In this document: positions 1 to 64,000 of the stretch, one piece after another
How the letters are laid out: every line of letters begins with the position of its first letter
Numbering within the stretch: position 1 is the stretch's first letter
Origin: Agreia bicolorata
Lineage (GTDB): Bacteria; Actinomycetota; Actinomycetes; Actinomycetales; Microbacteriaceae
Assembly (NCBI RefSeq): GCF_000938265.1
Contig: NZ_JYFC01000002.1
Span: 310,001 to 374,000, forward strand
DNA length: 64,000 nt
Reading direction: 5' to 3'
Notes under the pieces: model-generated
What the model saw: only the letters and a program-made list of their open reading frames with translations
Databases searched by the model: none
Told to the model about the DNA's origin: nothing
Translations under genes and position numbers: made by a program

Positions 1-1
1 G

Positions 2-664
2 CCGCTCGGCCACGCCCGCGACTGCGCCCGCATCGCCGAGGAGGCCGGCGTGGACGGATTGCTCGTACTGCCGTCGTACCTCGTGAGGGCGCCCCAGGAG
101 GGTGTCGCACTGTACGTCGAGGCGATCGCCGAAAGTACCTCGCTGCCGATCATTGCGTATCATCGAGGCTCCGCGAAGTTCACCGAGGCGACCGTGCAGC
201 GTCTGCTCGCTCTTCCCACGCTCGCGGGAATCAAGGATGGCGTCGGCGACATCGCGCTGATGCAGCAGTTCGTTCTCGCCGCGCGCCGCGCGGGACGCGA
301 CGACGTGCAGTTCTTCAACGGGATGCTGACCGCTGAGGCGAGTCAGGCCGCCTACCGTGCGATCGGTGTTCCTCTGTATTCGTCGGCCGTCTTCGCGATG
401 GCGCCCCGCATCGCGAACGCGTTCTACGCGGCCTACGAAGCAGAGGACGCGGTCGAGCAGGATCGCCTCCTCGATGGCTTCTTCACGCCCCTCGTCAGAC
501 TGCGCAACCAGGTGCCCGGTTTCGCTGTGTCGCTCATCAAGGCCGGGCTGCGCCTGCGTGGGCTGGAGGTGGGCTCCGTGCGAGCGCCGCTTGTCGACCC
601 GTCGGAAGAACAAACCGAGCAGCTGCGCGTCATTCTTGCGCGTGGCGAGGAGCTGGTCCGATGA
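2..664 (+). CDS. kdgD: 5-dehydro-4-deoxyglucarate dehydratase, C-terminal part (5' end outside window)
   Basis: The gene is open from the first bases of the window, so only the C-terminal ~220 residues are visible. It belongs to the DHDPS/N-acetylneuraminate lyase TIM-barrel family. It shows the IIAYHRG strand with the family tyrosine and GIKDGVGD with the Schiff-base lysine. KdgD dehydrates and decarboxylates 5-dehydro-4-deoxy-D-glucarate to 2,5-dioxopentanoate in the cytoplasm. The next gene, which overlaps the stop by ATGA, oxidises that product, and this supports KdgD over plain DHDPS. Assignment within the superfamily rests on these motifs plus context; another 2-keto-3-deoxy-sugar-acid aldolase or dehydratase is the alternative. 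Confidence 0.82.
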   Translation, partial: PLGHARDCARIAEEAGVDGLLVLPSYLVRAPQEGVALYVEAIAESTSLPIIAYHRGSAKFTEATVQRLLALPTLAGIKDGVGDIALMQQFVLAARRAGRDDVQFFNGMLTAEASQAAYRAIGVPLYSSAVFAMAPRIANAFYAAYEAEDAVEQDRLLDGFFTPLVRLRNQVPGFAVSLIKAGLRLRGLEVGSVRAPLVDPSEEQTEQLRVILARGEELVR

Positions 665-2124
665 GCGCCGCAGATCAGACGACTGGGGCCGAGGGGGCCG
701 TGCCCGAGACCACCCCGGTCGAGTTCGACCGGATGCTCGATGCCGCCGTCGCCGCGCGCCGTCCTGCCTCGGCCTCGACGAGCGGCGATCGTGCCGGATG
801 GCTCCGCGAGATCGCCGCCCGGCTCGACGCGGCCCGAGACGAACTCGTCTCCCTCGCTCTGGGGGAGACCCACCTGCCGCAGGCCCGGCTCGAGGGCGAG
901 GTCGGGCGCACCACGGGACAATTGCGAATGTTCGCCGACGCGCTCGACGAGGGCTCCTACCTCGACATCGTCATCGATCACGCCGACCCGCAGGCAACGC
1001 CGCCGAAGCCCGAGCTGAGGCGCATCCTGATCCCCATCGGGGTTGTCGGCGTCTACGCCGCATCTAATTTTCCCTTCGCATTCTCTGTGGCGGGAGGCGA
1101 TACCGCTTCTGCGCTCGCGGTGGGCTGCCCCGTGGTGGTCAAGGCGCATCCAGGGCATGGGCGCACCTCTGCTCGCACCGCCGAACTGGTCATCGAGGCG
1201 CTCGCCTCGGCCGGCGCTCCTGACGGGATCTTCGCGCTCGTTCACGGGTTCGACGCGGGCGTTTCTCTGATCGAAGACGAGCGGCTGCAGGCCGCTGCCT
1301 TCACCGGCTCGGTTCCCGGGGGCCGGGCGCTCGCGGATCTCGCCGCGGCTCGCTCGCGACCGATCCCGTTCTACGGTGAGCTCGGAAGCATCAATCCCGT
1401 TGTCGTCACCCGAGGCGCCGATGCATCCAGGGGCGAGGAACTCGCGGCCGGTCTTGCCGGCTCGTTCACCCTGGGACTCGGTCAGTTCTGCACAAAGCCG
1501 GGCATCGTGTTCGTTCCCGCTTCATCCGCGCTCGAAGCGGCCCTCGTGCCCCTTGTGCCCACGACGGGTGGAACCATGCTCACGGATGCGATCGCCGAAG
1601 GGTACCTGCGGGGCGCGGGTCGGCTCGCGGTGCTCCAGGGCGTACGGCAGGTCGTCGCTCCGAGCGGCGCCGGTTCCGCGTCGCTGTACTCGGTGAGTGC
1701 GGCCGATTTCCAATCGAACGCGGAGGAGATTTCCGAGGAGGTTTTCGGGCCCACGACCGTTCTGGTGCGTTACTCGTCCGAAGCGGAACTGTCGGACGCC
1801 CTCGACGTTCTTCCTGGAACGCTGACCGCCACCGTGCACGCGGAGCCCGGAGAACACGTCGAGGATATTGTCGCCGTGCTCGGCGAAAAGGCCGGCCGCG
1901 TGCTCTTTGGGGGCTGGCCAACGGGCGTCGCGGTGACTTGGGCGCAGCATCATGGTGGCCCGTGGCCTGCGACGAATACCCAGCACACCTCGGTGGGTGT
2001 CACGGCCGTGCGGCGGTTCCAGCGGCCGCTCGTTTTTCAGGATGCGCCGGAGGCGCTCCTTCCGGAGGCGCTTCGCGACGGCGCAACGGGCCCGAGGAGG
2101 GTCGACGGTGTCCTCGTGCTGTGA
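661..2124 (+). CDS. alpha-ketoglutarate semialdehyde (2,5-dioxovalerate) dehydrogenase, NADP-type aldehyde dehydrogenase
   Basis: This is a 487-residue aldehyde dehydrogenase. The general-base glutamate is in FYGELGSINP (about residue 239) and the catalytic cysteine in GQFCTKPG (about residue 277). An NAD(P)-binding Rossmann segment (NFPFAFSVAGGD) comes before them. The ELGSINP/FCTKPG pairing is typical of the ketoglutarate-semialdehyde branch of the family. The ATG overlaps the stop of the preceding dehydratase gene by four bases, so the two are probably translationally coupled. Together they would convert 5-dehydro-4-deoxyglucarate to alpha-ketoglutarate in sugar-acid catabolism. Upstream pathway genes, such as glucarate dehydratase and a transporter, would lie outside the window. 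Confidence 0.85.
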   Translation: MSAADQTTGAEGAVPETTPVEFDRMLDAAVAARRPASASTSGDRAGWLREIAARLDAARDELVSLALGETHLPQARLEGEVGRTTGQLRMFADALDEGSYLDIVIDHADPQATPPKPELRRILIPIGVVGVYAASNFPFAFSVAGGDTASALAVGCPVVVKAHPGHGRTSARTAELVIEALASAGAPDGIFALVHGFDAGVSLIEDERLQAAAFTGSVPGGRALADLAAARSRPIPFYGELGSINPVVVTRGADASRGEELAAGLAGSFTLGLGQFCTKPGIVFVPASSALEAALVPLVPTTGGTMLTDAIAEGYLRGAGRLAVLQGVRQVVAPSGAGSASLYSVSAADFQSNAEEISEEVFGPTTVLVRYSSEAELSDALDVLPGTLTATVHAEPGEHVEDIVAVLGEKAGRVLFGGWPTGVAVTWAQHHGGPWPATNTQHTSVGVTAVRRFQRPLVFQDAPEALLPEALRDGATGPRRVDGVLVL

Positions 2125-2273
2125 TGCGCCTGAGAGCGCGGCATGTAGGGATGCTGAATCGGCGTGATCTGGCGGCGCACGGAATTTGTTCCGCGCGGGC
2201 AGCGTTCAAGGCAACGAAGTAGCCTTAATCGTTCTCTCCAACCCAGACTCGCTCGAAAGTTGACCCGCACCCC

Positions 2274-3620
2274 ATGACCGTTCCCGACGCATCCACTCTG
2301 AGTGACGGGCCGCTGACGCTCGCCGAGGTCGAACGGCTGCGGGCAGACTTTCCCATTTTGGGCGAGACCGTCAACGGCCATCCCCTCAGCTATCTCGACT
2401 CGGGGGCGACCGCGCAGCGACCCACCCACGTCCTTGAGGCAGAGCACGACTACCTGACGCGCCGAAACTCGGCCGTGCACCGCGGAGCCCACACCCTCGC
2501 CGCGGAGGCTACAGAGGTCTTCGAAAACGCTCGCGCCCGTGTTGCAGCCTTTGTGGGCGTGCGCGAGAACGAGATCGTGTGGACCTCGAATGCGACCGAG
2601 GGCATCAACCTGGTCGCCTACGCGTTCTCGAACGCGAGCCTGGGTCGCGGAGCCCCCGCGTCGTCGCGATTCGCGCTGGGCGAGGGCGACGAGATCGTCA
2701 CGACCGAGATGGAGCATCACGCCAACCTCATCCCGTGGCAAGAACTCGCCGCTCGCACGGGAGCCACGCTGCGGGTCATCCCCATCGACGACGATGGCCA
2801 GCTGCAAATGGCAGCGGCCGAAGAGATCATCGGCTCGCGCACGCGCGTTCTCGCCTTCACGCACGTGTCGAACGTCACGGGAGTCATCAATCCCGTCGAG
2901 CGGCTCGTGGCTCTGGCGCACGCCGTCGGCGCGCTCGTGGTTCTGGATGCCTGCCAATCGGCCCCGCATCGCCCGCTCGACCTGGGTGCGCTGGGCGTCG
3001 ACTTCGCCGTGTTCTCCGGCCACAAGATGCTCGGACCCACGGGCGTGGGAGTGCTGTACGGCCGTGCTGAGCTGCTCGATGCCATGCCTCCCTTTCTCAC
3101 GGGCGGATCGATGATCACCACGGTCACGCTCGAGAAGGCCGAGTACCTTCCGGCGCCGCAGCGATTCGAGGCTGGCACGCAGCGTGTGTCGCAGGCCATC
3201 GCGCTGGGCGCCGCCGTCGACTATCTGTCTGAGGTCGGCATGCAGCGCATCCACGACTGGGAGGCCGCCCTCGGCCAGCGCCTCGTGTCGGGCCTGTCCG
3301 CGATCCCCGGAATCACCGTGCTGGGCCCGCCGCCTGGTGTGGAGCGGGCGGGGCTCGCCAGCTTCGTTGTCGAAGGTGTGCATGCCCACGACGTCGGCCA
3401 GTACCTCGACGACCTGGGCATAGCGGTGCGCGTGGGGCACCACTGCGCCCAGCCACTGCACCGCCGCTTCGGCGTGACCGCTTCGACCCGCGCGAGCGCC
3501 TACCTCTACAACACGCCGGCCGAGGTCGACGCCTTCCTCGAGGGCGTGCGTGAGGTCACGGCGTTCTTCGGTGTGGTGCCGACCCTCTACCCGCAGTCTT
3601 CCGAAAGGACATCCCTGTGA
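2274..3620 (+). CDS. sufS: cysteine desulfurase SufS
   Basis: This 448-residue class V aminotransferase-fold enzyme removes sulfur from cysteine and passes it on as persulfide for Fe-S cluster assembly. The PLP lysine is in SGHKMLGPTG (about residue 250). The nucleophilic cysteine is in RVGHHCAQPL (about residue 391), the pattern of group II (SufS) desulfurases. ASSVN-type NATEGINLVA and TEMEHHANLIPW motifs are also clear. The ATG has no convincing Shine-Dalgarno sequence. Its GTGA overlap with the following sufU fixes the pair as an operon. The rest of the SUF genes (sufB, C, D, R) are not in this window. Confidence 0.95.
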   Translation: MTVPDASTLSDGPLTLAEVERLRADFPILGETVNGHPLSYLDSGATAQRPTHVLEAEHDYLTRRNSAVHRGAHTLAAEATEVFENARARVAAFVGVRENEIVWTSNATEGINLVAYAFSNASLGRGAPASSRFALGEGDEIVTTEMEHHANLIPWQELAARTGATLRVIPIDDDGQLQMAAAEEIIGSRTRVLAFTHVSNVTGVINPVERLVALAHAVGALVVLDACQSAPHRPLDLGALGVDFAVFSGHKMLGPTGVGVLYGRAELLDAMPPFLTGGSMITTVTLEKAEYLPAPQRFEAGTQRVSQAIALGAAVDYLSEVGMQRIHDWEAALGQRLVSGLSAIPGITVLGPPPGVERAGLASFVVEGVHAHDVGQYLDDLGIAVRVGHHCAQPLHRRFGVTASTRASAYLYNTPAEVDAFLEGVREVTAFFGVVPTLYPQSSERTSL

Positions 3621-4060
3621 GCTCGTCGCTCGAGAGCCTCTACCAGGAGGTCATCATGGATCACTCGCGCACCCCGCACAATCATGGGCTGCGCGAGGGC
3701 GGATCGGCCGAGTCGCACCAGCTCAACCCGACGTGCGGCGACGAGGTGACCCTGCGCATCCATTCGCAGGGCGACACCATCACGTCGCTCAGCTGGGAGG
3801 GGCACGGCTGCGCCATCTCGCAGGCGTCTGCCTCTTTGTTGTCAGATGTGATCGTTGATCTCGACCGGGCCGCAGTTCAGGAGCGCATCGACGCGTTTCG
3901 CGAGCTGATGCGCTCGAAGGGCACGCTCGAGGGCGACGAAGAGCTGCTCGGCGACGCGGTCGTGCTCGGCGGCGTCTCCCGCTACATCGCACGCGTCAAG
4001 TGCGCGATGCTCGCGTGGGTCGCCCTAGAAGATGCGATGGCGAAGACCTCCGCAGCCTGA
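3617..4060 (+). CDS. sufU: SufU zinc-dependent sulfurtransferase / Fe-S assembly protein
   Basis: This is a 147-residue IscU-like protein with a GTG start inside the sufS stop (GTGA). The three conserved cysteines are at about 40 (NPTCGDE, followed by Asp42), 65 (GHGCAISQAS) and 129 (VKCAMLAW). The typical SufU insertion lies between the second and third cysteine. In Firmicutes and Actinobacteria SufU is a Zn-binding partner that accepts the persulfide from SufS, rather than a true cluster scaffold. The immediate coupling to sufS agrees with that role. Confidence 0.94.
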   Translation: MSSSLESLYQEVIMDHSRTPHNHGLREGGSAESHQLNPTCGDEVTLRIHSQGDTITSLSWEGHGCAISQASASLLSDVIVDLDRAAVQERIDAFRELMRSKGTLEGDEELLGDAVVLGGVSRYIARVKCAMLAWVALEDAMAKTSAA

Positions 4061-4126
4061 TGCTGCCCGCGCCCTGAACTGCCCGCGCGTCGCCTGAGCC
4101 TCCCGGGTTCCACGGGGTTGCCCGCT

Positions 4127-4145
4127 CCCTGAGCCTGTCGAAGGG
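4127..4145 (+). repeat. dispersed REP-like element, copy 1
   Basis: CCCTGAGCCTGTCGAAGGG lies in the 238-bp gap between the convergent sufU and purQ genes. Outer bases extend the pairing (GCCC on the left, GGGC on the right), so the element can fold as a short imperfect hairpin. The same 19-mer recurs at 7024 and 58253, with single-base variants on the opposite strand at 10525 and 52053. The rest of this gap shows no gene or further clear signal. Confidence 0.8.
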
Positions 4146-4298
4146 CATCCACTCGTCGCAGAAGCACCCAAGAATGCCCTTTTGGATGCGTCTTCGCCTA
4201 GTCAATCCTGGCCGCGTCATCCAGTCGGCGAACATGCACCTATCCGGGCGGATTTGCGTGCTTCTGCGCCGAGCCGATGTAGCGGGCCGGGGCAGACA

Positions 4299-4997
4299 CT
4301 ACGCGCGGGCGAGCAGGCCCTCGAGCGCCGACGTGAAGATCGTGAGGCCGTCTACTCCCGAGCGCATCGCATCCGGGGTATCGGGGCCGAAGCCGGGCTC
4401 GACCGCGTGCTCGGGGTGCGGCATGAGGCCCACGACATTGCCGCGAGCGTTCGTGATGCCCGCGATGTCGTTGAGCGAACCGTTCGGGTTCACGTCGAGG
4501 TAGCGGAAGACCACGTGGTTCTCGCCCTCGAGCCGCTCGAGCTCGGCGGTCGAGGCAATGAATCCGCCCTCGCCGTTCTTGAGCGGGATCGTGATCTCTT
4601 GGCGATCGGTGAAGCCGTTGGTCCAGTCGGTCGAGGTGTTCTCGACGCGCAGGCGCTGGTCGCGGCAGATGAACGAGCCGTGGTCGTTGCGGATGAGTCC
4701 GCCGGGCAGGAGGTGTGCCTCGGTGAGCATTTGGAAGCCGTTGCAGATGCCGAGCACGGGTACGCCTCGATCGGCAGCCTGAATGACCTCGGCCATGATC
4801 GGCGAGTGGCTCGCGATGGCGCCTGCGCGCAGGTAGTCGCCGTAGCTGAAGCCACCGGGAAGCACGATGGCGTCGACGCCATCGAGGTCGTGCGTGCCGT
4901 GCCAGAGGGCGACGGGCTCGGCGCCGGCGATGCGAACCGCGCGCTGGGCGTCGCGGTCGTCGAGCGAGCCGGGGAAGGTGACGACGCCGATGCGCAT
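4299..4997 (-). CDS. purQ: phosphoribosylformylglycinamidine synthase subunit PurQ (glutaminase)
   Basis: This 232-residue class I glutamine amidotransferase supplies ammonia to PurL for FGAM synthesis, step 4 of purine biosynthesis. The nucleophilic Cys85 lies in GICNGFQ, and the His/Glu pair in the C-terminal [13 protein letters not shown]. The start ATG shares one base with the purS stop (TGATG), so purS-purQ are coupled. Unlike the usual actinobacterial order, no purL follows; the next gene downstream is the convergent sufU. PurL must be encoded elsewhere. Confidence 0.95.
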
Positions 4998-5269
4998 CAG
5001 ACGGATGCTCCGGCGGGCTCGGTCGAGACGACGTGGATGCCAACGACGTCTTCGATGACTGAGTTCGACAGCATCTCGTCCGCGAGGGTCTTGACCTCGG
5101 CGAGCACGGCGTCGGTGACCTCGCCGTCGACGGTGAGCTCGAAGCGCTTGCCGACTCGAACGGAGCTGAACTGCGACTGTCCGAGACGGGTGAGGGCGCC
5201 GAGCACGGCCTTGCCCTGGGGATCGAGAAGTTCGGCCTTGGGCATGACCTCGACGACGATTGTGGGCAC
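4997..5269 (-). CDS. purS: phosphoribosylformylglycinamidine synthase subunit PurS
   Basis: This is a 90-residue protein starting V(M)[18 protein letters not shown], the conserved N terminus of PurS. I chose the GTG at 5269 because it matches this family start. The reading frame stays open further upstream but that part does not resemble PurS. PurS dimerises and bridges PurQ and PurL in the FGAM synthase complex. It is directly coupled to purQ through a TGATG overlap. There is no strong Shine-Dalgarno sequence in front of the GTG. The start lies about 145 bp from the divergent acyl-CoA synthetase gene, so the shared gap should hold both promoters. Confidence 0.9.
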
Positions 5270-5415
5270 CGGAGAACTCTTTTCGAGAAGTGACGGGTGG
5301 ATTCGACCCCAGTCTAAACGCTGGGCATCAGCTTCACACCCGTGCGGCGGTCTTGGCTCGAGAGCCGTCCGACCGTAATCTCGGAGTCTGAGGTCAAAGA
5401 CGACTGGAGAACGTG

Positions 5416-7014
5416 ATGAATGCACCTGCGGGCCCCGCCGCATCCGAATCGCAGACGGGACATGCCACGGTCTCCGTGGCCGGCATCCTCGCTGAGACTG
5501 CGGCACGGCGGCCAGACAAGACGGCCCTGATTGTGGGAGATCAGAGCATCAGCTACTCCACCCTCTGGGAGGAGACACTCGGATACGCGGGCGCGCTGCG
5601 CGAACGAGGCGTCGGCCGGGGCGACCCCGTCGCCATCCTGATACCCAATGTGCCCGATTTTCCCCGTGTCTACTACGCGATCCTGGCGCTGGGCGGCATC
5701 GTCGTTCCCATCCACGCATTGCTCAAGGCCGAGGAGATCGCTTTTGTGCTGCGTGACAGCGGGGCCACCCTGCTCGTCTGCGCGGCGCCCCTACTCGCCG
5801 AGGGCGCAAAAGGGGCGGCGCTCGCGGGTGTCGATGTGGTGTCGCTGATGATGCCGCCGCACTCGGGCGACGAGCCATTGGATGCCGTGGGTTTCGATCG
5901 CCTCGAAGACTTGGCTGAGCAGGCGGTTCCGCCTGAGACCTACGTGTCGTGCGCGCCGAGCGATACGGCGACGATTCTCTACACGAGCGGCACCACGGGC
6001 TCTCCGAAGGGCGCCGAGGGCAGCCACTTCTCGCTCGTGGAACAGACGAGCACGCTGCTGCTCGACACGTTCGACATGACGAGCGACGACGTGCTGCTCG
6101 GATGCCTGCCGCTGTTCCACACCTTCGGGCAGACGTGTGTTCTGAACACGGGTTTTCGCGCGGGCGCCACGATCGTGCTGATGCCGAAGTTCGACGGTGC
6201 CGGAGCGATCGAGCTCATCAAGCGGCACGGCTGCACGATCTTCTTCGGTGTGCCGACGATGTACATGGTGATTCTGGCCGCGGCCGGCACGGAGCCCGTC
6301 GAGACGAAGCTGCGATACGGCATCTCGGGTGGTGCGGCCATACCTGTGGCGATCATCGACAAGTTCACACGGGTGTTCGGCGCCGACATCCACGAGGGCT
6401 ACGGGCTGACCGAGACGTCGCCCGTCGCGAGCTTCAACCAGCGCGGTGTGCCGCCGCGGCCCGGCACGATCGGCAAGCCGATCTGGGGCGTGGATGTCGA
6501 GATCGCCCGGGCAGACAACGACGATGCGATCGAGTTGCTTCCTCGAGGGGAGCTCGGCGAACTCGTTATCAGGGGTCACAACCTGATGAAGGGATACCTT
6601 CACCGGCAGGAGGACACGGCTCGCGCGGTGGTCGACGGATGGTTCCGCACGGGCGACCTCGGTACGAAGGATGACGACGGGTACCTGCGCATTCTCGATC
6701 GCAAGAAAGACATGATTCTGCGCAACGGCTACAACGTCTACCCACGCGAGGTCGAAGAGGTGCTCGCGGGGCATCCGGATGTCTCGATGGCGGCTGTGTA
6801 CGGCATCCCCCACGAGGTGCATGGTCAGGAGGTGGTCGCGGCCGTGGTGCTGGTTGCCGGTGCGACCGCGACCGATGCGGAGCTGGTGGCTTTCACCGAG
6901 GAGCACGTCGCCGCCTACAAATACCCGCGCCAGATCACGATCGTGGATGCCCTGCCGATGGGGCCGAGCGGAAAGGTTCTGAAGAGAGAACTCGTGGCGC
7001 GTCACGGGGAGTAG
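5416..7014 (+). CDS. long-chain fatty-acid--CoA ligase (AMP-forming acyl-CoA synthetase)
   Basis: This is an ANL-superfamily enzyme of about 532 residues. It has the P-loop TILYTSGTTGSPKGAEGSH, the adenylate-binding GYGLTETSPVASFN, the hinge region YLRILDRKKDMILRNGYNVYPREVEE, of which RKKDMI and GYNVYP are diagnostic, and the C-terminal catalytic lysine in PSGKVLKREL. It activates a carboxylic acid, probably a medium or long-chain fatty acid, to its CoA ester. A GGAGA sequence lies 6 bases before the ATG; a GTG three bases upstream is an alternative start. Exact substrate length cannot be read from sequence. It stands alone, with a REP-like element just past its stop. Confidence 0.88.
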   Translation: MNAPAGPAASESQTGHATVSVAGILAETAARRPDKTALIVGDQSISYSTLWEETLGYAGALRERGVGRGDPVAILIPNVPDFPRVYYAILALGGIVVPIHALLKAEEIAFVLRDSGATLLVCAAPLLAEGAKGAALAGVDVVSLMMPPHSGDEPLDAVGFDRLEDLAEQAVPPETYVSCAPSDTATILYTSGTTGSPKGAEGSHFSLVEQTSTLLLDTFDMTSDDVLLGCLPLFHTFGQTCVLNTGFRAGATIVLMPKFDGAGAIELIKRHGCTIFFGVPTMYMVILAAAGTEPVETKLRYGISGGAAIPVAIIDKFTRVFGADIHEGYGLTETSPVASFNQRGVPPRPGTIGKPIWGVDVEIARADNDDAIELLPRGELGELVIRGHNLMKGYLHRQEDTARAVVDGWFRTGDLGTKDDDGYLRILDRKKDMILRNGYNVYPREVEEVLAGHPDVSMAAVYGIPHEVHGQEVVAAVVLVAGATATDAELVAFTEEHVAAYKYPRQITIVDALPMGPSGKVLKRELVARHGE

Positions 7015-7023
7015 GCGCCCGTT

Positions 7024-7042
7024 CCCTGAGCCTGTCGAAGGG
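7024..7042 (+). repeat. dispersed REP-like element, copy 2
   Basis: An exact copy of CCCTGAGCCTGTCGAAGGG starts 10 bases after the stop of the acyl-CoA synthetase gene. It is framed by GCGCCC on the left and GGGCGC on the right, which lengthens the potential stem. It lies between convergent genes and could double as a transcription terminator. Confidence 0.8.
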
Positions 7043-7078
7043 CGCGTCTTTACAGGCTCGACGAACGGCGGTGTTTCG

Positions 7079-7951
7079 CTACTCCGCCGCCGCCACGATC
7101 TTAATCTGGTTGTCCCACGGGTCGGACACCATGAGCGAGTGTCCATCGTCGCGTGTCTGCAGCCCGAAATGACCGAGACGCTCGCCCACCTGGCCGACCT
7201 CGTCTGACGTTGGCACAACGATCTCGACGAGTCCCAGACCGAGAGCCAGCGGGCGTCGGCCTGCACCTTTCGACTCCCAGACGTTCATCGCCATGTGGTG
7301 GTGGTACCCGCCCGCCGACACGAAAAGGGCCGAACTGGCCATAGCGATGGTGGTCTCGAAGCCGAGCCTGTCGACGTAGAACTCCTTCGCCGTGGCCACG
7401 TCGCCCACCGAGAGGTGCACGTGCCCGACCGTTGTGCCGCCGAGCCTCGGGTTCTCCACTAACTCGGGCGTCACATGCTGCTGCAGAAACTCGTTCGGGT
7501 CGAGGTAGACGGTGCCCATCTCGATCTGGCCGTGCGCCCAGCTCCACTCCGTGCGTGCGCGGTCCCAGTAAAGTTCGACTCCATTGCCCTCGGGGTCGGT
7601 GAAGTAGAAGGCCTTCGACACGAGATGGTCGGCGCTTCCAGTAAACGTTCCAGGGGCGTGCCGCGCTACCGAATACAGTGCAGCGGCGAGGGCGGGCTCC
7701 GATTCGAACAGGATGGCCGTGTGGTACAGCCCCGCCGACCGCGGCGCCGCGTGCTTCAGCTCGGGGGCGCGCTGCAGGATGACGACAGGCACCTCGCCCC
7801 GGCCGAGCACGGCCACATCGCCCTCCTGGCTCTGCACGTCGAGCGTGACCGCGTCGCGGTAGTAGGCGATCATGGCGTCGAGGTCTCCGACGCGGAGGGT
7901 CACGGAACCCATTCCGGTCTGGGCTGAGAGGAGATCCTGGTTTGCAGTCAT
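7079..7951 (-). CDS. two-domain VOC (glyoxalase/extradiol dioxygenase-like) protein, CatE type
   Basis: This 290-residue protein is built of two tandem vicinal-oxygen-chelate modules. The first carries GSVTLRVGDLDAMIAYYRDAV and LYHTAILFE, the second TVGHVHLSVGDVATAKEFYV, SAGGYHHHMAMNVWES and LVEIVVP. Candidate metal ligands are the histidines in GHVHLSV and GYHHHMA and an acidic residue in LGLVEIV. The layout matches bacterial CatE-like catechol-2,3-dioxygenase family proteins. The ATG at 7951 (MTANQDLL) matches family N termini better than an upstream start at 8008. Its upstream DNA has a perfect 12-bp palindrome that could be a repressor site. Substrate is unknown. Confidence 0.82.
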   Translation of the reverse strand: MTANQDLLSAQTGMGSVTLRVGDLDAMIAYYRDAVTLDVQSQEGDVAVLGRGEVPVVILQRAPELKHAAPRSAGLYHTAILFESEPALAAALYSVARHAPGTFTGSADHLVSKAFYFTDPEGNGVELYWDRARTEWSWAHGQIEMGTVYLDPNEFLQQHVTPELVENPRLGGTTVGHVHLSVGDVATAKEFYVDRLGFETTIAMASSALFVSAGGYHHHMAMNVWESKGAGRRPLALGLGLVEIVVPTSDEVGQVGERLGHFGLQTRDDGHSLMVSDPWDNQIKIVAAAE

Positions 7952-7986
7952 AGTCAATAGAACTACCCCATCACGGCCAATATTCC

Positions 7987-7998
7987 TTGTAGCTACAA
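7987..7998. promoter_or_regulatory. 12-bp palindromic operator candidate upstream of the VOC gene
   Basis: TTGTAGCTACAA is a perfect palindrome about 36 bp upstream of the VOC gene start. On the minus strand a TTGAGA -35-like hexamer comes just before it, so the palindrome would sit in or next to the promoter spacer. Small winged-helix repressors often bind there. No regulator gene adjoins it, so the binding protein is unknown. Confidence 0.4.
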
Positions 7999-8141
7999 CT
8001 GTTCTCAATTATCCCCTCCCCCCCCGAACAAGGGGCGCGTGTGAACATCAGGTTTCGTTGCGGAGATTCGGTTGACCCCAAGCGAAGCTTCGGATTGAGT
8101 GGGAATTGTCCCCGAATTTACCCCTGGAGAACAACCTTCCT

Positions 8142-10340
8142 ATGCAGTCATCCTTCTTCCGCCGCGGCTCCGTGCGCGTGGCCGCCCTTGTCGTCTCCAC
8201 GACGGTCGCCCTTGTTGGATTCGGAGCGCTTCCCGCATCCGCAGCCCCCGGCGATGTCGTCATCGACGTGTACACGATGAACGACTTTCACGGCCACCTC
8301 GAGCAGAACCTCGGCAGCGGTGAGGCCGGCGCGGCGAGTATCGCCACCGCGTTCGACACCTTCAAGACCGCGAACCCCAACAGCACCCTCGTGTCGGCGG
8401 GTGACAACATCAGCGGCTCGCCGTTCATCTCGCAGGCGCAGCAGGACGAGCCCACGATCGATGCCCTCAACCAGATCGGCCTAAGCGTCTCGGCCATCGG
8501 AAACCACGAGCTCGACCACGGACGCGCCGACCTCGAGGGCCGCGTCTCTGACCTGGCCGACTTCGACTTGATCTCGGCCAACCTCTTCAACAAGGGCACG
8601 ACGGACCACGCGTTCGCGCCGTATGACATCCAGACCTTCGACGGTGTCAAGGTGGGCTTCATCGGGGCCGTCACTGAAGACCTGCCCTCTCTCGTCAGCC
8701 CGACGGGCATCGACACCCTGGCCGTCGGCGGAATCGTCGACAGCGTCAACGCCGTCGCGCAGGAACTGACCGACGGCATCGACGACGGCACGAACGCCGA
8801 GGCCGACGTGCTCGTTCTCCTCATCCATGAGGGCGCCGCGAGCCCGACCGCGAACATGACCGACGTCGGCACCGTCTTCGGCAAGATCGTCACCGGCACC
8901 GCTCCGTACGTCGACGCCATCGCATCCGGTCACACGCACAACCTCTACTCCCAGACCGTCACGGTCGGAGGCAAGTCGCTGCCCGTGCTGCAGACCGGCA
9001 GCTACGGCTCGAACCTGGGTCACTTCAACTTCCAGGTGAACCCCACCACGAAGGAGATCTCGTCGGCCACTGGTGAGACCATCCGGCTCGTGACGCCCGC
9101 CGTACCAGGTGGCGCCCCGGCGTCCGCGGTGTACGCGCAGGACCCCGAGGTCGCGGCGCTCGTGGCCACCGCCAAGGCGGAGTCGAGCATCATCGGGCGA
9201 GTCTCCATCGGCACCATCACCGCGTCGTTCACGCGTGCCCTTCAGAGTGACGGCACGACGGAGAACCGCGGCGGCGAGTCTGACCTCGGCAACGAGGTGG
9301 CCGACGGCCAGCTGTGGGCGACGAGGGATCTCGGAACCCAGCTCGCGTTCATGAACCCGGGCGGACTCCGCACGAACATCGACTTCGCGGCCAACGCGTC
9401 CAATCCGGAAGACAGCGACGGCAACGTCACCTACGAGGAGGCCGCGACCGTGCAGCCCTTCGCGAACACGCTGATCACGCAGACCATCACGGGTGCGCAG
9501 GTAAAGACCGTGCTCGAGCAGCAGTGGCAGACCGGTCAGACGCGGCCATTCCTCAAGCTCGGCATCAACTCTGACCTCGCCTACACCTACGACGCGGCGG
9601 CTGCCGACGGATCGCACGTCACCGAAATCTTCTACAAGGGTGCGCCCATCGCTGCAGAGGACACGTACAAGATCGTCACGAACAGCTTCCTCGCCGGCGG
9701 CGGAGACGGCTTCCTCGAGCTCGCGAACGGCCAGGGCAAGAGCGACACCGGGCGGGTCGACCTCGACGCATTCGTGAATTACATCGGCGAGAACAAGCCC
9801 TTGGCGCCCGACTACTCGACCCGCTCGGTCGGCATCGCGAACCTGGCAGACCCGGCCGGAACGCCCGTCGATTTCGGCACCACGGAGCCCGGAACGTCGT
9901 ACGAGTTCGCCCTCAGCTCGCTGCTGCTGAGTGGCATCCCGAACCCCGACACCGAGCTGAACGTGCTCTTCGACGGTGAGCAGATCGCATCCGCCGCGAT
10001 CGACCCGACCGTTGTCGACAAGTACGACGAGCAGGGCCGCGCGACCGTAGCCTTCACCCTGCCGGCATCGCTGCGCAACGGCGACCACACGGTGTCGTTC
10101 AAGGTCGGCGAAGCAGGACTGCGGATCACCTTCCCGCTCGTCATCACCGGAGGATTCGGCGACCCGATCGTCGATCCCACGACGCCGGCGGTGGGCGCAG
10201 GTACCACCACGCCAGTCAGCCCGGCGCTCGCCGCCACAGGTCTGGATGCGACGGTTCCGCTTCTCGGGGCCGGCCTGCTTCTCGCCCTGGGTGCGCTGCT
10301 CGTCGTGCGCCGTCGCCGCGGAGCACTGACCCGCCCGTAG
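8142..10340 (+). CDS. secreted, wall-anchored 5'-nucleotidase / metallophosphatase with LAxTG sorting signal
   Basis: This is a precursor of about 732 residues. An N-terminal signal peptide (RR, hydrophobic core VAALVVSTTVALVGFGAL, cleavage near ASAAP) leads into a calcineurin-like metallophosphatase domain. Its metal motifs are MNDFHGHLE, SAGDNISGSPF, IGNHELDHG, LLIHEGA and SGHTHNLYS. The 5'-nucleotidase C-terminal domain follows with MNPGGLRTNID and NTLITQTITG. An Ig-like or spacer segment comes next, then LAATG (about residues 696-700), a hydrophobic stretch and RRRR. That tail is a sortase signal of the LAxTG type used by class E sortases. The likely role is nucleotide or phosphate scavenging at the cell surface. 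ATG 8142 with upstream GGAGA is preferred to an upstream TTG at 8106. Confidence 0.9.
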   Translation: MQSSFFRRGSVRVAALVVSTTVALVGFGALPASAAPGDVVIDVYTMNDFHGHLEQNLGSGEAGAASIATAFDTFKTANPNSTLVSAGDNISGSPFISQAQQDEPTIDALNQIGLSVSAIGNHELDHGRADLEGRVSDLADFDLISANLFNKGTTDHAFAPYDIQTFDGVKVGFIGAVTEDLPSLVSPTGIDTLAVGGIVDSVNAVAQELTDGIDDGTNAEADVLVLLIHEGAASPTANMTDVGTVFGKIVTGTAPYVDAIASGHTHNLYSQTVTVGGKSLPVLQTGSYGSNLGHFNFQVNPTTKEISSATGETIRLVTPAVPGGAPASAVYAQDPEVAALVATAKAESSIIGRVSIGTITASFTRALQSDGTTENRGGESDLGNEVADGQLWATRDLGTQLAFMNPGGLRTNIDFAANASNPEDSDGNVTYEEAATVQPFANTLITQTITGAQVKTVLEQQWQTGQTRPFLKLGINSDLAYTYDAAAADGSHVTEIFYKGAPIAAEDTYKIVTNSFLAGGGDGFLELANGQGKSDTGRVDLDAFVNYIGENKPLAPDYSTRSVGIANLADPAGTPVDFGTTEPGTSYEFALSSLLLSGIPNPDTELNVLFDGEQIASAAIDPTVVDKYDEQGRATVAFTLPASLRNGDHTVSFKVGEAGLRITFPLVITGGFGDPIVDPTTPAVGAGTTTPVSPALAATGLDATVPLLGAGLLLALGALLVVRRRRGALTRP

Positions 10341-10359
10341 GACTGCTGAAGGAAGACGG

Positions 10360-10387
10360 CTGGCCCGGGGTGGAAGCCCCGGGCCAG
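10360..10387 (+). terminator. hairpin terminator after the 5'-nucleotidase gene
   Basis: A perfect 11-bp stem (CTGGCCCGGGG / CCCCGGGCCAG) with a 6-nt TGGAAG loop lies 20 bases past the nucleotidase stop. It is followed by a short T-containing stretch (TCCTTTGTG) rather than a long U tract, as is usual in high-GC genomes. Confidence 0.75.
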
Positions 10388-10524
10388 TCCTTTGTGCCCT
10401 GGGGGGCTCTGATGGCCATGCCCAAGGGGCGTTTCTGTAGGCAACGAGATGCGGCCGATCCATCCGGCGCACAAGCACCTTCCCCGGGGAGTAAAAGTGC
10501 GTTCACGACGAGTCGATGCGGCAG

Positions 10525-10543
10525 CCCTTCGACGGGCTCAGGG
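10525..10543 (-). repeat. dispersed REP-like element, copy 3 (one mismatch)
   Basis: On the minus strand this reads CCCTGAGCCCGTCGAAGGG, differing at one position from the other copies. It begins 9 bases beyond the purF stop and on the same strand as purF. This repeats the position and orientation seen behind the acyl-CoA synthetase and acyl-CoA dehydrogenase genes. Confidence 0.75.
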
Positions 10544-10551
10544 AACGGGCG

Positions 10552-12024
10552 CTAGGAGCGCTGCGTCGCCTCGACCCAAGAGAGGTACTCGGGGCTCACC
10601 GTGCCGGTGACGTACTCGCCGGTGAAGCAGCTCATCTCGAGGTTCTTCACCTCGCTGCCCTCGAGGATTGCGCTCTCCATGTCGGAGATCTCCTGGTAGA
10701 TCAGGTGGTCGGCGCCGAGCTCCCTGGCGATCTCGGGAAAACTGCGGCCGTGGGCGATGAGTTCTTCGCGCGACGGCATGTTGATGCCGTAGACGTGAGG
10801 GAAGCGCACCGGCGGAGCGGCCGACGTGAACGTGACCTTGTTGGCACCGGCGGCGCGGGCCATCTCGACGATCTCCTTCGAGGTCGTGCCGCGCACGATC
10901 GAGTCGTCGACGATCAGGATGTTCTTGCCCTTGAACTCGGTCGACATCGCGTTGAGTTTCTGCCTCACGCTCTTCTTGCGCTCGGCCTGGCCGGGCATGA
11001 TGAAGGTGCGGCCCACGTAGCGGTTCTTGTAGAACCCCTCGCGGTACTCGACTCCGAGCTTCTGCGCGACCTGCATAGCGGCGGGGCGCGATGAGTCGGG
11101 GATGGGCATGACCACATCGATGTCGCCCATCGGGGTGAGATCGGCGATGGTAGTGGCCAGACGATTGCCGAGTCGGAGGCGGGCCTCGTAGACCGAAATG
11201 CCGTTCATCACGCTGTCGGGGCGGGCGAGGTAGACGTACTCGAACGAGCAGGGCACGAGAACCGGGTTCTTCGCGCACTGGCGTGAGTACATCTCGCCGT
11301 TCTGCGTAATGAAGATGGCCTCGCCGGGTGCGACCTCGCGCACGACCTCGTAGCCGGATGCCTCGAGCACAAGCGATTCGCTGGCCACGATCCACTCGTC
11401 GCGCTGCACACCCGGGAGGGCGTTGGAATCGCTTCGCTTGCCGAGAACGAGGGGCCGGATGCCGAACGGGTCGCGGAACGCCAGCAGGCCGTGGCCGGCG
11501 ATCAGCGCGATCACCGCGTAAGAGCCCTCGATGCGCTCGTGCACGTTGGCGACGGCATCGAAGACCTGGTCGGGTTCGAGATCGAGCCCGGAGACCTGGC
11601 CCTGCAGCTCGGTGGCCAACACGTTGAGCAGCAACTCGGTGTCGCTCGAGGTGTTCAGATGCCGACGGTCGATGTGGAAGAGCTCCTGGTTGAGCTCGCG
11701 GGTGTTCGTGAGGTTGCCGTTGTGGATCAGCACGATGCCGTAGGGCGCGTTCACGTAGAACGGCTGCGCCTCCTGCTCGTTGCCTGCGGCGCCCTTCGTC
11801 GCGTAGCGCACGTGGCCGAGGCCGACGTTGCCGAGCAGCGACCGCATGTCGCGGGTGCGGAACGCCTCGCGAACCTGGCCTTTGGCCTTGACGATGTGGA
11901 ACCTCGAGCCGTCGGCGGTGGCGATACCGGTCGAGTCCTGCCCGCGGTGCTGAAGCAGGAGGAGGCTGTCGTAAACCTGTTGATTGACCGGACCGGACGA
12001 GACGATACCGACGATGCCGCACAT
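10552..12024 (-). CDS. purF: amidophosphoribosyltransferase PurF
   Basis: PurF catalyses the committing step of purine synthesis, PRPP plus glutamine to phosphoribosylamine. The N-terminal Ntn glutaminase starts MCGIVGIVSSG, with the catalytic Cys directly after Met as in the E. coli-type enzyme, so no long propeptide is needed. LQHRGQDSTGIA and a GNLTNTRE-like segment follow. The PRTase domain contains the PRPP loop ILIVDDSIVRGTT. The protein is about 490 residues. The start at 12024 is chosen for the MCGIVG alignment and a GGAG upstream; an in-frame ATG at 12069 is possible. The next gene upstream is an unrelated operon, not purL. Confidence 0.95.
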   Translation of the reverse strand: MCGIVGIVSSGPVNQQVYDSLLLLQHRGQDSTGIATADGSRFHIVKAKGQVREAFRTRDMRSLLGNVGLGHVRYATKGAAGNEQEAQPFYVNAPYGIVLIHNGNLTNTRELNQELFHIDRRHLNTSSDTELLLNVLATELQGQVSGLDLEPDQVFDAVANVHERIEGSYAVIALIAGHGLLAFRDPFGIRPLVLGKRSDSNALPGVQRDEWIVASESLVLEASGYEVVREVAPGEAIFITQNGEMYSRQCAKNPVLVPCSFEYVYLARPDSVMNGISVYEARLRLGNRLATTIADLTPMGDIDVVMPIPDSSRPAAMQVAQKLGVEYREGFYKNRYVGRTFIMPGQAERKKSVRQKLNAMSTEFKGKNILIVDDSIVRGTTSKEIVEMARAAGANKVTFTSAAPPVRFPHVYGINMPSREELIAHGRSFPEIARELGADHLIYQEISDMESAILEGSEVKNLEMSCFTGEYVTGTVSPEYLSWVEATQRS

Positions 12025-12070
12025 ACCGGGCGGGCTCCAGACGCTGTAGAGAAATAGGCCGTGCTCCATT

Positions 12071-13015
12071 CTACGGGAGCGTTGACGACACCTGTCCCTC
12101 GGCCGATGCGGCGTCTGCGATCTCGACCGACAGCAAGCGGTATTCCCGGCTGCGCCCGGGACGTGTGGCCGAGCAGGTCGACAGCAGCGGTTCAGACAGC
12201 GTCTCTGCGAGCATCACCTTGATCGTCGCCGCCGGATACTCGAGCTCTATGCGCCAGACGCCGTCGGCGAAGCGGGCCGACGTCGGGCCGAGGATGTCGA
12301 TGCGCTCGTCGTCGAGGGTGGCTCGTGCGTGGTGTTGGGCCGCCTGAACGGCATTCGGTAGCGAGCTGCGGCCGCGGAAGAAGCGCTCGTCGACGCGGCC
12401 CTCGAGGTACCGGGTGACGAGGCCGACCGCATCCGCCCCATCTGCCCGGCCGTAGTAGAGGCCGTGCGGCAGGAGCACCAGCGTGCCCGCGAAGCGGTCG
12501 CCGCCGAGGTGCGAGCACTCCCACGTCTCTTGGGGAAAAGCCTCGGCGAGCGTCTTCACGACCTGCCGGCCGCGCACGGCGCAGCACTGATCGTGCCTCG
12601 CGTGGGCGCAGACCGCGACGATCGGCTTGTGGGAGACGACCCCCGTCGACCCGTCGAGTGGAACGTCGAGCAGCTCCTCGGCCGTCTCCACCCATCCCCA
12701 GCGCACACCCTCGGAGCCGGGCCGGGAATCGACATAGGCCCAGCGGTAGCCGTCTTGCGGCGCCCGCTTGCCCGTTCTGCGAATCGCGAGCGGTCGCATG
12801 CCCGCACCCTCGACCTTCTTGACGAGCGCCCGACCCACCTCGACGGGCAGAGTCGATTCGAGAAACGCGTGCTGGCCCCAGGCGCCCGAGATCTCGACGA
12901 GAAACCACTCGGTGCCCCGCGAACCGGTGCCCGGCAGGGGATCTCCGCGCTCGCGGGAGCGATCGCTGCAGGGGCGCCAGTCGGGCACCACCTGCCGCGC
13001 GCTGAGCTCGGTCAC
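12071..13015 (-). CDS. sucrase/ferredoxin-like (thioredoxin-fold, Apd1/AIM32-type) protein
   Basis: This 314-residue protein belongs to the sucrase-ferredoxin-like family, whose fungal members Apd1 and Aim32 hold a thioredoxin-like [2Fe-2S] cluster with mixed Cys/His ligation. Visible candidates are C136/H138 (VCAHARH), C144/C145 (QCCAVRG), C167/H169 (ECSHLGGDRFAGT) and H184 (LPHGLYYGR). The GTG start overlaps the stop of the upstream cupin gene (GTGA), so it is the third gene of a coupled set with the repeat peptide and the oxygenase. An electron-transfer or redox role for that oxygenase is an inference. The family name does not imply sucrase activity. Confidence 0.85.
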   Translation of the reverse strand: MTELSARQVVPDWRPCSDRSRERGDPLPGTGSRGTEWFLVEISGAWGQHAFLESTLPVEVGRALVKKVEGAGMRPLAIRRTGKRAPQDGYRWAYVDSRPGSEGVRWGWVETAEELLDVPLDGSTGVVSHKPIVAVCAHARHDQCCAVRGRQVVKTLAEAFPQETWECSHLGGDRFAGTLVLLPHGLYYGRADGADAVGLVTRYLEGRVDERFFRGRSSLPNAVQAAQHHARATLDDERIDILGPTSARFADGVWRIELEYPAATIKVMLAETLSEPLLSTCSATRPGRSREYRLLSVEIADAASAEGQVSSTLP

Positions 13016-14274
13016 GCCTCGAGCACCAGAACGCCCTCGCGCACCAGGCGCCGGCACACCACGATGGCGTCTTCGTCGTCGAGGCCGGGAAGGGAGCCCA
13101 CGGGCGTCGACTCACCGAGCAGAAGGTGCTCGAGTGCGGCGTGAGCCACGACGGGCAACGAGAGCGTGCGACTGCCGGCCGCGAGGCACACCGTGTCGCC
13201 TCGGGCCTCTACGCGGCCTGAGAGCCCGAGACGCCAGCGAACGACGGATGCGACGTCGAGACGAGCGAGGCCGGCCACAGTCGCGAGGGGGCGCACCGGC
13301 TCGGGTCGGGTGACGTTTGTGAGTCGCCGGGCGAGGGATGCGGCGGCGGCGGCGGGCGTGACCGGATCGCGTTGGATGGCGGCCACGAGATCGGCCACCG
13401 TCTCGGCGAGCACGTCGGCCAGCGCATCCGGGTCGCCGAGGTCGAGGCCGAGCGGCAATGACGAGCGCAGGGATGCGTCGGCGCGGGTTCTCGCAGATAC
13501 CAGTGCCACGAGATCGGCACGGGTGAAGGCGCTCATGCCGATCGTGAGGTGAACCGACGTGTCACCGAGGGCCTCGGCCGAGTGGATCCATCCCCGCGGA
13601 AGATAGAGTGCGTCGCCGGGCCGCAGAACCTCGTCGATGACGGGTGCGTTCTTCGCCTCGTCGGCGACGGCCTTGGAATACTGCGACCACGGCTGGTCGG
13701 CGAGCGGATCGGGATGCACGGGGGAGTGGATCCTCCAGCGCTTCTCTCCGGCGATCTGCAGCACGAACACGTCGTGCACGTCGTAGTGGGGATCGAAGCC
13801 GCGCGACGACGCCGGCGTGACGTACGCATTGACCTGCACCGGATGCCCGAGGTCGGACACCAGCCGGGTCGTGAAGTCGATGATCGGCGGCCAGGTGCGG
13901 TGCAGCCCCTGCAGAACGATGGTCGCGCCGGCAGCGAACTCGGCGAGCACCTTCTCGCTCGAGACCTGATCGGCGATCTCCGCTCCGAAACCGCCCGGAG
14001 CGGTGAAGCGGTCTTTGGCGAGCACCTGGCCCTCGACGGCCATGCGCATAAAGGGTGTGCGGAGGCCCCGCTCGGACACGAGCTCGTCGACCGCATCACT
14101 CGAGAACAGATCTGAGAAGTCGCGCTCGAGGCTGTCTGCCCGAGAGAGCAAAGGGCCTCGGCCCCAGTAATCGGCCGCGAATTCATCGGCGCCGATGTTG
14201 ATGCAGCGAGAAAGCGCGGGCCGGTTTCCCGACCCGCGCTCGGCCCTCGCTTCGTGAGGGCTAGGGTTCATCAC
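13012..14274 (-). CDS. cupin-4 / JmjC-type Fe(II)/2-oxoglutarate-dependent oxygenase
   Basis: This 420-residue protein resembles the ribosomal-oxygenase-like cupin-4 family (YcfD/RoxA, MINA53, NO66). The iron triad is visible as H163-x-D165 in GFDPHYDVHD and H231 in PRGWIHSAEALGDT. EKRWRIHSP follows the HxD strand as in relatives, and a C-terminal winged-helix-like region completes the fold. Known members hydroxylate His or Arg side chains in proteins. The start (GTG 14274, or ATG 14271) overlaps the stop of a 61-residue His/Asp/Gly repeat peptide gene, which makes that peptide a natural candidate substrate. This link is an inference. The downstream GTGA overlap ties in the sucrase-ferredoxin-like gene. 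Confidence 0.86.
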   Translation of the reverse strand: MMNPSPHEARAERGSGNRPALSRCINIGADEFAADYWGRGPLLSRADSLERDFSDLFSSDAVDELVSERGLRTPFMRMAVEGQVLAKDRFTAPGGFGAEIADQVSSEKVLAEFAAGATIVLQGLHRTWPPIIDFTTRLVSDLGHPVQVNAYVTPASSRGFDPHYDVHDVFVLQIAGEKRWRIHSPVHPDPLADQPWSQYSKAVADEAKNAPVIDEVLRPGDALYLPRGWIHSAEALGDTSVHLTIGMSAFTRADLVALVSARTRADASLRSSLPLGLDLGDPDALADVLAETVADLVAAIQRDPVTPAAAAASLARRLTNVTRPEPVRPLATVAGLARLDVASVVRWRLGLSGRVEARGDTVCLAAGSRTLSLPVVAHAALEHLLLGESTPVGSLPGLDDEDAIVVCRRLVREGVLVLEA

Positions 14275-14456
14275 GCCGATCCGTCGGCTCCGCCGTCGTG
14301 GCCATCGGGGTTCGCGCCGCCGTCTGCCGGGCCTTCGCCCGCAGATGCCGCGCCGTCCGCGCCACCGTCGTGTCCGCCTACGTTGGCTCCGCCATCGGCG
14401 GGGCCTTCGCCTGCGTTATCGGTTCCTGATGTGATGTCCTCGTCGTTGATACCCAT
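14271..14456 (-). CDS. 61-residue Gly/Asp/Ala-rich tandem-repeat peptide
   Basis: A very strong Shine-Dalgarno sequence (GGGAGGAGA, four bases before ATG 14456) precedes a 61-residue peptide. Its short head is MGINDEDITSGTD, and residues 14-37 and 38-61 form two 24-residue repeats, 20 of 24 identical. Each repeat holds AGEGPADGGAN and GHDGGADG. It has no cysteine, no lysine, no aromatic residue and no signal peptide, and is strongly acidic. The stop overlaps the cupin-4 oxygenase start. I do not recognise a named family with certainty. A modified-peptide precursor, an oxygenase substrate or a metal-binding peptide are possible roles. The Asp-rich motifs recall calcium-binding repeats but do not match the RTX nonapeptide. 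Confidence 0.8.
   Translation of the reverse strand: MGINDEDITSGTDNAGEGPADGGANVGGHDGGADGAASAGEGPADGGANPDGHDGGADGSA
14274..14345 (-). repeat. second 72-bp unit of the repeat-peptide gene
   Basis: This unit encodes residues 38-61 (SAGEGPADGGAN... to ...GADGSA). It parallels the unit at 14346-14417 codon for codon. Only four residues differ, but 12 of the 20 shared residues use a different synonymous codon. Confidence 0.85.
14346..14417 (-). repeat. first 72-bp unit of the repeat-peptide gene
   Basis: This unit encodes residues 14-37 (NAGEGPADGGAN... to ...GADGAA) and directly adjoins the second unit without a spacer. Confidence 0.85.
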
Positions 14457-14589
14457 CGGTTCTCCTCCCACGGTGGATGTCTGGCCACCTTCGAGCCTCA
14501 CGCTACTCCGGTCGACCGACAGCGCGGGAGGGGTTTACAGATGTTGCCACGACCGTCGTAGGGGGCGCATATAGGGAAGAATGAACAGC

Positions 14590-15690
14590 ATGAGCAACAG
14601 CTATGCCCAGGCCGGCGTCGACACCCACGCCGGAGACCTCGCCGTCGAGCTGATGAAGGCCGCGGTCTCGAACACGCACGGCCCTCAGGTCGTCGGCGGA
14701 TTCGGCGGTTTCGCCGGACTCTTCGACGTGTCTGCTCTCAAGCAGTTCGATCGCCCCCTGCTGGCCACGTCGACCGACGGCGTGGGCACGAAGGTGGCCA
14801 TCGCACAGGCCATCGACAAGCACGACACCATCGGGCAAGACCTGGTGGGTATGGTCGTCGATGACATCATCGTCGTCGGCGCCACACCTCTCTTCATGAC
14901 CGACTACATCGCCTGCGGCAAGGTCGTTCCCGAGCGCATCGCCGACATCGTCGCCGGCATCGCGCGTGCGTGCTCCGACACGGGCACGGCGCTCGTCGGC
15001 GGCGAGACTGCGGAGCACCCAGGCCTGCTCGGCCCCGACGACTACGACGTAGCGGGTGCGGCGGTCGGCGCTGTCGAGGCCGATGAGCTTCTCGGGGCAC
15101 ACCTCGTCGAAGACGGCGACGTCGTGCTCGCGCTCGCATCGTCAGGGCTGCACTCCAACGGATTCTCGCTCGTGCGGCACATCCTCTCGTCTCGCGGAAT
15201 CGGTTACACCGATTCGTCGTCCGAACTCGGGGGCGTTGTCGGAGAGATTCTGCTCGAGCCCACTCGCCTCTACACCTCGCCCCTGCTGCGCGTGCTCGGC
15301 GACCCCGCGCTCGCCGGCGCCATCCACTCTTTGTCGCATGTCACCGGCGGCGGCATCGCCGCGAATCTGGCACGAGTGCTTCCGCGTGGGTCGTGGGTCG
15401 AGCTGGAGCGGTCGACGTGGTCGCCCGCGCCCGTGTTCCGAGTGCTCTCAGCCCTCGCGGGCTCGACCCTCGAGAGTTCGGAGGGCACCTGGAACCTGGG
15501 CATCGGAATGTTCGCGGTGGTGAAGGCCGATGCTTCCGACGCGGTTGCGGCCGCCCTGACCGCCGATGGCATTCCTACCTGGCAGGCGGGTGTCGTGTCG
15601 CTGGGCCAGCACGATCTCAACGGATTCGAGCAGGGAGCCAAGGGCGTCGATGGGGGAGCTGTGCGACTCGTTGGGCAGTTCGCCAGCTGA
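14590..15690 (+). CDS. purM: phosphoribosylformylglycinamidine cyclo-ligase (AIR synthetase) PurM
   Basis: PurM closes FGAM to aminoimidazole ribotide with ATP. The 366-residue protein has the family landmarks YAQAGVDTHAGD, STDGVGTKVAIA, DIIVVGATPLFMTDYIACGK, GGETAEHPG and SLSHVTGGGIAANLARVLP. ATG 14590 lies 10 bases after GGGAAG and starts MSNSYAQ. An in-frame ATG at 14581 sits too close to that site. It is divergent from the repeat-peptide operon. A short GGCC-GTTC-GGCC hairpin at 15697-15708 followed by TTTAT could end its transcript. Confidence 0.95.
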   Translation: MSNSYAQAGVDTHAGDLAVELMKAAVSNTHGPQVVGGFGGFAGLFDVSALKQFDRPLLATSTDGVGTKVAIAQAIDKHDTIGQDLVGMVVDDIIVVGATPLFMTDYIACGKVVPERIADIVAGIARACSDTGTALVGGETAEHPGLLGPDDYDVAGAAVGAVEADELLGAHLVEDGDVVLALASSGLHSNGFSLVRHILSSRGIGYTDSSSELGGVVGEILLEPTRLYTSPLLRVLGDPALAGAIHSLSHVTGGGIAANLARVLPRGSWVELERSTWSPAPVFRVLSALAGSTLESSEGTWNLGIGMFAVVKADASDAVAAALTADGIPTWQAGVVSLGQHDLNGFEQGAKGVDGGAVRLVGQFAS

Positions 15691-15827
15691 TATCGGGGCC
15701 GTTCGGCCTTTATATGCGAACAGAAGAATATAACGGAACTGTAACGAGAGCTTGAGATCGGCCGAGATCAAGCGCTACTGTCGGTGAGCACGCCAACCCG
15801 GGCGTCCACGATTGAGGAAGGGAGTTG

Positions 15828-15920
15828 ATGGCAATGGACAAGAACGATGCGATCGCGCGATGCGATTCCCGCACCCACCCCCTTATCCCGGCGCTCCTCC
15901 CTTCGGCTGTCATCGACTGA
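15828..15920 (+). CDS. 30-residue putative small protein or leader peptide
   Basis: ATG 15828 follows a strong purine-rich ribosome site (AGGAAGGGAG). It opens a 30-codon frame starting MAMDKNDAIARCDSRTHP and ending SAVID. The stop lies 42 bp before the GTG of the next gene, which has its own GGAGGA site. A TATAAC -10-like hexamer lies at 15729-15734. No known leader-peptide pattern is evident and coding status is unproven; the evidence is the ribosome site and position only. Confidence 0.35.
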   Translation: MAMDKNDAIARCDSRTHPLIPALLPSAVID

Positions 15921-15962
15921 ATCAAGCGAGCAGCGCCTCCACTTCTCTCGGAGGACACTCTC

Positions 15963-16334
15963 GTGTTTCGTTCAACCACCGGCGCCGACCTCGGCGCCGT
16001 TCTCTCCTTCTCGTCCCCCGGCCCCGGCCCGTGGGTAGACGCCCTGCAGTTCCTCGCTGGCCAAGATGCCGGCAACTATCGTGACGAGTGGACCTGGCTC
16101 GCCTTCCTCGACGGACGCCCGCTCGCCCGCGGCATCTGGTGGGGGCCGGCATCCTCGTCACACCCGACCCGGCTCGACTGCCTGCTGGTCGACCCGAGTG
16201 TGCCGCATCCGGAGGTGTGGAGCGGGGCCCTCGTGCGGTCGGCGACCCGCGCCTTCATCGAGGCGGGTTCGCCTCTGCTGCCGGAGGAGGCTCCCGTTCC
16301 GCGCCCCGCGGTGGTGTCGACGAGGCGACTGTGA
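15963..16334 (+). CDS. short GNAT-like protein, possibly the N-terminal remnant of a longer acetyltransferase
   Basis: GTG 15963 has a GGAGGAC site and opens 123 residues. The protein contains DEWTWLAFLDGRPLARGIWWGP and RLDCLLVDPSVP, which resemble the strand pair and substrate-proximal segment of actinobacterial GNAT-fold proteins usually about twice this length. The later acetyl-CoA loop (Q/RxxGxG/A) is missing. After residue ~105 the sequence becomes Pro/Arg-rich (EEAPVPRPAVVSTRRL) and stops 6 bases before a perfect palindrome. A truncated gene or a short family member are both possible; activity as an acetyltransferase is doubtful. Confidence 0.5.
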   Translation: MFRSTTGADLGAVLSFSSPGPGPWVDALQFLAGQDAGNYRDEWTWLAFLDGRPLARGIWWGPASSSHPTRLDCLLVDPSVPHPEVWSGALVRSATRAFIEAGSPLLPEEAPVPRPAVVSTRRL

Positions 16335-16340
16335 CCCACA

Positions 16341-16378
16341 GCGACGGATGTTGCCGGTCGACCGGCAACATCCGTCGC
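16341..16378. terminator. perfect 38-bp palindrome between convergent genes
   Basis: Nineteen bases (GCGACGGATGTTGCCGGTC) are followed at once by their exact reverse complement. A third partial copy of the half-site (GACCGGCAACA) follows at 16379. It lies between the convergent GNAT-like gene and purC, so a bidirectional terminator is the simplest reading. There is no T tract on either side. Confidence 0.6.
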
Positions 16379-16406
16379 GACCGGCAACAGACGTGGCTTG
16401 GGCCGG

Positions 16407-17285
16407 TTACGCCGTGAGTCTGCTGAGTAACTCTCGGTAGCGCGCGGCCGTCTGCTCCACGATCGCCGTGGGAAGCTCTGGGGGCGGACCGGCATTCGGA
16501 TCCGTCGTGTTCCAGTTGGCAGAGAGCCAGTTGCGCACGATCTGCTTGTCGAAGCTGGCGAGACGATCACCGGCGGCGTACGCCTCCGCGTCCCAGTAGC
16601 GGCTCGAATCGCTCGTGAGCACCTCATCGGCCAGGGTGATCTCGCCCGAGACGCGGTCGGCGCCGAACTCGAACTTGGTATCGGCGAGGATCACCCCGCG
16701 GGCCTCGGCGATGGCGGATGCCCGCGAATAGATCTCGAGCGAAAGCGCGCGCAGGCGCTCGGCCACGTCGGCGCCGACGAGTTCGATCGTTCGCTCGAAC
16801 GTGATGTTCTCGTCGTGATCGCCCAGCTCGGCCTTGAATGCAGGGGTGTAGATGGGTTCGGGCAGACGATCGCCGTTCTCGAGACCGGAAGGCAGGGCGA
16901 CGCCGCACACGGACTGGGACTCGAGATACTCCTTCCAGCCTGAGCCGGAGAGGTAGCCGCGCACCACGCACTCGATGGGGAACATGTCGAGGGGTTTAAC
17001 CAGCATGGCGCGCCCCGCGACCTCGACCGGCACATCGGCCTGGTCTCCGACGAGATGATTCGGGATGCCCGACAGCTGGTCGAACCACCAGAGGCTCAGG
17101 GTGGTGAGCAACTCGCCCTTGCCCGGGATGCCGGGCTCGAGCACGTGGTCGTAGGCGCTGACCCTGTCGCTGGCGACGACCAGCAGGGTCTCGGCGTCGT
17201 CGATGCTCACTGCGTCGGTGGGGATGTAGAGGTCGCGCACCTTGCCGCTGTAGACGTCGGTGAAGCCCTCGATCTCGATCGTCAT
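16407..17285 (-). CDS. purC: phosphoribosylaminoimidazole-succinocarboxamide synthase PurC
   Basis: SAICAR synthetase of 292 residues joins aspartate to CAIR using ATP. Motifs include the N-terminal VYSGKVRDLYIP, LVVASDRVSAYDHVLEPGIPGKG, the IECVVRGYLSGSGWKEY block, ILADTKFEFG and DEVLTSDSSRYW. The ATG shares the ATGA overlap with the stop of upstream purD, so purD-purC form a two-gene operon. Its length and the order purD-purC are usual for actinobacteria. Confidence 0.96.
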   Translation of the reverse strand: MTIEIEGFTDVYSGKVRDLYIPTDAVSIDDAETLLVVASDRVSAYDHVLEPGIPGKGELLTTLSLWWFDQLSGIPNHLVGDQADVPVEVAGRAMLVKPLDMFPIECVVRGYLSGSGWKEYLESQSVCGVALPSGLENGDRLPEPIYTPAFKAELGDHDENITFERTIELVGADVAERLRALSLEIYSRASAIAEARGVILADTKFEFGADRVSGEITLADEVLTSDSSRYWDAEAYAAGDRLASFDKQIVRNWLSANWNTTDPNAGPPPELPTAIVEQTAARYRELLSRLTA

Positions 17286-18559
17286 GCCGTGGCCACCTTC
17301 GCGGCGATGTCGCTGCGGTGCTGCGAGCCTTCGAGCCCGATCAGATCGACAGCCTCGTACACCCGGCGTCTGGCCTCGGCGAAATCGGATGCGGTGGAGA
17401 CGACACTCAGCACGCGTCCTCCCGTGGCGACGAGCTCGCCGTTCTTCACGGCTGTGGCCGCGTGGGCGATGTGTGTTCCCGCCACAGCCTCCGCCTCGGA
17501 AAGGCCCGCGAGCACGCGCCCCGTGACGGGCGTGCCCGGGTAGTTCTCGCTCGCTACCACGACGGTGACTGCGACGTCGCTCGAGAATGACGGGCGGGGC
17601 TGATCAACGAGGGTGCCGCTCGCCGCGGCGAAGAGCAGTTCGCTGAGCGGCGTCTCGAGCCGCGGCAGCACGACCTGGGTCTCAGGGTCGCCGAAGCGAG
17701 CGTTGAACTCGATGACGCGAATCCCGTCGCGGGTAAGGATCAGCCCGCAGTACAGCAGACCGATGAACGGCTTCTCCTCGGCCGCGAGCTGTCTGATCGT
17801 GGGCAGCGCGATCGTGTCGATGACCTCATCGACGAAGGCGGCTTCACTGCCGAATTGCTCGTCGAGCCAGGGCAGGGGCGAGTACGCACCCATGCCGCCC
17901 GTGTTCGGGCCGGCATCGCCGTCTGCAAGTCGCTTGTAATCCTGTGCGGGAGACAGAGGGCGAACCGTGTGCCCGTCGCTGACCAGGAAAAGCGAGACCT
18001 CTTCTCCGTCGAGGAACTCCTCTATGAGCACCTCGCCGTGGCCCAGCCAGTGCCGGGCGTGCTCAAGGGCGGCGTCGCGACTCTCGGTGACCAGAACGCC
18101 CTTGCCCGCGGCCAGTCCGTCGGCCTTGACCACGTAGGGCGCGCCGAATTCATCGAGGATGCGCTCCGCGTCGGAGAGAGTGCCTGCGCGTTCGGCGCGG
18201 CCGGTCGGTACTCCGGCCTCCGCCATGATGTGCTTCGCGAACGTCTTGCTGCCTTCGAGGGCAGCGGCCTCGCGGCTCGGTCCGAAGACGGGGATTCCCC
18301 GTTTGCGCAGCGCGTCGGCGACCCCGGCCACCAACGGCGCCTCCGGCCCGACGACGACGAGATCGATGTCGCCGTCCTGCGCGAAATCGACCACGGCATC
18401 CGGGTCTTCCGCGTCGATGCCGACGACGGGAACGACGAGCGCGATGCCCGCGTTACCCGGCGCCGCAACGATGTCGTGTTGACCGGGCTCATTCAGGAGC
18501 GCGGTGACGATGGCATGCTCGCGCGCGCCGGATCCGAGAACAAGAATCTTCACAGCCAC
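17282..18559 (-). CDS. purD: phosphoribosylamine--glycine ligase PurD
   Basis: GAR synthetase of 425 residues couples phosphoribosylamine to glycine. It is an ATP-grasp enzyme beginning KILVLGSGAREHAI, with VVGPEAPLVAGVADALR, PYVVKADGLAAGKGVLV, EEVSLFLVSDG, GGMGAYSPLPW and GLILTRDGIRVIEFNARFGDPETQ, the last holding the Mg-binding residues. GTG 18559 or GTG 18553 could be the start. The purC start overlaps its stop. Upstream, on the other strand, sits a 6C RNA and then a divergent gene, so the purD promoter must lie inside or beyond that RNA. Confidence 0.96.
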   Translation of the reverse strand: MAVKILVLGSGAREHAIVTALLNEPGQHDIVAAPGNAGIALVVPVVGIDAEDPDAVVDFAQDGDIDLVVVGPEAPLVAGVADALRKRGIPVFGPSREAAALEGSKTFAKHIMAEAGVPTGRAERAGTLSDAERILDEFGAPYVVKADGLAAGKGVLVTESRDAALEHARHWLGHGEVLIEEFLDGEEVSLFLVSDGHTVRPLSPAQDYKRLADGDAGPNTGGMGAYSPLPWLDEQFGSEAAFVDEVIDTIALPTIRQLAAEEKPFIGLLYCGLILTRDGIRVIEFNARFGDPETQVVLPRLETPLSELLFAAASGTLVDQPRPSFSSDVAVTVVVASENYPGTPVTGRVLAGLSEAEAVAGTHIAHAATAVKNGELVATGGRVLSVVSTASDFAEARRRVYEAVDLIGLEGSQHRSDIAAKVATA

Positions 18560-18664
18560 AGCTTAGCTTCGAAGAATTTTTCAGATCGCCGTCATGAACA
18601 CGTACCTGCCGACTCTCTATCTATGAAGGCGGTGGGAGACACAGCCGGAACAACTCCACAGAAC

Positions 18665-18763
18665 TTCGTACGGCGACGCGATTTCCCCCCATCTCACGTC
18701 GCCGTACGAACCACACTCGTGCGGCAGATCACTGACCTCCCCCCAAGTCGATCTGCCGCACGA
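18665..18763 (+). ncRNA. 6C small RNA
   Basis: Two adjacent hairpins are visible. Hairpin 1 has a perfect 14-bp stem (18665-18678 with 18697-18710) and an 18-nt loop. Hairpin 2 has a perfect 14-bp stem (18717-18730 with 18750-18763) and a 19-nt loop. Each loop carries a run of six C residues on the plus strand, and only 6 nt separate the stems. Two hairpins with C6 loops are the definition of the 6C RNA, a conserved actinobacterial small RNA (called B11 in mycobacteria) that pairs through its C-rich loops with G-rich mRNA sites. It fills the purD to sterol-carrier gap. Exact ends are not determined. Confidence 0.85.
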
Positions 18764-18793
18764 CACCTCTCGGCACGTCATACGCTGAGAGCT

Positions 18794-19159
18794 ATGGCAA
18801 AGACACGCATTCGACCTCTCGATGGAGAAGCGGCCATCGCGGCCACGACGGCAGAGGGCGTTGCGGCCTCGCGTGACGCGACTGCCACGGCCACGCGCTA
18901 TCTGCTTCAGTGCCTCGCAGACGCGGCCCAGGGCAACACGGTTGAGGTTCGGGTTCCGCCGTTCGGCGCGGTGCAGTGCATCGAGGGTCCCGGCCACACC
19001 CGCGGCACTCCGCCCAACGTCGTCGAGATGGATGCCGCCACCTGGCTCGAGTTGGCGACCGGCCGCCTCTCGTGGGCCGACGGCGTGGCTGCCGCGCGCA
19101 TCCACGCTTCTGGACAAAGGGCGGATCTCACCGGCTACGTGCCGGTCGAGCGCCCCTAA
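18794..19159 (+). CDS. sterol-carrier-family (SCP-like) protein
   Basis: This 121-residue cytoplasmic protein starts MAKTRIRPLDGEAAI. It contains EVRVPPFGAVQCIEGPGHTRGTPPNVVEMDAATWLELATGRLSWADGV, of which VEMDAATWL and GRLSWADG are typical of the actinobacterial SCP2-related family often annotated as sterol carrier or mycothiol-transferase-like accessory proteins. A lipid-binding function is assumed from the fold only. The frame is open far upstream, but the start at 18794 fits family length and lies 30 bp after the 6C RNA. Conservation beside purine genes in this family of organisms is plausible but unverified. Confidence 0.8.
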   Translation: MAKTRIRPLDGEAAIAATTAEGVAASRDATATATRYLLQCLADAAQGNTVEVRVPPFGAVQCIEGPGHTRGTPPNVVEMDAATWLELATGRLSWADGVAAARIHASGQRADLTGYVPVERP

Positions 19160-19161
19160 GA

Positions 19162-19566
19162 TCAGTCGCGTACTGCCGCGACGGCCTCGACTTCGACCAG
19201 CTGATTCGGGTAGCCGAGCACGGTCACGCCGAGCAGCGTGCTCGGCACGTCGTGGTCGCCGAAGGCGTCGCGCACGACATTCCACGCGGTCACGAGATCA
19301 GGCTGCTGCGTCGTCGCGACAAGAACACGGGTCGATAGAACGTCGTGCAGCGTCGCTCCGGCCGCTTCGAGGGCCGTTTCGAGGTTCTGCATGCAGAGTC
19401 GGGCCTGGGCGGCGATGTCGCCCCGACCCGTGACCTCGCCGTCTGGATCGAGTGGGCAGGCGCCCGCGAGAAAGACGAGCCGCGCGTGGGCGGGAGCCGT
19501 CGAAGCATACGCGTAGGGGGCCGACTGGGCGAGGGAGTCCGAGCGGATGAGCGTGACAGCGGTCAT
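19162..19566 (-). CDS. RidA/YjgF/UK114 family protein
   Basis: This 134-residue protein has the family core VFLAGACPLDPDGEV, QARLCMQNLETALEAAGATLHDVLSTRVLVA and PNQLVEVEAVAAV. The Arg in STRVLV and the Glu of the last strand are the usual ligand-contacting positions. Members hydrolyse reactive enamine/imine intermediates from PLP enzymes, or have other small-molecule roles. It is convergent with the sterol-carrier gene (stops 2 bp apart) and upstream of nothing obviously metabolic. The specific substrate is open. Confidence 0.88.
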   Translation of the reverse strand: MTAVTLIRSDSLAQSAPYAYASTAPAHARLVFLAGACPLDPDGEVTGRGDIAAQARLCMQNLETALEAAGATLHDVLSTRVLVATTQQPDLVTAWNVVRDAFGDHDVPSTLLGVTVLGYPNQLVEVEAVAAVRD

Positions 19567-19600
19567 GCATCCAGCCTAGCGACGCGGGTTTTTTGCGAGC

Positions 19601-20230
19601 TCAGAACCCGACGGCCATCCGGATGCCGAGGGCCAGCATGACCACGGCGATCACGGCATCCAGAATGCGCCACGAATTCGGCCGGGCGAAGAACGGGCGG
19701 AGTAACCGCGCGCCGAAGCCGAGGGCACTGAACCAGAGGAGGCTGCCGAGCATGGCCCCGCCAGCCCACCACCAGCGCTCTGCCGGCCCCTGTTGATTGG
19801 CGACCGAGCCGAGGAAGACGATGGTGTCGAGGTAGACGTGAGGGTTGAGCCAGGTCAGCGCCAGCGTGGTCAGGGCAGCGGTCTTCACCGAGATCGACCC
19901 GTGCTGGGCCGCCGGCTCGAGCGTCTGCGGGCGCACAACGCGACGCGCGGCCAGGAGTCCGTAGACGATGAGAAAGGCAGAGCCGACAATGCGGATGATC
20001 ACCAGCGCTACGGGCGCTCTCTCGATCACCACGCCGATTCCGAGTACTCCTGCGGCGATGAGCACGGCGTCGGAGATGGCGCAGATCGCGACGATCGCGA
20101 CGACGATACGCAGCCTGCCTGCGATCCCAAGCCGGAGAACATAGGCGTTTTGCGCACCGATGGCGATGATCAGCGCGAGCCCGGTGCCGAGGCCGAAAAC
20201 AGCGGGAAGAAGCGTGGTCTCGAGGGGCAT
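19601..20230 (-). CDS. lysE: LysE/ArgO-type basic amino acid exporter
   Basis: This 209-residue membrane protein of the LysE family has about six hydrophobic segments. LIIAIGAQNAYVLRLGI near the N terminus and TWLNPHVYLDTIVFLGSVA are the hallmark motifs. It exports lysine and/or arginine across the membrane to relieve excess. It is divergently paired with an ArgP/LysG-type regulator across a 68-bp gap, the classic lysG-lysE arrangement of Corynebacterium. Whether lysine or arginine is the main substrate cannot be decided here. Confidence 0.9.
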   Translation of the reverse strand: MPLETTLLPAVFGLGTGLALIIAIGAQNAYVLRLGIAGRLRIVVAIVAICAISDAVLIAAGVLGIGVVIERAPVALVIIRIVGSAFLIVYGLLAARRVVRPQTLEPAAQHGSISVKTAALTTLALTWLNPHVYLDTIVFLGSVANQQGPAERWWWAGGAMLGSLLWFSALGFGARLLRPFFARPNSWRILDAVIAVVMLALGIRMAVGF

Positions 20231-20266
20231 GTTCCGACGGTAGGAGATGGTGTTCGATTGGTACAG

Positions 20267-20290
20267 CTAATCTTTCTAACGACGGATTAG
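20267..20290. promoter_or_regulatory. LysR-type operator candidate between lysE and argP/lysG
   Basis: CTAATC, 12 bases, GATTAG forms an interrupted dyad with the T-N(11-13)-A form favoured by LysR-type regulators. It is centred in the 68-bp divergent promoter region, and AGCTAAT is repeated at its outer edges. Confidence 0.5.
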
Positions 20291-20298
20291 AGGAGCTA

Positions 20299-21210
20299 AT
20301 GTCAGCGTTTCAACTCGATCATCTGCAGACGCTCCTTGCCGTCGTCGAAGAGGCGAGTTTCGACGCGGCCGCACGCCGACTGCGCGTGACTCCGTCGGCG
20401 GTGTCGCAACGGATCAAAGCTCTCGAACAGGCCTCGGGCCAGATTCTGCTGCAGCGCACGACCCCGGTGATGCCTACAGAGGCGGGGTCGATCGTGCTGC
20501 GGCTGGCGCGGCAGGTCTCCCTCCTCGAGGCTGATGCCCGATCGGCTCTGCACGCGGATAAGGGCGAGGGCTGGTTTCCCCTCGCGGTCGCGGTCAACGC
20601 CGACAGCCTGGCGACCTGGTTTCTCGAGGCCGTCTCACCCTTGGTCGAGGCGGGCGGCGTCGCCTTCGACATCCACCGCGAAGACCAGGAGCACACGACC
20701 TCGCTGCTGCGTTCTGGAACGGTGATGGCGGCGGTGACATCGACGTCCGACGCCGTGCAGGGATGCTCGGTCGAACCGCTCGGAGCGATGCGCTACCTGG
20801 CTGTGTGCTCGCCTCGATTCCGGTCGGATCACGCGATCGTGCCGGGAGACGGTTCGGCACTGGCTCGAGCGCCGAGAGTCGACTTCGACAGGCGTGACGA
20901 ACTGCAGGCCGAGTTCGTTCGGCGCGCCGCCGGCCCGGCCTCTGTCGCATTGCAGCCTCGGCACTTCGTGCCCACGTCGAGCGACTTCGCCCGTGCCGTC
21001 GTGCTCGGCTTCGGGTGGGCCATGCTGCCCGAGCAGCAGTGCGCAGCCGAGATCGTGTCTGGACGCCTGATCGAGCTTGCGCCCGGCAGCTTCACCGAGG
21101 TTCGGCTGTTCTGGCAGCGATGGAATCTCGCGTCCACCATGCTCGACTCGGTCACCGACGCCGTTCGTCGCGGAGCGCGTGCGTCATTGCACCCATTCGA
21201 TCAGTCCTAG
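20299..21210 (+). CDS. LysR-family regulator, ArgP/LysG (IciA) type
   Basis: This 303-residue protein has an N-terminal winged helix-turn-helix (LDHLQTLLAVVEEASFDAAARRLRVTPSAVSQRIKALEQ) and a C-terminal periplasmic-binding-like effector domain. ArgP/LysG proteins sense lysine or arginine and activate the exporter gene. The divergent lysE neighbour supports this. AGAGGAGC lies just before the ATG. It likely binds the dyad at 20267-20290. Confidence 0.9.
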   Translation: MSAFQLDHLQTLLAVVEEASFDAAARRLRVTPSAVSQRIKALEQASGQILLQRTTPVMPTEAGSIVLRLARQVSLLEADARSALHADKGEGWFPLAVAVNADSLATWFLEAVSPLVEAGGVAFDIHREDQEHTTSLLRSGTVMAAVTSTSDAVQGCSVEPLGAMRYLAVCSPRFRSDHAIVPGDGSALARAPRVDFDRRDELQAEFVRRAAGPASVALQPRHFVPTSSDFARAVVLGFGWAMLPEQQCAAEIVSGRLIELAPGSFTEVRLFWQRWNLASTMLDSVTDAVRRGARASLHPFDQS

Positions 21211-21232
21211 CGCGTTCGACCGGCGACCGGCC

Positions 21233-22051
21233 TTAGTGAGGCTTCGTCGAGACCACGATCGAGGTGTCGTAGTCGTCGGAGTACTCGATGCGGCTCCGCA
21301 GTCCGGCCCGCTCGAACAACTCGACCGATCGCGGCGCCTGCCGCTCGCTCGCCTCGACCAGTACGTGGCCGCCGGGAGCGAGCCACGCGCGGCATTCAGC
21401 GGCCACGCGACGCTGTACGTCGAGGCCGTCGTCGCCGCCGTCGAGTGCAAGGGCCGCCTCGAAGAGCCGGGCCTCTGGCGGCATCGAGCCGATCGCATCC
21501 GTTGGCACATAGGGGGTGTTGCAGACGAGCACATCGACGTGCCCGCGCAGCCCGTTGGGCAGCGGCTCGAACAGGTCGCCGCAGACGACGACGGCCGGAT
21601 GCGGGAGGTTGCGTCGGGCGGTAGCCACTGCGCGGGGATCGATGTCGGCCGCGTAGATTTCTGCCGCAGGCGCGGACGGCCCCCGCGATTCGCGCATCGC
21701 CACAGCGATCGCGCCCGATCCGCAGCAGAGATCGAGAACAATCGGATGCTCATGCCCGGGTACAAGCTCGGTCTCGCGCACAAGCTCGGCGGCGCGGGTC
21801 GCAAGAAACTCGGTTCGTCGACGCGGAACGAAGACACCCTCGTCGACCAGAACCCGGATGCCGGCGAACTCGGCCCAGCCGAGGAGATGCTCGAGAGGAA
21901 CCCCTGAGACGCGCCGAGCCACAAGGGCATCGAGTGCATCGCGATCGATCGTCGAACCGTCGCTCGTCGCTTCGATGAGCAGCCGTGCCTCGTCTTCGGC
22001 GAACACACACCCCGCGGCGCGCAGGGTGAGCACGGTTCGGTCGAGATCCAT
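21233..22051 (-). CDS. HemK-like class I SAM methyltransferase (putative protein N5-glutamine methyltransferase)
   Basis: This protein of about 272 residues has the PrmC/HemK order: a helical N-terminal part ending in RRVSGVPLEHLLGWAEFAG, then VFVPRRRTEFL, the SAM motif VLDLCCGSGAIAVAM, and the substrate site DVLVCNTPYVPTDAI. True glutamine methyltransferases carry NPPY at the last position; here it is NTPY, so the target may differ. ATG 22051 (MDLDRTVLTL) is preferred to 22075. No prfA neighbour is present, which argues against it being the main PrmC. Confidence 0.8.
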   Translation of the reverse strand: MDLDRTVLTLRAAGCVFAEDEARLLIEATSDGSTIDRDALDALVARRVSGVPLEHLLGWAEFAGIRVLVDEGVFVPRRRTEFLATRAAELVRETELVPGHEHPIVLDLCCGSGAIAVAMRESRGPSAPAAEIYAADIDPRAVATARRNLPHPAVVVCGDLFEPLPNGLRGHVDVLVCNTPYVPTDAIGSMPPEARLFEAALALDGGDDGLDVQRRVAAECRAWLAPGGHVLVEASERQAPRSVELFERAGLRSRIEYSDDYDTSIVVSTKPH

Positions 22052-22109
22052 CAGACGATTATGCTCTCGGGGCACGGCGACCGCCCGGCAATGTGCGAGA
22101 CAATGGGGT

Positions 22110-22472
22110 GTGGCTCATCCCGACGACTCGACTTCTTCTGCCCCTGCCAGCGCAACGCACGAGGTGGTGGTGCGGCGATCGCCGCGCTTCGTGCGATTTA
22201 TTGCCGTGGGAATCGCGCTCGCCATTCTCGTCACGCTGATTCTGACCTTCGTGTTTCCCGAGCAGCCGAACTATTCGAGGGCTCAGGTCTTCGGCTTCGT
22301 CGGAATCATTCTGGTGACCGTGTTCATCGGCCTGTCGGCCGCCGTCGCTATCGGAGTCGACCGAGCCTCGAGCCGACGCGCACGAACCGTCGTGATGACG
22401 ACGAGCGAGCGGGTCGAAGGCGATGCTGAGATCAGCGCCGACGTGAAGCCAGGCGACGGCTCGGCGAACTAG
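22110..22472 (+). CDS. small two-helix membrane protein of unknown function
   Basis: From GTG 22110 (VAHPDDSTSS) the 120-residue protein has a Ser/Ala-rich head and two membrane segments (FIAVGIALAILVTLILTFVF and FGFVGIILVTVFIGLSAAVA) joined by PEQPNYSRAQV. A charged tail with acidic residues follows. Short actinobacterial proteins of this shape are often mislabelled as multidrug ABC ATPase; no ATPase motif exists here. Its stop overlaps the stop of the convergent DUF3073 gene (CTAG). Confidence 0.7.
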   Translation: MAHPDDSTSSAPASATHEVVVRRSPRFVRFIAVGIALAILVTLILTFVFPEQPNYSRAQVFGFVGIILVTVFIGLSAAVAIGVDRASSRRARTVVMTTSERVEGDAEISADVKPGDGSAN

Positions 22473-22702
22473 GCGCGCTTCTGGCGCGGCTCGTCGGAGT
22501 CGAGCAGCTCTGGGTTCACAACGGTGACACCATCGAGTTCGGACTCGTCGTCGTCTTCGTCGATCCACTTGGAGTAATCGGGCTCACCGTCGGAAGGGTG
22601 GCTCAATTCGCGCTCGAGCGCGGAGTAGTTGGTGTCGGGACTGAAATACTTCAGCTCGCGAGCAACCTTGGTGTGCTTAGCTTTTTGACGGCCGCGCCCC
22701 AT
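22469..22702 (-). CDS. DUF3073 domain protein
   Basis: This 77-residue protein starts MGRGRQKAKHTKVARELKYF, the exact signature of the actinobacterial DUF3073 family. SPDTNYSALERELS follows, then an acidic C-terminal half (YSKWIDEDDDESELD). The function is unknown; the basic head with an acidic tail suggests a nucleic-acid or ribosome partner, which is speculation. The start at 22702 is fixed by family alignment. Confidence 0.9.
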   Translation of the reverse strand: MGRGRQKAKHTKVARELKYFSPDTNYSALERELSHPSDGEPDYSKWIDEDDDESELDGVTVVNPELLDSDEPRQKRA

Positions 22703-22790
22703 GCGAGACCCCCTCACCTCTCGGGCCGGGGGATGAGAACGCCACCCGGGAGTCGAATAACTTACAAAACTTGCGCCAGTTTAGCACCTA

Positions 22791-24830
22791 CTACTGCTGC
22801 GACCTCGCGTGCCGTCGTTCCTGGCGAGGCGTACGAGCAACCGGGCGCATGGGTTCTCCCCGGCGTTCCGCTCCGGGCAGCGGGCGCGACCTGCGGCCGT
22901 AGATGACCTCGGAGGAGTCGAGAAGCCAGGGCACCAGGGCGATAGTGACGCCGTGCACCAGCATCAGGCGCTTGCGGATGCGACGCGCCTTGTGGTTATG
23001 CAGGAGGGTCTCCCACCAGTGGCCGACGATGTAGATGGGCGTGTAGACGGTCACCACTTCGGAGCCGTGGGTCGTGCGCCGCTTCGCTATGTACTCACAG
23101 AGCGGCTCAGCCACCTCTCTGTAGGGAGAGACGATGATCTTGAGAGGCACTGAGATGTTCATCTCTCTCCAGGCCTTCTCGAGAGCGTTCGTCGAATCCT
23201 CGTCGATCGAGAGGTGTACGGCCTCGATGCTGTCGTGCTGGGCTGCGATCGCGTAGTCGAGGGCCTTGAGAACGGGCTTCTGCATGCGCCCGACGAGCAC
23301 GATCGCGTGATCGCCGTCAGCGCCGAAGGTCGTGGTGGCGTCGACCTCGATCTCCTTGTTCACGTCGCGGTAGTAGCGGTTGACTCCCAGCATCAGCACG
23401 TAGAGCACGGGCATGATCGCGAAGACCAGCCAGGCGCCGTGGGTGAACTTGGTGATGGTGACCACAAGGAGCACGACGGCGGTGAGCAGGGCGCCGAAGG
23501 CGTTGATCGCCAGGCCGCGCCATACGGCTCCGCGGTTCGAGCATCCGCCCTTCAGCATTCCCCACCAGTGCTTGACCATTCCGGTCTGCCCCAGGGTGAA
23601 CGACACGAAGACGCCGATGATGTAGAGCTGGATCAGGTGGGTGAGGCTGGCCTGGTACACCACGATGATGAGCGTGGCGAACAGCCCGAGGATGAGCACA
23701 CCGTTCGAGAAGACGAGGCGGTCACCGCGGGTGAGCAGCGACTTCGGGGCATAAGAGTCTTTGGCCAGAACGGAGCCGAGCAGTGGGAATCCGTTGAAGG
23801 CCGTGTTCGCGGCGAGCAGCAGAACAGCAGCGGTGGCCGCCTGGATCACGTAGAACAGCACGGAGTTGTTGCCGAAGACGCTCGAAGCGATCTGCGCGAT
23901 CAGGCTGCGCTGCGGTTCGGTCTGGCAGTTCTGGAATCCGATGAGGTGGCAGGCGTCTTCTGCGTAGTGCACGCGGGAGATGAGCGCGAGGGTGACAAGC
24001 CCGGCGAAGAGCGCGATGGCGATGCTTCCCATCAGCACCAGGGTGCGCTGCGCGTTCTTCACCTTGGGGGTGCGGAACGCCGGCACGCCGTTCGAGATGG
24101 CCTCGACGCCGGTGAGGGCGCTGCAGCCGCTCGAGAAGGCGCGCAGAAGAAGCAGGATGACGGCGGCCTGGCCGAGATTCTCGGCTTTGACGCCGTAGTC
24201 GGCCGACTCGGCCACGGGCGCATGGCCGAACGCCGCCTGGCCGAGCCCGACGATGATCATCAGCGCCACGCTGCCGACGAAGAGGTAGGTGGGGATGGCG
24301 AAGGCCTTGCTCGACTCGGCGACGCCGCGCAGGTTGACGGCGGCGAGCACGATCACGAAGAAGACGGCGATTTCGACGCGGTAGCTGTTGAGAAAAGGCA
24401 GGGCCGAGATGATGTTGTCGACGCCGGAAGCCACGGACACGGCAACGGTCAGAACGTAGTCGACGAGCAGCGCCGATGCCACGACGAGTCCGGCCTTCTC
24501 GCCGAGGTTCTTGTGGGCGACCTCGTAGTCTCCGCCGCCCGAGGGATACGCCTTGACCAGCTGGCGATACGACGCCACGACCACCACCAGCAGCAGCACG
24601 ACCGCTGCGGCGACCCAGGGCGCGAAGCTCAAGAAGGCGAGACCGCCGATGAGCAGAATCATCAGCAGCTCCTGCGGCGCGTATGCCACAGAGGAGAGCG
24701 GGTCGCTGGCGAAGATGGGCAGTGCGAGCCGCTTCGGAAGAAGCTGCCCTTCGAGTTTGTCGGTCGGGAGCGGTTCGCCGATAAACCAGCGTTTTGCCGA
24801 CTTGACTTCGTTAGTCACGAGTGAGAACAC
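22791..24830 (-). CDS. APC-superfamily permease, KimA-like potassium importer
   Basis: This is a 679-residue protein with about 12 membrane segments and a C-terminal cytoplasmic region. The N terminus resembles Bacillus KimA closely: KRWFIGEPL, ASDPLSSVAYAPQELL, SYRQLVKAYPSGGGDYEVAHKNLGEKAGL, LLVDYVLTVAVSVASGVDNIISA and NLRGVAESSKAFAIP. KimA is a proton-coupled K+ importer controlled by c-di-AMP. The C-terminal domain from VGRMQKPVLKALDYAIAAQ looks like the USP-like domain that binds the nucleotide. Amino acid transport is the older generic label. The GTG at 24830 has GGAG upstream; GTG 24818 is an alternative. Confidence 0.82.
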   Translation of the reverse strand: MFSLVTNEVKSAKRWFIGEPLPTDKLEGQLLPKRLALPIFASDPLSSVAYAPQELLMILLIGGLAFLSFAPWVAAAVVLLLVVVVASYRQLVKAYPSGGGDYEVAHKNLGEKAGLVVASALLVDYVLTVAVSVASGVDNIISALPFLNSYRVEIAVFFVIVLAAVNLRGVAESSKAFAIPTYLFVGSVALMIIVGLGQAAFGHAPVAESADYGVKAENLGQAAVILLLLRAFSSGCSALTGVEAISNGVPAFRTPKVKNAQRTLVLMGSIAIALFAGLVTLALISRVHYAEDACHLIGFQNCQTEPQRSLIAQIASSVFGNNSVLFYVIQAATAAVLLLAANTAFNGFPLLGSVLAKDSYAPKSLLTRGDRLVFSNGVLILGLFATLIIVVYQASLTHLIQLYIIGVFVSFTLGQTGMVKHWWGMLKGGCSNRGAVWRGLAINAFGALLTAVVLLVVTITKFTHGAWLVFAIMPVLYVLMLGVNRYYRDVNKEIEVDATTTFGADGDHAIVLVGRMQKPVLKALDYAIAAQHDSIEAVHLSIDEDSTNALEKAWREMNISVPLKIIVSPYREVAEPLCEYIAKRRTTHGSEVVTVYTPIYIVGHWWETLLHNHKARRIRKRLMLVHGVTIALVPWLLDSSEVIYGRRSRPLPGAERRGEPMRPVARTPRQERRHARSQQ

Positions 24831-24930
24831 TACTCCGCGCGAACCTCATGTCAATGTGGCTCGGGCTGAGCGCGGTCACGATTGACTACGTCGATACGGC
24901 CGGTGCGGATGTCGAGGGCGAGCAGCCGCG

Positions 24931-26007
24931 TCATCGCTCGGCTCGGTAGGCCGCGCGAACGCTGAGTGCCTCGCGTGCCTCGTCGAGCAGAGGCTGATAA
25001 AAGGACGCCCTGTACGCGGGGGCGGTCGACACGGAGACCAGAAAGTTGAGCGACGAGACGCAGCTGAGAAAGACGGCGGTCTTCAGCATCGCCGTTCGCA
25101 CCGGCAGTTCGATGCCCAGAAGTTGCGCGTTTGCGCCATAGCCGCCGAGCCAGCTGTTCAGCACCTCGTCGCTGAACGCGAGCATGCCGAGAACGACGAG
25201 GAAGACGCAGACGAGAGCGGCGAAGAGCGCCACCTGAAAGGCCTGCGCCATCACCACGACGATGCCGAGGTTGAACCGCTCGAGCGACGTCAGAGGCGGC
25301 CCCTCGGTCTCAGGTGCCAGGTGGAGGGCGGACAGCTCTGTGCGCATGATCGGAACGGTGAACAGGAGGCCGAGCACGAGGAAGAACAGTGCGACGCCGA
25401 CAAGTCGCGGCGCGGTTATGCTTGCCGTCACCTCCCACAGGGCACGCGCGAAATAGGCGAAGACCACCACGAGCATCAGGATGGGCAGCGCCCGCGTGGC
25501 GAGCTGACCCAAGGCCCCGAACTGCCGCACCGCAGCGCGCAGCGCCCAGGAGAGCAACGCTCCTATTCCGAGCCAGGTGAGGCCGATGGCGGCGACGGCG
25601 ACGGCGGTGTTCTGAACGAGAGACTCGACGGGGTCGCCGAATCCGATGATGCCGAAGACCAGAGGATCGACCACCAGATAGAGAATGAGCGTGACGAGGG
25701 CGACCGGCCCCTTCGCGCGTGCCCGGGAACGCAGAAGATGGGCTGTCCATACCCCGAGCAGGGCGGGAACCACCGGAACGGCAGCAACGAGGAGCAAGGC
25801 CACGAGCGCCAGTGCCAGCTCGCTTGCCGAGGCGGTGTCGAGATCGACAGCGACCTCGAGAACCACTGAACTCAGCACATCGAAGGCCAGAGCGAACACC
25901 AGAAAGGGGGCGGTGCGCGCCAGCAGCGCTCTCGATCGAGCACGCGGTGCCACGAAATACGGCAGCCCGTGCAGGCGAAGCCAGCGCTCGGTGTCGCGGT
26001 CCCCCAT
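24931..26007 (-). CDS. polytopic membrane protein of unknown function
   Basis: This protein of about 358 residues has nine or so hydrophobic segments and few charged loops. It starts MGDRDTERWLRLHGLPYFVAPRAR and ends in a basic cytoplasmic tail. I recognise no transporter or enzyme motif. ATG 26007 lies a few bases after GGGAGG; an ATG four codons upstream precedes that site and is less likely. It lies in tandem upstream of the KimA-like gene with a 100-bp gap and is divergent from glyS. Confidence 0.72.
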   Translation of the reverse strand: MGDRDTERWLRLHGLPYFVAPRARSRALLARTAPFLVFALAFDVLSSVVLEVAVDLDTASASELALALVALLLVAAVPVVPALLGVWTAHLLRSRARAKGPVALVTLILYLVVDPLVFGIIGFGDPVESLVQNTAVAVAAIGLTWLGIGALLSWALRAAVRQFGALGQLATRALPILMLVVVFAYFARALWEVTASITAPRLVGVALFFLVLGLLFTVPIMRTELSALHLAPETEGPPLTSLERFNLGIVVVMAQAFQVALFAALVCVFLVVLGMLAFSDEVLNSWLGGYGANAQLLGIELPVRTAMLKTAVFLSCVSSLNFLVSVSTAPAYRASFYQPLLDEAREALSVRAAYRAER

Positions 26008-26078
26008 GGCCCCTCCCATAAGATTGTGGCTTATCCACCCGCTGGCAGCCGGCCGGTGGGCGACTTACGGAAGCCGTT

Positions 26079-27461
26079 ATGCCCACATCTCCTCTTGATT
26101 CTGTCATTGCCCTCGCCAAGCGCCGAGGATTCGTCTTTCCGACCGGAGAGATCTATGGCGGCACTCGCAGTGCCTGGGATTACGGGCCCCTCGGCGTGGA
26201 GCTCAAAGAGAACATCAAGCGGCAGTGGTGGAAGTTCATGGTTCAGAGCCGTGACAACGTCGTCGGCCTCGACTCGGCGGTCATTCTTCCGCGCCAGGTA
26301 TGGGAGGCCTCCGGCCACGTCGAGGTATTCAACGACCCGATGGTCGAGTCGCTCGCGACCAACAAGCGCTACCGCGCCGATCACCTGCTCGAGGCCTACG
26401 AGGCCAAGCACGGGCATCCGCCGGTCAACGGCCTCGCCGACGTGCGCGACCCCGATACCGGCAATGTCGGCCAGTGGTCGGAGGTCAAGAAGTTCTCGGG
26501 AATGCTGAAGACCACTCTCGGCGTGCTCGAAGACGAGTCGGGCATGGCGTATCTGCGGCCCGAGACCGCCCAGGGAATCTTCGTGGACTTCGCCACGGTG
26601 CTCAACACCTCGAGGCAGAAGCCGCCGTTCGGCATCGCCCAGGTCGGCAAGGCGTTCCGCAACGAGATCACCCCCGGAAACTTCATCTTCCGCACCCGCG
26701 AGTTCGAGCAGATGGAGATGGAGTACTTCGTGCAGCCCGGCACCGATGAAGAGGCGCACCAGTACTGGATCGACCAGAGCTGGGAGTGGTTTGTCGGCCT
26801 CGGAATCAACCCGGAGAACATCCGCCAGTTCGAGCACCCTCAAGAGAAGCTGTCGCACTACTCGAAGCGCACCGTCGACATCGAGTACCGCTTCCAGTTC
26901 CCGGGCAGCCAGTGGGGCGAGCTCATGGGTGTCGCCAACCGCACCGACTTCGACCTCAAGACGCACTCCGAGGCGTCGGGAACCGACCTGTCGTACTTCG
27001 ACCAGACGTCGAACGAGCGCTGGATTCCCTACGTGATCGAGCCGTCATTCGGTCTGACCCGGGCGCTTATGGCCTTCCTGGTCGACTCGTACCACGAAGA
27101 CGAGGCCCCGAACTCGAAGGGCGGTGTCGACAAGCGCACGGTGCTGAAGCTCGACCCGCGCATCGCGCCCGTCAAGGCCGCCGTGCTGCCGCTGTCGCGC
27201 AACGAGGCGCTTTCGCCTCTGGCTCGCAAGGTGGCGCAGGACCTGCGCCAGAGCTGGAACGTCGACTTCGACGACGCCGGCGCCATCGGTCGCCGCTACC
27301 GTCGCCAAGACGAGATCGGCACACCGTTCGCGATCACGGTCGACTTCGAGTCTCTTGAAGACAACGCCGTGACGGTGCGCGAGCGCGACTCGATGGCGCA
27401 GGAGCGCGTGTCGCTCGACCGCCTGCACGGATACCTGGCCGAGAGGCTCATCGGCGCCTAG
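26079..27461 (+). CDS. glyS: glycyl-tRNA synthetase (homodimeric type)
   Basis: This 460-residue class II synthetase charges tRNA-Gly. Motifs include [38 protein letters not shown] and [36 protein letters not shown] for motif 2, [10 protein letters not shown] for motif 3, and a C-terminal anticodon-binding domain ([17 protein letters not shown]). Length and composition match the alpha2 archaeal/eukaryal-like enzyme usual in Actinobacteria. No T-box leader is seen in the 71-bp gap upstream. Confidence 0.97.
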
Positions 27462-27471
27462 TCGGTAGCGG

Positions 27472-27501
27472 GCTCCGCCGCATCACAAAGTGCGGCGGAG
27501 C
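27472..27501 (+). terminator. hairpin terminator after glyS
   Basis: GCTCCGCCGCA and TGCGGCGGAGC form a perfect 11-bp stem with an 8-nt TCACAAAG loop, starting 11 bases after the glyS stop. Outer bases (TAGCG/CGCTA) extend it with a small bulge. There is no U tract. Confidence 0.7.
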
Positions 27502-27590
27502 GCTAGCCCCCACGGCAGATCCGGCGAGTAGAGCCGCTCGCTTCTATTCTGCGAGAGCGATAGTTTCGCTCTCTTCAGACAGGATCACCG

Positions 27591-29663
27591 ATGGCCTCCG
27601 CCCGTTCTCTTCCCTACCCGCTCGGGTTCTCCACGATCGACGGGCGGTGGAACTTCGCCCTCTACTCGGAGACGGCCGACGCCGTGTTCGTGTGCGTTTT
27701 CGATGACAACGGCGACGAGAGTCGCATCGCCCTGTCCGAGCGCACCGGACACGTCTTCCATGGCTTCGTCGACGGCGTCGGCATCGGTACCCGATACGGC
27801 ATTCGAGTCGACGGCGAATGGAACCCCGATGCCGGGCTGCGGCACAACGTGAACAAGCTGCTGCTCGACCCCCACGCCACTGCCATCGAGGGCGGCTACG
27901 ACTGGGAGTCAGACAACCAGTCGTTCTTCGGTCACGACATGAACGAGCCGCAGACACGGAACGACACGGATTCGGCGCCGCACAGCCCACGCTGCGTCAT
28001 CACCGATTCCGATTTCGACTGGGGGGACGACCGGGCTCCGCGCACCCCGCTCGCGGAGTCTGTCATCTACGAGACCCATGTGAAGGGCTTCACCAAGTTG
28101 CACCCCGAGGTGCCCGAGGAGATCCGCGGCACCTACGTGGGCCTGGCACATCCGGCCGCCTTGAAGCACCTCACCGATCTCGGCGTGACCGCCGTCGAGC
28201 TGATGCCCGTGCACCAGTTCGTGCAGGACAGCCACCTCATCGAGAAGGGCCTCCGCAACTACTGGGGCTACAACTCGATCGGGTTCTTCGCACCGCACAA
28301 CGAGTATGTTTCGGATGCTGCGGGCCAGGCGGGCGGTCAGGTCACCGAGTTCAAGCAGATGGTCAAGGCGATTCACGCCGCCGGTCTCGAGGTGATCCTC
28401 GACGTGGTCTACAACCACACCGCGGAGGGCAATGACCTCGGCCCGACGCTGAGTTTCAAGGGCATCGACAACGCGTCGTACTACCGCTTGGTCGAGGGCG
28501 ACGAGGTGCACTACTTCGACACGACCGGCACCGGCAACAGCCTGAATGTCTCGCATCCGGCGGCCCTGGGTCTGATCATGGACAGCCTGCGCTACTGGGT
28601 CACCGAGATGCACGTCGACGGCTTCCGCTTCGACCTTGCCACGACGCTCACCCGGCAGGGCGGCGATGCCGAGATCCACAGCGCCTTCCTCACCCTGATC
28701 GCGCAGGATCCGGTGCTGGCTCCCGTGAAGATGATCGCAGAGCCGTGGGATACGGCCGGCTACCAGGTCGGCGGCTTCCCCGCCGACTGGTCGGAGTGGA
28801 ACGGCAAGTTCCGCGACGACGTGCGCGACTTCTGGAACGGTACCGACTCGGTGCTCGGCACTGTCTCGCAGCGCATCCTCGGGTCTCCCGACGTCTACGA
28901 GTCGTCGCGCCGCTCGCCCCTCTCGAGCGTCAACTTCGTCACCGCCCACGACGGATTCACCCTGCACGATCTCACCTCGTACAACGACAAGCACAACGCG
29001 GCGAACGGCGAGGACAACAATGACGGCGAGAGCGACAACAAGTCGTCGAACGGGGGAGCCGAGGGCACGACCGATGACGAATCGGTGAACGCCCGCCGCG
29101 ACCGCAAGAGGCGCAACCTGTTGGCGACCCTCCTGCTCTCCGCGGGCGTTCCGATGCTGCTGGGTGGCGACGAGATGGGACGAACCCAGGGTGGCAACAA
29201 CAACGCCTACTGCCAGGACGACGAGATCTCGTGGTTCGACTGGGCAGCAGCAGACACCGACCTGCTCTCCTTCACTCGGCAGCTCATCGCGTTGCGGCGG
29301 GAGAACCCGGCGCTGCGGCCTGCCTGGTTTCGACAGGCGCCAGAGATGCTGTCCGAGGTGCCGGACACGATCGCCGCCGACGCGGTGGAGATCGTGCGCA
29401 GCGACGGCGAGAGCTTCGACGACCACGACTGGGACAACCCGAACGCACGCACCGAGACACTCGTGTTCACCCACGAGGGCGCCGACTCCTTCGCGCTTCT
29501 GCTGAACGCCGCCGAGAACGGCGTCGAGTTCCAGGTGCCGTCGGCGCCGGGAGCGGAATGGGAGCTGGCCGTGTCGAGCGACCCCGGTCAGGTCGTCGAG
29601 GGGCCGGTCACGACACTGATCGCCTCCGGAGGATCGTTCACTCTTCTGCGCTCGCGGGCCTGA
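27591..29663 (+). CDS. glgX: glycogen debranching enzyme GlgX
   Basis: This 690-residue GH13 isoamylase-type protein has an N-terminal CBM48-like domain (LPYPLGFSTIDGRWNFALY). The catalytic barrel shows YETHVKGFT, VVYNHTAEGN, the nucleophile in DGFRFDLATTL, the acid/base in MIAEPWDTAGYQVG and the stabiliser in VTAHDGFTLHDL. It removes alpha-1,6 branches of limit dextrin during glycogen breakdown. A Glu/Asp/Ser-rich stretch around residues 475-500 (NGEDNNDGESDNKSSNGG) is the usual GlgX insertion. The gene stands alone after glyS. Confidence 0.94.
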   Translation: MASARSLPYPLGFSTIDGRWNFALYSETADAVFVCVFDDNGDESRIALSERTGHVFHGFVDGVGIGTRYGIRVDGEWNPDAGLRHNVNKLLLDPHATAIEGGYDWESDNQSFFGHDMNEPQTRNDTDSAPHSPRCVITDSDFDWGDDRAPRTPLAESVIYETHVKGFTKLHPEVPEEIRGTYVGLAHPAALKHLTDLGVTAVELMPVHQFVQDSHLIEKGLRNYWGYNSIGFFAPHNEYVSDAAGQAGGQVTEFKQMVKAIHAAGLEVILDVVYNHTAEGNDLGPTLSFKGIDNASYYRLVEGDEVHYFDTTGTGNSLNVSHPAALGLIMDSLRYWVTEMHVDGFRFDLATTLTRQGGDAEIHSAFLTLIAQDPVLAPVKMIAEPWDTAGYQVGGFPADWSEWNGKFRDDVRDFWNGTDSVLGTVSQRILGSPDVYESSRRSPLSSVNFVTAHDGFTLHDLTSYNDKHNAANGEDNNDGESDNKSSNGGAEGTTDDESVNARRDRKRRNLLATLLLSAGVPMLLGGDEMGRTQGGNNNAYCQDDEISWFDWAAADTDLLSFTRQLIALRRENPALRPAWFRQAPEMLSEVPDTIAADAVEIVRSDGESFDDHDWDNPNARTETLVFTHEGADSFALLLNAAENGVEFQVPSAPGAEWELAVSSDPGQVVEGPVTTLIASGGSFTLLRSRA

Positions 29664-29688
29664 CGCCCGAACTGCCCGAAGCTGATGC

Positions 29689-30516
29689 CTACCTGAAGCT
29701 GACCCCGTCGATCACGGCGGGGTCAGCCGGGGTGCCGTCGCTGGCGCCGCTTGTGGTGCCCGCGTCTGCGATGCCGGTGACCACGTCGAGCCCACTCGTG
29801 ATGGTGCCGAGCACCGTGTAGCCGCCCGCGGCATCCGACGGGATCGTCGAGTCGTCGTAGACGATGAAGAACTGGCTGCCCATGCTGTCGCCGTCTCCGC
29901 CGATGCGGGCCATGGCGAGGGTGCCGGCCGGGTAGACATCGTCTTTCGGCGCGTTCTCGATGGGGCCGTAGGAATAGCCGGGGCCGCCCGTTCCGGTGCC
30001 CGTGGGGTCGCCGCACTGCAGCACGTAGATGCCCGCCGTCACCAGGCGGTGGCATGAGGTGCCGTCGAAGAATCCGTCGTCGCCGAGCGCGAGGAATGAA
30101 GAGACCGCCTGCGGAGCCGCCGCTCCGTCGAGCGTGACGCCGACATCCTGCCCGTTGATCGTGATGGTGCCCGTCCAGTCGCGGTTCTCGGCGAGCGATG
30201 GCGGCGGCAGTTCCCGTGCCTCGATCGTCGAAGGCGCCATGAGGCCGTTGTCGTTCCGCTGCACCTCCTCGGTCAAGGCGGTCACGCTCGCGGTGATGAA
30301 GATCACGATGGCTATCGTGCCCGCGACCAGCCCTGCATAGCCGATGGTCACACCGGCGATGGCGAGACCTCGCCCGCCTTCTCCCGTGCGCTTGATCTGA
30401 CGGAGGGCGAGATGACCGGTGATGACGGCGACGAGCGAGAGCGCGAATGCCGAGATCAGCGAGACGATCGCCAGAGGATTCGTGCGAGTGCTACCTGGCC
30501 GGTACGGGTTGGTCAT
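29689..30516 (-). CDS. membrane-anchored cyclophilin-type peptidyl-prolyl isomerase with DUF4190-like N terminus
   Basis: This 275-residue protein begins with a DUF4190-like double-helix membrane segment (NPLAIVSLISAFALSLVAVITGHLALRQIKR and GLAIAGVTIGYAGLVAGTIAIVIFI). The extracytoplasmic cyclophilin domain after residue ~110 has GTSCHRLVTAGIYVLQCGDPTGTGTGGPGY, MARIGGDGDSMGSQFFIVYDD and GYTVLGTITSGLDVV. It likely folds or maintains secreted proteins at the membrane surface. Its first 26 bp overlap the end of the upstream yczE-like gene. A 10-bp-stem hairpin lies within its last codons. Confidence 0.88.
   Translation of the reverse strand: MTNPYRPGSTRTNPLAIVSLISAFALSLVAVITGHLALRQIKRTGEGGRGLAIAGVTIGYAGLVAGTIAIVIFITASVTALTEEVQRNDNGLMAPSTIEARELPPPSLAENRDWTGTITINGQDVGVTLDGAAAPQAVSSFLALGDDGFFDGTSCHRLVTAGIYVLQCGDPTGTGTGGPGYSYGPIENAPKDDVYPAGTLAMARIGGDGDSMGSQFFIVYDDSTIPSDAAGGYTVLGTITSGLDVVTGIADAGTTSGASDGTPADPAVIDGVSFR
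29698..29727. terminator. hairpin inside the 3' end of the cyclophilin gene
   Basis: GCTGACCCCG and CGGGGTCAGC form a perfect 10-bp stem with a 10-nt loop, starting 7 bases inside the cyclophilin stop. It also lies 35 bp past the convergent glgX stop, so it may serve both transcripts. Confidence 0.45.
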
Positions 30517-31162
30517 CGGGGCTCCTCGGTGATGGAACGGGCGTGGCTGCCGCGGCCAGTCTGCCAGAGCGCACGCCCATCAAGGGGAGGGTGATGTTGC
30601 AGAGCGGCCCGATCAGCAGGGCGAACGCGAGCGTGCCCAGCCCGACATTGCCGCCCAGCAGCCAGCCGATGAGCAGCACCGTGGCCTCTACCCCGAAGCG
30701 GCCGACCCAGATCGGCGATCCGAAGCGATTGTGGATGCCGGTCATCAGCCCGTCACGCGGGCCCGGTCCCATCTGGGCTCCGATGTAGATGCCGCTCGCA
30801 ACCGCGAGCAGCACGAGTCCTGCGGAGAACATGCCGGCCTGTGCCCAGACATTCGGCATGGGCGGAAGGATCCAGAGGCTCAGCTCGATGAAGGGCCCGA
30901 TGAGCAGTACGTTCAGCACGGTGCCGAGCCCGGGCCTCTGCCGCAGGGGAATCCACAGCAGAAGCACGAGTCCGCCGATGATGTTCGTGAGCAGACCGAA
31001 GCCAAGACCGGTCTGCGCCACGATGCCCTGCGCGAAGACGGTCCACGGGTCGACGCCGAGTGCGGCTCGGATCATCAGTGCATCGGCGAAGGCATACAGT
31101 GCGAGGCCGGAGATGAGGCGAACGAGGCGACGGGCGAACGAGAAGGTCATGAATGCATCCAA
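30491..31162 (-). CDS. yczE: YczE/YitT-family membrane protein
   Basis: This 223-residue protein with about five membrane helices begins FARRLVRLISGLALYAFADALMIRAALGVDPWTVFAQG. It contains IYIGAQMGPGPRDGLMTGIH, the hallmark of the YczE family (GxGPRDGLM). Members occur beside MocR-type regulators, as here, where the YczR-like gene is divergent across 49 bp. The transported ligand is unknown. ATG 31162 or ATG 31150 could start it; neither has a strong ribosome site. Confidence 0.86.
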   Translation of the reverse strand: MDAFMTFSFARRLVRLISGLALYAFADALMIRAALGVDPWTVFAQGIVAQTGLGFGLLTNIIGGLVLLLWIPLRQRPGLGTVLNVLLIGPFIELSLWILPPMPNVWAQAGMFSAGLVLLAVASGIYIGAQMGPGPRDGLMTGIHNRFGSPIWVGRFGVEATVLLIGWLLGGNVGLGTLAFALLIGPLCNITLPLMGVRSGRLAAAATPVPSPRSPDDQPVPAR

Positions 31163-31168
31163 TTGCAG

Positions 31169-31195
31169 AATTGGCTCTTGATCAAGAAGCCAATT
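31169..31195. promoter_or_regulatory. dyad operator between yczE and its MocR-type regulator
   Basis: AATTGGCT, CTTGATCAAG, A, AGCCAATT makes a near-perfect 27-bp dyad in the 49-bp divergent gap. A further TTTGGCT direct half-site follows at 31194-31200. It is the natural site for the adjacent PLP-dependent regulator. Confidence 0.6.
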
Positions 31196-31211
31196 TGGCT
31201 AAAGTGGTTGC

Positions 31212-32648
31212 ATGTCTGACGCACTTCTCGGCACCCGCGCACTTCGTTCCCTTCTTGGCGACTGGAAAGACGGCGGCGGGCCGCTGTATCAGGCGCTGTT
31301 CGACCGCATCCGACTTCTCGTTCTCGACGGCCGCATACCGGCCGGCACGAGGCTCCCCGCCGAGCGCGAGCTGGCGCAGGCGCTCGAGGTGAGTCGCACC
31401 CTGGTCACCAGCGCGTATCGCGAGCTGCGCGAGGGCGGGTATACCACGAGTGTCAGAGGCTCGGGCAGCGTGACCCGCGTGCCCGGCCGGGCGAGCCTGG
31501 CCGTCGACGCCGGGGGAGCGTTCCTCGACTTCACCAAGGCCGTGATGCCCGCGTGCCCTGGTATCGCCCTCGCAACGCAGCAGTCGCTGGAGGATTTCGG
31601 CCGCTACCTGCAGGGCCCGGGCTACAACTTCGAGGGAATTCCTGAGCTGCGCGACGCCGTGGCGGAGCGGTATACGGCGCGCGGTCTGCCGACGACCAGC
31701 GATCAGATACTCGTCACCACGGGTGCGCAGGCCGCAATTGCCCTGCTGTCGAGGGTGCTGCTCAGTCGCGGCGACCGTGCCCTCGTCGAGCTGCCGAGCT
31801 ATCCGCACGCGTATGAGGCTCTCGCCCTGGCGGGGGCGAGGCTCGTGCCGGTGAGCGTCACGCCAGGCGAAGGGTGGGACGAGTCGGCGCTCGAGCAGCT
31901 CATGCGTCGCACGACTCCCGCCGTGGGATACCTCATGCCCGACTTTCACAACCCCACGGGCGAGTCGATGTCTGCCGAGCTGCGCGAGCGCACCATCGAC
32001 CAGGCGATGCGAGCGGGAACGACGTTGCTCATCGACGAGACCTCCGGCGAGCTCGACATCGACCGCGAGGGCAGCTTTCTGCCGTTTGCCTCATACGCGA
32101 CACCGGGAGACGAACGCAGCGTGGTCACGATCGGTTCCGTCGGCAAGACCATCTGGGACGGCCTGCGTGTCGGCTGGATTCGCGCGGAACCCGGGCTCAT
32201 CCGCACCCTCGCCGCGGCACGGCCCGCGAGTGACCTCGGCACGCCCGTTCTCGAACAGCTCATCGTCACGCGCATGCTCGCCGACATGCCGGCCATTCTC
32301 GAGGGTCGTCGCGAGCAGCTCCGAGCCGGGCGCGATCGACTGCAGCAACTCGTCGCCGGCAGTTTTCCGTCGTGGAGCGCGCCCCCGGTGGCCGGCGGCA
32401 TCGCCAGTTGGGTGGGACTCGGATCGCCCGTGTCATCGCAGCTCGCGCTCGCCGCGCGCGCCGAGGGGCTTCTCATCACCGCCGGGCCGCGCTTCGGGCT
32501 CGACGGCGCCCTCGAACGGTTTCTGCGCATCCCGCTCGGCTACCCGACGGCGCAACTCGAACAGGGCATGGATGCGCTGGGCCGGGCCTGGCAGGCGATC
32601 ATGCGCAATCCCGTGCCCGGGGCGCAGGCGTTCGGCGACGTCGCCTGA
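31212..32648 (+). CDS. MocR-type regulator (GntR winged helix fused to class I aminotransferase fold), YczR-like
   Basis: This 478-residue protein has a GntR winged helix (PLYQALFDRIRLLVLDGRIPAGTRLPAERELAQALEVSRTLVTSAYRELREGGY) and a linker. A fold-type I aminotransferase domain follows with TTGAQAAIALLSRVLL, YLMPDFHNPTG and the PLP-binding lysine in IGSVGKTIWDGLRVGW. MocR proteins use PLP or its derivatives as effectors. The divergent yczE gene indicates it is the YczR type that controls yczE. It probably also controls its own expression through the dyad upstream. Confidence 0.9.
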   Translation: MSDALLGTRALRSLLGDWKDGGGPLYQALFDRIRLLVLDGRIPAGTRLPAERELAQALEVSRTLVTSAYRELREGGYTTSVRGSGSVTRVPGRASLAVDAGGAFLDFTKAVMPACPGIALATQQSLEDFGRYLQGPGYNFEGIPELRDAVAERYTARGLPTTSDQILVTTGAQAAIALLSRVLLSRGDRALVELPSYPHAYEALALAGARLVPVSVTPGEGWDESALEQLMRRTTPAVGYLMPDFHNPTGESMSAELRERTIDQAMRAGTTLLIDETSGELDIDREGSFLPFASYATPGDERSVVTIGSVGKTIWDGLRVGWIRAEPGLIRTLAAARPASDLGTPVLEQLIVTRMLADMPAILEGRREQLRAGRDRLQQLVAGSFPSWSAPPVAGGIASWVGLGSPVSSQLALAARAEGLLITAGPRFGLDGALERFLRIPLGYPTAQLEQGMDALGRAWQAIMRNPVPGAQAFGDVA

Positions 32649-32668
32649 GCCCTCAATCCGGTAGCTGA

Positions 32669-33025
32669 CTAGGCAAGTGGGGGATCGGGAACTTCGGTCG
32701 GTTCGTCGAGATCGGGGTAGTCGGACGTGCTGCTCGAGGCGACCGGACGAGGCGCCTGAAGGTGGCCCGTCTTCTCGCGGATCTTCTCCACGAGCTCAAG
32801 ATCCACCGGGTCTTCGGTCGAGGTCTCGACCTCTTCGACGATGAACTGGCTGGCGGGGCCGAGCAGCAACTGCGTGTGAACCAGCACGCCGGCGTCGTTG
32901 ATGCTGGGCACCTGAAGGGTGTCGCTGGATTCCTGTCGGGCGAGTTCGCTCGCGTATTCGAGGATGGCATCCGCCACTTGGTCACCGGTCACGACGGTGC
33001 CGCCGCTGTAGAGGATACGTTTCAT
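32669..33025 (-). CDS. 118-residue protein of unknown function
   Basis: ATG 33025 with AAGGATC upstream starts MKRILYSGGTVVTGDQVADA. The protein is soluble and acidic, with predicted alpha/beta content to about residue 85 (ILEYASELARQ, DAGVLVHTQLLLGPASQFIVEEVE, DLELVEKIREKTG). A Pro/Ser/Asp-rich tail follows. No known domain is recognised. It is divergent from the RND exporter gene and convergent with the MocR gene. Confidence 0.7.
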   Translation of the reverse strand: MKRILYSGGTVVTGDQVADAILEYASELARQESSDTLQVPSINDAGVLVHTQLLLGPASQFIVEEVETSTEDPVDLELVEKIREKTGHLQAPRPVASSSTSDYPDLDEPTEVPDPPLA

Positions 33026-33185
33026 GCTCTGATCCTTGCGGGGATCGTTGCGAGCCACAACACCTTGCGCTGCTGGGTTGTTCGCCGTAAGCGTGGCCTC
33101 GTGAATGCGGCGTGAACGAGGCCGGATGTCATAGTTGACACAGATCGCGAAACGGTCGCCGCACCGCTCGACAGAAGGTAGCCCT

Positions 33186-36100
33186 GTGCATTTTCTCGCC
33201 ATTCTCAGCATGAAGAACCGTGCGTTGATCGCCCTCGTCACGATTGTGGCGGCCGTGTTCGGCGGCCTTGCGCTGACGAGTTTGAAGCAGGAGCTCATTC
33301 CGTCGATCGAGTTTCCGCAGCTCGCCGTGCTGACCAACTACCCCGGAGCATCGCCGGAGGTCGTCAACGACGACGTCTCCGTTCCGATCGAGACCGCCAT
33401 CCAGGGCGTCGCCGGAATCGAGACCACCACGGCCACGTCGAGCACGAATCTCTCGATCATCAGCGCCACCTTCACATACGGCACCAACCTCGCGACCGCC
33501 GAGCAGAAGATCAACCAGGCGATCAACCGCATCAAGTCGACCCTGCCCGAAGACCTCGACCCTCAGGTGCTCTCGGGTGGCATCGATGACTTTCCTGTTG
33601 TGCAGATCGCCGTGACTCCGGCGGATGGAGTCACCGACACGAAAGCGCTTGCGGCCCTTCTTCGCGCCAACACCCTGCCCGACATCACCGACGTGGCCGG
33701 CGTGCGCGATGCCCAGCTGGTGGGCGACATCGGTCAGCGAGTGACGATCACGCCAAACTCCGAGGCGCTTGCCCGGGCGGGTCTGTCGACGCAGGCGATT
33801 CGGGATGCCGTCAAGAACAATGGACTGCTGATTCCCGCGGGCTCGCTCACCGAGAATGACAAGACACTCTCTGTGCAGGCCGGAACGAAGCTCACGAGCG
33901 TGGCCGACATCCAGGGTCTGCCTCTCGGGGGAGCGCTGAAGCCCGAGGGCGGTGCCTACACGATCGCCGACGTGGCGTCGGTCGCACTGACCGATAACCC
34001 GGTCACGTCGATCTCGCGCGTCGACGGCAAGCCCGCTCTCACCATCGCCATCACGAAGCTGCCGGCGGCGAACACCGTAGAGGTGTCGAACGCCGTTCAA
34101 GATCTGCTGCCGAAGCTCAAGACCGCTCTCGACGGTGCCACCTTCACGGTGGTGTTCGATCAGGCGCCCTACATTCAGCAGTCGATTCAGTCGCTCACCG
34201 AAGAAGGGCTGCTCGGTCTCTTCTTCGCGGTCGTCGTGATCCTCGTGTTCCTGCTGTCGATCCGGTCGACGCTCGTGACCGCGATCTCGATCCCCACCTC
34301 GTTGCTCATCACGTTCATCGGCCTGCAGACCGCGGGGTACTCGCTCAACATCCTCACCCTCGGCGCACTGACGATCGCCATCGGCCGGGTGGTCGACGAC
34401 TCCATTGTGGTTATCGAGAACATCCGAAGGCATCTGGCCTCGCCCGATGGGGTCGCCCGCATGCAGGGCGGCACCGACCGGGCAGGGGCCGCGAGAGCCG
34501 CCATCATCGTCGAGGCCGTTCGAGAGGTGGCCGGCGCCATCACTGCATCGACGATCACGACGGTCGCCGTCTTCCTGCCGATCTCGTTCGTCGAGGGAAC
34601 CACCGGCGAACTCTTCCGGCCGTTCGCGCTGACGGTCACCATCGCGTTGCTCGCCTCCCTCATCGTGGCGCTCACGATCGTGCCCGTGCTCGCATACTGG
34701 TTCCTCCGTTCGCGCAAGCCGAAGAGCCACGCGCACGACATCGCATCCGCCCCCACCGCGCCGGTCGACCCGGTCACCGGGCTCGAGTCGCGCCGTGCCC
34801 GAAGGCAGGAGCAGCTGGTCGTCGAGGAGGAGAAGCCGTCGGCGCTGCAGAAGCGTTATCTGCCTGTTCTTGAGGCGACTCTGAAGCGGCCGGTGATCAC
34901 TCTCGTATCGGCGGCGCTCCTGCTGCTGCTCACTCTTGGGCTGACCCCGTTCATGAAGACGAACTTCTTGGGCTCGAGCGGCCAGAACACTCTGACGGTC
35001 ACGCAGACGGTACCCGTCGGCACGAGCCTGGATGCGCAGAACACGGCCGCGCAGTCGGTCGAGAAGGCGCTGCTCGGCATCAAGGGCATCAAGGCGGTGC
35101 AGCTCAGCATCGGCTCGAGCGGCTCCGCACTGCGCGACGCCTTCGTGGGCGGTGGTGCAGGGGCGATCACCTACTCGATCACAACCGACGAGAGCGCAGA
35201 TCAGGATGCGCTCGCCGATACCGTGCGCAAGACGCTGGAGAAGACCAGCGACGCCGGCGACATCCAGGTGGCAGCCTCGGCCGGTTTCGGAACGTCGAGC
35301 GATATCGCCATCGACGTGACCGCGACCAGCGCGGCCGACCTGCAGACGGCATCCGATGCCATTCTGGCCAAGGTCTCGAAGCTTGACGCGATCACGCAGA
35401 GCGAGAGCAACCTCAGCAACTCGAGGCCCTATATCGCCGTCACGGTCGACCGGGTCAAGGCGACGGAGGCCGGGCTCAGCGAGACTATCGTGGGCGGCAT
35501 CGTGTCGCAGGCGATGCAGCCGCAGACCCTCGGCACGATTTTCATCGACGACACGAGCTACTCGATCTACATTCAGTCGCAGACTTCGCCGGCAACCGTC
35601 GCAGACCTCGCTGCGCTGCAGATTCCCACCGTTGCAGGCCCGGTTCGACTCGACTCGCTGGCGGCGGTCGCGACGGTCGATGGGCCGGCGTCGATCACGA
35701 CGGTCAAGGGAGTTCGCACCGCCACGATCACGGCGACGCCGGCGAGCGACAATCTCGGTACGGCCAGCGCCGAGGTGCAGGCGGCTGTCAATGACACCAA
35801 GCTACCCGCCGGGGCGACAGCGTCTCTGGGCGGCGTGACCAGCGACCAGGGCGATGCCTTCAGCCAGCTCGGAATCGCACTGCTTGTGGCGATCCTGATC
35901 GTTTACGTGGTCATGGTGGCCACGTTCCGCAGCTTGCTGCAGCCGCTGCTGCTGCTCGTCTCGGTGCCCTTCGCGGCGACCGGCGCGATCATTCTGCAGC
36001 TCGTGTCGGGCATCCCGCTCGGTGTGCCCTCGATCATCGGCGTGCTGATGCTCATTGGAATCGTGGTGACGAACGCCATCGTTCTCATCGACCTCGTGAA

Positions 36101-36413
36101 CCAGTATCGCGACAAGGGGCGCTCGGTGCGCGAGGCGCTGACCGAGGGGGCTAGTCGACGTCTCCGGCCCATTCTCATGACGGCACTCGCCACGATCTTT
36201 GCCCTGCTGCCCATGGCGGTCGGCCTCACCGGTCACGGCGGTTTCATCTCGCAGCCGCTCGCACTCGTTGTCATCGGCGGCCTCATCTCCTCGACCGTGC
36301 TGACGCTGCTTGTGCTTCCGGTGCTGTACTCGGTGGTCTATGGCGCGCTCGAGCGGCGTGCTGAGCGCCGTGTCGAGCGAGAAGAGGGTGACAAAAAGCC
36401 CGCCGACGTGTAA
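33186..36413 (+). CDS. RND-superfamily efflux permease (AcrB/SwrC-like)
   Basis: This 1075-residue protein starts at GTG 33186 after AGAAGG. The first helix is MKNRALIALVTIVAAVFGGLAL, followed by a large porter loop (PQLAVLTNYPGASPEVVNDDVSVPIE). Segments 2-6 include IAIGRVVDDSIVVIENIRRHL with the proton-relay Asp pair of helix 4 and ITASTITTVAVFLPISFVEG. A second half repeats the layout and ends LIGIVVTNAIVLIDLVNQYRDKG. It resembles the SwrC/YerP class of Gram-positive RND exporters. No membrane-fusion or outer-membrane partner is nearby, as expected in a monoderm. A TTGACA hexamer lies at 33135. Confidence 0.93.
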   Translation: MHFLAILSMKNRALIALVTIVAAVFGGLALTSLKQELIPSIEFPQLAVLTNYPGASPEVVNDDVSVPIETAIQGVAGIETTTATSSTNLSIISATFTYGTNLATAEQKINQAINRIKSTLPEDLDPQVLSGGIDDFPVVQIAVTPADGVTDTKALAALLRANTLPDITDVAGVRDAQLVGDIGQRVTITPNSEALARAGLSTQAIRDAVKNNGLLIPAGSLTENDKTLSVQAGTKLTSVADIQGLPLGGALKPEGGAYTIADVASVALTDNPVTSISRVDGKPALTIAITKLPAANTVEVSNAVQDLLPKLKTALDGATFTVVFDQAPYIQQSIQSLTEEGLLGLFFAVVVILVFLLSIRSTLVTAISIPTSLLITFIGLQTAGYSLNILTLGALTIAIGRVVDDSIVVIENIRRHLASPDGVARMQGGTDRAGAARAAIIVEAVREVAGAITASTITTVAVFLPISFVEGTTGELFRPFALTVTIALLASLIVALTIVPVLAYWFLRSRKPKSHAHDIASAPTAPVDPVTGLESRRARRQEQLVVEEEKPSALQKRYLPVLEATLKRPVITLVSAALLLLLTLGLTPFMKTNFLGSSGQNTLTVTQTVPVGTSLDAQNTAAQSVEKALLGIKGIKAVQLSIGSSGSALRDAFVGGGAGAITYSITTDESADQDALADTVRKTLEKTSDAGDIQVAASAGFGTSSDIAIDVTATSAADLQTASDAILAKVSKLDAITQSESNLSNSRPYIAVTVDRVKATEAGLSETIVGGIVSQAMQPQTLGTIFIDDTSYSIYIQSQTSPATVADLAALQIPTVAGPVRLDSLAAVATVDGPASITTVKGVRTATITATPASDNLGTASAEVQAAVNDTKLPAGATASLGGVTSDQGDAFSQLGIALLVAILIVYVVMVATFRSLLQPLLLLVSVPFAATGAIILQLVSGIPLGVPSIIGVLMLIGIVVTNAIVLIDLVNQYRDKGRSVREALTEGASRRLRPILMTALATIFALLPMAVGLTGHGGFISQPLALVVIGGLISSTVLTLLVLPVLYSVVYGALERRAERRVEREEGDKKPADV

Positions 36414-36669
36414 CGTTTACAGGTCGGCTCTAGACACCGCGATTTCGTCGCGGAAGGGTTTGTAAGTCTGGTGGGCCGGTTTTCCTTTGTCAGTGTATGG
36501 ACGCACTGGCCAGCGGTCATTCGTGATGTATACGAATATCCCCGTTGATCACAAGGAATTGTCAACGTATGACACGGCCCCGGACTGAAGATATTCCGGG
36601 TTCTAGCGAAGTTACAACCAATTCCGGTTGTCGTTTTGCCATGCAATCTAATAAAACCCGGAAAGTACC
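36414..36669 (+). other. 256-bp relatively AT-rich leader region of the RNA helicase gene
   Basis: This gap between the RND exporter and the DEAD-box gene is clearly more AT-rich than its surroundings and holds no convincing gene. It carries a possible sigma-70 promoter at 36545-36573. A long leader is common ahead of cold-induced RNA helicase genes; no known thermosensor fold was identified by eye. Confidence 0.5.
36545..36573 (+). promoter_or_regulatory. candidate sigma-70 promoter for the DEAD-box helicase gene
   Basis: TTGATC at 36545 and TATGAC at 36568 are separated by 17 bp. This would give a leader of about 90 nt. The match to consensus is partial (four of six in each box). Confidence 0.35.
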
Positions 36670-38751
36670 ATGCCTAAATCCAATAAATCCGGCGGCTTCA
36701 AGCCCGCTAAGAACTACGTGCCGAACGGCTCGAAGTCGGGCAGCAAGTCGCCCGGTCACCGCGGCTACCAGGCCGCTCCCGCATCCGGCGCCCCGAAGAA
36801 GGCCCGCTGGAACGCCGACGAGCGCGCCGCGCGCTCCTCCGAGCGTCCCGCCTACAGCAACGAGCGCCCGTCTTATGGCGATCGTCCACAGCGTTCTGAG
36901 CGTCCCTCTTATGGTGACCGTCCTGCACGCACCGAGCGTCCGTCGTACGGTGACCGTCCGCAGCGCAGCAACGACCGTCCTTCGTATGGTGATCGTTCGG
37001 CTCGCACGGAGCGCCCCGCCTACGGTGATCGGCCGCAGCGTTCCGAGCGCCCCTCCTACGGCGACCGCACCGAACGCCCGTCTTATGGTGACCGTCCGCA
37101 GCGTTCAGAGCGTCCCTCTTATGGTGACCGTCCTGCACGCACCGAGCGCCCTTCGTACGGTGACCGTCCGCAGCGCAGCAACGACCGTCCTTCGTATGGA
37201 GATCGTTCGGCGCGCACGGAGCGTCCGTCGTACAGTGACCGCCCGGCACGCACCGAGCGCCCTTCGTACGGTGACCGTCCGCAGCGTTCCGAGCGCCCTT
37301 CCTATGGAGACCGCACCGAGCGCCCGTCGTATGGCGATCGTCCCCAGCGCAGCAACGACCGTCCGTCGTACGGTGATCGTCCGGCACGCACGGAGCGTCC
37401 TTCCTACGGTGATCGCCCCGCGCGCACGGAGCGCCCCTCCTACGGTGACCGCCCGCAGCGCAGCAACGACCGCGGCTCGGACTTCTACCCGAAGCGCGAC
37501 GACCGCCCCTCCGCCGGACACGCGCCGGTAGACGACGTTGTGCTCGAGCGCCTCGAGGCTCAGGCCACGACGGCTATCGAGGTCGAGGGCGTTTCGTTCA
37601 AGGACCTCGGTCTTGGCGACAACATCGAGCGCCAGCTGCAGTCGATGGGAGCCCTCAGCCCGTTCCCGATCCAGGCTGCCACCATTCCCGACGTGCTCGC
37701 CGGAAAAGACGTGCTCGGACGCGGCAAGACCGGATCAGGCAAGACCATCGCCTTCGGCGCCCCGGTCGTCGAGCGTCTTATGGAGAACGGCGGAGCAAAG
37801 GGCCGCAAGCCCGGTCGTCTTCCCCGCGCCCTCATTCTCGCCCCGACCCGCGAACTCGCCATGCAGATCGACCGCACGGTGCAGCCCATCGCTCGCGCCG
37901 TCGGCCTGAACACCACCACGGTGTTCGGCGGCGTGCCGCAGTTCAAGCAGGTCTCCGCGCTCCAGCGTGGAACCGACATCATCATCGCGACCCCTGGCCG
38001 CCTTGAAGACCTCGTGGAGCAGGGTCGCCTCGACCTCTCCAAGGTCACCATCACGGTGCTCGACGAGGCCGACCACATGTGCGACCTGGGCTTCCTCGAG
38101 CCGGTGCAGCGCATCCTGCGTCTGGTCGCCGACGGCGGACAGCGTCTGCTGTTCTCGGCAACGCTCGACAAGGGCGTGGCCCAGCTGGTCAACGAGTTCC
38201 TCGTGAACCCGTCGGTGCACGAGGTCGCCGGTGAAGACCAGGCCTCCTCCACGATCGACCACCGTGTGCTGCTGATCGAGCAGCGCGACAAGCGCGAGAT
38301 CATCCAGCAGCTTGCCTCGGGCCCCGGCAAGACCCTGGTCTTCGCCCGCACCCGCGCCTTCGCCGAAGAGCTGGCCGACCAGCTCGACGACGCCGGCATC
38401 CCGGCAACCAGCCTGCACGGAGACCTCAACCAGTCGCGCCGCACGCGCAACCTGCAGCTGCTCACCAGCGGCCGGGTCAACGTGCTGGTCGCGACCGATG
38501 TCGCCGCCCGCGGCATTCACGTCGACGACATCAACCTGGTCATCCAGGCCGATGCGCCCGACGAGTACAAGACCTACCTGCACCGTTCCGGCCGCACCGG
38601 CCGCGCGGGCAAGAAGGGCATGGTCATCACGCTCATCAACCGCTCACGCCAGCGTCGTATGGACGAGCTGCTCGGCCGCGCCGAGATTCGCGCGAACACC
38701 GTGAACGCCCGCCCGGGTGACCAGCTGCTCGACGACCTGCGCAGCGTGTAG
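36670..38751 (+). CDS. DEAD-box ATP-dependent RNA helicase with N-terminal Arg/Tyr/Gly/Asp repeat tail
   Basis: This is a 693-residue protein. Residues ~1-55 are basic and residues ~57-272 are an imperfect repeat of ERPSYGDRP with QRS/ART variations. The helicase core follows: Q motif (SPFPIQAATIPDVLAGKDVLG), motif I GKTGSGKT (~350), PTRELAMQ, TPGRLEDL, DEAD (~464), SAT, ATDVAARGIHVDDINLVIQ and HRSGRTGRAG (~637). RNA duplex unwinding in ribosome assembly or mRNA decay is the usual role. CsdA-like cold-shock helicases have such tails at the C terminus; here it is N-terminal. The Arg/Tyr-rich, RGG-like tail suggests RNA binding or condensate formation (inference). Confidence 0.93.
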   Translation: MPKSNKSGGFKPAKNYVPNGSKSGSKSPGHRGYQAAPASGAPKKARWNADERAARSSERPAYSNERPSYGDRPQRSERPSYGDRPARTERPSYGDRPQRSNDRPSYGDRSARTERPAYGDRPQRSERPSYGDRTERPSYGDRPQRSERPSYGDRPARTERPSYGDRPQRSNDRPSYGDRSARTERPSYSDRPARTERPSYGDRPQRSERPSYGDRTERPSYGDRPQRSNDRPSYGDRPARTERPSYGDRPARTERPSYGDRPQRSNDRGSDFYPKRDDRPSAGHAPVDDVVLERLEAQATTAIEVEGVSFKDLGLGDNIERQLQSMGALSPFPIQAATIPDVLAGKDVLGRGKTGSGKTIAFGAPVVERLMENGGAKGRKPGRLPRALILAPTRELAMQIDRTVQPIARAVGLNTTTVFGGVPQFKQVSALQRGTDIIIATPGRLEDLVEQGRLDLSKVTITVLDEADHMCDLGFLEPVQRILRLVADGGQRLLFSATLDKGVAQLVNEFLVNPSVHEVAGEDQASSTIDHRVLLIEQRDKREIIQQLASGPGKTLVFARTRAFAEELADQLDDAGIPATSLHGDLNQSRRTRNLQLLTSGRVNVLVATDVAARGIHVDDINLVIQADAPDEYKTYLHRSGRTGRAGKKGMVITLINRSRQRRMDELLGRAEIRANTVNARPGDQLLDDLRSV
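36832..37479 (+). repeat. minisatellite-like coding repeat in the helicase N terminus
   Basis: About 20 imperfect units encode variants of ERPSYGDRPQRS / ERPSYGDRPART / NDRPSYGDR. Larger blocks recur: the stretch around 36900-37000 reappears near 37100-37200. Codon choice varies between units (TCTTAT, TCGTAC, TCCTAC for Ser-Tyr). Confidence 0.85.
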
Positions 38752-38783
38752 TCACACCTGCACTTCCTGCCACAGCGGCAACG

Positions 38784-38820
38784 CGAAGCGCCCCCATCCG
38801 TTCTGGATGGGGGCGCTTCG
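38784..38820 (+). terminator. strong hairpin terminator after the helicase gene
   Basis: A perfect 16-bp stem (CGAAGCGCCCCCATCC and its complement) with a 5-nt GTTCT loop lies 32 bp past the stop and is followed by TCGTTCTCG. Confidence 0.85.
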
Positions 38821-38860
38821 TCGTTCTCGCGGAGGTTGTTCGGCCTATTCGCTTGGCGCA

Positions 38861-38892
38861 AATCGACCCACTATCGCGAAATTGGGTCGATT
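38861..38892. terminator. second inverted repeat between convergent genes
   Basis: AATCGACCCA and TGGGTCGATT pair across a 12-nt loop, followed by TCTCGTC. It lies between the helicase terminator and the convergent VOC gene, whose stop is 47 bp further on, so it could terminate the opposing transcript. Confidence 0.5.
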
Positions 38893-38938
38893 CTCGTCAA
38901 ATGGATGATGTCGAGGGGCGCGGATGTTGCGAAGGGGC

Positions 38939-39343
38939 TCAGCGGGCGTCGAGGGGGATGAGTGGCTTATCGGCTCGCACCTTCATCTGCTGCACAGCCC
39001 AGCTGTTTTCGTCGGGGTCGTCGAAGAAGAAGAATGTGCCTCCATCGCGCTCGGAGTCGAAGATGCTGAGCTCGCTTACCTCGACACCCCGCGACAGAAG
39101 CTGCTCTCGTGCGGCCGTGGCGTCGGAGACCACGAGCTGCAGTCCCTTCATCGAGCCGGGCTGCATCTGCGACATGCCCAGAACGATCGAGCATCCCGAC
39201 CCTGGCGGGGTGAGCTGCACCACGCGCATCTGCTCTGTCTGCACGTCATGATCGAGTGCGAAGCCGAGCTGATCGCGGTAGAACGCGATCGAGCGGTCGA
39301 TGTCGGCAACGGGAAGAACGATGACTTCGAGGGTCCAGTCCAT
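38939..39343 (-). CDS. single-domain VOC (glyoxalase-fold) protein
   Basis: This 134-residue protein starts MDWTLEVIVLPVADIDRSIAFYRDQLGF and ends with SWAVQQMKV, giving the beta-alpha-beta-beta-beta repeat of the VOC superfamily. FFFFDDPDENSW supplies a candidate acidic metal ligand. Proteins of this shape include glyoxalases, bleomycin-type binding proteins and unknown dioxygenase relatives, so function is open. It begins 10 bp upstream of nothing but itself and lies directly after an ABC exporter operon on the same strand (9-bp gap). Confidence 0.8.
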   Translation of the reverse strand: MDWTLEVIVLPVADIDRSIAFYRDQLGFALDHDVQTEQMRVVQLTPPGSGCSIVLGMSQMQPGSMKGLQLVVSDATAAREQLLSRGVEVSELSIFDSERDGGTFFFFDDPDENSWAVQQMKVRADKPLIPLDAR

Positions 39344-39352
39344 GGTGGCTAC

Positions 39353-41416
39353 TCACTCACTTTCGGTTGATACGTCGGCTGACGCGTCGGTGGGCGCGTC
39401 AGTAGGTGTGTCGGCGAGGGCGCTTGCCTCGTCTTCGCCCCGGAACTGAGTCATGTACAGCGTGTAATACGCGCCCTGCGCGGCGAGGAGCTCATCGTGA
39501 CTGCCCTGTTCGACGATGCGACCGCTCTGCATGACCAGAATCGTGTCGGCGTCGCGGATGGTCGAGAGACGGTGCGCGATCACGAACGAGGTGCGGTCGG
39601 TGCGCAGTGCGGCCATGGCGTGCTGCACGAGAAGCTCGGTGCGAGTATCGACCGACGAGGTGGCCTCGTCGAGAATGAGCAGCGACGGATTGGCGATGAA
39701 CGCGCGGGCGATCGTGATGAGCTGTCGCTCGCCGGCCGATACGCTGCCGCCGTCGGCATCGAGAACGGTGTCATAGCCGAGGGGCAACTGCCGCACAAAA
39801 CGGTCGACCATGGTGGCCTTGGCTGCCTCGACCACCTCGTCGTCGGTGGCGTCGAGACGCCCGTAACGGATGTTCTCGCGGATTGTTCCCTCGAACAGCC
39901 ACGCGTCTTGAAGCACCATTCCCACCCGAGATCGCAGAGTGCCACGAGAGAGCTGGGTAATGTCGACGCCGTCGAGCAGGATGCGCCCGCCCGTCAGCTC
40001 GTAGAAGCGCATCACCAGATTGACCAGAGTTGTCTTGCCCGCTCCGGTCGGACCGACGATCGCAACCGTGTGCCCCGGCTTCGCTTCGAGAGATAGCGAC
40101 TCGATGAGCGGGTTCTCGGGGTCGTAGCTGAATGACACGTCGTCGAATCGAACGTGGCCGTCGGTGCGAGCGGGCAGTTCTGCGGAGACCTCGTCGGGCT
40201 GCTGCTCGTCGGCGTCGAGCAGCTCGAAGGTGCGCTCGGCCGATGCGACACCCGACTGCAGCATGTTGGCCATGCCGGCGATCTGCCCCAGCGGCTGCGA
40301 GAACTCGCGCGAGTACTGGATGAACGCGGTCGCGTCACCGAGGGTCATCTGCCCGGATGCGACGCGCAGCCCTCCGACCACGGCGATGAGAACATACGAC
40401 AGATACGAGACGAAGGTCATGGCGGGCATGATCATTCCCGACACGAACTGCGCGCCGAACGACGCGTTGTAGAGCTTCTCGTTGCGCTCGTCGAACTCCG
40501 CGACCATCTCTTTGTCGCGGCCGAACACGCGCACCAACTCGAGACCGGAGAACGACTCCTCGATGTGCCCGTTCAGCGAGCCGGTGTTCTTCCACTGGGC
40601 GGCGAAGAGCTTCTGTGAGCGCGCGCCGATGACGCCTGCGATCACGGCTGACAGCGGCAGGGCGATCAATGCGATCAGCGCGAGCTGCCACGAAACAATG
40701 AACATAACGACGACGATGCCGATGACGGTGAGCGCCGATTGCACGAGTTGCGAGAATGCCTGCTGCAATGCGGCCTGGATGTTGTCGACGTCGTTCGTGA
40801 CCCGCGACATGGTGTCGCCGCGCTGCCGGGAGTCGAAGTAGCTCAGTGGAAGCTTGTTGAGCTTCACCTCGATGTCTTGGCGCAGTCGGAAGACCACGCG
40901 CATGACCAGTCCGTTGAGCACGTAGCCCTGGGCCCAGTTGAGTGCCGAGGCGACGATGTACATCAGCAGAACGATGATGATCAAGCGCCCCAAGACGACG
41001 AAATCGATACCCTGACCCGGAACGATGGTGGACTTTTCGAGCAGATCTGCGAAGTCGTTGTTGCCCGATGCTCTGGTCTCGGCGACGATCTGAGCGAGCG
41101 GAACGCCGGCAGGCAGCTGGGAGCCGATGACGCCGTTGAAGATGGTGTCGACCGCTTGGCCGAGGATCTTCGGTGCAATGACGGTGAGTACGACGGAGAT
41201 GACCACGAGCGCGACGACGATGCTCATCTTGACCCGCTCGGGCCCGAGCAGGCCCATGAGCCGCTTGGCCGACGGCCAGAACTGCTGAGCCTTCTTCGCT
41301 GGCGCGCCGCCGAACATGTCGCCGTCGGCCTCTGTGGGAAGGTATTCGACTTCGAGCTCGTCGATGACGGTGGGTGTCTCGTCGGTAGATGAGCTCTTCT
41401 TCGTGTTGCGGGCCAT
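39353..41416 (-). CDS. ABC exporter half-transporter with intact ATPase site (MdlB-like)
   Basis: This 687-residue protein has six membrane helices and an ATPase domain. It shows Walker A GPTGAGKTTLVNL, the variant signature VSAGERQLITIARAF, Walker B LLILDEATSSVDT with the catalytic Glu, and H-loop VIAHRLSTI. The N terminus has an extra ~70-residue hydrophilic segment and an extended extracytoplasmic loop. Its ATG shares one base with the stop of the upstream half-transporter gene (TGATG), so the two form a heterodimeric exporter. Substrate could be a drug, lipid or peptide. Confidence 0.92.
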   Translation of the reverse strand: MARNTKKSSSTDETPTVIDELEVEYLPTEADGDMFGGAPAKKAQQFWPSAKRLMGLLGPERVKMSIVVALVVISVVLTVIAPKILGQAVDTIFNGVIGSQLPAGVPLAQIVAETRASGNNDFADLLEKSTIVPGQGIDFVVLGRLIIIVLLMYIVASALNWAQGYVLNGLVMRVVFRLRQDIEVKLNKLPLSYFDSRQRGDTMSRVTNDVDNIQAALQQAFSQLVQSALTVIGIVVVMFIVSWQLALIALIALPLSAVIAGVIGARSQKLFAAQWKNTGSLNGHIEESFSGLELVRVFGRDKEMVAEFDERNEKLYNASFGAQFVSGMIMPAMTFVSYLSYVLIAVVGGLRVASGQMTLGDATAFIQYSREFSQPLGQIAGMANMLQSGVASAERTFELLDADEQQPDEVSAELPARTDGHVRFDDVSFSYDPENPLIESLSLEAKPGHTVAIVGPTGAGKTTLVNLVMRFYELTGGRILLDGVDITQLSRGTLRSRVGMVLQDAWLFEGTIRENIRYGRLDATDDEVVEAAKATMVDRFVRQLPLGYDTVLDADGGSVSAGERQLITIARAFIANPSLLILDEATSSVDTRTELLVQHAMAALRTDRTSFVIAHRLSTIRDADTILVMQSGRIVEQGSHDELLAAQGAYYTLYMTQFRGEDEASALADTPTDAPTDASADVSTESE

Positions 41417-43152
41417 CAGGCCACCCCCTCGATGCTCATCTGCGATCCGACGATTTCGCGGTATGTCTCGCTCTCATCGAGCAGTTCGTCGTGTGTGCCC
41501 CGTGCGACGATCACGCCGTCGTTGACGACGAGGATCTGGTCTGCCGATCTGATGGTCGAGATGCGCTGGGCGACAATGATCACGGTCGCGCCCCGCGTGG
41601 CGTCGAACAAGGCCTCCCGCAGTCGCGCATCCGTTGCCACGTCGAGCGCCGAGAACGAGTCGTCGAACAGATACACCTGCGGGTCGGCCACCAACGCCCT
41701 GGCGATGCAGAGGCGCTGCCGCTGGCCACCGGACACATTCGTGCCGCCCTGCGATATGGGCTCGTCGAGCCCCTTTTCTTTGGCCTTCACGAAGTCTTCG
41801 CCCTGCGCCACCCGCAGGGCCCGCCACAGCTCGTCGTCGCTGGCATCGGGCCGACCGAATCGCAGATTGGATGCGATGGTTCCCGAGAACAGATATGGCT
41901 TCTGCGGCACCAGCCCGACGAGATGGGCGATCTGGCGACGGTCGAGGTCGGCGACGGGAACGCCGTCGATTGTGATGCTGCCGCCCTGTGCGTCGTACAG
42001 ACGCGGAATCAGGTTGAGCATGGTGGTCTTGCCTGCTCCTGTCGATCCGACGATCGCCGTGGTCTTGCCCGGCTCGGCCACGAACGAGACGCGGTCGAGA
42101 ACAGGGCGCTCGGCGCCCGGGTAGCCGAACGTGACATCGGCGAACTCCACGCGCCCGGCTGCGGGAACTCGCGGTGCAGGCTGTGCCGGCACGGCCATGC
42201 TCGGATCGGTGGAGAGCACCTCGGTGATGCGCTCGGCGCACACCACAGCCCTGGGGATCATCATGACCATGAAGACCCCCATCATGACGGCGGTGAGAAT
42301 CTGCAGCAGGTACTGCAGAAACGCGGTGAGCGAGCCCACTTGAATCTCGCCGGCGTCAACCCTCTGCCCGCCGAACCACAGCACGGCGGCGGTGGCGAGG
42401 TGCAGGATCATCATGATGACGGGGAACATCAGCACGAAGATGTTGCCGACCTTGATCGAGACGACGGTGATGGCCTCGTTGGCGCGCTGGTAGCGCTCGG
42501 ATTCGAAGGGCTCGCGCACGAAGGCCCGTACTACCCGGATGCCCATGATCTGCTCGCGCAGCACGCTGTTGATGCCGTCGATGCGGTCTTGCATGAGGCG
42601 GAACAGGGGGAGCAGGAGGAAGACGAGGAACCCGACGATGATGAACAGCAGCGGCACCGAGACCCAGACGAGCCACGAGAGGCCCGCATCTTCACGCACG
42701 GCGAAAACGATGCCTCCGATGCACATGATGGGCGTCGAGACCATGAAGTTGAGCATCATCAGAACCAGCATCTGCACCTGCTGCACGTCATTGGTGCCGC
42801 GGGTGATGAGCGTCGCCGTGCCGAACTTCGCCACGTCGATGGCGCCGAGGGAGTCGACCTTGCGGTAGATCTCACGCCGAAGGTCGCGGCCGACGGCCAT
42901 GGCCGTGCGAGCACCGAAATAGATGCCCGCTATGGCCGTGACCACCTGAACCAGACAGGCGATGATCATGGTCATGCCCGTCGACCAGATGAAGTCGGTA
43001 TCGCCGGTCGAGACGCCCTTATCGATGATCTGAGCGTTGAGGCTGGGCAGATAGAGGGCCGCGAGCGTGGAGATGAATTGAAAGACGATGACCGCCACGA
43101 CCCAGCCCGTGTAGGGCTTGAGGTGGCGGAGGATGAGGCGGATGAGTTCCAC
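41416..43152 (-). CDS. ABC exporter half-transporter with degenerate catalytic site (MdlA-like)
   Basis: This 578-residue protein has six N-terminal membrane helices and an ATPase domain. It shows Walker A GSTGAGKTTMLNLIPRLYD, canonical signature NVSGGQRQRLCIARAL and Walker B VYLFDDSFSALDV. The catalytic glutamate is replaced by Asp here, the usual sign of the non-hydrolysing site of heterodimeric exporters. The switch region is IVAQRISTI (Gln in place of the H-loop His). It pairs with the downstream gene, which has the intact Walker B. Confidence 0.92.
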   Translation of the reverse strand: MELIRLILRHLKPYTGWVVAVIVFQFISTLAALYLPSLNAQIIDKGVSTGDTDFIWSTGMTMIIACLVQVVTAIAGIYFGARTAMAVGRDLRREIYRKVDSLGAIDVAKFGTATLITRGTNDVQQVQMLVLMMLNFMVSTPIMCIGGIVFAVREDAGLSWLVWVSVPLLFIIVGFLVFLLLPLFRLMQDRIDGINSVLREQIMGIRVVRAFVREPFESERYQRANEAITVVSIKVGNIFVLMFPVIMMILHLATAAVLWFGGQRVDAGEIQVGSLTAFLQYLLQILTAVMMGVFMVMMIPRAVVCAERITEVLSTDPSMAVPAQPAPRVPAAGRVEFADVTFGYPGAERPVLDRVSFVAEPGKTTAIVGSTGAGKTTMLNLIPRLYDAQGGSITIDGVPVADLDRRQIAHLVGLVPQKPYLFSGTIASNLRFGRPDASDDELWRALRVAQGEDFVKAKEKGLDEPISQGGTNVSGGQRQRLCIARALVADPQVYLFDDSFSALDVATDARLREALFDATRGATVIIVAQRISTIRSADQILVVNDGVIVARGTHDELLDESETYREIVGSQMSIEGVA

Positions 43153-43271
43153 GGTTGTTCCTCACGATGACGGAAAGGCCTGGGCGCGATGTGCAAGCTG
43201 ACTCTATGTGCCGCCACCGACGCTCGGTGATGACGTTATTCCTCTTTGGAATACTTCGCAATGACCGAGGT

Positions 43272-43697
43272 CTACGGCTTCTTGCCACCGAAGTCATCGC
43301 GGAAGAAGATGTCTCCGGAGGTCGATACGTGCACGGTTGCGTCGCGCAGCAGCAAATCCTTGAGCTCGTCGACGGTCTTGCCGTTGCGTTGTGCGACGTA
43401 CTCGATCTTGTCACCGAGCGCGTCGATGGCTTCCTGACCGCTCATCGGACTGGGAAGAACTGTTGTCGAAAAGGGAGTCGGCGTGTTCACGGTGCCTTCA
43501 TTCTCTGAGCTGTCGGAATCCGATGGAGCGGTCGAAGGTGTGGAAGAAGGCGTCATCGTGAGGTCAGGTGTGGGTGATATCTCTCCCTGGCCTCTGAATG
43601 CGAACACTCCAACAACGATGAGTGCCGCCACCGCCACGGCGATAACAATGAGCAGGGATCTTGTTCTTGCGCCTGAATCTTTAGTGTTTTCTGGCAT
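43272..43697 (-). CDS. single-pass membrane protein with Ser/Thr/Pro linker and a protease-prodomain-like C terminus
   Basis: From ATG 43697 (MPENTKDSGARTRS) the 141-residue protein has one membrane helix (LLIVIAVAVAALIVVGVFAF) and a Ser/Thr/Pro-rich linker. The outer domain includes IEYVAQRNGKTVDELKDLLL and SGDIFFRDDF. That domain shares its pattern (A...G.T.DEL..L......V...G.I...DD) with the N-terminal domain of the adjacent secreted metalloprotease. A regulatory or inhibitory partnership is possible but unproven. The gene lies 105 bp past the protease terminator hairpin. Confidence 0.7.
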   Translation of the reverse strand: MPENTKDSGARTRSLLIVIAVAVAALIVVGVFAFRGQGEISPTPDLTMTPSSTPSTAPSDSDSSENEGTVNTPTPFSTTVLPSPMSGQEAIDALGDKIEYVAQRNGKTVDELKDLLLRDATVHVSTSGDIFFRDDFGGKKP

Positions 43698-43801
43698 TAC
43701 GCCCCACAATCTCTTCGACGATCAAACGTCTAGATACAAATACAGTACGTGGAGTCTGTGAACTCCGTCTTTGGCATTCAGTGCAACCGGTGCAGACAAG
43801 G

Positions 43802-43845
43802 CGAGACGGGGCGGGATTCGTTTGTGCGAATCCCGCCCCGTCTCG
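43802..43845 (-). terminator. 19-bp-stem terminator downstream of the metalloprotease gene
   Basis: CGAGACGGGGCGGGATTCG pairs perfectly with its complement across a 6-nt TTTGTG loop. It lies 34 bp past the protease stop in the direction of its transcription. Confidence 0.85.
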
Positions 43846-43878
43846 GTTCAAGCCATGGCTATGGCCTCACCATGATTG

Positions 43879-46233
43879 TCAGCTCTGCTGCGCGAATGCG
43901 CGACGGCGACTGATCGCGAACGATGTCGTCACGACGCCGCCCAGGAGCAGTCCGGCAGCCAGGAGAACGAAAGGCGACCCGAAGAGGTCGTTGCCGGTCG
44001 CTGCGAGGGTGCCGCCGACGTTGGCCGGGTCGGTTCCGTTGCCAGTCGTCACCGTCAGATCGATCGAGAAGGAGACGGGAGCCGTGAGGCCGGAGGTCAC
44101 CCCGTTGATCGTCTGAACAGCGGTGATCGTGTACGCGCCGGTCGGCAACGGCGTGGCCAGGACGAGCTCCCACGCGCCGTTGCCATCTACCTGTGCTTGG
44201 CCGGTGGTGACGTTGCCGCTCGCGTCAGTGACGGTGACGGTGACGGTCGCCCCCGCAATGCCGGTACCCGAAATCGACGGTGTGGCGCTGCCGGTCGTCG
44301 TTCCGTTGGCCGGGTTTGTGATCACTGGAGCGCTGACCGGAGCGGTAACCGTGACCGAGTCGGTTCCGGGAACGGCGAGGTTGGCGAACCCCTGTGAGGC
44401 GACGATCTCGGTGTTGCCGAAGGCATTGGCGGTGACAGACGAGGCCCACTTGCCGTCGGCGTCAGCCACGGTGGTCACGTTGCTTCCACCGGCGGCGAGT
44501 GTGACAGTCACGTTCGGGGTAGCCGTGCCGGTGACGTCGACCGTCGAGCCTCCGACGACCTTGGCGCCCTCGACCGGCGTCTCGATGACGAGCTCCTCGG
44601 CGACGAACTGCACAGCCGTGCCTGACAGGGTGTAGTTGCCGAGGCTGCCGTAGTCGGTGTATCCATTCGAGTTGTCCGGAGTGGCCGTGGTCGGGTCGCC
44701 CGCGCCGACGCCGTCAACCGTGAGGTAGTAAGCGCCAGTCTCGACGGTCGTTGTGATCGTCGCGCCCAGTCCTGCAGCGGTGTCAGCGGAGACTCGCGTC
44801 GTCGCCGGCGAGCTCTCAGCAATCACGTTGCCCTGTGAATCGGTGAGCGTCAGCTTCGAATCGAGGTTCGGAGCGATGTCTGCCACGTCGACCGTTGCGG
44901 TGAAAGGGCCAGCCGCGGCGATCACGCCGTACACGTCGACATCATCGGGGGTGCCGATGACACTCTCGGTGGAGAAGGTGCCGTCGTTCTCGAGCGTCGT
45001 CGACTCTGCTGCGCTGTCGCCGACCTCATCGGTCGCGTAGTCGGCTCGGTCGGTGTAGGAGAAGTTGAGCGTCAGCGGCGTGAGGTCACCCTCGCATGTG
45101 TCGTTGTTGGGCACAAAGAACTGATCTCCGGGCTGCGGGTTATTCGCGTTTGCGTCGCCCGCGACGCAGACAGGACCTTCGTAGGGCTGGCCGTCCGGTG
45201 TCGTCGCGTTCACGAATATGGCGCTGGCCGACGATCGATCAGTGATGACATCCAAGTCGGGTTCGGTGTTAGTGGCACCCGCGTACCCGCCGTTGGACCA
45301 CTGGCTGAGCGGAACGTCGAAGGATGCGCCCATCGTGGGAGCCCATAGGCCCTCAGTCGGGTAGTAGTACTCACCCGTGGTCGATCCGTCGATGCCGTCG
45401 TGCAGAAGGCCGAAGTTGTGACCCGACTCGTGCGATGCGGTGTTGCCCACGTTCTTCGTGGTCGCCGCCGCGCCTCCCAGGCCCTCTGTAAAGACGAACG
45501 CGCCAGACAGGAAGTCGGAGCCGGTTCCACCGCCCCAGGCGATACCTGAGCTGTCGGCTGCATCGGGCAGCACCTCGGTGTAGGAGTCCGTGATGATGAC
45601 ATGCGAGCCGTAGACATTGTCATCTGCTGACGACTTGACCAGTGCGTCGGTGCCCGGATTCGCGGTGGTGACGTTGACGTTGAAGGGAGCGTAGTCCTCG
45701 GCAACCACGGCCCAGACGGCGTCGCGGAAGGCGGTATCAGCGCCGGCAGCAGCCGCCGAGAAGGTCAGCGATTCTGAATTCGCCTGAATGTTCCATTGCG
45801 TGCCTTCGAGAACCTCACCGTCGAAGTCGAGGTAGATGGTTACCGGGGCGCCTGGACGTGATCCGCCGGTTGCGGAGCCGGGAATGGGGGCTGCCAGCAA
45901 CTCTGATGCTTGCCTATCCATGTTCAGTGTGTCCGAGGAGCCGCTCGTCGTGGCGTCGTCGATGTGGAGAATGAACCCGTTGTCTGAGACCTTGATGGCA
46001 CCGGACTGCTCCAGGCTGCGCACCTCGTCGGCCGTGAGGCCCGAGTACTCCGCGGCAAGCTCATACTTATCGGCTCCCGCGTTGAGCGGTGCCGGTGCGG
46101 TGGAGGTCGCTACGGCAGGCGCCGCAACATCTGCGGTCTCCGCCGAAGCGGACGGGACGGCGCCGGCGAGAGCCAGCGAAAGTCCGAGGGTGGCCGTACC
46201 GATCGTTGCGGTGCGTCTTAGTGAAGGCGTCAT
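43879..46233 (-). CDS. secreted reprolysin-like zinc metalloprotease with Ig-like repeats and LAxTG sorting signal
   Basis: This is a 784-residue precursor. A signal peptide ends near SASA-ET (~31). A short N-terminal domain includes ELAAEYSGLTADEVRSLEQ and DNGFILHIDD. The protease domain opens VTIYLDFDGEVLEGTQWN and holds the zinc site HESGHNFGLLHDG (~266), the metzincin HExxHxxGxxHD pattern; the Met-turn may be PTMGASFD. A PPC-like domain (GPFTATVDVADIAPNLDSK) and two Ig-like repeats (VTGTATPNVTVTLAAGGS; ISGTGIAGATVTVTVTDASG) follow. Then come LAATG (~743), a membrane helix and SRRR. It is thus probably anchored to peptidoglycan by a class E sortase. AGAGAG precedes the ATG. Confidence 0.9.
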   Translation of the reverse strand: MTPSLRRTATIGTATLGLSLALAGAVPSASAETADVAAPAVATSTAPAPLNAGADKYELAAEYSGLTADEVRSLEQSGAIKVSDNGFILHIDDATTSGSSDTLNMDRQASELLAAPIPGSATGGSRPGAPVTIYLDFDGEVLEGTQWNIQANSESLTFSAAAAGADTAFRDAVWAVVAEDYAPFNVNVTTANPGTDALVKSSADDNVYGSHVIITDSYTEVLPDAADSSGIAWGGGTGSDFLSGAFVFTEGLGGAAATTKNVGNTASHESGHNFGLLHDGIDGSTTGEYYYPTEGLWAPTMGASFDVPLSQWSNGGYAGATNTEPDLDVITDRSSASAIFVNATTPDGQPYEGPVCVAGDANANNPQPGDQFFVPNNDTCEGDLTPLTLNFSYTDRADYATDEVGDSAAESTTLENDGTFSTESVIGTPDDVDVYGVIAAAGPFTATVDVADIAPNLDSKLTLTDSQGNVIAESSPATTRVSADTAAGLGATITTTVETGAYYLTVDGVGAGDPTTATPDNSNGYTDYGSLGNYTLSGTAVQFVAEELVIETPVEGAKVVGGSTVDVTGTATPNVTVTLAAGGSNVTTVADADGKWASSVTANAFGNTEIVASQGFANLAVPGTDSVTVTAPVSAPVITNPANGTTTGSATPSISGTGIAGATVTVTVTDASGNVTTGQAQVDGNGAWELVLATPLPTGAYTITAVQTINGVTSGLTAPVSFSIDLTVTTGNGTDPANVGGTLAATGNDLFGSPFVLLAAGLLLGGVVTTSFAISRRRAFAQQS

Positions 46234-46484
46234 CGTATCTCTCTGTGTATGTCTGCAAGGGAGGTTGAATGCAGGGGATCGCAAGAGCGTGCTCGAAATG
46301 CGAACGCTCTGCGCTTTTGCCCTGCGCCCCGTCCCAACCTAACTGTGAAAAACCTGGAGGCCAAGCCCCAACTCAGCTTAATCTCAGTATTTTCCTGTTC
46401 TGTTACGGCGTGTCACGTTTGGCTTTGGGGTAAATTACTTTGCTTTTTGCGCGTTCTGCGCCGCCCCGTGCCGGATTCGCCGCT
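46234..46484 (-). other. 251-bp gap upstream of the metalloprotease gene
   Basis: The part from about 46360 to 46440 is AT-richer than average and should hold the protease promoter. No gene, known RNA or clear terminator for the ECF operon ending at 46485 was seen. Confidence 0.4.
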
Positions 46485-47327
46485 TCAGCCGATCGCGTGC
46501 AGTCCAGCCGCCGTGGTGAAGACGCCTGCGGTCAGCGCCCAGAAGGAGACGATGAAGACCCAGTCCCGAACCCGGAAGGCGATGAGATACCTCTCGGTGC
46601 GGGTGGGGTGCGCACCGAACGCGCGCGAGTCCATGGCGAGCGCAACCCGCTCCGCGTGCCTGATGGCCCCCGCCAGCAGCGGAACGACGTAGCCGGCCGT
46701 GCGGGCGACCGCGGCGATCGGGCCCCGCCCATCCGACATGCCCCGAACCCGGTGTGCCTGCCTGATCACGTCGAGCTCGTGGCCGAAGCGCGGCACGAAA
46801 CGAAACGCTGCGAGAGCCGTGTATCCCAGCCTGTACGGCACACGAAGCTGTTGCACGAGGGAGCGCACCAGATCGGGCCCCGTCGAGGTGAGCCCGCCGA
46901 TGAGTGCAAGCAGAACGATGGCGGTGAGTCGCAGCGCGGTGGCCAGGCCGATGAGCCAGGCGCCGACTGTGAAGCGCACGGGCCCGGCCTCGACGAGAAC
47001 GGGGGAGTCTCCGACCAGAGCGGCATCCGCCCAGATGCCGAAGCTCACCGACATGACGGCGACGACGAGGGGGAGGACTACGAGCAGCACAACGAGTGTG
47101 CGGGCGCGCAGATGCGCACCGATCACGAGCATAAGAAGGACGAAGAGGCAGAAGATCAGCGGAGTCGCGATGTCTCGAGCGAAGAGAAGCAGGGCCATGG
47201 CGGGCAGTGGGGCCACGATCTTCGACAGAGGATTGAGGCGATGAAGAAAGCGAACGGGGCCGAAGTCGCGCGGTGCCGCATACGGGTCGATGGCCTGATG
47301 CGTTGCGGATGCGCCGGTCTGGCTCAC
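46485..47327 (-). CDS. ykoC: ECF transporter transmembrane (T) component, YkoC-like
   Basis: This 280-residue CbiQ-family membrane protein has hydrophobic helices at 40-140. The coupling motifs are AAFRFVPRFGHELDVIRQAHRVRG and ERVALAMDSRAFG, which contact the ATPases. The GTG start overlaps the stop of the fused ATPase gene (GTGA). With the upstream ATPase and S component it forms one coupled operon in the order E-D-C, known for the thiamine-precursor (HMP) importer YkoEDC. A short gap to the protease gene follows. Confidence 0.9.
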   Translation of the reverse strand: MSQTGASATHQAIDPYAAPRDFGPVRFLHRLNPLSKIVAPLPAMALLLFARDIATPLIFCLFVLLMLVIGAHLRARTLVVLLVVLPLVVAVMSVSFGIWADAALVGDSPVLVEAGPVRFTVGAWLIGLATALRLTAIVLLALIGGLTSTGPDLVRSLVQQLRVPYRLGYTALAAFRFVPRFGHELDVIRQAHRVRGMSDGRGPIAAVARTAGYVVPLLAGAIRHAERVALAMDSRAFGAHPTRTERYLIAFRVRDWVFIVSFWALTAGVFTTAAGLHAIG

Positions 47328-49102
47328 GACGTCGCCCCAGCGGGCAGGTCACTGAGCCGGGTCACGGCTCGCCAGGCAGGATGGCGCTCGACCTCGCGAA
47401 ATGCGCGCGCGAGCGGCGGCGTGCGCAGCCCGGCCGATTCAAGGGCGTCTGAGGCGAGCACCGGCGCTGTGGGGCCGAAAGCTGCGACTCTGCCCGAGTC
47501 GAGAACCAGAATATGGCTGCAGTGCTCGGCGACCAGTTGAAGATCGTGCGTCACGACCAGCACCGTCGTGCCCTCGGCGTTGAGTTCGTCGAGCAGCGAC
47601 AGAAGCTCGGATGCGCGTGCTCTGTCTTGGCCGAACGTGGGCTCGTCGAGGGCGAGCAGCGGGGCGCCGTCGATCAATGCTGTGCCGACCGAGAGCCGCC
47701 TCTTCTGCCCGCCTGACAGTAGAAAGGGATGCTCGTCGCGCAGCTCCTGCAGTCCGAAGCGGTCGAGCATGTTCGACACGCGTGTCTCGATGGCGTCGAC
47801 CGGTATTTGCTGCAGCTGCGGCCCGTGCGCGAGCTCTTCGGCCACGGTTGCCTTGATGAATTGGTGCTCGGGGTTCTGAAAGACGAAGCCGATCGTGCGC
47901 GCGAGGGTGCGGGCGTTGGCCTTGGCGGGGTCGACTCCCAGAACCTGGATGCGCCCGGCCGGAGCGCGGATCACGCCGGCGATCGCCTGCAGCAGCGTGG
48001 TTTTTCCTGCCCCGTTCGTGCCGACGATCGCCACGAACGAGCCGCGTTCGATCGCGAGGTCGATGCCATTCAGGATGCGGGTGCGCCCGCGATCGAGATC
48101 GAGCGCGGTCACACGCACGGCCAGGTTCGGGTCACCCGTGGTGTCAGCAGGGTGTGCGGGGCTGACGCCGGAATCCGGGGCGGACGAGGCCAACGTGGGG
48201 AGGGCATCCTGCGCGTCGAGCGAGGTCGTCAGTTCGCGCGGGGTCAGGGGCAGCGGATCGAGTGTGATGCCAGCGTCGCGGAGGCGCAGTGCCGCGAGCA
48301 GGGCCACGGGCAACCAGACGCCGAGGCGGAGGAGCTCGTCGACCCGATTGATGAGTATCTGCCTCGTGGGGCCCTCCATGGCCAATCGCCCCTGCGCGTC
48401 GAGCACGATCACGCGATCGACGAGGTCGATCGCGGCGTCGAGATTGTGCTCGACGAGCACGATCGCATGATCTCCGGTGTCGACCAGGCGGCGCAGGACC
48501 TCGTAGACCTCCTCGATCCCGGCCGGGTCGAGATTAGCGGTCGGTTCGTCGAGAACGAGAATCGGCGTCTTCATTGCGAGAGCGCACGCGATCGCGAGCC
48601 GCTGTCGACCGCCGCCCGAGAGGAGGTCGGGATTGTCGCCCCGGCGCTCCCACAGCCCCACCTGGCGCAGGCTCTCCTCGGCCCGCGCAAGAACCTCGGC
48701 GCGGTCGACGAGCAGATTCTCGGGGCCGAACGCCACCTCGTCGAGCAGTGTTCCCGTGACCATCTGCGAATCGGGGTCTTGAAAGACCATCGCGACCCGC
48801 TCACTGAGCCGCGCAACCGTCTCATCGGCCGTGCGCATGCCGCCCACGGTCACGGTGCCCGTGAGTTCGGCGGGAACCGCGTGGGGTACGAGCCCGTTCA
48901 GTGCCAATGCGAGTGTCGACTTGCCGCATCCCGACGGCCCGAGGATCAGCACGACCTCTCCGGGCGCGACGTCGAAGGTCACGTCAGACGGGGTGGATGC
49001 CGCGCGATCGTCGTGCCGGATCGACACGGACTGCACGCGCACGATCGGAGCGGGAGCGTTCTCTGTCACCGACCCCGGGTCGACGACGCGGTCGTCGGTC
49101 AC
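47324..49102 (-). CDS. ykoD: ECF transporter duplicated ATP-binding protein, YkoD-like
   Basis: This 592-residue protein has two ABC ATPase domains in one chain. Domain 1 has LGPSGCGKSTLALALNGL, signature LSGGGRQRLAIACAL and ILVLDEPTANLDP. Domain 2 has VGTNGAGKTTLLQAIAG, LLSGGQKRRLSVGTAL and LLALDEPTFGQD. Both Walker sites look competent; the first signature has Gly in place of the usual Gln. GTG 49102 is chosen because it overlaps the S-component stop (GTGA). The frame stays open upstream but there it antisenses the ykoE reading. Fused ATPases are typical of YkoD. Confidence 0.92.
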   Translation of the reverse strand: MTDDRVVDPGSVTENAPAPIVRVQSVSIRHDDRAASTPSDVTFDVAPGEVVLILGPSGCGKSTLALALNGLVPHAVPAELTGTVTVGGMRTADETVARLSERVAMVFQDPDSQMVTGTLLDEVAFGPENLLVDRAEVLARAEESLRQVGLWERRGDNPDLLSGGGRQRLAIACALAMKTPILVLDEPTANLDPAGIEEVYEVLRRLVDTGDHAIVLVEHNLDAAIDLVDRVIVLDAQGRLAMEGPTRQILINRVDELLRLGVWLPVALLAALRLRDAGITLDPLPLTPRELTTSLDAQDALPTLASSAPDSGVSPAHPADTTGDPNLAVRVTALDLDRGRTRILNGIDLAIERGSFVAIVGTNGAGKTTLLQAIAGVIRAPAGRIQVLGVDPAKANARTLARTIGFVFQNPEHQFIKATVAEELAHGPQLQQIPVDAIETRVSNMLDRFGLQELRDEHPFLLSGGQKRRLSVGTALIDGAPLLALDEPTFGQDRARASELLSLLDELNAEGTTVLVVTHDLQLVAEHCSHILVLDSGRVAAFGPTAPVLASDALESAGLRTPPLARAFREVERHPAWRAVTRLSDLPAGATS

Positions 49103-49665
49103 GCCGCAGGAGTGGCGCGGGCGCGCTCGGCTCGCAGGCCGCGCGCCACACCTGTGCGGACGAGGGCCGCCCCGAGGAGCACCGCGATCGCCGTGAAGAC
49201 GATCGGTGCAACGAAGTACCCGGTCATGAGAATCGCTCCCGATGCGGCGTCGAGGGAATCTTTCGCGAGTGTGCGGTACATGCCGGCGGCGCACACGATG
49301 CCTGCCACGATGCCACCCACGATGAAGAGCCAGGTGTTCCAGCGGCGGTACTTCGCGACGAGGAAAGGCAGCTCTTGGAACGCGCCGATGGCAATGGCGA
49401 TGAGAGTCGCCCAGAAACCGAGTGGCTGCAGAGGCGCGGTGACGAGCCCGGCGATGGCCGCCGTGAGAATCGCGACCCCGCCGCGCCTGATCACGTACTG
49501 GGCCACGACGCCGGGAAGGAAATAAACGCCGATGGTGAACCCGTAGAACAGGGGAGCGAGGGCCGCGACGGTGCCGCCGACCCAGGCGTTGAGTGCAAAG
49601 ACGAGGCCGCCGGCAACGCCGATCGCGGCGCACGTCAGGAGCAGGCGCGTGCTCACGTTTCTCAT
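49099..49665 (-). CDS. ykoE: ECF transporter substrate-specific (S) component, YkoE-like
   Basis: This 188-residue protein with about five membrane helices starts MRNVSTRLLLTCAAIGVAGGLVFALNAW. It contains LAPLFYGFTIGVYFLPGVVAQYVIRRGGVAILTA and a GAFQELPFLVAKYRRW segment. The pattern fits YkoE, the S component for thiamine or its HMP precursor in the YkoEDC system. Specificity is inferred from family resemblance and gene order. No TPP riboswitch was found in the short upstream gap. The next gene upstream is a same-strand DMT permease. Confidence 0.82.
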   Translation of the reverse strand: MRNVSTRLLLTCAAIGVAGGLVFALNAWVGGTVAALAPLFYGFTIGVYFLPGVVAQYVIRRGGVAILTAAIAGLVTAPLQPLGFWATLIAIAIGAFQELPFLVAKYRRWNTWLFIVGGIVAGIVCAAGMYRTLAKDSLDAASGAILMTGYFVAPIVFTAIAVLLGAALVRTGVARGLRAERARATPAA

Positions 49666-49724
49666 CGGACCTCCGCCATCAGCTTAGGGCAGGATAACCA
49701 AACTAACCGGTGACCTTAGGTGGC

Positions 49725-50618
49725 TCAGGCGAGCGAGAGCATGCCTGCCGCCGCGACCGCCAGAACGAGTCCGACGACCTGCACGAGAGCAATGCGTTCC
49801 TTGAGCACGATCGCGGCCAGCACGATGGTTCCTGCGGGGTAGAGCGCGACGAGTACCGACATCACCGAGAGTTCCCCGAGTCGGAGCCCGGTGAGAATCA
49901 GGCCGTTGGCTGCCGCGTCGGCGACGCCGCACGCGAGGGCCAGCAGCAGGGCGGTGCGCAGGCCGGCGCGTGCGGGCCCGTCGGATGCGGCGGGCGGTCG
50001 GGCCGCGGCATCCGATCGCCGGCGCGCGATCGCGACGGCCATGAGCACGATCGTGACCATGATGACGCCGTTGACGGCTCGGTTGAAGACGAGGGGCACG
50101 AGCCCGGAGTCGGCGGGTGCGATGTCGATGGCGATCAGGAAGACGCCGATCGTGGCGCCCGACCCTACGGCCATAAGAACGCCGCGGAGGCTCGGGCGGA
50201 CGGCTCCTTTCTCTGGAATGAATCCCACCAGCACAACCGCGACCAGTGCGAGAGCGAGGGCGACGTATCCGACGGGCTGAAGCCCGTCACCGCGGGCCAG
50301 CCCGACGGCCAGGGGGACGACGGCCGACACGACCGCGGTCAGGGGCGAGAGGATGCTCATGGGCCCGATCGCGAGGCAGGCGTAGAGCAGCGAGATGCCA
50401 ATGGCTCCGGAGACTCCCGAGATGCTTCCCCAGAGCGCCGCCTCAGCCGACCACGCTCCGCCCACGAGCGGATAGACGGCGAGCAGTACGGCGAGCCCGG
50501 AGAACGCCGCGATGCCGGTGACCGCGAACGGCGAGAGGCGCTTGGAGGCTAGGCCGCCGAGGAAGTCGGCGGAGCCGTAGACGAACGCGCCGACCAGTCC
50601 GAAAGCGATGACGAGCAT
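49725..50618 (-). CDS. EamA/DMT-family permease
   Basis: This 297-residue protein with ten membrane helices arises from two EamA repeats. It starts MLVIAFGLVGAFVYGSADFLGG, and the second repeat ends GTIVLAAIVLKERIALVQVVGLVLAVAAAGML, where LKERI is the usual DMT motif. The family exports or imports small metabolites and the substrate is not predictable. ATG 50618 is chosen because upstream residues do not resemble the family and overlap a non-coding repeat. Confidence 0.86.
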   Translation of the reverse strand: MLVIAFGLVGAFVYGSADFLGGLASKRLSPFAVTGIAAFSGLAVLLAVYPLVGGAWSAEAALWGSISGVSGAIGISLLYACLAIGPMSILSPLTAVVSAVVPLAVGLARGDGLQPVGYVALALALVAVVLVGFIPEKGAVRPSLRGVLMAVGSGATIGVFLIAIDIAPADSGLVPLVFNRAVNGVIMVTIVLMAVAIARRRSDAAARPPAASDGPARAGLRTALLLALACGVADAAANGLILTGLRLGELSVMSVLVALYPAGTIVLAAIVLKERIALVQVVGLVLAVAAAGMLSLA

Positions 50619-50682
50619 GGGCACTGAGCCTACGCGGGGCGTTGTTGCGCGCTCGCGGCAGCAAGCGCTGGCTCGGGATCGC

Positions 50683-50745
50683 CGAACGCGGGAGTTCGCG
50701 CCCGGCGCGGTGGTTGCGCCGCCGCGTTCGGCGGGAACACCCGCG
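50683..50745. repeat. 63-bp direct repeat, left copy
   Basis: This copy is identical over 63 bp to 51845-51907. It contains an outer inverted repeat (CGAACGCGG at 50683 with CCGCGTTCG at 50722) enclosing an inner CGGCGC/GCGCCG stem, so it can fold into a branched hairpin. It lies between the DMT permease start and the next gene. Confidence 0.9.
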
Positions 50746-50861
50746 TTCGAGAGGACGATCTTCGGGTGGCTCCTGTCCATCACACGTGACCCACGGAGAA
50801 GGGCTTCCACAGTTCAGCCTCGTCCGCTCTTGCGGATGCTGGTGTCCGTCAGCGTTGTGTC

Positions 50862-51839
50862 ATGACCGCGCCAATGATGCATCTCGAAGATGCGCTTCTT
50901 CTGACCCGAGACCGCAACGTGCTGATGGGTGGCGACTCCCGGCTCAATCGACTTGCGGCTCGAGGGGAGCTTCTGCAGATCCGTCGGGGCGCCTACATTC
51001 CGGTATCGACCTGGAGATCGATGAACTACGACGCGAGATACCGCATGCACGTCTTCGCCGTCGCGCGTACACGACGCATCGAGCCCGTGTTCTCCAGCTA
51101 CTCGGCGGCTGTGCTCTGGGGACTTCCAATTGTCGGGCCCTGGCCCCGAGACGTGCACGTTCTCGCCGAGCGCTCGTCCGGAGGTCGCTCGGATCCGGGT
51201 ATTCGCCGCCACGCGGTGGGGATGCCGTCGACGCTCGTCAGAACCGCAGAGGGCCTCGTCGTCACCGATGTTGCTCGAACGATCGTCGACATCGCCGCGC
51301 AGTCCACTTTCGTCTCCGGCGTAGCTGCCGCTGATTTCGCGCTGCATCGCGGCTTGGTGACGCGAGAGGAGCTGAGATCCGTATGGAGCGAGCTCCTGCC
51401 CTTTCGTGGTTCTCGACAGGCTTCTGGTGTCATCGAGTTCGCGACGCCCCTCAGCGGTTCGGTCGCCGAATCGGTGAGTCTCGTCAACATGGCGAGGCAC
51501 CGATTTCCTCGGCCGATTCTCCAGCAGGAGTTCGTGCATCCATCGGGCCACTCGTATTTCGTCGACTTCTGGTTCAAGCGGTGCAGGCGCATCGGTGAGG
51601 TCGACGGACGCATTAAATACAGTGACCCTGCCTATCTTCGAGGGCGCACACCGGCGCAGGCTCTGTGGGACGAGAAGCAGAGAGAGGACTGGCTGCGAAC
51701 TCAGTGCGATGGGTTTGGACGCTGGCCATGGGAGGTGGCGAACAGCGCCGGCGCTCTGTGTCGTCGGCTTCTCGAGCTCGGCGTTCCTCAACTTCCTTTC
51801 GGCCACCCCGACGGTTTCCTCGTTATGCCACCGCGGTGA
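50862..51839 (+). CDS. AbiEi-like N terminus plus PD-(D/E)XK/DUF559-like C terminus protein
   Basis: This is a 325-residue protein. Residues ~10-150 resemble the winged-helix start of AbiEi-type antitoxin proteins ([44 protein letters not shown]). Residues ~205-290 carry E213 and the nuclease-like series D235, E246, D248, K252 ([17 protein letters not shown]), as in DUF559/very-short-patch-repair relatives. Such two-part proteins are frequent accessory genes in actinobacteria. No toxin gene adjoins, so a toxin-antitoxin role is doubtful. An exact 63-bp direct repeat flanks it on both sides, which suggests insertion or mobilisation as a unit. Confidence 0.75.
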
Positions 51840-51844
51840 ATGGT

Positions 51845-51907
51845 CGAACGCGGGAGTTCGCGCCCGGCGCGGTGGTTGCGCCGCCGCGTTCGGCGGGAAC
51901 ACCCGCG
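51845..51907. repeat. 63-bp direct repeat, right copy
   Basis: This copy is identical to 50683-50745. It begins 6 bp after the stop of the AbiEi-like gene and ends 43 bp before the recQ start. Its right border runs into CCCGCGCTCGCGGG, a further small hairpin. Confidence 0.9.
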
Positions 51908-51949
51908 CTCGCGGGAGCGTGGTCAGAGGACGACGGTAAACTTCGGAGC

Positions 51950-53956
51950 GTGACGTGGAACGCTGAAATCCCCTGGGACCCGCAAGCGGAACCACCGCCC
52001 TTCGACGAAGAGCCGCCGTACGACCCGTACTACGACGAAGGTCCGGCGCCAGCCCTTCGACAGGCCCAGGGAATGCAGGCTCAGGGAACGCAGTCTGCGC
52101 CAGCGGTCGACGTGGCCGTCGCCACTCCCGAGACCGCGGTCGAGGCCCTGCAGCGGGTCTTCGGATACGAGACCTTCCGCGGAGACCAGGCTGCGATCAT
52201 CCAGAACGTCATCGACGGCGGCGACACGGTCGTGCTTATGCCGACTGGCGGCGGCAAGTCGCTCTGCTACCAGATCCCGTCGCTGGTGCGCCGAGGCACC
52301 GGCATCGTCATCTCGCCCCTGATCGCGCTGATGCAAGATCAGGTCGACGCCTTGACGGCGGTCGGTGTGCGCGCAGCTTTTCTCAATTCCACCCAGGATG
52401 CCGCGGAGCGGGCACGCGTCGAGAATGCTTACCTCGGGGGGCAGCTCGACCTCCTCTACGTTGCTCCGGAGCGCCTGTCGAACGAGGCGACCAAACGCTT
52501 TCTCGCGCGGGGCGAGATCGCGCTCTTCGCCATCGACGAGGCTCACTGCGTGTCGCAGTGGGGGCACGACTTCAGACCTGACTACCTGGCCCTTTCCGAG
52601 CTGGCCGAGCGTTGGCCCGATGCGCCTCGCATCGCGCTCACCGCTACGGCGACCGAGGCCACGCACGCTGAGATCACTGAACGCCTGGGCATGCAGCAGG
52701 CCAAGCACTTCGTCGCCAGCTTCGACCGCCCGAACATTCGCTATCGCATCGAGAACAAGGGCGAGGTGCGCAAGCAGCTGCTCTCGCTGATCAAGGGTGA
52801 GCACCCCACCGACTCGGGCATCGTCTATGCCCTCTCGCGCAACACCGTCGAGAAGACCGCCCAGTTTCTGGCCGATAACGGTCTGAAAGCACTGCCGTAT
52901 CACGCGGGTCTCGACTCGCGACTGCGCGCGGCCACCCAGTCGCGCTTCTTGCGCGAAGACGGCATCATCATCGTCGCCACCATCGCGTTCGGCATGGGCA
53001 TCGACAAACCCGATGTGCGCTTCGTCGCCCATGTTGACCTGCCCAAGTCGGTGGAGGGCTACTACCAAGAGACGGGTCGCGCCGGCCGCGACGGTCTGCC
53101 GTCGACGGCGTGGCTCGCCTACGGTCTTCAAGACGTCGTGCAGCAGCGCCGAATGATCGACGAGTCTCCCGGCGATCTCGCCCATCGCAGGCGGCTCTCC
53201 GCGCACCTCGATGCCATGCTGGCGCTCTGCGAGACCGTGCACTGCCGTCGAGTGAACCTCCTGGGCTACTTCGGTCAAGAATCCACACCGTGCGGCAACT
53301 GCGACACGTGTCTCGAGCCGCCCGAATCGTGGGATGGCACCGTCGCGGCCCAGAAGCTGCTGTCGACCGTGGTGCGGCTGCAGCGCGAGCGCAATCAGCG
53401 CTTCGGCGCCGGGCAGCTCATCGACATCCTCCGGGGCAAGGTCACTGACCGGGTCACCCAGCTGAATCACCAGAGTCTCTCCACCTGGGGCATCGGACAA
53501 GACCTCAGCGACCAGCAGTGGCGGGGAGTGGTGCGCCAGCTTCTGGCTCAGGGACTGCTCGCGGTGAACGACGACGGCTACGGAACCCTGGTGATCACCG
53601 AGGCGAGCGGCGAGGTGCTCGCGGGGCGGCATCCGGTGTCGATGCGGCGAGAAGCCGAACGGGCGGCGCGCAGCGTGCGATCGTCGGGCTCGTCGAAGTC
53701 GAAAGCGGCCACGGCCGAGCTGGCACCGGCAGATCAGGAGTTGTTCGAGAAGCTGCGGGCCTGGCGTGCCGGCGAAGCGCGCGAGCAGGGGGTGCCCGCA
53801 TACATCGTCTTCGGAGACGCTACGTTGCGAGCCATCGCCACCGAGCGTCCCACGTCGCTCGATCAAGCCGGAGGCATCAGTGGAATAGGTGAGGCGAAGC
53901 TGCAGAAGTACGGCGAGGCGATTCTCGAGGTCGTCGCGAGCGACGCTATATCCTGA
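51950..53956 (+). CDS. recQ: RecQ family ATP-dependent DNA helicase
   Basis: This 668-residue 3'-5' DNA helicase acts in recombination and replication repair. An acidic, Pro-rich head of ~60 residues ([23 protein letters not shown]) contains a translated REP-like element. Then come motif 0 and Walker [15 protein letters not shown] (~98), [17 protein letters not shown] (~197), [19 protein letters not shown], the zinc cysteines in CETVHC and CGNCDTC (~426-453), an RQC winged helix and a C-terminal HRDC domain (~595-668). GTG 51950 is the likely start (VTWNAEIPW), though GGAG is only one base upstream of it. A start further downstream would remove the repeat-derived part. Confidence 0.92.
52053..52071 (-). 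repeat. dispersed REP-like element, copy 5, inside recQ
   Basis: On the minus strand this reads CCCTGGGCCTGTCGAAGGG, with one mismatch to the other copies. A partial second copy (CCCTGAGCCTG on the minus strand) lies just beside it at about 52076-52086. In the recQ frame it is read as [14 protein letters not shown]. Confidence 0.8.
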
Positions 53957-54027
53957 TCCGAGCATAAATACAGGTCGTATCGCAGAGCATGCCGCGGGGG
54001 CTATGAGCGCTCTGCGAGACTGGGCGC

Positions 54028-54738
54028 ATGCTCACCCTCCTCAGCCGCGCCTTTCTCGCACCCGTGGCCAGAGCCGTCTACCGCCCGAAGGTCATAGGCC
54101 GAGAGAACGTGCCGCGCACGGGGCGCGTGCTGCTCGCGAGCAACCACCTGAGTTTCATCGACAGCGTTGTTCTCACCCTCGTGGCCCCGCGCAATGTCTC
54201 GTTCCTCGCGAAGTCCGAGTACTTCACCGGCGACGGCGCAAAAGGGTGGCTGTCGAGATCGTTCTTCTCGGCCATCGGAGCGGTGCCCGTCGATCGCGGA
54301 GCCGGGCAGGCAGCGCAAGACGCTCTGGACGCGGGACTCGCGATCCTCGAGCGTGACGAGGCCTTCGCCATCTATCCCGAAGGAACCCGGTCTCGAGACG
54401 GACGAATCTACAAAGGGCGCACGGGCGCGGCGTGGCTCGCCATGAGCTCGAACAGTCTCATCGTGCCCGTGGCCCTGATCGGTACCGAGAAGTTGCAGCC
54501 GGTGGGGTCGACCATTCCCCGGCTGCACCGGGTGTCTGTCGAGTTCGGCCGTCCCATCGACGCGTCGGAGTACGGGCAGGCGAATTCGGCGCGCGCGAGA
54601 CGCAAACTGACCGACGTGCTGATGGAAGACATTCAGCGCATGTCGGGCCAGGATGCGGCCGGTGTGTACAACGAGGTTCCAGCCGCGTCGGCGATCGAGA
54701 AAGTCAAGCGCGCTCTCGGTCGCAACAGACCCTCCTAA
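54028..54738 (+). CDS. 1-acyl-sn-glycerol-3-phosphate acyltransferase (PlsC family)
   Basis: This 236-residue membrane-associated acyltransferase transfers an acyl chain to lysophosphatidic acid. The family blocks are visible: NHLSFIDSV (catalytic NHX4D), the VPVDRG segment, YPEGTRSRDG and IVPVALIGTEKLQP. The N terminus (MLTLLSRAFLAPVARAVYRPK) is hydrophobic and basic. Paralogues of this family are several per actinobacterial genome, so the precise acceptor is uncertain. An AI-2E-type permease follows in the same direction. Confidence 0.9.
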   Translation: MLTLLSRAFLAPVARAVYRPKVIGRENVPRTGRVLLASNHLSFIDSVVLTLVAPRNVSFLAKSEYFTGDGAKGWLSRSFFSAIGAVPVDRGAGQAAQDALDAGLAILERDEAFAIYPEGTRSRDGRIYKGRTGAAWLAMSSNSLIVPVALIGTEKLQPVGSTIPRLHRVSVEFGRPIDASEYGQANSARARRKLTDVLMEDIQRMSGQDAAGVYNEVPAASAIEKVKRALGRNRPS

Positions 54739-54779
54739 GGTGGGGTGAGCACGCCGAGACGACAAGACTGGGGACCCGA

Positions 54780-55907
54780 ATGTTCAGCAAGAAGAGACGC
54801 CGCACCGCAGCCGTGCAGCAACCCCAGTCCGACATCGTCGTTCCCGGGAGTGCGGCGCTTCCGCCCGTGCGGGTCAACGCGTTCCGCATCGGACTCGTCG
54901 GCGGGCTCGGAGTGCTCGTCTCGATTCTCATCGGCGGGATCATCGGGCAGCTCACCACGGTTCTGATCTATGTGGGCGTGGCCCTCTTTCTCGCGCTGGG
55001 GCTCGACCCGCTCGTGTCGTGGCTCGAAAGGAAACTCCCTCGGTGGGCGGCGATCCTCGTGGTCTTTGCAGGGGTCATTCTCGCCTTTGCCGGGCTGCTT
55101 CTCACGATCATTCCCGTGATCGTTGAGCAGGTGTCGAATCTCATCGCCAACTTTCCCGACATCGTCAACCGCGTCGTCGACAGTGACTTCGTGAAGACGA
55201 CGGAGCGGCAGCTCTCCGGCGTCGTCGACTTCGACTCCGTTGCCAAGAGCGTGACCGATTTCGTCAGCGACCCGAACAACTTCGTGAACCTGGGTGGCGG
55301 CATCCTGGCCGTGGGTGCAGGGGTGGCGAGCGGCGTCACGGGCGCGGTTGTCGTGCTGATTCTGACCCTGTACTTTCTCGCGTCGCTGCGTTCGATCAAG
55401 CGCGTCACCTACCGCTTCGTTCCGGCCAGCAAGCGTGCGGGCTTCATCGATGTGTCTGAAGACATCACCTCGGCTGTCGGTCGCTATGTCGTCGGGCAGG
55501 TGTCGCTGGCTGCGGTCAATGGTGTGCTGAGCGCGATCTTCCTGTGGAGCATCGGCGCCCCACAGTTCGTGCTTCTCGCCTTCATCGCATTTCTGTTCTC
55601 GCTGGTTCCTCTCGTCGGAACGCTCACCGGCTCGATCATCATCGTTCTGACCTGCCTGTTCGCGTCGCCGTTGACGGCGCTCGTGGCCCTGATCTGGTAC
55701 CTCGTCTACATGCAGATCGAGGCGTACTTCCTGAGCCCGCGCATCATGAACCGCGCCGTCTCGGTACCAGGTGCGGTAGTCGTCATCGCGGCCGTCGCCG
55801 GCGGAACCCTGGGCGGAATTCTGGGCGCCCTCGTGGCGATTCCGGTCGCCGCCTCGACAATCATCATCATTCAGAAGATCGTGTTTCCGAGGCAGGATCT
55901 GAAATAG
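54780..55907 (+). CDS. AI-2E (PerM/YtvI) family membrane protein
   Basis: This 375-residue protein begins with a cytoplasmic basic head (MFSKKRRRTAAVQQ). It has eight or so helices, with the family pattern VALFLALGLDPLVSWLERKLPRWAAILVVF near the N terminus and FLFSLVPLVGTLTGSIIIVL and YLVYMQIEAYFLSPRIMNRAVSVPG near the C terminus. Members include the AI-2 exporter TqsA and Na+/H+ antiporter-like proteins, so the substrate is open. ATG 54780 follows GGGGA; the frame extends further upstream but only as a shadow of plsC. Confidence 0.88.
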   Translation: MFSKKRRRTAAVQQPQSDIVVPGSAALPPVRVNAFRIGLVGGLGVLVSILIGGIIGQLTTVLIYVGVALFLALGLDPLVSWLERKLPRWAAILVVFAGVILAFAGLLLTIIPVIVEQVSNLIANFPDIVNRVVDSDFVKTTERQLSGVVDFDSVAKSVTDFVSDPNNFVNLGGGILAVGAGVASGVTGAVVVLILTLYFLASLRSIKRVTYRFVPASKRAGFIDVSEDITSAVGRYVVGQVSLAAVNGVLSAIFLWSIGAPQFVLLAFIAFLFSLVPLVGTLTGSIIIVLTCLFASPLTALVALIWYLVYMQIEAYFLSPRIMNRAVSVPGAVVVIAAVAGGTLGGILGALVAIPVAASTIIIIQKIVFPRQDLK

Positions 55908-56098
55908 CAGCCGGGTCGGCTCGCATCCGGCCCAGTTGTGGGGGAACGCCTGCGTTCTCCATGTTCGTCTGTAGACATCATCAACGCCGCGGCTCGGTCG
56001 ACAACGGGTCGTTGTAGGGCACGGACGGTGAATTTTCATGGCCGCCCGGCCGCTCGTAGCGTGGACGCAGATTTGCTGACAGCGCACGGAAGAGGCCA

Positions 56099-58240
56099 AT
56101 GATGGTGGACGCGGTGAAGAACGAGACAAACGGCGACAGCTCTACACAGCTCGCAGACCGGATCGAAGACAGCGAGAAGCTCGACGAGACTTCGGGTGGC
56201 ATGGCGGTCGACAAGGTGGATGCGCGCATCGACACGGCCGAGCTCGGCCAGTACCTGCTGGGCACCTGGGCGGATGCGCGCATCGCCGCCCGCAAGCTCA
56301 CTGGCCGCCCCGAAATGCAGCGCGTCGACGGCCAGACGCTCTCGGAGCACCGCGACACCGTCTTCCATCAGCTCGAGCTGCTGGTCGAGCACGGGGGAGT
56401 GCACAAGGCCTTTCCGAAGAGCCTCGGCGGCGAAGACGACCACGGCGGCAACATCGCCGGGTTCGAAGAGCTCGTCACCGCTGACCCGTCGCTGCAGATC
56501 AAGTCGGGCGTGCAGTGGGGCCTCTTCGGCGCCGCCGTGCTGCATCTCGGCACGCAGTATCACCACGAGACATTCCTGCCCGCGATCATGAGCCTCGAGG
56601 TTCCCGGCGCCTTCGCCATGACCGAGACCGGTCACGGCTCCGATGTCGCTGCCATCGCCACGACGGCGACCTTCGATGTGGGTAGCCAGGAGTTCGTGAT
56701 CGACACTCCGTTCCGCGGCGCCTGGAAGGACTACCTCGGCAACGCCGCCATTCACGGCACCGCGGCCGTGCTGTTCGCCCAGCTCATCACCGAGGGCATC
56801 AACCACGGGGTGCACGCCTTCTATGTGCCGCTTCGCGATGCCGACGGGCAGTTCCTCCCCGGTGTCGGCGGCGAAGACGACGGGCTCAAGGGCGGCCTGA
56901 ATGGCATCGACAACGGCCGGTTGCACTTCACCAACGTGCGCATCCCGCGCGAGAACCTGCTCAACCGATACGGCGATGTGGATGTCGACGGCACGTATTC
57001 GTCGCCCATCCAGAGTCCCGGACGCCGCTTCTTCACGATGCTCGGCACCCTGGTGCAGGGCCGCGTCTCGCTCGATGGGGCATCGGTCGCCGCGGCCAAG
57101 GTCGCGCTCGCGATCGCCGTTCGTTACGGCAACGAACGCCGACAGTTCACGGCTGGAAGCGACACCGACGAAGAGGTGATCCTCGACTACCAGGTGCACC
57201 AGCGCCGGCTGATTCCCCTGCTTGCAACCACCTATGCGGCGAGCTTCGCGCACGAGCAGCTGCTCACCAAATTCGACGGCGTCTTCTCGGGCGCTACTGA
57301 CACGGATGCCGACCGGCAAGACCTTGAGACCCTCGCTGCTGCGCTCAAACCGCTGTCGACCTGGCACGCGCTCGACACGCTGCAGGAGGCCCGCGAGGCC
57401 TGCGGCGGCGCCGGATTCCTTGCCGAGAACCGCCTCGTAGGGCTGCGCGCCGACCTCGATGTCTACGCCACGTTCGAGGGCGACAATCACGTGCTCCTGC
57501 AGCTCGTGGCCAAGCGCCTGCTCACCGACTACAGCCACCGTTTCGCCAAGGCCGACGTGGGTGTGCTCGCTCGCTACGTCGTCGAGCAGGCCGCCGATCG
57601 TACGGTCAGCGGCACGGGACTGCGCACGCTCGCGCAGAACCTGTCAGACAGGGGTTCTGTCGCTCGCAGCGTCGAGCAGCTGCGCGAGACGGGCGCGCAG
57701 CGCGCCCTGCTGACCGACCGGGTCGAGACGATGGTGGCCGAGGTCGCCGGAAGGCTGCGCCCGGGAACGAAATCCTCGAAGCAGGCCGCTGCAGACCTGT
57801 TCAACGCCAATCAGAGCGCCGTCATCGATGCGGCCAGGGCCCACGCCGAACTGCTGCAGTGGGAGGCGTTCACCGATGCCCTCGACCAGATCGACGACGA
57901 GGGCACCCGGGTCGTGCTCACCTGGGTGCGCGACCTCTTCGGCCTCGGCCTCGTAGAGAAGCACCTGGCGTGGTACCTCATCAACGGCCGCCTCTCGCCG
58001 AAGCGCGCGCAGGCCGTCACGGCGTACATCGACCGGTTGATCGCGCGACTGCGGCCGCACGCCCAAGATCTGGTGGATGCGTTCGGCTACGGCCCCGAGC
58101 ACATCCGCGCGTCGATCGCGACGGGCGCTGAGGCGACTCGTCAGAAGGAGGCGCGCGGCTACTACGCCGAGCAGCGTGCGTCGGGCGAGGCTCCCATCGA
58201 CGAGAAGACCCTCTCGAAGAAGCAGAAGGAGCGCATCTAG
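56099..58240 (+). CDS. acyl-CoA dehydrogenase / acyl-CoA oxidase family flavoprotein
   Basis: This 713-residue protein is of the longer acyl-CoA-oxidase-like class. An N-terminal helical domain (~60-190) precedes the FAD-proximal TETGHGSDVAAIATTATFD. The middle beta domain has WKDYLGNAAIHGT, and the C-terminal helices have GRVSLDGASVAAAKVALAIAVRYG and LQEAREACGGAGFLAENRL, whose Glu (EACGG) is the likely catalytic-base region. It oxidises acyl-CoA to enoyl-CoA in beta-oxidation. Whether it uses oxygen or an electron-transfer flavoprotein cannot be settled. GGAAGAGG precedes the ATG. A REP-like element follows. Confidence 0.9.
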   Translation: MMVDAVKNETNGDSSTQLADRIEDSEKLDETSGGMAVDKVDARIDTAELGQYLLGTWADARIAARKLTGRPEMQRVDGQTLSEHRDTVFHQLELLVEHGGVHKAFPKSLGGEDDHGGNIAGFEELVTADPSLQIKSGVQWGLFGAAVLHLGTQYHHETFLPAIMSLEVPGAFAMTETGHGSDVAAIATTATFDVGSQEFVIDTPFRGAWKDYLGNAAIHGTAAVLFAQLITEGINHGVHAFYVPLRDADGQFLPGVGGEDDGLKGGLNGIDNGRLHFTNVRIPRENLLNRYGDVDVDGTYSSPIQSPGRRFFTMLGTLVQGRVSLDGASVAAAKVALAIAVRYGNERRQFTAGSDTDEEVILDYQVHQRRLIPLLATTYAASFAHEQLLTKFDGVFSGATDTDADRQDLETLAAALKPLSTWHALDTLQEAREACGGAGFLAENRLVGLRADLDVYATFEGDNHVLLQLVAKRLLTDYSHRFAKADVGVLARYVVEQAADRTVSGTGLRTLAQNLSDRGSVARSVEQLRETGAQRALLTDRVETMVAEVAGRLRPGTKSSKQAAADLFNANQSAVIDAARAHAELLQWEAFTDALDQIDDEGTRVVLTWVRDLFGLGLVEKHLAWYLINGRLSPKRAQAVTAYIDRLIARLRPHAQDLVDAFGYGPEHIRASIATGAEATRQKEARGYYAEQRASGEAPIDEKTLSKKQKERI

Positions 58241-58252
58241 CCCCTCGCCGCC

Positions 58253-58271
58253 CCCTGAGCCTGTCGAAGGG
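58253..58271 (+). repeat. dispersed REP-like element, copy 4
   Basis: An exact CCCTGAGCCTGTCGAAGGG starts 13 bp after the acyl-CoA dehydrogenase stop. Additional C and G residues lengthen the stem to six pairs (CCCCCT/AGGGGG). It lies between two genes of the same direction. Confidence 0.8.
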
Positions 58272-58285
58272 GGCAAGCTGGGAAC

Positions 58286-59233
58286 ATGGCCAGCAGCAAC
58301 CACCGTGTCGCCGTGCTCGTGCTCGAAGGGGCGAAGCCCCTCGATGTCGGTATCCCCGCGCAAGTCTTCTCGAACCGCCCGAGTATGCCTTACGACGTTC
58401 GAGTGTGCGGCGCGGCTCCGGGCCCGGTGACAGGAGGAGACGGTCTTTCGTATCACGTGGCGGATGGCCTGACGGCTCTCACGCAGGCGGACACGATCTT
58501 CATTCCCGGCTACCGGATGCCCGCACAGATCGATCCTCCGTCGAGCGTGGTCGACGCCCTGGTGGCAGCCCATGAGCGGGGTGCGCGGCTCGCTGCGATT
58601 TCGACCGGGGCGTTCGCGCTCGCGGCGACCGGCCTGCTCGATGGCAAGCGGGCGACCACCCACTGGCACTACACGCGGGCGCTTGCCGACAAGCATCCGC
58701 TCGTGCATGTCGACGAGGACGTGCTCTTCGTCGACGAGGGCGATGTGCTCACCTCGGCCGGTGCGGCGTCTGGCATCGACCTGTGCCTGCACCTCATACG
58801 CCGGGACCACGGCGTCGCGCTGTCGAATCACGTCGCGCGCCGTCTCGTCGCAGCGCCGTATCGGAGCGGTGGGCAGTCGCAATATGTGCCGCGTAGCGTG
58901 CCCGAGCCTCTCGGTGACCTCTTCGCAACCACTCGCGAGTGGGCGTTGGCCCACCTCGCGGATCCGCTCACCCTCGATATGCTCGCCCGCAACGCCCGCG
59001 TCTCCGCCCGCACCTTCTCGCGCCGTTTTGTCGAAGACACCGGCTACACGCCCATGCAGTGGATGCTGCGGGCACGGGTCGACGTCGCCCGTGAGCTTCT
59101 CGAGAGCACGGATCTCGGCGTGGAGCAGATCGCGGCCCGGGTGGGGCTGGGAACCGGAGCCAATCTGCGACTGCATTTTCGGCGCATCCTGGGCACATCG
59201 CCGACCGAATACCGTCATACCTTCTCCGCCTGA
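58286..59233 (+). CDS. GlxA-type transcriptional regulator (DJ-1/PfpI domain plus AraC helix-turn-helix)
   Basis: This 315-residue protein has a class I glutaminase-like DJ-1/PfpI domain (VAVLVLEGAKPLDVGIPAQVF to GLLDGKRATTHWHYTRAL). An AraC-type DNA-binding domain follows (LDMLARNARVSARTFSRRF, then IAARVGLGTGANLRLHFRRILGTSPTEYR). The nucleophile-elbow cysteine common in this family is replaced by Ser (AISTGAFAL), so the domain is probably only a ligand sensor. The target genes are unknown; the neighbours acyl-CoA dehydrogenase and gap are candidates by position. Confidence 0.9.
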   Translation: MASSNHRVAVLVLEGAKPLDVGIPAQVFSNRPSMPYDVRVCGAAPGPVTGGDGLSYHVADGLTALTQADTIFIPGYRMPAQIDPPSSVVDALVAAHERGARLAAISTGAFALAATGLLDGKRATTHWHYTRALADKHPLVHVDEDVLFVDEGDVLTSAGAASGIDLCLHLIRRDHGVALSNHVARRLVAAPYRSGGQSQYVPRSVPEPLGDLFATTREWALAHLADPLTLDMLARNARVSARTFSRRFVEDTGYTPMQWMLRARVDVARELLESTDLGVEQIAARVGLGTGANLRLHFRRILGTSPTEYRHTFSA

Positions 59234-59340
59234 GGTCGCATCGCACATGTGGCGAGATCCTTTCGTATCGCGTCTTTCCAGCCACTGGTGAAGGCGCACA
59301 AGCCCGCCGAACATGGGAGGCGGAACGAAAGGAACCTTCC

Positions 59341-60342
59341 ATGACTCGCATTGCCATCAACGGATTCGGTCGTATCGGGCGCAACACCCTGCGTGCTCTG
59401 CTCGATCGCGACAGCGCGCTCGAGGTCGTCGCTATCAACGATCTCACCGCCCCTGACTCGCTCGCCCACCTGCTCAAGTACGACAGCGCGCACGGTCGCT
59501 TCGACCGCACCGTCGAGGTGGACGGCACCGACCTGCTCGTCGACGGCCGTCGTATCCGGGTGCTTGCCGAGCGCGAGCCGGCCGACCTGCCCTGGGCAGA
59601 GCTGGGCGTCGACATCGTTCTGGAGGCCACGGGCCGATTCACCTCGGCCGATGCCGCCCGAGCGCACCTCGCCGCCGGCGCCGCACGGGTGCTGGTGAGC
59701 GCGCCATCGGAGGGTGCAGACGTGACGCTGGCATTCGGTGTCAACACCGGCGCCTATGATCCGGCGCGCCACGTGATCGTCTCCAACGCCTCCTGCACCA
59801 CCAATGCGCTCGCGCCGCTCGCCGCGGTGCTGGACGATCTGGCGGGTATCGAGCACGGCTTTATGACGACGGTGCACGCCTACACACAGGAGCAGAACCT
59901 GCAGGACGGTCCGCATCGCGATCTGCGCCGCGCACGGGCTGCAGGCGTGAATATCGCACCCACCACGACCGGTGCTGCCAAGGCCATCGGGCTCGTGCTG
60001 CCGAAGCTCGAGGGAAAGCTCTCGGGTGACTCGATCCGTGTGCCCGTTCCGGTCGGCTCGATCGTGGAATTCAACACGACGGTGTCGCGCGATGTCACCC
60101 GCGACGAGGTTCTCGCCGCGTACCGCACGGCCGCATCCGGCACGCTTGCGGGCATCCTCGACTACTCCGAGGAGCCGCTCGTCTCGAGCGACATCGTCGA
60201 CCAACAGGCGTCGGCGATCTTCGACTCCGCTCTCACCCGCGTCGACGGCAGGCACATCAAGGTGGTCGCCTGGTACGACAACGAGTGGGGCTTCTCGAAT
60301 CGAGTGATCGACACGCTCGAGCTCATGGCTCGGGTGGCGTAG
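59341..60342 (+). CDS. gap: glyceraldehyde-3-phosphate dehydrogenase, type I
   Basis: This 333-residue enzyme oxidises glyceraldehyde-3-phosphate to 1,3-bisphosphoglycerate. It shows the Rossmann start MTRIAINGFGRIGRNTLRAL, Asp after strand beta2 (AINDLT) consistent with NAD use, the catalytic Cys in SNASCTTNALAPL, HAYTQEQNLQDGPHRDLRRARAA and the C-terminal WYDNEWGFSNR. AAAGGA precedes the ATG. It stands alone without pgk or tpi, so it may be a second gap copy next to a glycolytic operon elsewhere. HAYTQEQ with N-L-Q-D rather than the usual QRLID-type spacing also hints at a paralogue. Confidence 0.92.
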   Translation: MTRIAINGFGRIGRNTLRALLDRDSALEVVAINDLTAPDSLAHLLKYDSAHGRFDRTVEVDGTDLLVDGRRIRVLAEREPADLPWAELGVDIVLEATGRFTSADAARAHLAAGAARVLVSAPSEGADVTLAFGVNTGAYDPARHVIVSNASCTTNALAPLAAVLDDLAGIEHGFMTTVHAYTQEQNLQDGPHRDLRRARAAGVNIAPTTTGAAKAIGLVLPKLEGKLSGDSIRVPVPVGSIVEFNTTVSRDVTRDEVLAAYRTAASGTLAGILDYSEEPLVSSDIVDQQASAIFDSALTRVDGRHIKVVAWYDNEWGFSNRVIDTLELMARVA

Positions 60343-60421
60343 ACGCCGCGGGGCTGCTCTAGTACCCCGGTACGACACGCATCGATCAAGACCGTCCTCT
60401 CGGGCGATTCGCCACACCTCG

Positions 60422-60447
60422 CCCACTTCTAGCCTCGAAGAAGTGGG
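60422..60447 (+). promoter_or_regulatory. inverted repeat in the leader of the ABC transporter operon
   Basis: CCCACTTC and GAAGTGGG pair across a 10-nt loop, 73 bp before the ABC ATPase start. It may be an operator for the downstream response regulator or the gap terminator; neither can be decided by eye. The rest of the 177-bp gap shows nothing clear. Confidence 0.35.
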
Positions 60448-60519
60448 GGAGGGTCGGCCTCCTCCACACCTGCCTGTAGACAGCACAGGCATACAGACGT
60501 GAATCGACAGGAGATCGAC

Positions 60520-61446
60520 ATGATCGAAGCACAGTCCCTCACCAAGCGCTACGGCCAACGAACAGCGGTGGATGCCGCCAGCTTCACGGTGCGGCCGGGC
60601 AAGGTCACGGGCCTCCTGGGCCCGAACGGCGCGGGCAAGTCCACCACGATGCGAATGATCGTGGGGCTTGACCGGCCCACGTCCGGCAGCGTTCGGGTGA
60701 ACGGCCACTTCTACGCCGAGCACTCCGCCCCTCTTCACGAGGTCGGAGCCCTGCTTGACGCGAAAGCCATCCACTCGGGCCGCTCGGCCTACAACCACCT
60801 GCTCGCCCTCGGCGCCACCCACGGCATCGGCTCGGCCCGGGTGCGCGAGGTCATCGACCTCACGGGTCTGCAGGCCGTGGCAGGCAAACGCGTGGGCGGG
60901 TTCTCGCTCGGCATGGGGCAGCGGCTCGGCATCGCGGCGGCCCTCCTCGGAGACCCGCAGACCCTTATCCTCGACGAGCCCATCAACGGCCTCGATCCCG
61001 AGGGTGTTCTGTGGGTGCGCGGGCTGCTCAAGCACCTCGCCGCCGAGGGTCGCACCATTCTGCTCTCGAGTCACCTCATGAGCGAGATGGCCATGACCGC
61101 AGATCACATCATCGTGTTCGGACGGGGTCGCGTGATCGCAGACGCTCCTGTAGCCGACATCGTCGGGCAGGGCGCGGTCACCTCTGTGCGTGTCTCCAGC
61201 CCACAGGCGGCCGAGCTCGCCCGGCTGCTCGCCGCTCCGGATGTTCAGATCACCTCGGCGAGCGGCTCGACGCTCGACGTGGCCGGCGTTTCGGCCGCGA
61301 CCATCGGCGGCGTCGCCGCATCCAACGGTCTGGTGCTGCACGAGCTGACCACCGTCACCGGCTCTCTCGAAGAGGCCTACCTTCGTCTCACCGCAGACGA
61401 AGTCGAATACCACACGCAGTCCGTCACCCCGGAGGTTGTCCGATGA
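60520..61446 (+). CDS. ABC transporter ATP-binding protein (CcmA/NatA type)
   Basis: This 308-residue ATPase has Walker A LLGPNGAGKSTTMRMIVG, an unusual signature (GGFSLGMGQRLGIAAALL, with SLGMGQ for LSGGQ), Walker B TLILDEPINGLDPEG and H-loop LLSSHLMSEM. It is of the group that drives drug or antimicrobial-peptide export or sodium extrusion. ATG 60520 is preferred to GTG 60499 because AGGAG lies 6 bases before it. The permease start overlaps its stop (ATGA). A histidine kinase and response regulator follow in the same operon. Confidence 0.92.
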   Translation: MIEAQSLTKRYGQRTAVDAASFTVRPGKVTGLLGPNGAGKSTTMRMIVGLDRPTSGSVRVNGHFYAEHSAPLHEVGALLDAKAIHSGRSAYNHLLALGATHGIGSARVREVIDLTGLQAVAGKRVGGFSLGMGQRLGIAAALLGDPQTLILDEPINGLDPEGVLWVRGLLKHLAAEGRTILLSSHLMSEMAMTADHIIVFGRGRVIADAPVADIVGQGAVTSVRVSSPQAAELARLLAAPDVQITSASGSTLDVAGVSAATIGGVAASNGLVLHELTTVTGSLEEAYLRLTADEVEYHTQSVTPEVVR

Positions 61447-62267
61447 GTACCCTTGCCCAACCCGCCCTCGCCCGCTCGAGCCACATCGACGCGTCGAGCC
61501 GTGGCCTCAGCGCCACAGGCATTCTGCGCAGCGAGTGGATCAAGCTGCGGAGCCTGCGTTCCACCTGGTGGTCGTTCGGAATCATCGTCGCCATTCAGAT
61601 CGGCATGGCGGTGCTCTTCTCGCTGACCGCGACCGATCGTTTCGGGGAGATCTCCGGCGCCCAGGCGACGGACGCGGCCGTGAGCGTCACCTCGGTGGGG
61701 CTCATCTTCGGTCAGCTGGTGATTGCTGTACTGGGAGTGCTCGTGATCAGTGGTGAGTACGCGACCGGTCAGATCCGCTCGTCGTTCATGGCTGTTCCGA
61801 GCCGTCTGCCCGTGCTCGCCGCCAAGGCCATCGTTTTCTCCATCGCCACGTTCGTGGTGACTCTGGTCAGCATTGTTGTGGCCTACTTCGTCACGATGCC
61901 GATCCTTGCCGGAGCCGGCGTGCAGGCCAACCCCTTCGATGGCACGCTGTGGCTGCACTTCATCGGAGCAGCCACCTTCCTGGTGATGATCGGCCTGATC
62001 TCGCTCGGTATCGGTGCGACGCTGCGCTCGACACCGGGCGGTATCGCGGCCAGCCTTGGACTACTGCTCGTGGCTCCGACGATTCTCGTGGTGATTCCGG
62101 CGGCCTGGGCGAACACTCTGGCCGGATGGACCCCCAGTTCGGCCGGACAGGGCCTCTATTACTGGGGCGGAACCTTCGAACCATGGCAGGCGCTGCTCGT
62201 TATGCTCGGATGGGTCGCCGTGTTCATCGCCACCGCGGCAGTTCTGATGAAGCGAAGGGACGCGTAG
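61443..62267 (+). CDS. ABC-2 type transporter permease
   Basis: This 274-residue protein has a hydrophilic N-terminal ~30 residues, then ILRSEWIKLRSLRSTWWSF, a motif common in ABC-2 permeases that partner NatA-like ATPases. Six membrane helices follow, with VISGEYATGQIRSSFMAVPSRLPVLAAK between helices 2 and 3 and a C-terminal MKRRDA. The ATG lies in the ATPase stop (ATGA). Substrate is not predictable. Confidence 0.9.
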   Translation: MSTLAQPALARSSHIDASSRGLSATGILRSEWIKLRSLRSTWWSFGIIVAIQIGMAVLFSLTATDRFGEISGAQATDAAVSVTSVGLIFGQLVIAVLGVLVISGEYATGQIRSSFMAVPSRLPVLAAKAIVFSIATFVVTLVSIVVAYFVTMPILAGAGVQANPFDGTLWLHFIGAATFLVMIGLISLGIGATLRSTPGGIAASLGLLLVAPTILVVIPAAWANTLAGWTPSSAGQGLYYWGGTFEPWQALLVMLGWVAVFIATAAVLMKRRDA

Positions 62268-62272
62268 CTCTC

Positions 62273-63640
62273 GTGTCGACCGATCCAGCCATGGTGCCCC
62301 AGGCCCAGGCTGGATCGTCGCGCGTTCTGCGGCCGAGGCGGATCGAGGACTACGATCCGCAGCGGCTCGGCCTGCCGAAGCCGCCCGGCTTCATCCGCAC
62401 GTTCTTCCGCCGCAACCCGTGGATCATCGACTCGGTGCTGATGGGCCTGTTCTACTACGCGTCGATCGGGTCGGTGCTCGCGTCTGCGAACGGTTCTATG
62501 CCGATCGCCGGGGTTCTGATGTCGGCCATCCTTTCGCTCGGAACGACGGCAGCCATCTTGTTCCGCCGCTTCATTCCTCGCATTCTCGCGGGAATCTCGA
62601 GCGCACTCCTGCTTGCCGTGATCCCGGGAAGCACCGGCTCGTCGGTCGGGGTCATCGCGATGGTCATCGCACTGTATGCGCTCGCGGTCTACCGATCGGC
62701 GAGATCGGCGTGGCTCTGGACGATCATCGGAACCATCGTCGCAACCATCGGCGCGCTCTCCGCTGGCCTGCTCGACGTGGCAATAGCGCTTGTCGCGTTC
62801 TTCGGCTACGGCATGATGTTCGTGATCGCGACGCTGATCGGCATCAGCGTAGGCAATCGGGTGCGATACATGGATGCGCTGTTCGCCCGCGCGGCTCAGC
62901 TGGCCCGCGAGCGAGACCAGCAGGCGCAACTCGCCACGGCATCCGAACGGGCCCGCATCGCCCGCGAGATGCACGACATCGTCGCCCACAGCCTGACCGT
63001 GATGATCGCCCTTGCAGATGGCGCGACGCGCGCCGCGACCAGCGACCCGGGCCGGGCGATGGATGCCATGGCGCACGTCTCGGAGATCGGCCGCACGTCG
63101 CTCACCGACATGCGCCGAGTGCTCGGAGTTCTGACGGAGGCCTCCGGTGAAGGCCCCGGTGGCGCGCCCTCCGCGACCGGTGCCGTTCCCCTGGCTCCGC
63201 AGCCCACGTTCGACGAGCTGCGCCCCCTCATCGACTCGTACCGCGCCGCGGGCCTGCCGATCACGCTGACGGTCTCGGGCGCAGTGCCCGAGGAATCGGC
63301 CACGCAGCTCACGGTCTTCCGGGTCGTGCAGGAGGCTCTGACGAATGCCCTGCGCTACGCACGAACACCGTCACGAGTCGAGGTGGCCGTCGACTTCACG
63401 ACCGCTGGCCTCACCGAGGTGATCGTGCGCGACGATGGACTCGGCACCGCAGCCGACTCCGCGACGGTCTCTGTCGGCTCGGGCCGCGGACTCATAGGCA
63501 TGCGCGAACGCGTGGCGCTCTACGGCGGCACCGTCGACGCCGGACCGATCGAACCCCGCGGTTGGCGAGTGCACGCGAGAATTCCGACGGCAGCTCACCC
63601 CTCAGACCCTTCATCCAGACAAGAGAGCACCCCGCTATGA
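62273..63640 (+). CDS. two-component sensor histidine kinase, NarL-partner (HisKA_3) type
   Basis: This 455-residue kinase starts at GTG 62273 (VSTDPAMVPQ), 5 bp after the permease stop. About five or six membrane helices span residues ~55-195. A dimerisation/phosphoacceptor segment REMHDIVAHSLTVMIALADGAT follows (His ~233). The ATPase domain has the N box EALTNALRYAR, VRDDGLG and GSGRGLIGMRERVALYGG. The stop overlaps the response-regulator start (ATGA). It probably senses membrane stress or the transporter state and controls the upstream ABC genes (inference from operon structure). Confidence 0.92.
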   Translation: MSTDPAMVPQAQAGSSRVLRPRRIEDYDPQRLGLPKPPGFIRTFFRRNPWIIDSVLMGLFYYASIGSVLASANGSMPIAGVLMSAILSLGTTAAILFRRFIPRILAGISSALLLAVIPGSTGSSVGVIAMVIALYALAVYRSARSAWLWTIIGTIVATIGALSAGLLDVAIALVAFFGYGMMFVIATLIGISVGNRVRYMDALFARAAQLARERDQQAQLATASERARIAREMHDIVAHSLTVMIALADGATRAATSDPGRAMDAMAHVSEIGRTSLTDMRRVLGVLTEASGEGPGGAPSATGAVPLAPQPTFDELRPLIDSYRAAGLPITLTVSGAVPEESATQLTVFRVVQEALTNALRYARTPSRVEVAVDFTTAGLTEVIVRDDGLGTAADSATVSVGSGRGLIGMRERVALYGGTVDAGPIEPRGWRVHARIPTAAHPSDPSSRQESTPL

Positions 63641-64000
63641 GTCTCGCCCCCGATCCCGCCGGCGCCACCGAAAACCCGGCCGTGCGCATCCTGCTCGTCG
63701 ACGACCAGGCCCTGCTGCGGGTGGGCATGCGCATGGTGCTCGAGTCCGAGCCCGGCTTTGAGGTCGTGGGCGAGGCCGGCGACGGCCGCGACGCGGTGCG
63801 GCAGGCTCGGGCGCTGCGTCCCGATGTGATTCTCATGGATGTGCGCATGCCCGTTCTCGACGGCATCGAGGCGACGCGTGAGATCGTGCGCGAGCAGGCG
63901 GCGAGTCGCATCATCATTCTCACCACTTTCGACCTCGACGAGTACGCGTTCGCCGGCCTGCGCGCGGGAGCCAGCGGATTCCTGCTCAAGGACGCCAGAC
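63637..64000 (+). CDS. NarL/LuxR-type response regulator, N-terminal part (cut by window end)
   Basis: The first 121 codons encode a receiver domain: the acidic pair in ILLVDDQALLR, the phosphoacceptor in ILMDVRMPVLDG, ILTTF with the conserved Thr, and FLLKDA with the conserved Lys. A short Ala/Pro-rich head comes before it. The ATG overlaps the kinase stop. The helix-turn-helix output domain lies beyond the window but is predicted from the HisKA_3 partner. Confidence 0.93.
   Translation, partial: MSLAPDPAGATENPAVRILLVDDQALLRVGMRMVLESEPGFEVVGEAGDGRDAVRQARALRPDVILMDVRMPVLDGIEATREIVREQAASRIIILTTFDLDEYAFAGLRAGASGFLLKDAR

Follow-up and report, generated by a model that had tools for sequence, protein, structure and literature searches.

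In many actinobacteria, Agreia bicolorata among them, a small, repetitive acidic peptide is paired with a JmjC_2 (cupin-4) oxygenase, which suggests, at the level of sequence, that the enzyme oxidises the aspartates of the peptide by a route that seems not to have been described. In the window (the whole 64,000-nucleotide stretch analysed), the genes for the repeat peptide, the oxygenase and a Suc_Fer-like protein all lie in that order at 12071..14456 on the minus strand. We favour, with a probability of roughly 0.57, the reading that the oxygenase beta-hydroxylates Asp residues of the peptide, which would thus be a precursor of RiPP-like kind, with a [2Fe-2S]-type partner in support. A sequence-only reading of this DNA had described a three-gene overlapping operon with a strong ribosome-binding site ahead of the peptide, and this architecture was confirmed; the strand, which that reading left unstated, is minus. 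The features are as follows.

14462..14468, minus strand: ribosome-binding site GGAGGAG of the repeat peptide, from the sequence
14271..14456, minus strand: coding sequence of the precursor-like repeat peptide, 61 aa
14430..14447, minus strand: leader motif NDEDIT (consensus N-D-D-D-I-T)
14346..14408, minus strand: repeat unit 1, EGPADGGANVGGHDGGADGAA, from aligned column counts
14274..14336, minus strand: repeat unit 2, EGPADGGANPDGHDGGADGSA, from aligned column counts
14271..14274, minus strand: GTGA overlap of peptide stop and oxygenase start, from the sequence
13012..14274, minus strand: JmjC_2 (cupin-4) Fe(II)/2OG oxygenase, 420 aa, starting at GTG 14274 with an alternative ATG at 14271
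13780..13788, minus strand: H163-x-D165 iron-binding motif, aligned to HYD of NO66
13741..13743, minus strand: K178, expected 2OG-binding Lys
13582..13584, minus strand: H231, distal iron-binding His
13021..13344, minus strand: C-terminal region of the oxygenase, an expected winged-helix/RRE-like leader-binding domain (family profile alignment and the available part of PMC12710340)
13012..13015, minus strand: GTGA overlap of oxygenase stop and Suc_Fer start, from the sequence
12071..13015, minus strand: Suc_Fer-like protein of thioredoxin-fold type, 314 aa
12497..12610, minus strand: candidate [2Fe-2S] ligand stretch C137-X8-C146 ... H170-X3-D174

The three-gene linkage, whose conservation had been put forward as a check, is conserved, with a similar repeat peptide upstream of the oxygenase in 80/80 named actinobacterial loci and Suc_Fer downstream in 73/80. 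Absence of the peptide beside most homologous oxygenases would have told against the proposal, which thus survives this check. In a class-level set of 394 genomes, all 33 clusters of at least two close matches to the HDGGADG DNA pattern, hand-picked among the matches listed, had an oxygenase match no more than 197 bp away. Some match to this pattern occurs in 95/394 of these genomes, and single matches fall away from any oxygenase in many of them, as by chance. The placement between purF and purM was also confirmed in the window, and this neighbourhood looks incidental, as any other separate ORF family (at least 90 aa, within 6 kb) recurred at 9 of the 80 loci at most; a functional link to purF/purM was set aside on this basis. 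Upstream of the peptide, no match to an IdeR-like iron box was found with up to 5 substitutions allowed, and the most frequent k-mers there were rich in GC (the top 9-mer in 7 genera, compared with 4 in simple shuffles) and were not accepted as a regulatory motif. One scan of viral contigs for phage carriage gave no relative. Against the favoured reading, the oxygenase in genus g89 (L140, L182) is preceded by an acidic protein without repeats and there is no adjacent Suc_Fer; in its favour, some less related JmjC_2 genes also lie downstream of a small peptide carrying a DGTD or SDG motif.

The peptide gene evolves as a protein. Codon differences between genera were mostly synonymous in frame (6945 synonymous and 3695 not), while the +1 and +2 readings gave synonymous to nonsynonymous ratios of 1044:9965 and 1077:9816, across 242 between-genera pairs, themselves not independent, from 24 peptides of 85 aa. 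The usual peptide consists of a short acidic leader (DDDIT) followed by three 21-residue units; by a pattern count, three units are present in 69/77 named relatives compared with two in the window copy. As this pattern fixes most positions, residue frequencies were taken from aligned columns instead. The leader motif D[DEN]D[IM][TSN] was present in 76/77 named peptides extracted, and a looser form in 50/73 peptides of a further genome set; it was not found in the other 23/73, several of which are listed only from after the leader. Cores are of the HDGGADG type in the window's subtype and of (DGGA)n or DGTD/ADAD repeats in deeper relatives. The Asp repeats of the window's subtype are almost all Asp-Gly. 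In the named set 728/784 core Asp are followed by Gly, compared with only 443/833 in a wider set, so the exact target motif would vary. No model in Pfam or NCBIfam matches the repeat peptide, and no description of it was found in open-licence papers, covered mostly as titles and abstract openings. Its composition is acidic and Gly/Ala-rich, with no Lys or Arg in 67/77 named peptides and no aromatic residue in 74/77; the window peptide itself has neither Lys nor Arg and so offers trypsin no cleavage site. Such peptides would often escape tryptic proteomics and UV detection, a possible reason that they have gone unnoticed.

In addition, the core type of the peptide follows the enzyme clade. Mapping four core-type labels over 64 rows on the oxygenase tree required 6 changes, compared with a mean of 29.6 in shuffled data, and none of 200 shuffles was as low. 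One genus, g125, contains both core types, each paired with an oxygenase from the corresponding clade (L139, L163). Covariation of repeats and enzyme had been put forward as a check on the idea of a dedicated substrate; with this result and the linkage at all 80 named loci, the dedicated-partner part of that idea is supported, in that the sequence comparisons show the peptide behaving as a partner dedicated to the oxygenase would.

The oxygenase matches JmjC_2 (PF08007, E 3.6e-30) and Cupin_8 in Pfam, and its HxD...H triad, reported as intact from the sequence alone, is indeed so (H163/D165/H231). N149, Y151, H163, D165, K178 and H231 are invariant in 48/48 aligned cassette enzymes and match NO66, and both K178 and H231 are also invariant in 16/16 outgroup JmjC_2 proteins. 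We take N149, Y151 and K178 to be catalytic or cofactor residues, with K178 the 2OG-binding Lys. Of the 400 positions of the family profile, 12-399 align to NO66 (4y4r), and the alignment with 4csw also reaches position 399; the C-terminal region is presumably winged-helix/RRE-like. R72 is present in 48/48 cassette enzymes, compared with Arg in 3/16 outgroup enzymes, and may therefore be a residue that contacts an acidic substrate. The enzyme thus has the PF08007 family, the HxD...H triad, the 2OG Lys and a near-full-length NO66 profile match in common with NO66, MINA53 and YcfD, which act on ribosomal-protein His or Arg (PMC4543633, available part); unlike theirs, its gene is linked to that of an Asp-repeat peptide next to it and has a patchy distribution. 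Fusions of RRE-like folds to PF08007 have been described from fish and algae, and homologues from bacteria occur in settings that resemble RiPP loci; the available part of that source (PMC12710340) names no peptide family, Asp repeats or Suc_Fer partner.

The mechanism that we infer begins with a small acidic precursor made by the ribosome, carrying the N-terminal N-D-D-D-I-T motif and a C-terminal Asp-repeat array. The C-terminal domain of the oxygenase would probably bind the N-terminal motif, and the enzyme would then oxidise Asp side chains of the repeats with Fe(II), O2 and 2-oxoglutarate, most likely giving 3-hydroxyaspartate, at +16 Da each and many per peptide. The Suc_Fer-like protein, expected to carry a [2Fe-2S] cluster, would keep the oxygenase iron reduced or handle product-bound iron. 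Within ORFs of at least 90 aa in 6 kb around the 80 loci, no conserved protease, exporter or second modifying enzyme was found, and no local genes for leader removal and export, so the product may stay full-length inside the cell. Most RiPP clusters do carry a protease, an exporter or a second modifying enzyme, which speaks against the favoured reading, although some RiPPs do without local leader-removal and export genes. In other respects the cassette resembles a RiPP system, with an encoded precursor that joins a conserved leader to a variable core and a candidate modifying enzyme encoded beside it at every named locus. There is precedent for such chemistry in the available parts of the literature, where the JmjC hydroxylase FIH hydroxylates Asp and His at C3 (PMC9814778, PMC4543633) and the JmjC enzyme BipG acts in a RiPP pathway (PMC12707348). 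The biphenomycin-like clusters of BipG/BpmG and PbsQ, as far as these sources describe them, also pair a JmjC/cupin-like enzyme with a ribosomal precursor (PMC12707348, PMC12257519); PbsQ and BipG, however, are described as Orn hydroxylases in multi-enzyme clusters, whereas the cassette here has no conserved other modifying enzyme, protease or exporter.

A bolder form of Asp hydroxylation, which we regard as rather unlikely, is that the single JmjC enzyme converts the encoded Asp array into an intracellular, ribosomally made poly-(3-hydroxyaspartate) polymer that binds metal polyvalently, with the [2Fe-2S] protein loading or releasing its iron, and that such polymers form an actinobacteria-wide class. 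The [2Fe-2S] protein would then be Suc_Fer, or an FhuF-like protein in a sister system. If true, the tunable repeat number and motif would make these peptides a ribosomal counterpart of hydroxyaspartate siderophores.

The third protein had been proposed as an electron or iron supplier of the sucrase-ferredoxin type. It is of iron-sulphur type by its family match (PF06999, E 2.9e-17), CX8C and first His, while HX3D replaces the HX3H of the Apd1/Aim32 motif CX8C...HX3H (PMC8482512, available part). All four candidate ligand positions are invariant in 44/44 aligned homologues, the fourth being Asp in every one, and C17, C145 and C282 are further invariant Cys that also set this protein apart from Apd1/Aim32 as described there. 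The Suc_Fer family profile matched the Aquifex [2Fe-2S] ferredoxin chains 1m2d/1f37 at E 0.0017 over 28 positions only. Suc_Fer may still bind a cluster through altered ligands, and with the ligand set altered, the supplier role stays conjectural. Plain 2OG hydroxylation works without a redox partner, which leaves some room for a product other than an alcohol, in which the Asp residues would be modified by desaturation, Asp-Gly rearrangement or cross-linking between repeats, with electrons from the iron-sulphur protein; a 2OG enzyme reportedly macrocyclises RiPPs (Xia 2025). We consider this unlikely, as the known kin NO66, MINA53 and YcfD hydroxylate C3 (PMC4543633, available part) and 7/80 named cassettes have no Suc_Fer beside the oxygenase. 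Among 10 further genomes without an adjacent Suc_Fer, a copy was found elsewhere in 5 and none in the other 5, indicating that Suc_Fer is not strictly required.

His29 and His53 had been suggested as target sites alongside the repeated Asp residues, and hydroxylation of the repeat His, as by NO66 and MINA53 on ribosomal proteins, would agree with the closest solved kin being histidyl hydroxylases and with a His conserved in 71 or 72 of 73 peptides per unit in the window's subtype (aligned columns). Among 61 wider-set cores, however, 28 lack His in the part that was scanned and 21 in the whole listed sequence, and all 61 are Asp-rich, Asp content having been part of the selection filter. Of the 14 cassette loci outside this count, at least 12 add no His-free case, and most have HDGG. 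The His-free cores occur in both oxygenase clades and include L187, an almost pure (ADGG)n array whose enzyme falls in the DGGA clade. His was therefore rejected as a general site, and we judge this explanation improbable overall. A model with Asp as the sole target leaves the near-invariance of His unexplained, so that His may still matter, or be an extra site, in the window's own subtype.

Finally, two readings leave the peptide unmodified, and we consider both very improbable. The oxygenase could be a ribosomal oxygenase, and the peptide either its partner in unmodified form or a regulatory ORF coupled to it, in keeping with its kinship to YcfD, NO66 and MINA and its being the sole PF08007 match found in the genome; against this, oxygenase matches occur in only 23/199 same-family genomes, an odd distribution for a ribosome enzyme, and the peptide evolves as a protein that co-varies with the enzyme. 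Its acidic, Gly/Ala-rich composition and the lack of a conserved protease or exporter would also suit an unmodified chaperone, iron carrier or oxygenase inhibitor, but a tandem motif of variable copy number with a separate conserved N-terminal motif looks more like a multi-site substrate.

In total, a conserved orphan peptide family linked to one enzyme makes the substrate, site and chemistry directly testable. If Asp is hydroxylated, as we favour, this would be a JmjC_2 enzyme that produces an oxidised repeat peptide with neither a protease nor an exporter linked to it, and it would suggest a function for many actinobacterial genes annotated as 'cupin domain' and for Suc_Fer-like genes.

The three genes of the cassette lie exactly where the sequence-only reading had placed them, and the strand was found to be minus:

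14456..14271, minus strand, repeat peptide (no Pfam or NCBIfam model matched)
14274..13012, minus strand, oxygenase (JmjC_2, PF08007, E 3.6e-30)
13015..12071, minus strand, Suc_Fer-like protein (PF06999, E 2.9e-17)

The peptide and oxygenase genes, and the oxygenase and Suc_Fer-like genes, overlap at GTGA. The cassette is followed downstream on the same strand by purF, with purM divergent, and the genome contains one PF08007 match. Our best explanation for the cassette as a whole is a RiPP-like precursor whose Asp residues would be oxidised by the oxygenase, with a [2Fe-2S]-type partner, to which we give a probability of roughly 0.57.

Within the same family, the oxygenase was matched in 23 of 199 genomes (the window's own counted), with the repeat peptide directly upstream in all 20 close homologues (L002-L021) and no repeat peptide upstream of the three remote matches (L022-L024). 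At the 80 loci closest to the window enzyme, the best 80 of at least 537 confirmed relatives, the peptide is present at all 80; 78 were recovered by filter and two on inspection, one interrupted by a run of 46 N and one with its repeats split over two reading frames, and L031 is truncated at its start by a contig end. A Suc_Fer gene lies downstream of the oxygenase at 73 of these loci, and not at the other seven (L041, L054, L080, L082, L083, L097, L100). The conserved three-gene linkage that the sequence-only reading had proposed looking for is present. Clustering of ORFs of at least 90 aa within 6 kb, excluding those overlapping the three cassette genes in other frames and with the full 6 kb upstream available at 67 of the 80 loci, yielded no other family at more than 9 of 80 loci (4 genus labels), the next reaching 7 (5 labels). 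As these loci were picked as nearest to the window enzyme, they carry little information on distant kin.

Codon differences were compared across genera for 24 peptides of 85 aa, in 242 pairs that share ancestry and do not count independent events. They are mostly synonymous in the peptide frame but not when read in the other two frames, a strong contrast despite the shared ancestry. When 73 peptides with lengths of 78-92 aa are aligned, each Asp position of the repeat units is kept by 72 or 73 of them and each His position by 71 or 72. Among the 77 peptides extracted from the 80 loci, 76 carry a near-start leader motif, all 77 are without Cys, 67 without Lys and Arg, and 74 without aromatics.

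For more distant loci, 394 class and 396 phylum genomes were searched, giving 51 best-match loci, to which 40 stretches chosen among the matches listed were added; these 91 are a non-random sample that partly overlaps the genomes of the 80 loci, L106 being the window's own. Sixteen were set aside on inspection as an outgroup; their scores (99.9 to 218.6 bits) are the lowest of all, below those of the remaining 75 cassette loci (220.2 to 711.7 bits). Filtering picked up an upstream acidic peptide at 73 of the 75; L151 was recovered with a different filter, and L156 starts at a contig end. The 73 include L140 and L182, from one genus, where the upstream protein is acidic and non-repetitive, the oxygenase belongs to the DGGA clade (by tree for L140, by score for L182), and Suc_Fer lies elsewhere in the genome, adjoining gyrA. 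Suc_Fer is adjacent in 64 of 75 cassette loci and in 0 of 16 outgroup loci. Whole genomes were searched for 10 of the 11 loci lacking an adjacent copy; five have one elsewhere, and none was found at E 1e-10 in the other five. The neighbours of three unlinked copies are ordinary by Pfam (transporter, dehydrogenase, gyrA, HAD hydrolase, amino-acid permease). Two DGTD-type cassettes carry an additional Suc_Fer homologue, placed upstream of their oxygenase (L166:699-1571, L196:881-1657). A degenerate DNA pattern for HDGGADG matched at least once in 95 of the 394 class genomes, many matches being single and away from oxygenases, as expected by chance; the 33 places with at least two close matches, picked among the matches listed, all lie no more than 197 bp from an oxygenase match.

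Farther relatives have (DGGA)n cores (e.g. L187) or DGTD/ADAD arrays (e.g. L150, L163), and a looser leader motif occurs in 50 of 73 wider-set peptides, several displayed sequences ending before the leader. The L151 peptide has a different repeat, SADGTDQGVxGGTYGPRDA, with Tyr and Arg. The repeats covary with the oxygenase, as the sequence-only reading had suggested checking: four core-type labels, assigned by eye, require 6 changes on the oxygenase tree against a shuffled mean of 29.6, a value as low being reached in 0 of 200 shuffles. This tree has 64 rows and was built by a quick method, with 20 of 61 inner branches starred; long branches were flagged for three outgroup rows. DGGA-type cores accompany one oxygenase clade and DGTD-type cores another; L179 and L188, whose cores are Asp/Thr arrays, branch at the base of the DGGA clade. 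Genus g125 has both types, each with its matching enzyme on the tree (L139, L163), and the same holds for g137, judged outside the tree from peptide and enzyme score (L189 at 458 bits versus L162, L164, L166 and L196 at 238 to 253).

In the simplest reading, the peptide would be a multi-site substrate, bound by the oxygenase through an acidic N-terminal motif and oxidised at Asp. FIH, a JmjC hydroxylase, hydroxylates Asp at C3 according to PMC9814778 and PMC4543633. Peptide His as the general target is improbable; it is near-invariant in the window's subtype, and it is absent from 28 of 61 wider-set cores (about the last 60 residues scanned; the 61 of the 75 cassette loci passing an Asp filter, leaving out three for their closeness to the window, nine whose repeats are of HDGG type, L151 and L156). 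In 21 of the 28, the entire sequence on display lacks His, and L140 and L182, which are non-repetitive, count among the 28. Gly follows Asp at 728 of 784 positions in cores of the 80 loci versus 443 of 833 in wider-set cores. Because Asp-Gly is thus less general and His is near-invariant in the window's subtype, our figure for the best explanation is set slightly lower, and that for His higher.

In the oxygenase, N149, Y151, H163, D165, K178 and H231 align with NO66 and are shared by all 48 cassette enzymes compared, and the oxygenase family profile matches NO66 over almost its full length. Two basic residues are typical of cassette enzymes: R72 occurs in 48 of 48 against 3 of 16 outgroup enzymes, and R348 in 47 of 48 against 2 of 16. 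Ribosomal-oxygenase structures would support an RRE-like domain at the oxygenase C-terminus. Together with PMC12710340, they lead us to expect such a domain there.

All 44 aligned homologues of the Suc_Fer-like protein carry C17, C137, H142, D143, C145, C146, H170, D174 and C282; the Apd1/Aim32 motif is CX8C...HX3H (PMC8482512), whereas the cassette proteins have CX8C...HX3D. L172, in another family, has a sister arrangement of peptide, JmjC_2 enzyme and a FhuF-like protein matching FhuF_C (PF11575) above cut-off, with PF06276 and TIGR03951 below theirs. As L161 has a FhuF homologue too, an iron-sulphur partner may recur across such systems, a hint from gene content; among the other 14 outgroup loci, none showed such a partner within the examined stretch. 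Different small peptides are encoded beside some outgroup enzymes. In family f24 (L158, L159, L161, L167, L169, L172), a 35-38 aa peptide ending DGTD[SG]SSDFI precedes a more distantly related JmjC_2 gene by about 170-230 bp, with the FhuF-like gene nearby in L172 and L161. L213:2364-2510, on a Streptomyces albidoflavus plasmid where an aldo/keto reductase comes next, and L171 encode 45-48 aa peptides ending SDGGGTGRSDGND before another JmjC_2 gene. At L157, the peptide ahead of the JmjC_2 gene contains Cys (LICDPDPSDDCWIVCNPNYCY); histidine kinase and ABC transporter genes are also present, and the locus looks like another RiPP cluster.

By analogy with siderophores, repeated hydroxyaspartate would suggest that the product may bind metal. 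In EGF-like domains, calcium binding is reported not to be substantially altered by C3 hydroxylation (PMC4543633). In open-licence literature, nothing was found on the peptide sequence or the peptide-oxygenase pairing. RiPP pathways with JmjC enzymes are already known (PMC12707348 and PMC12257519), and the cassette would thus be a variant rather than a wholly new kind.
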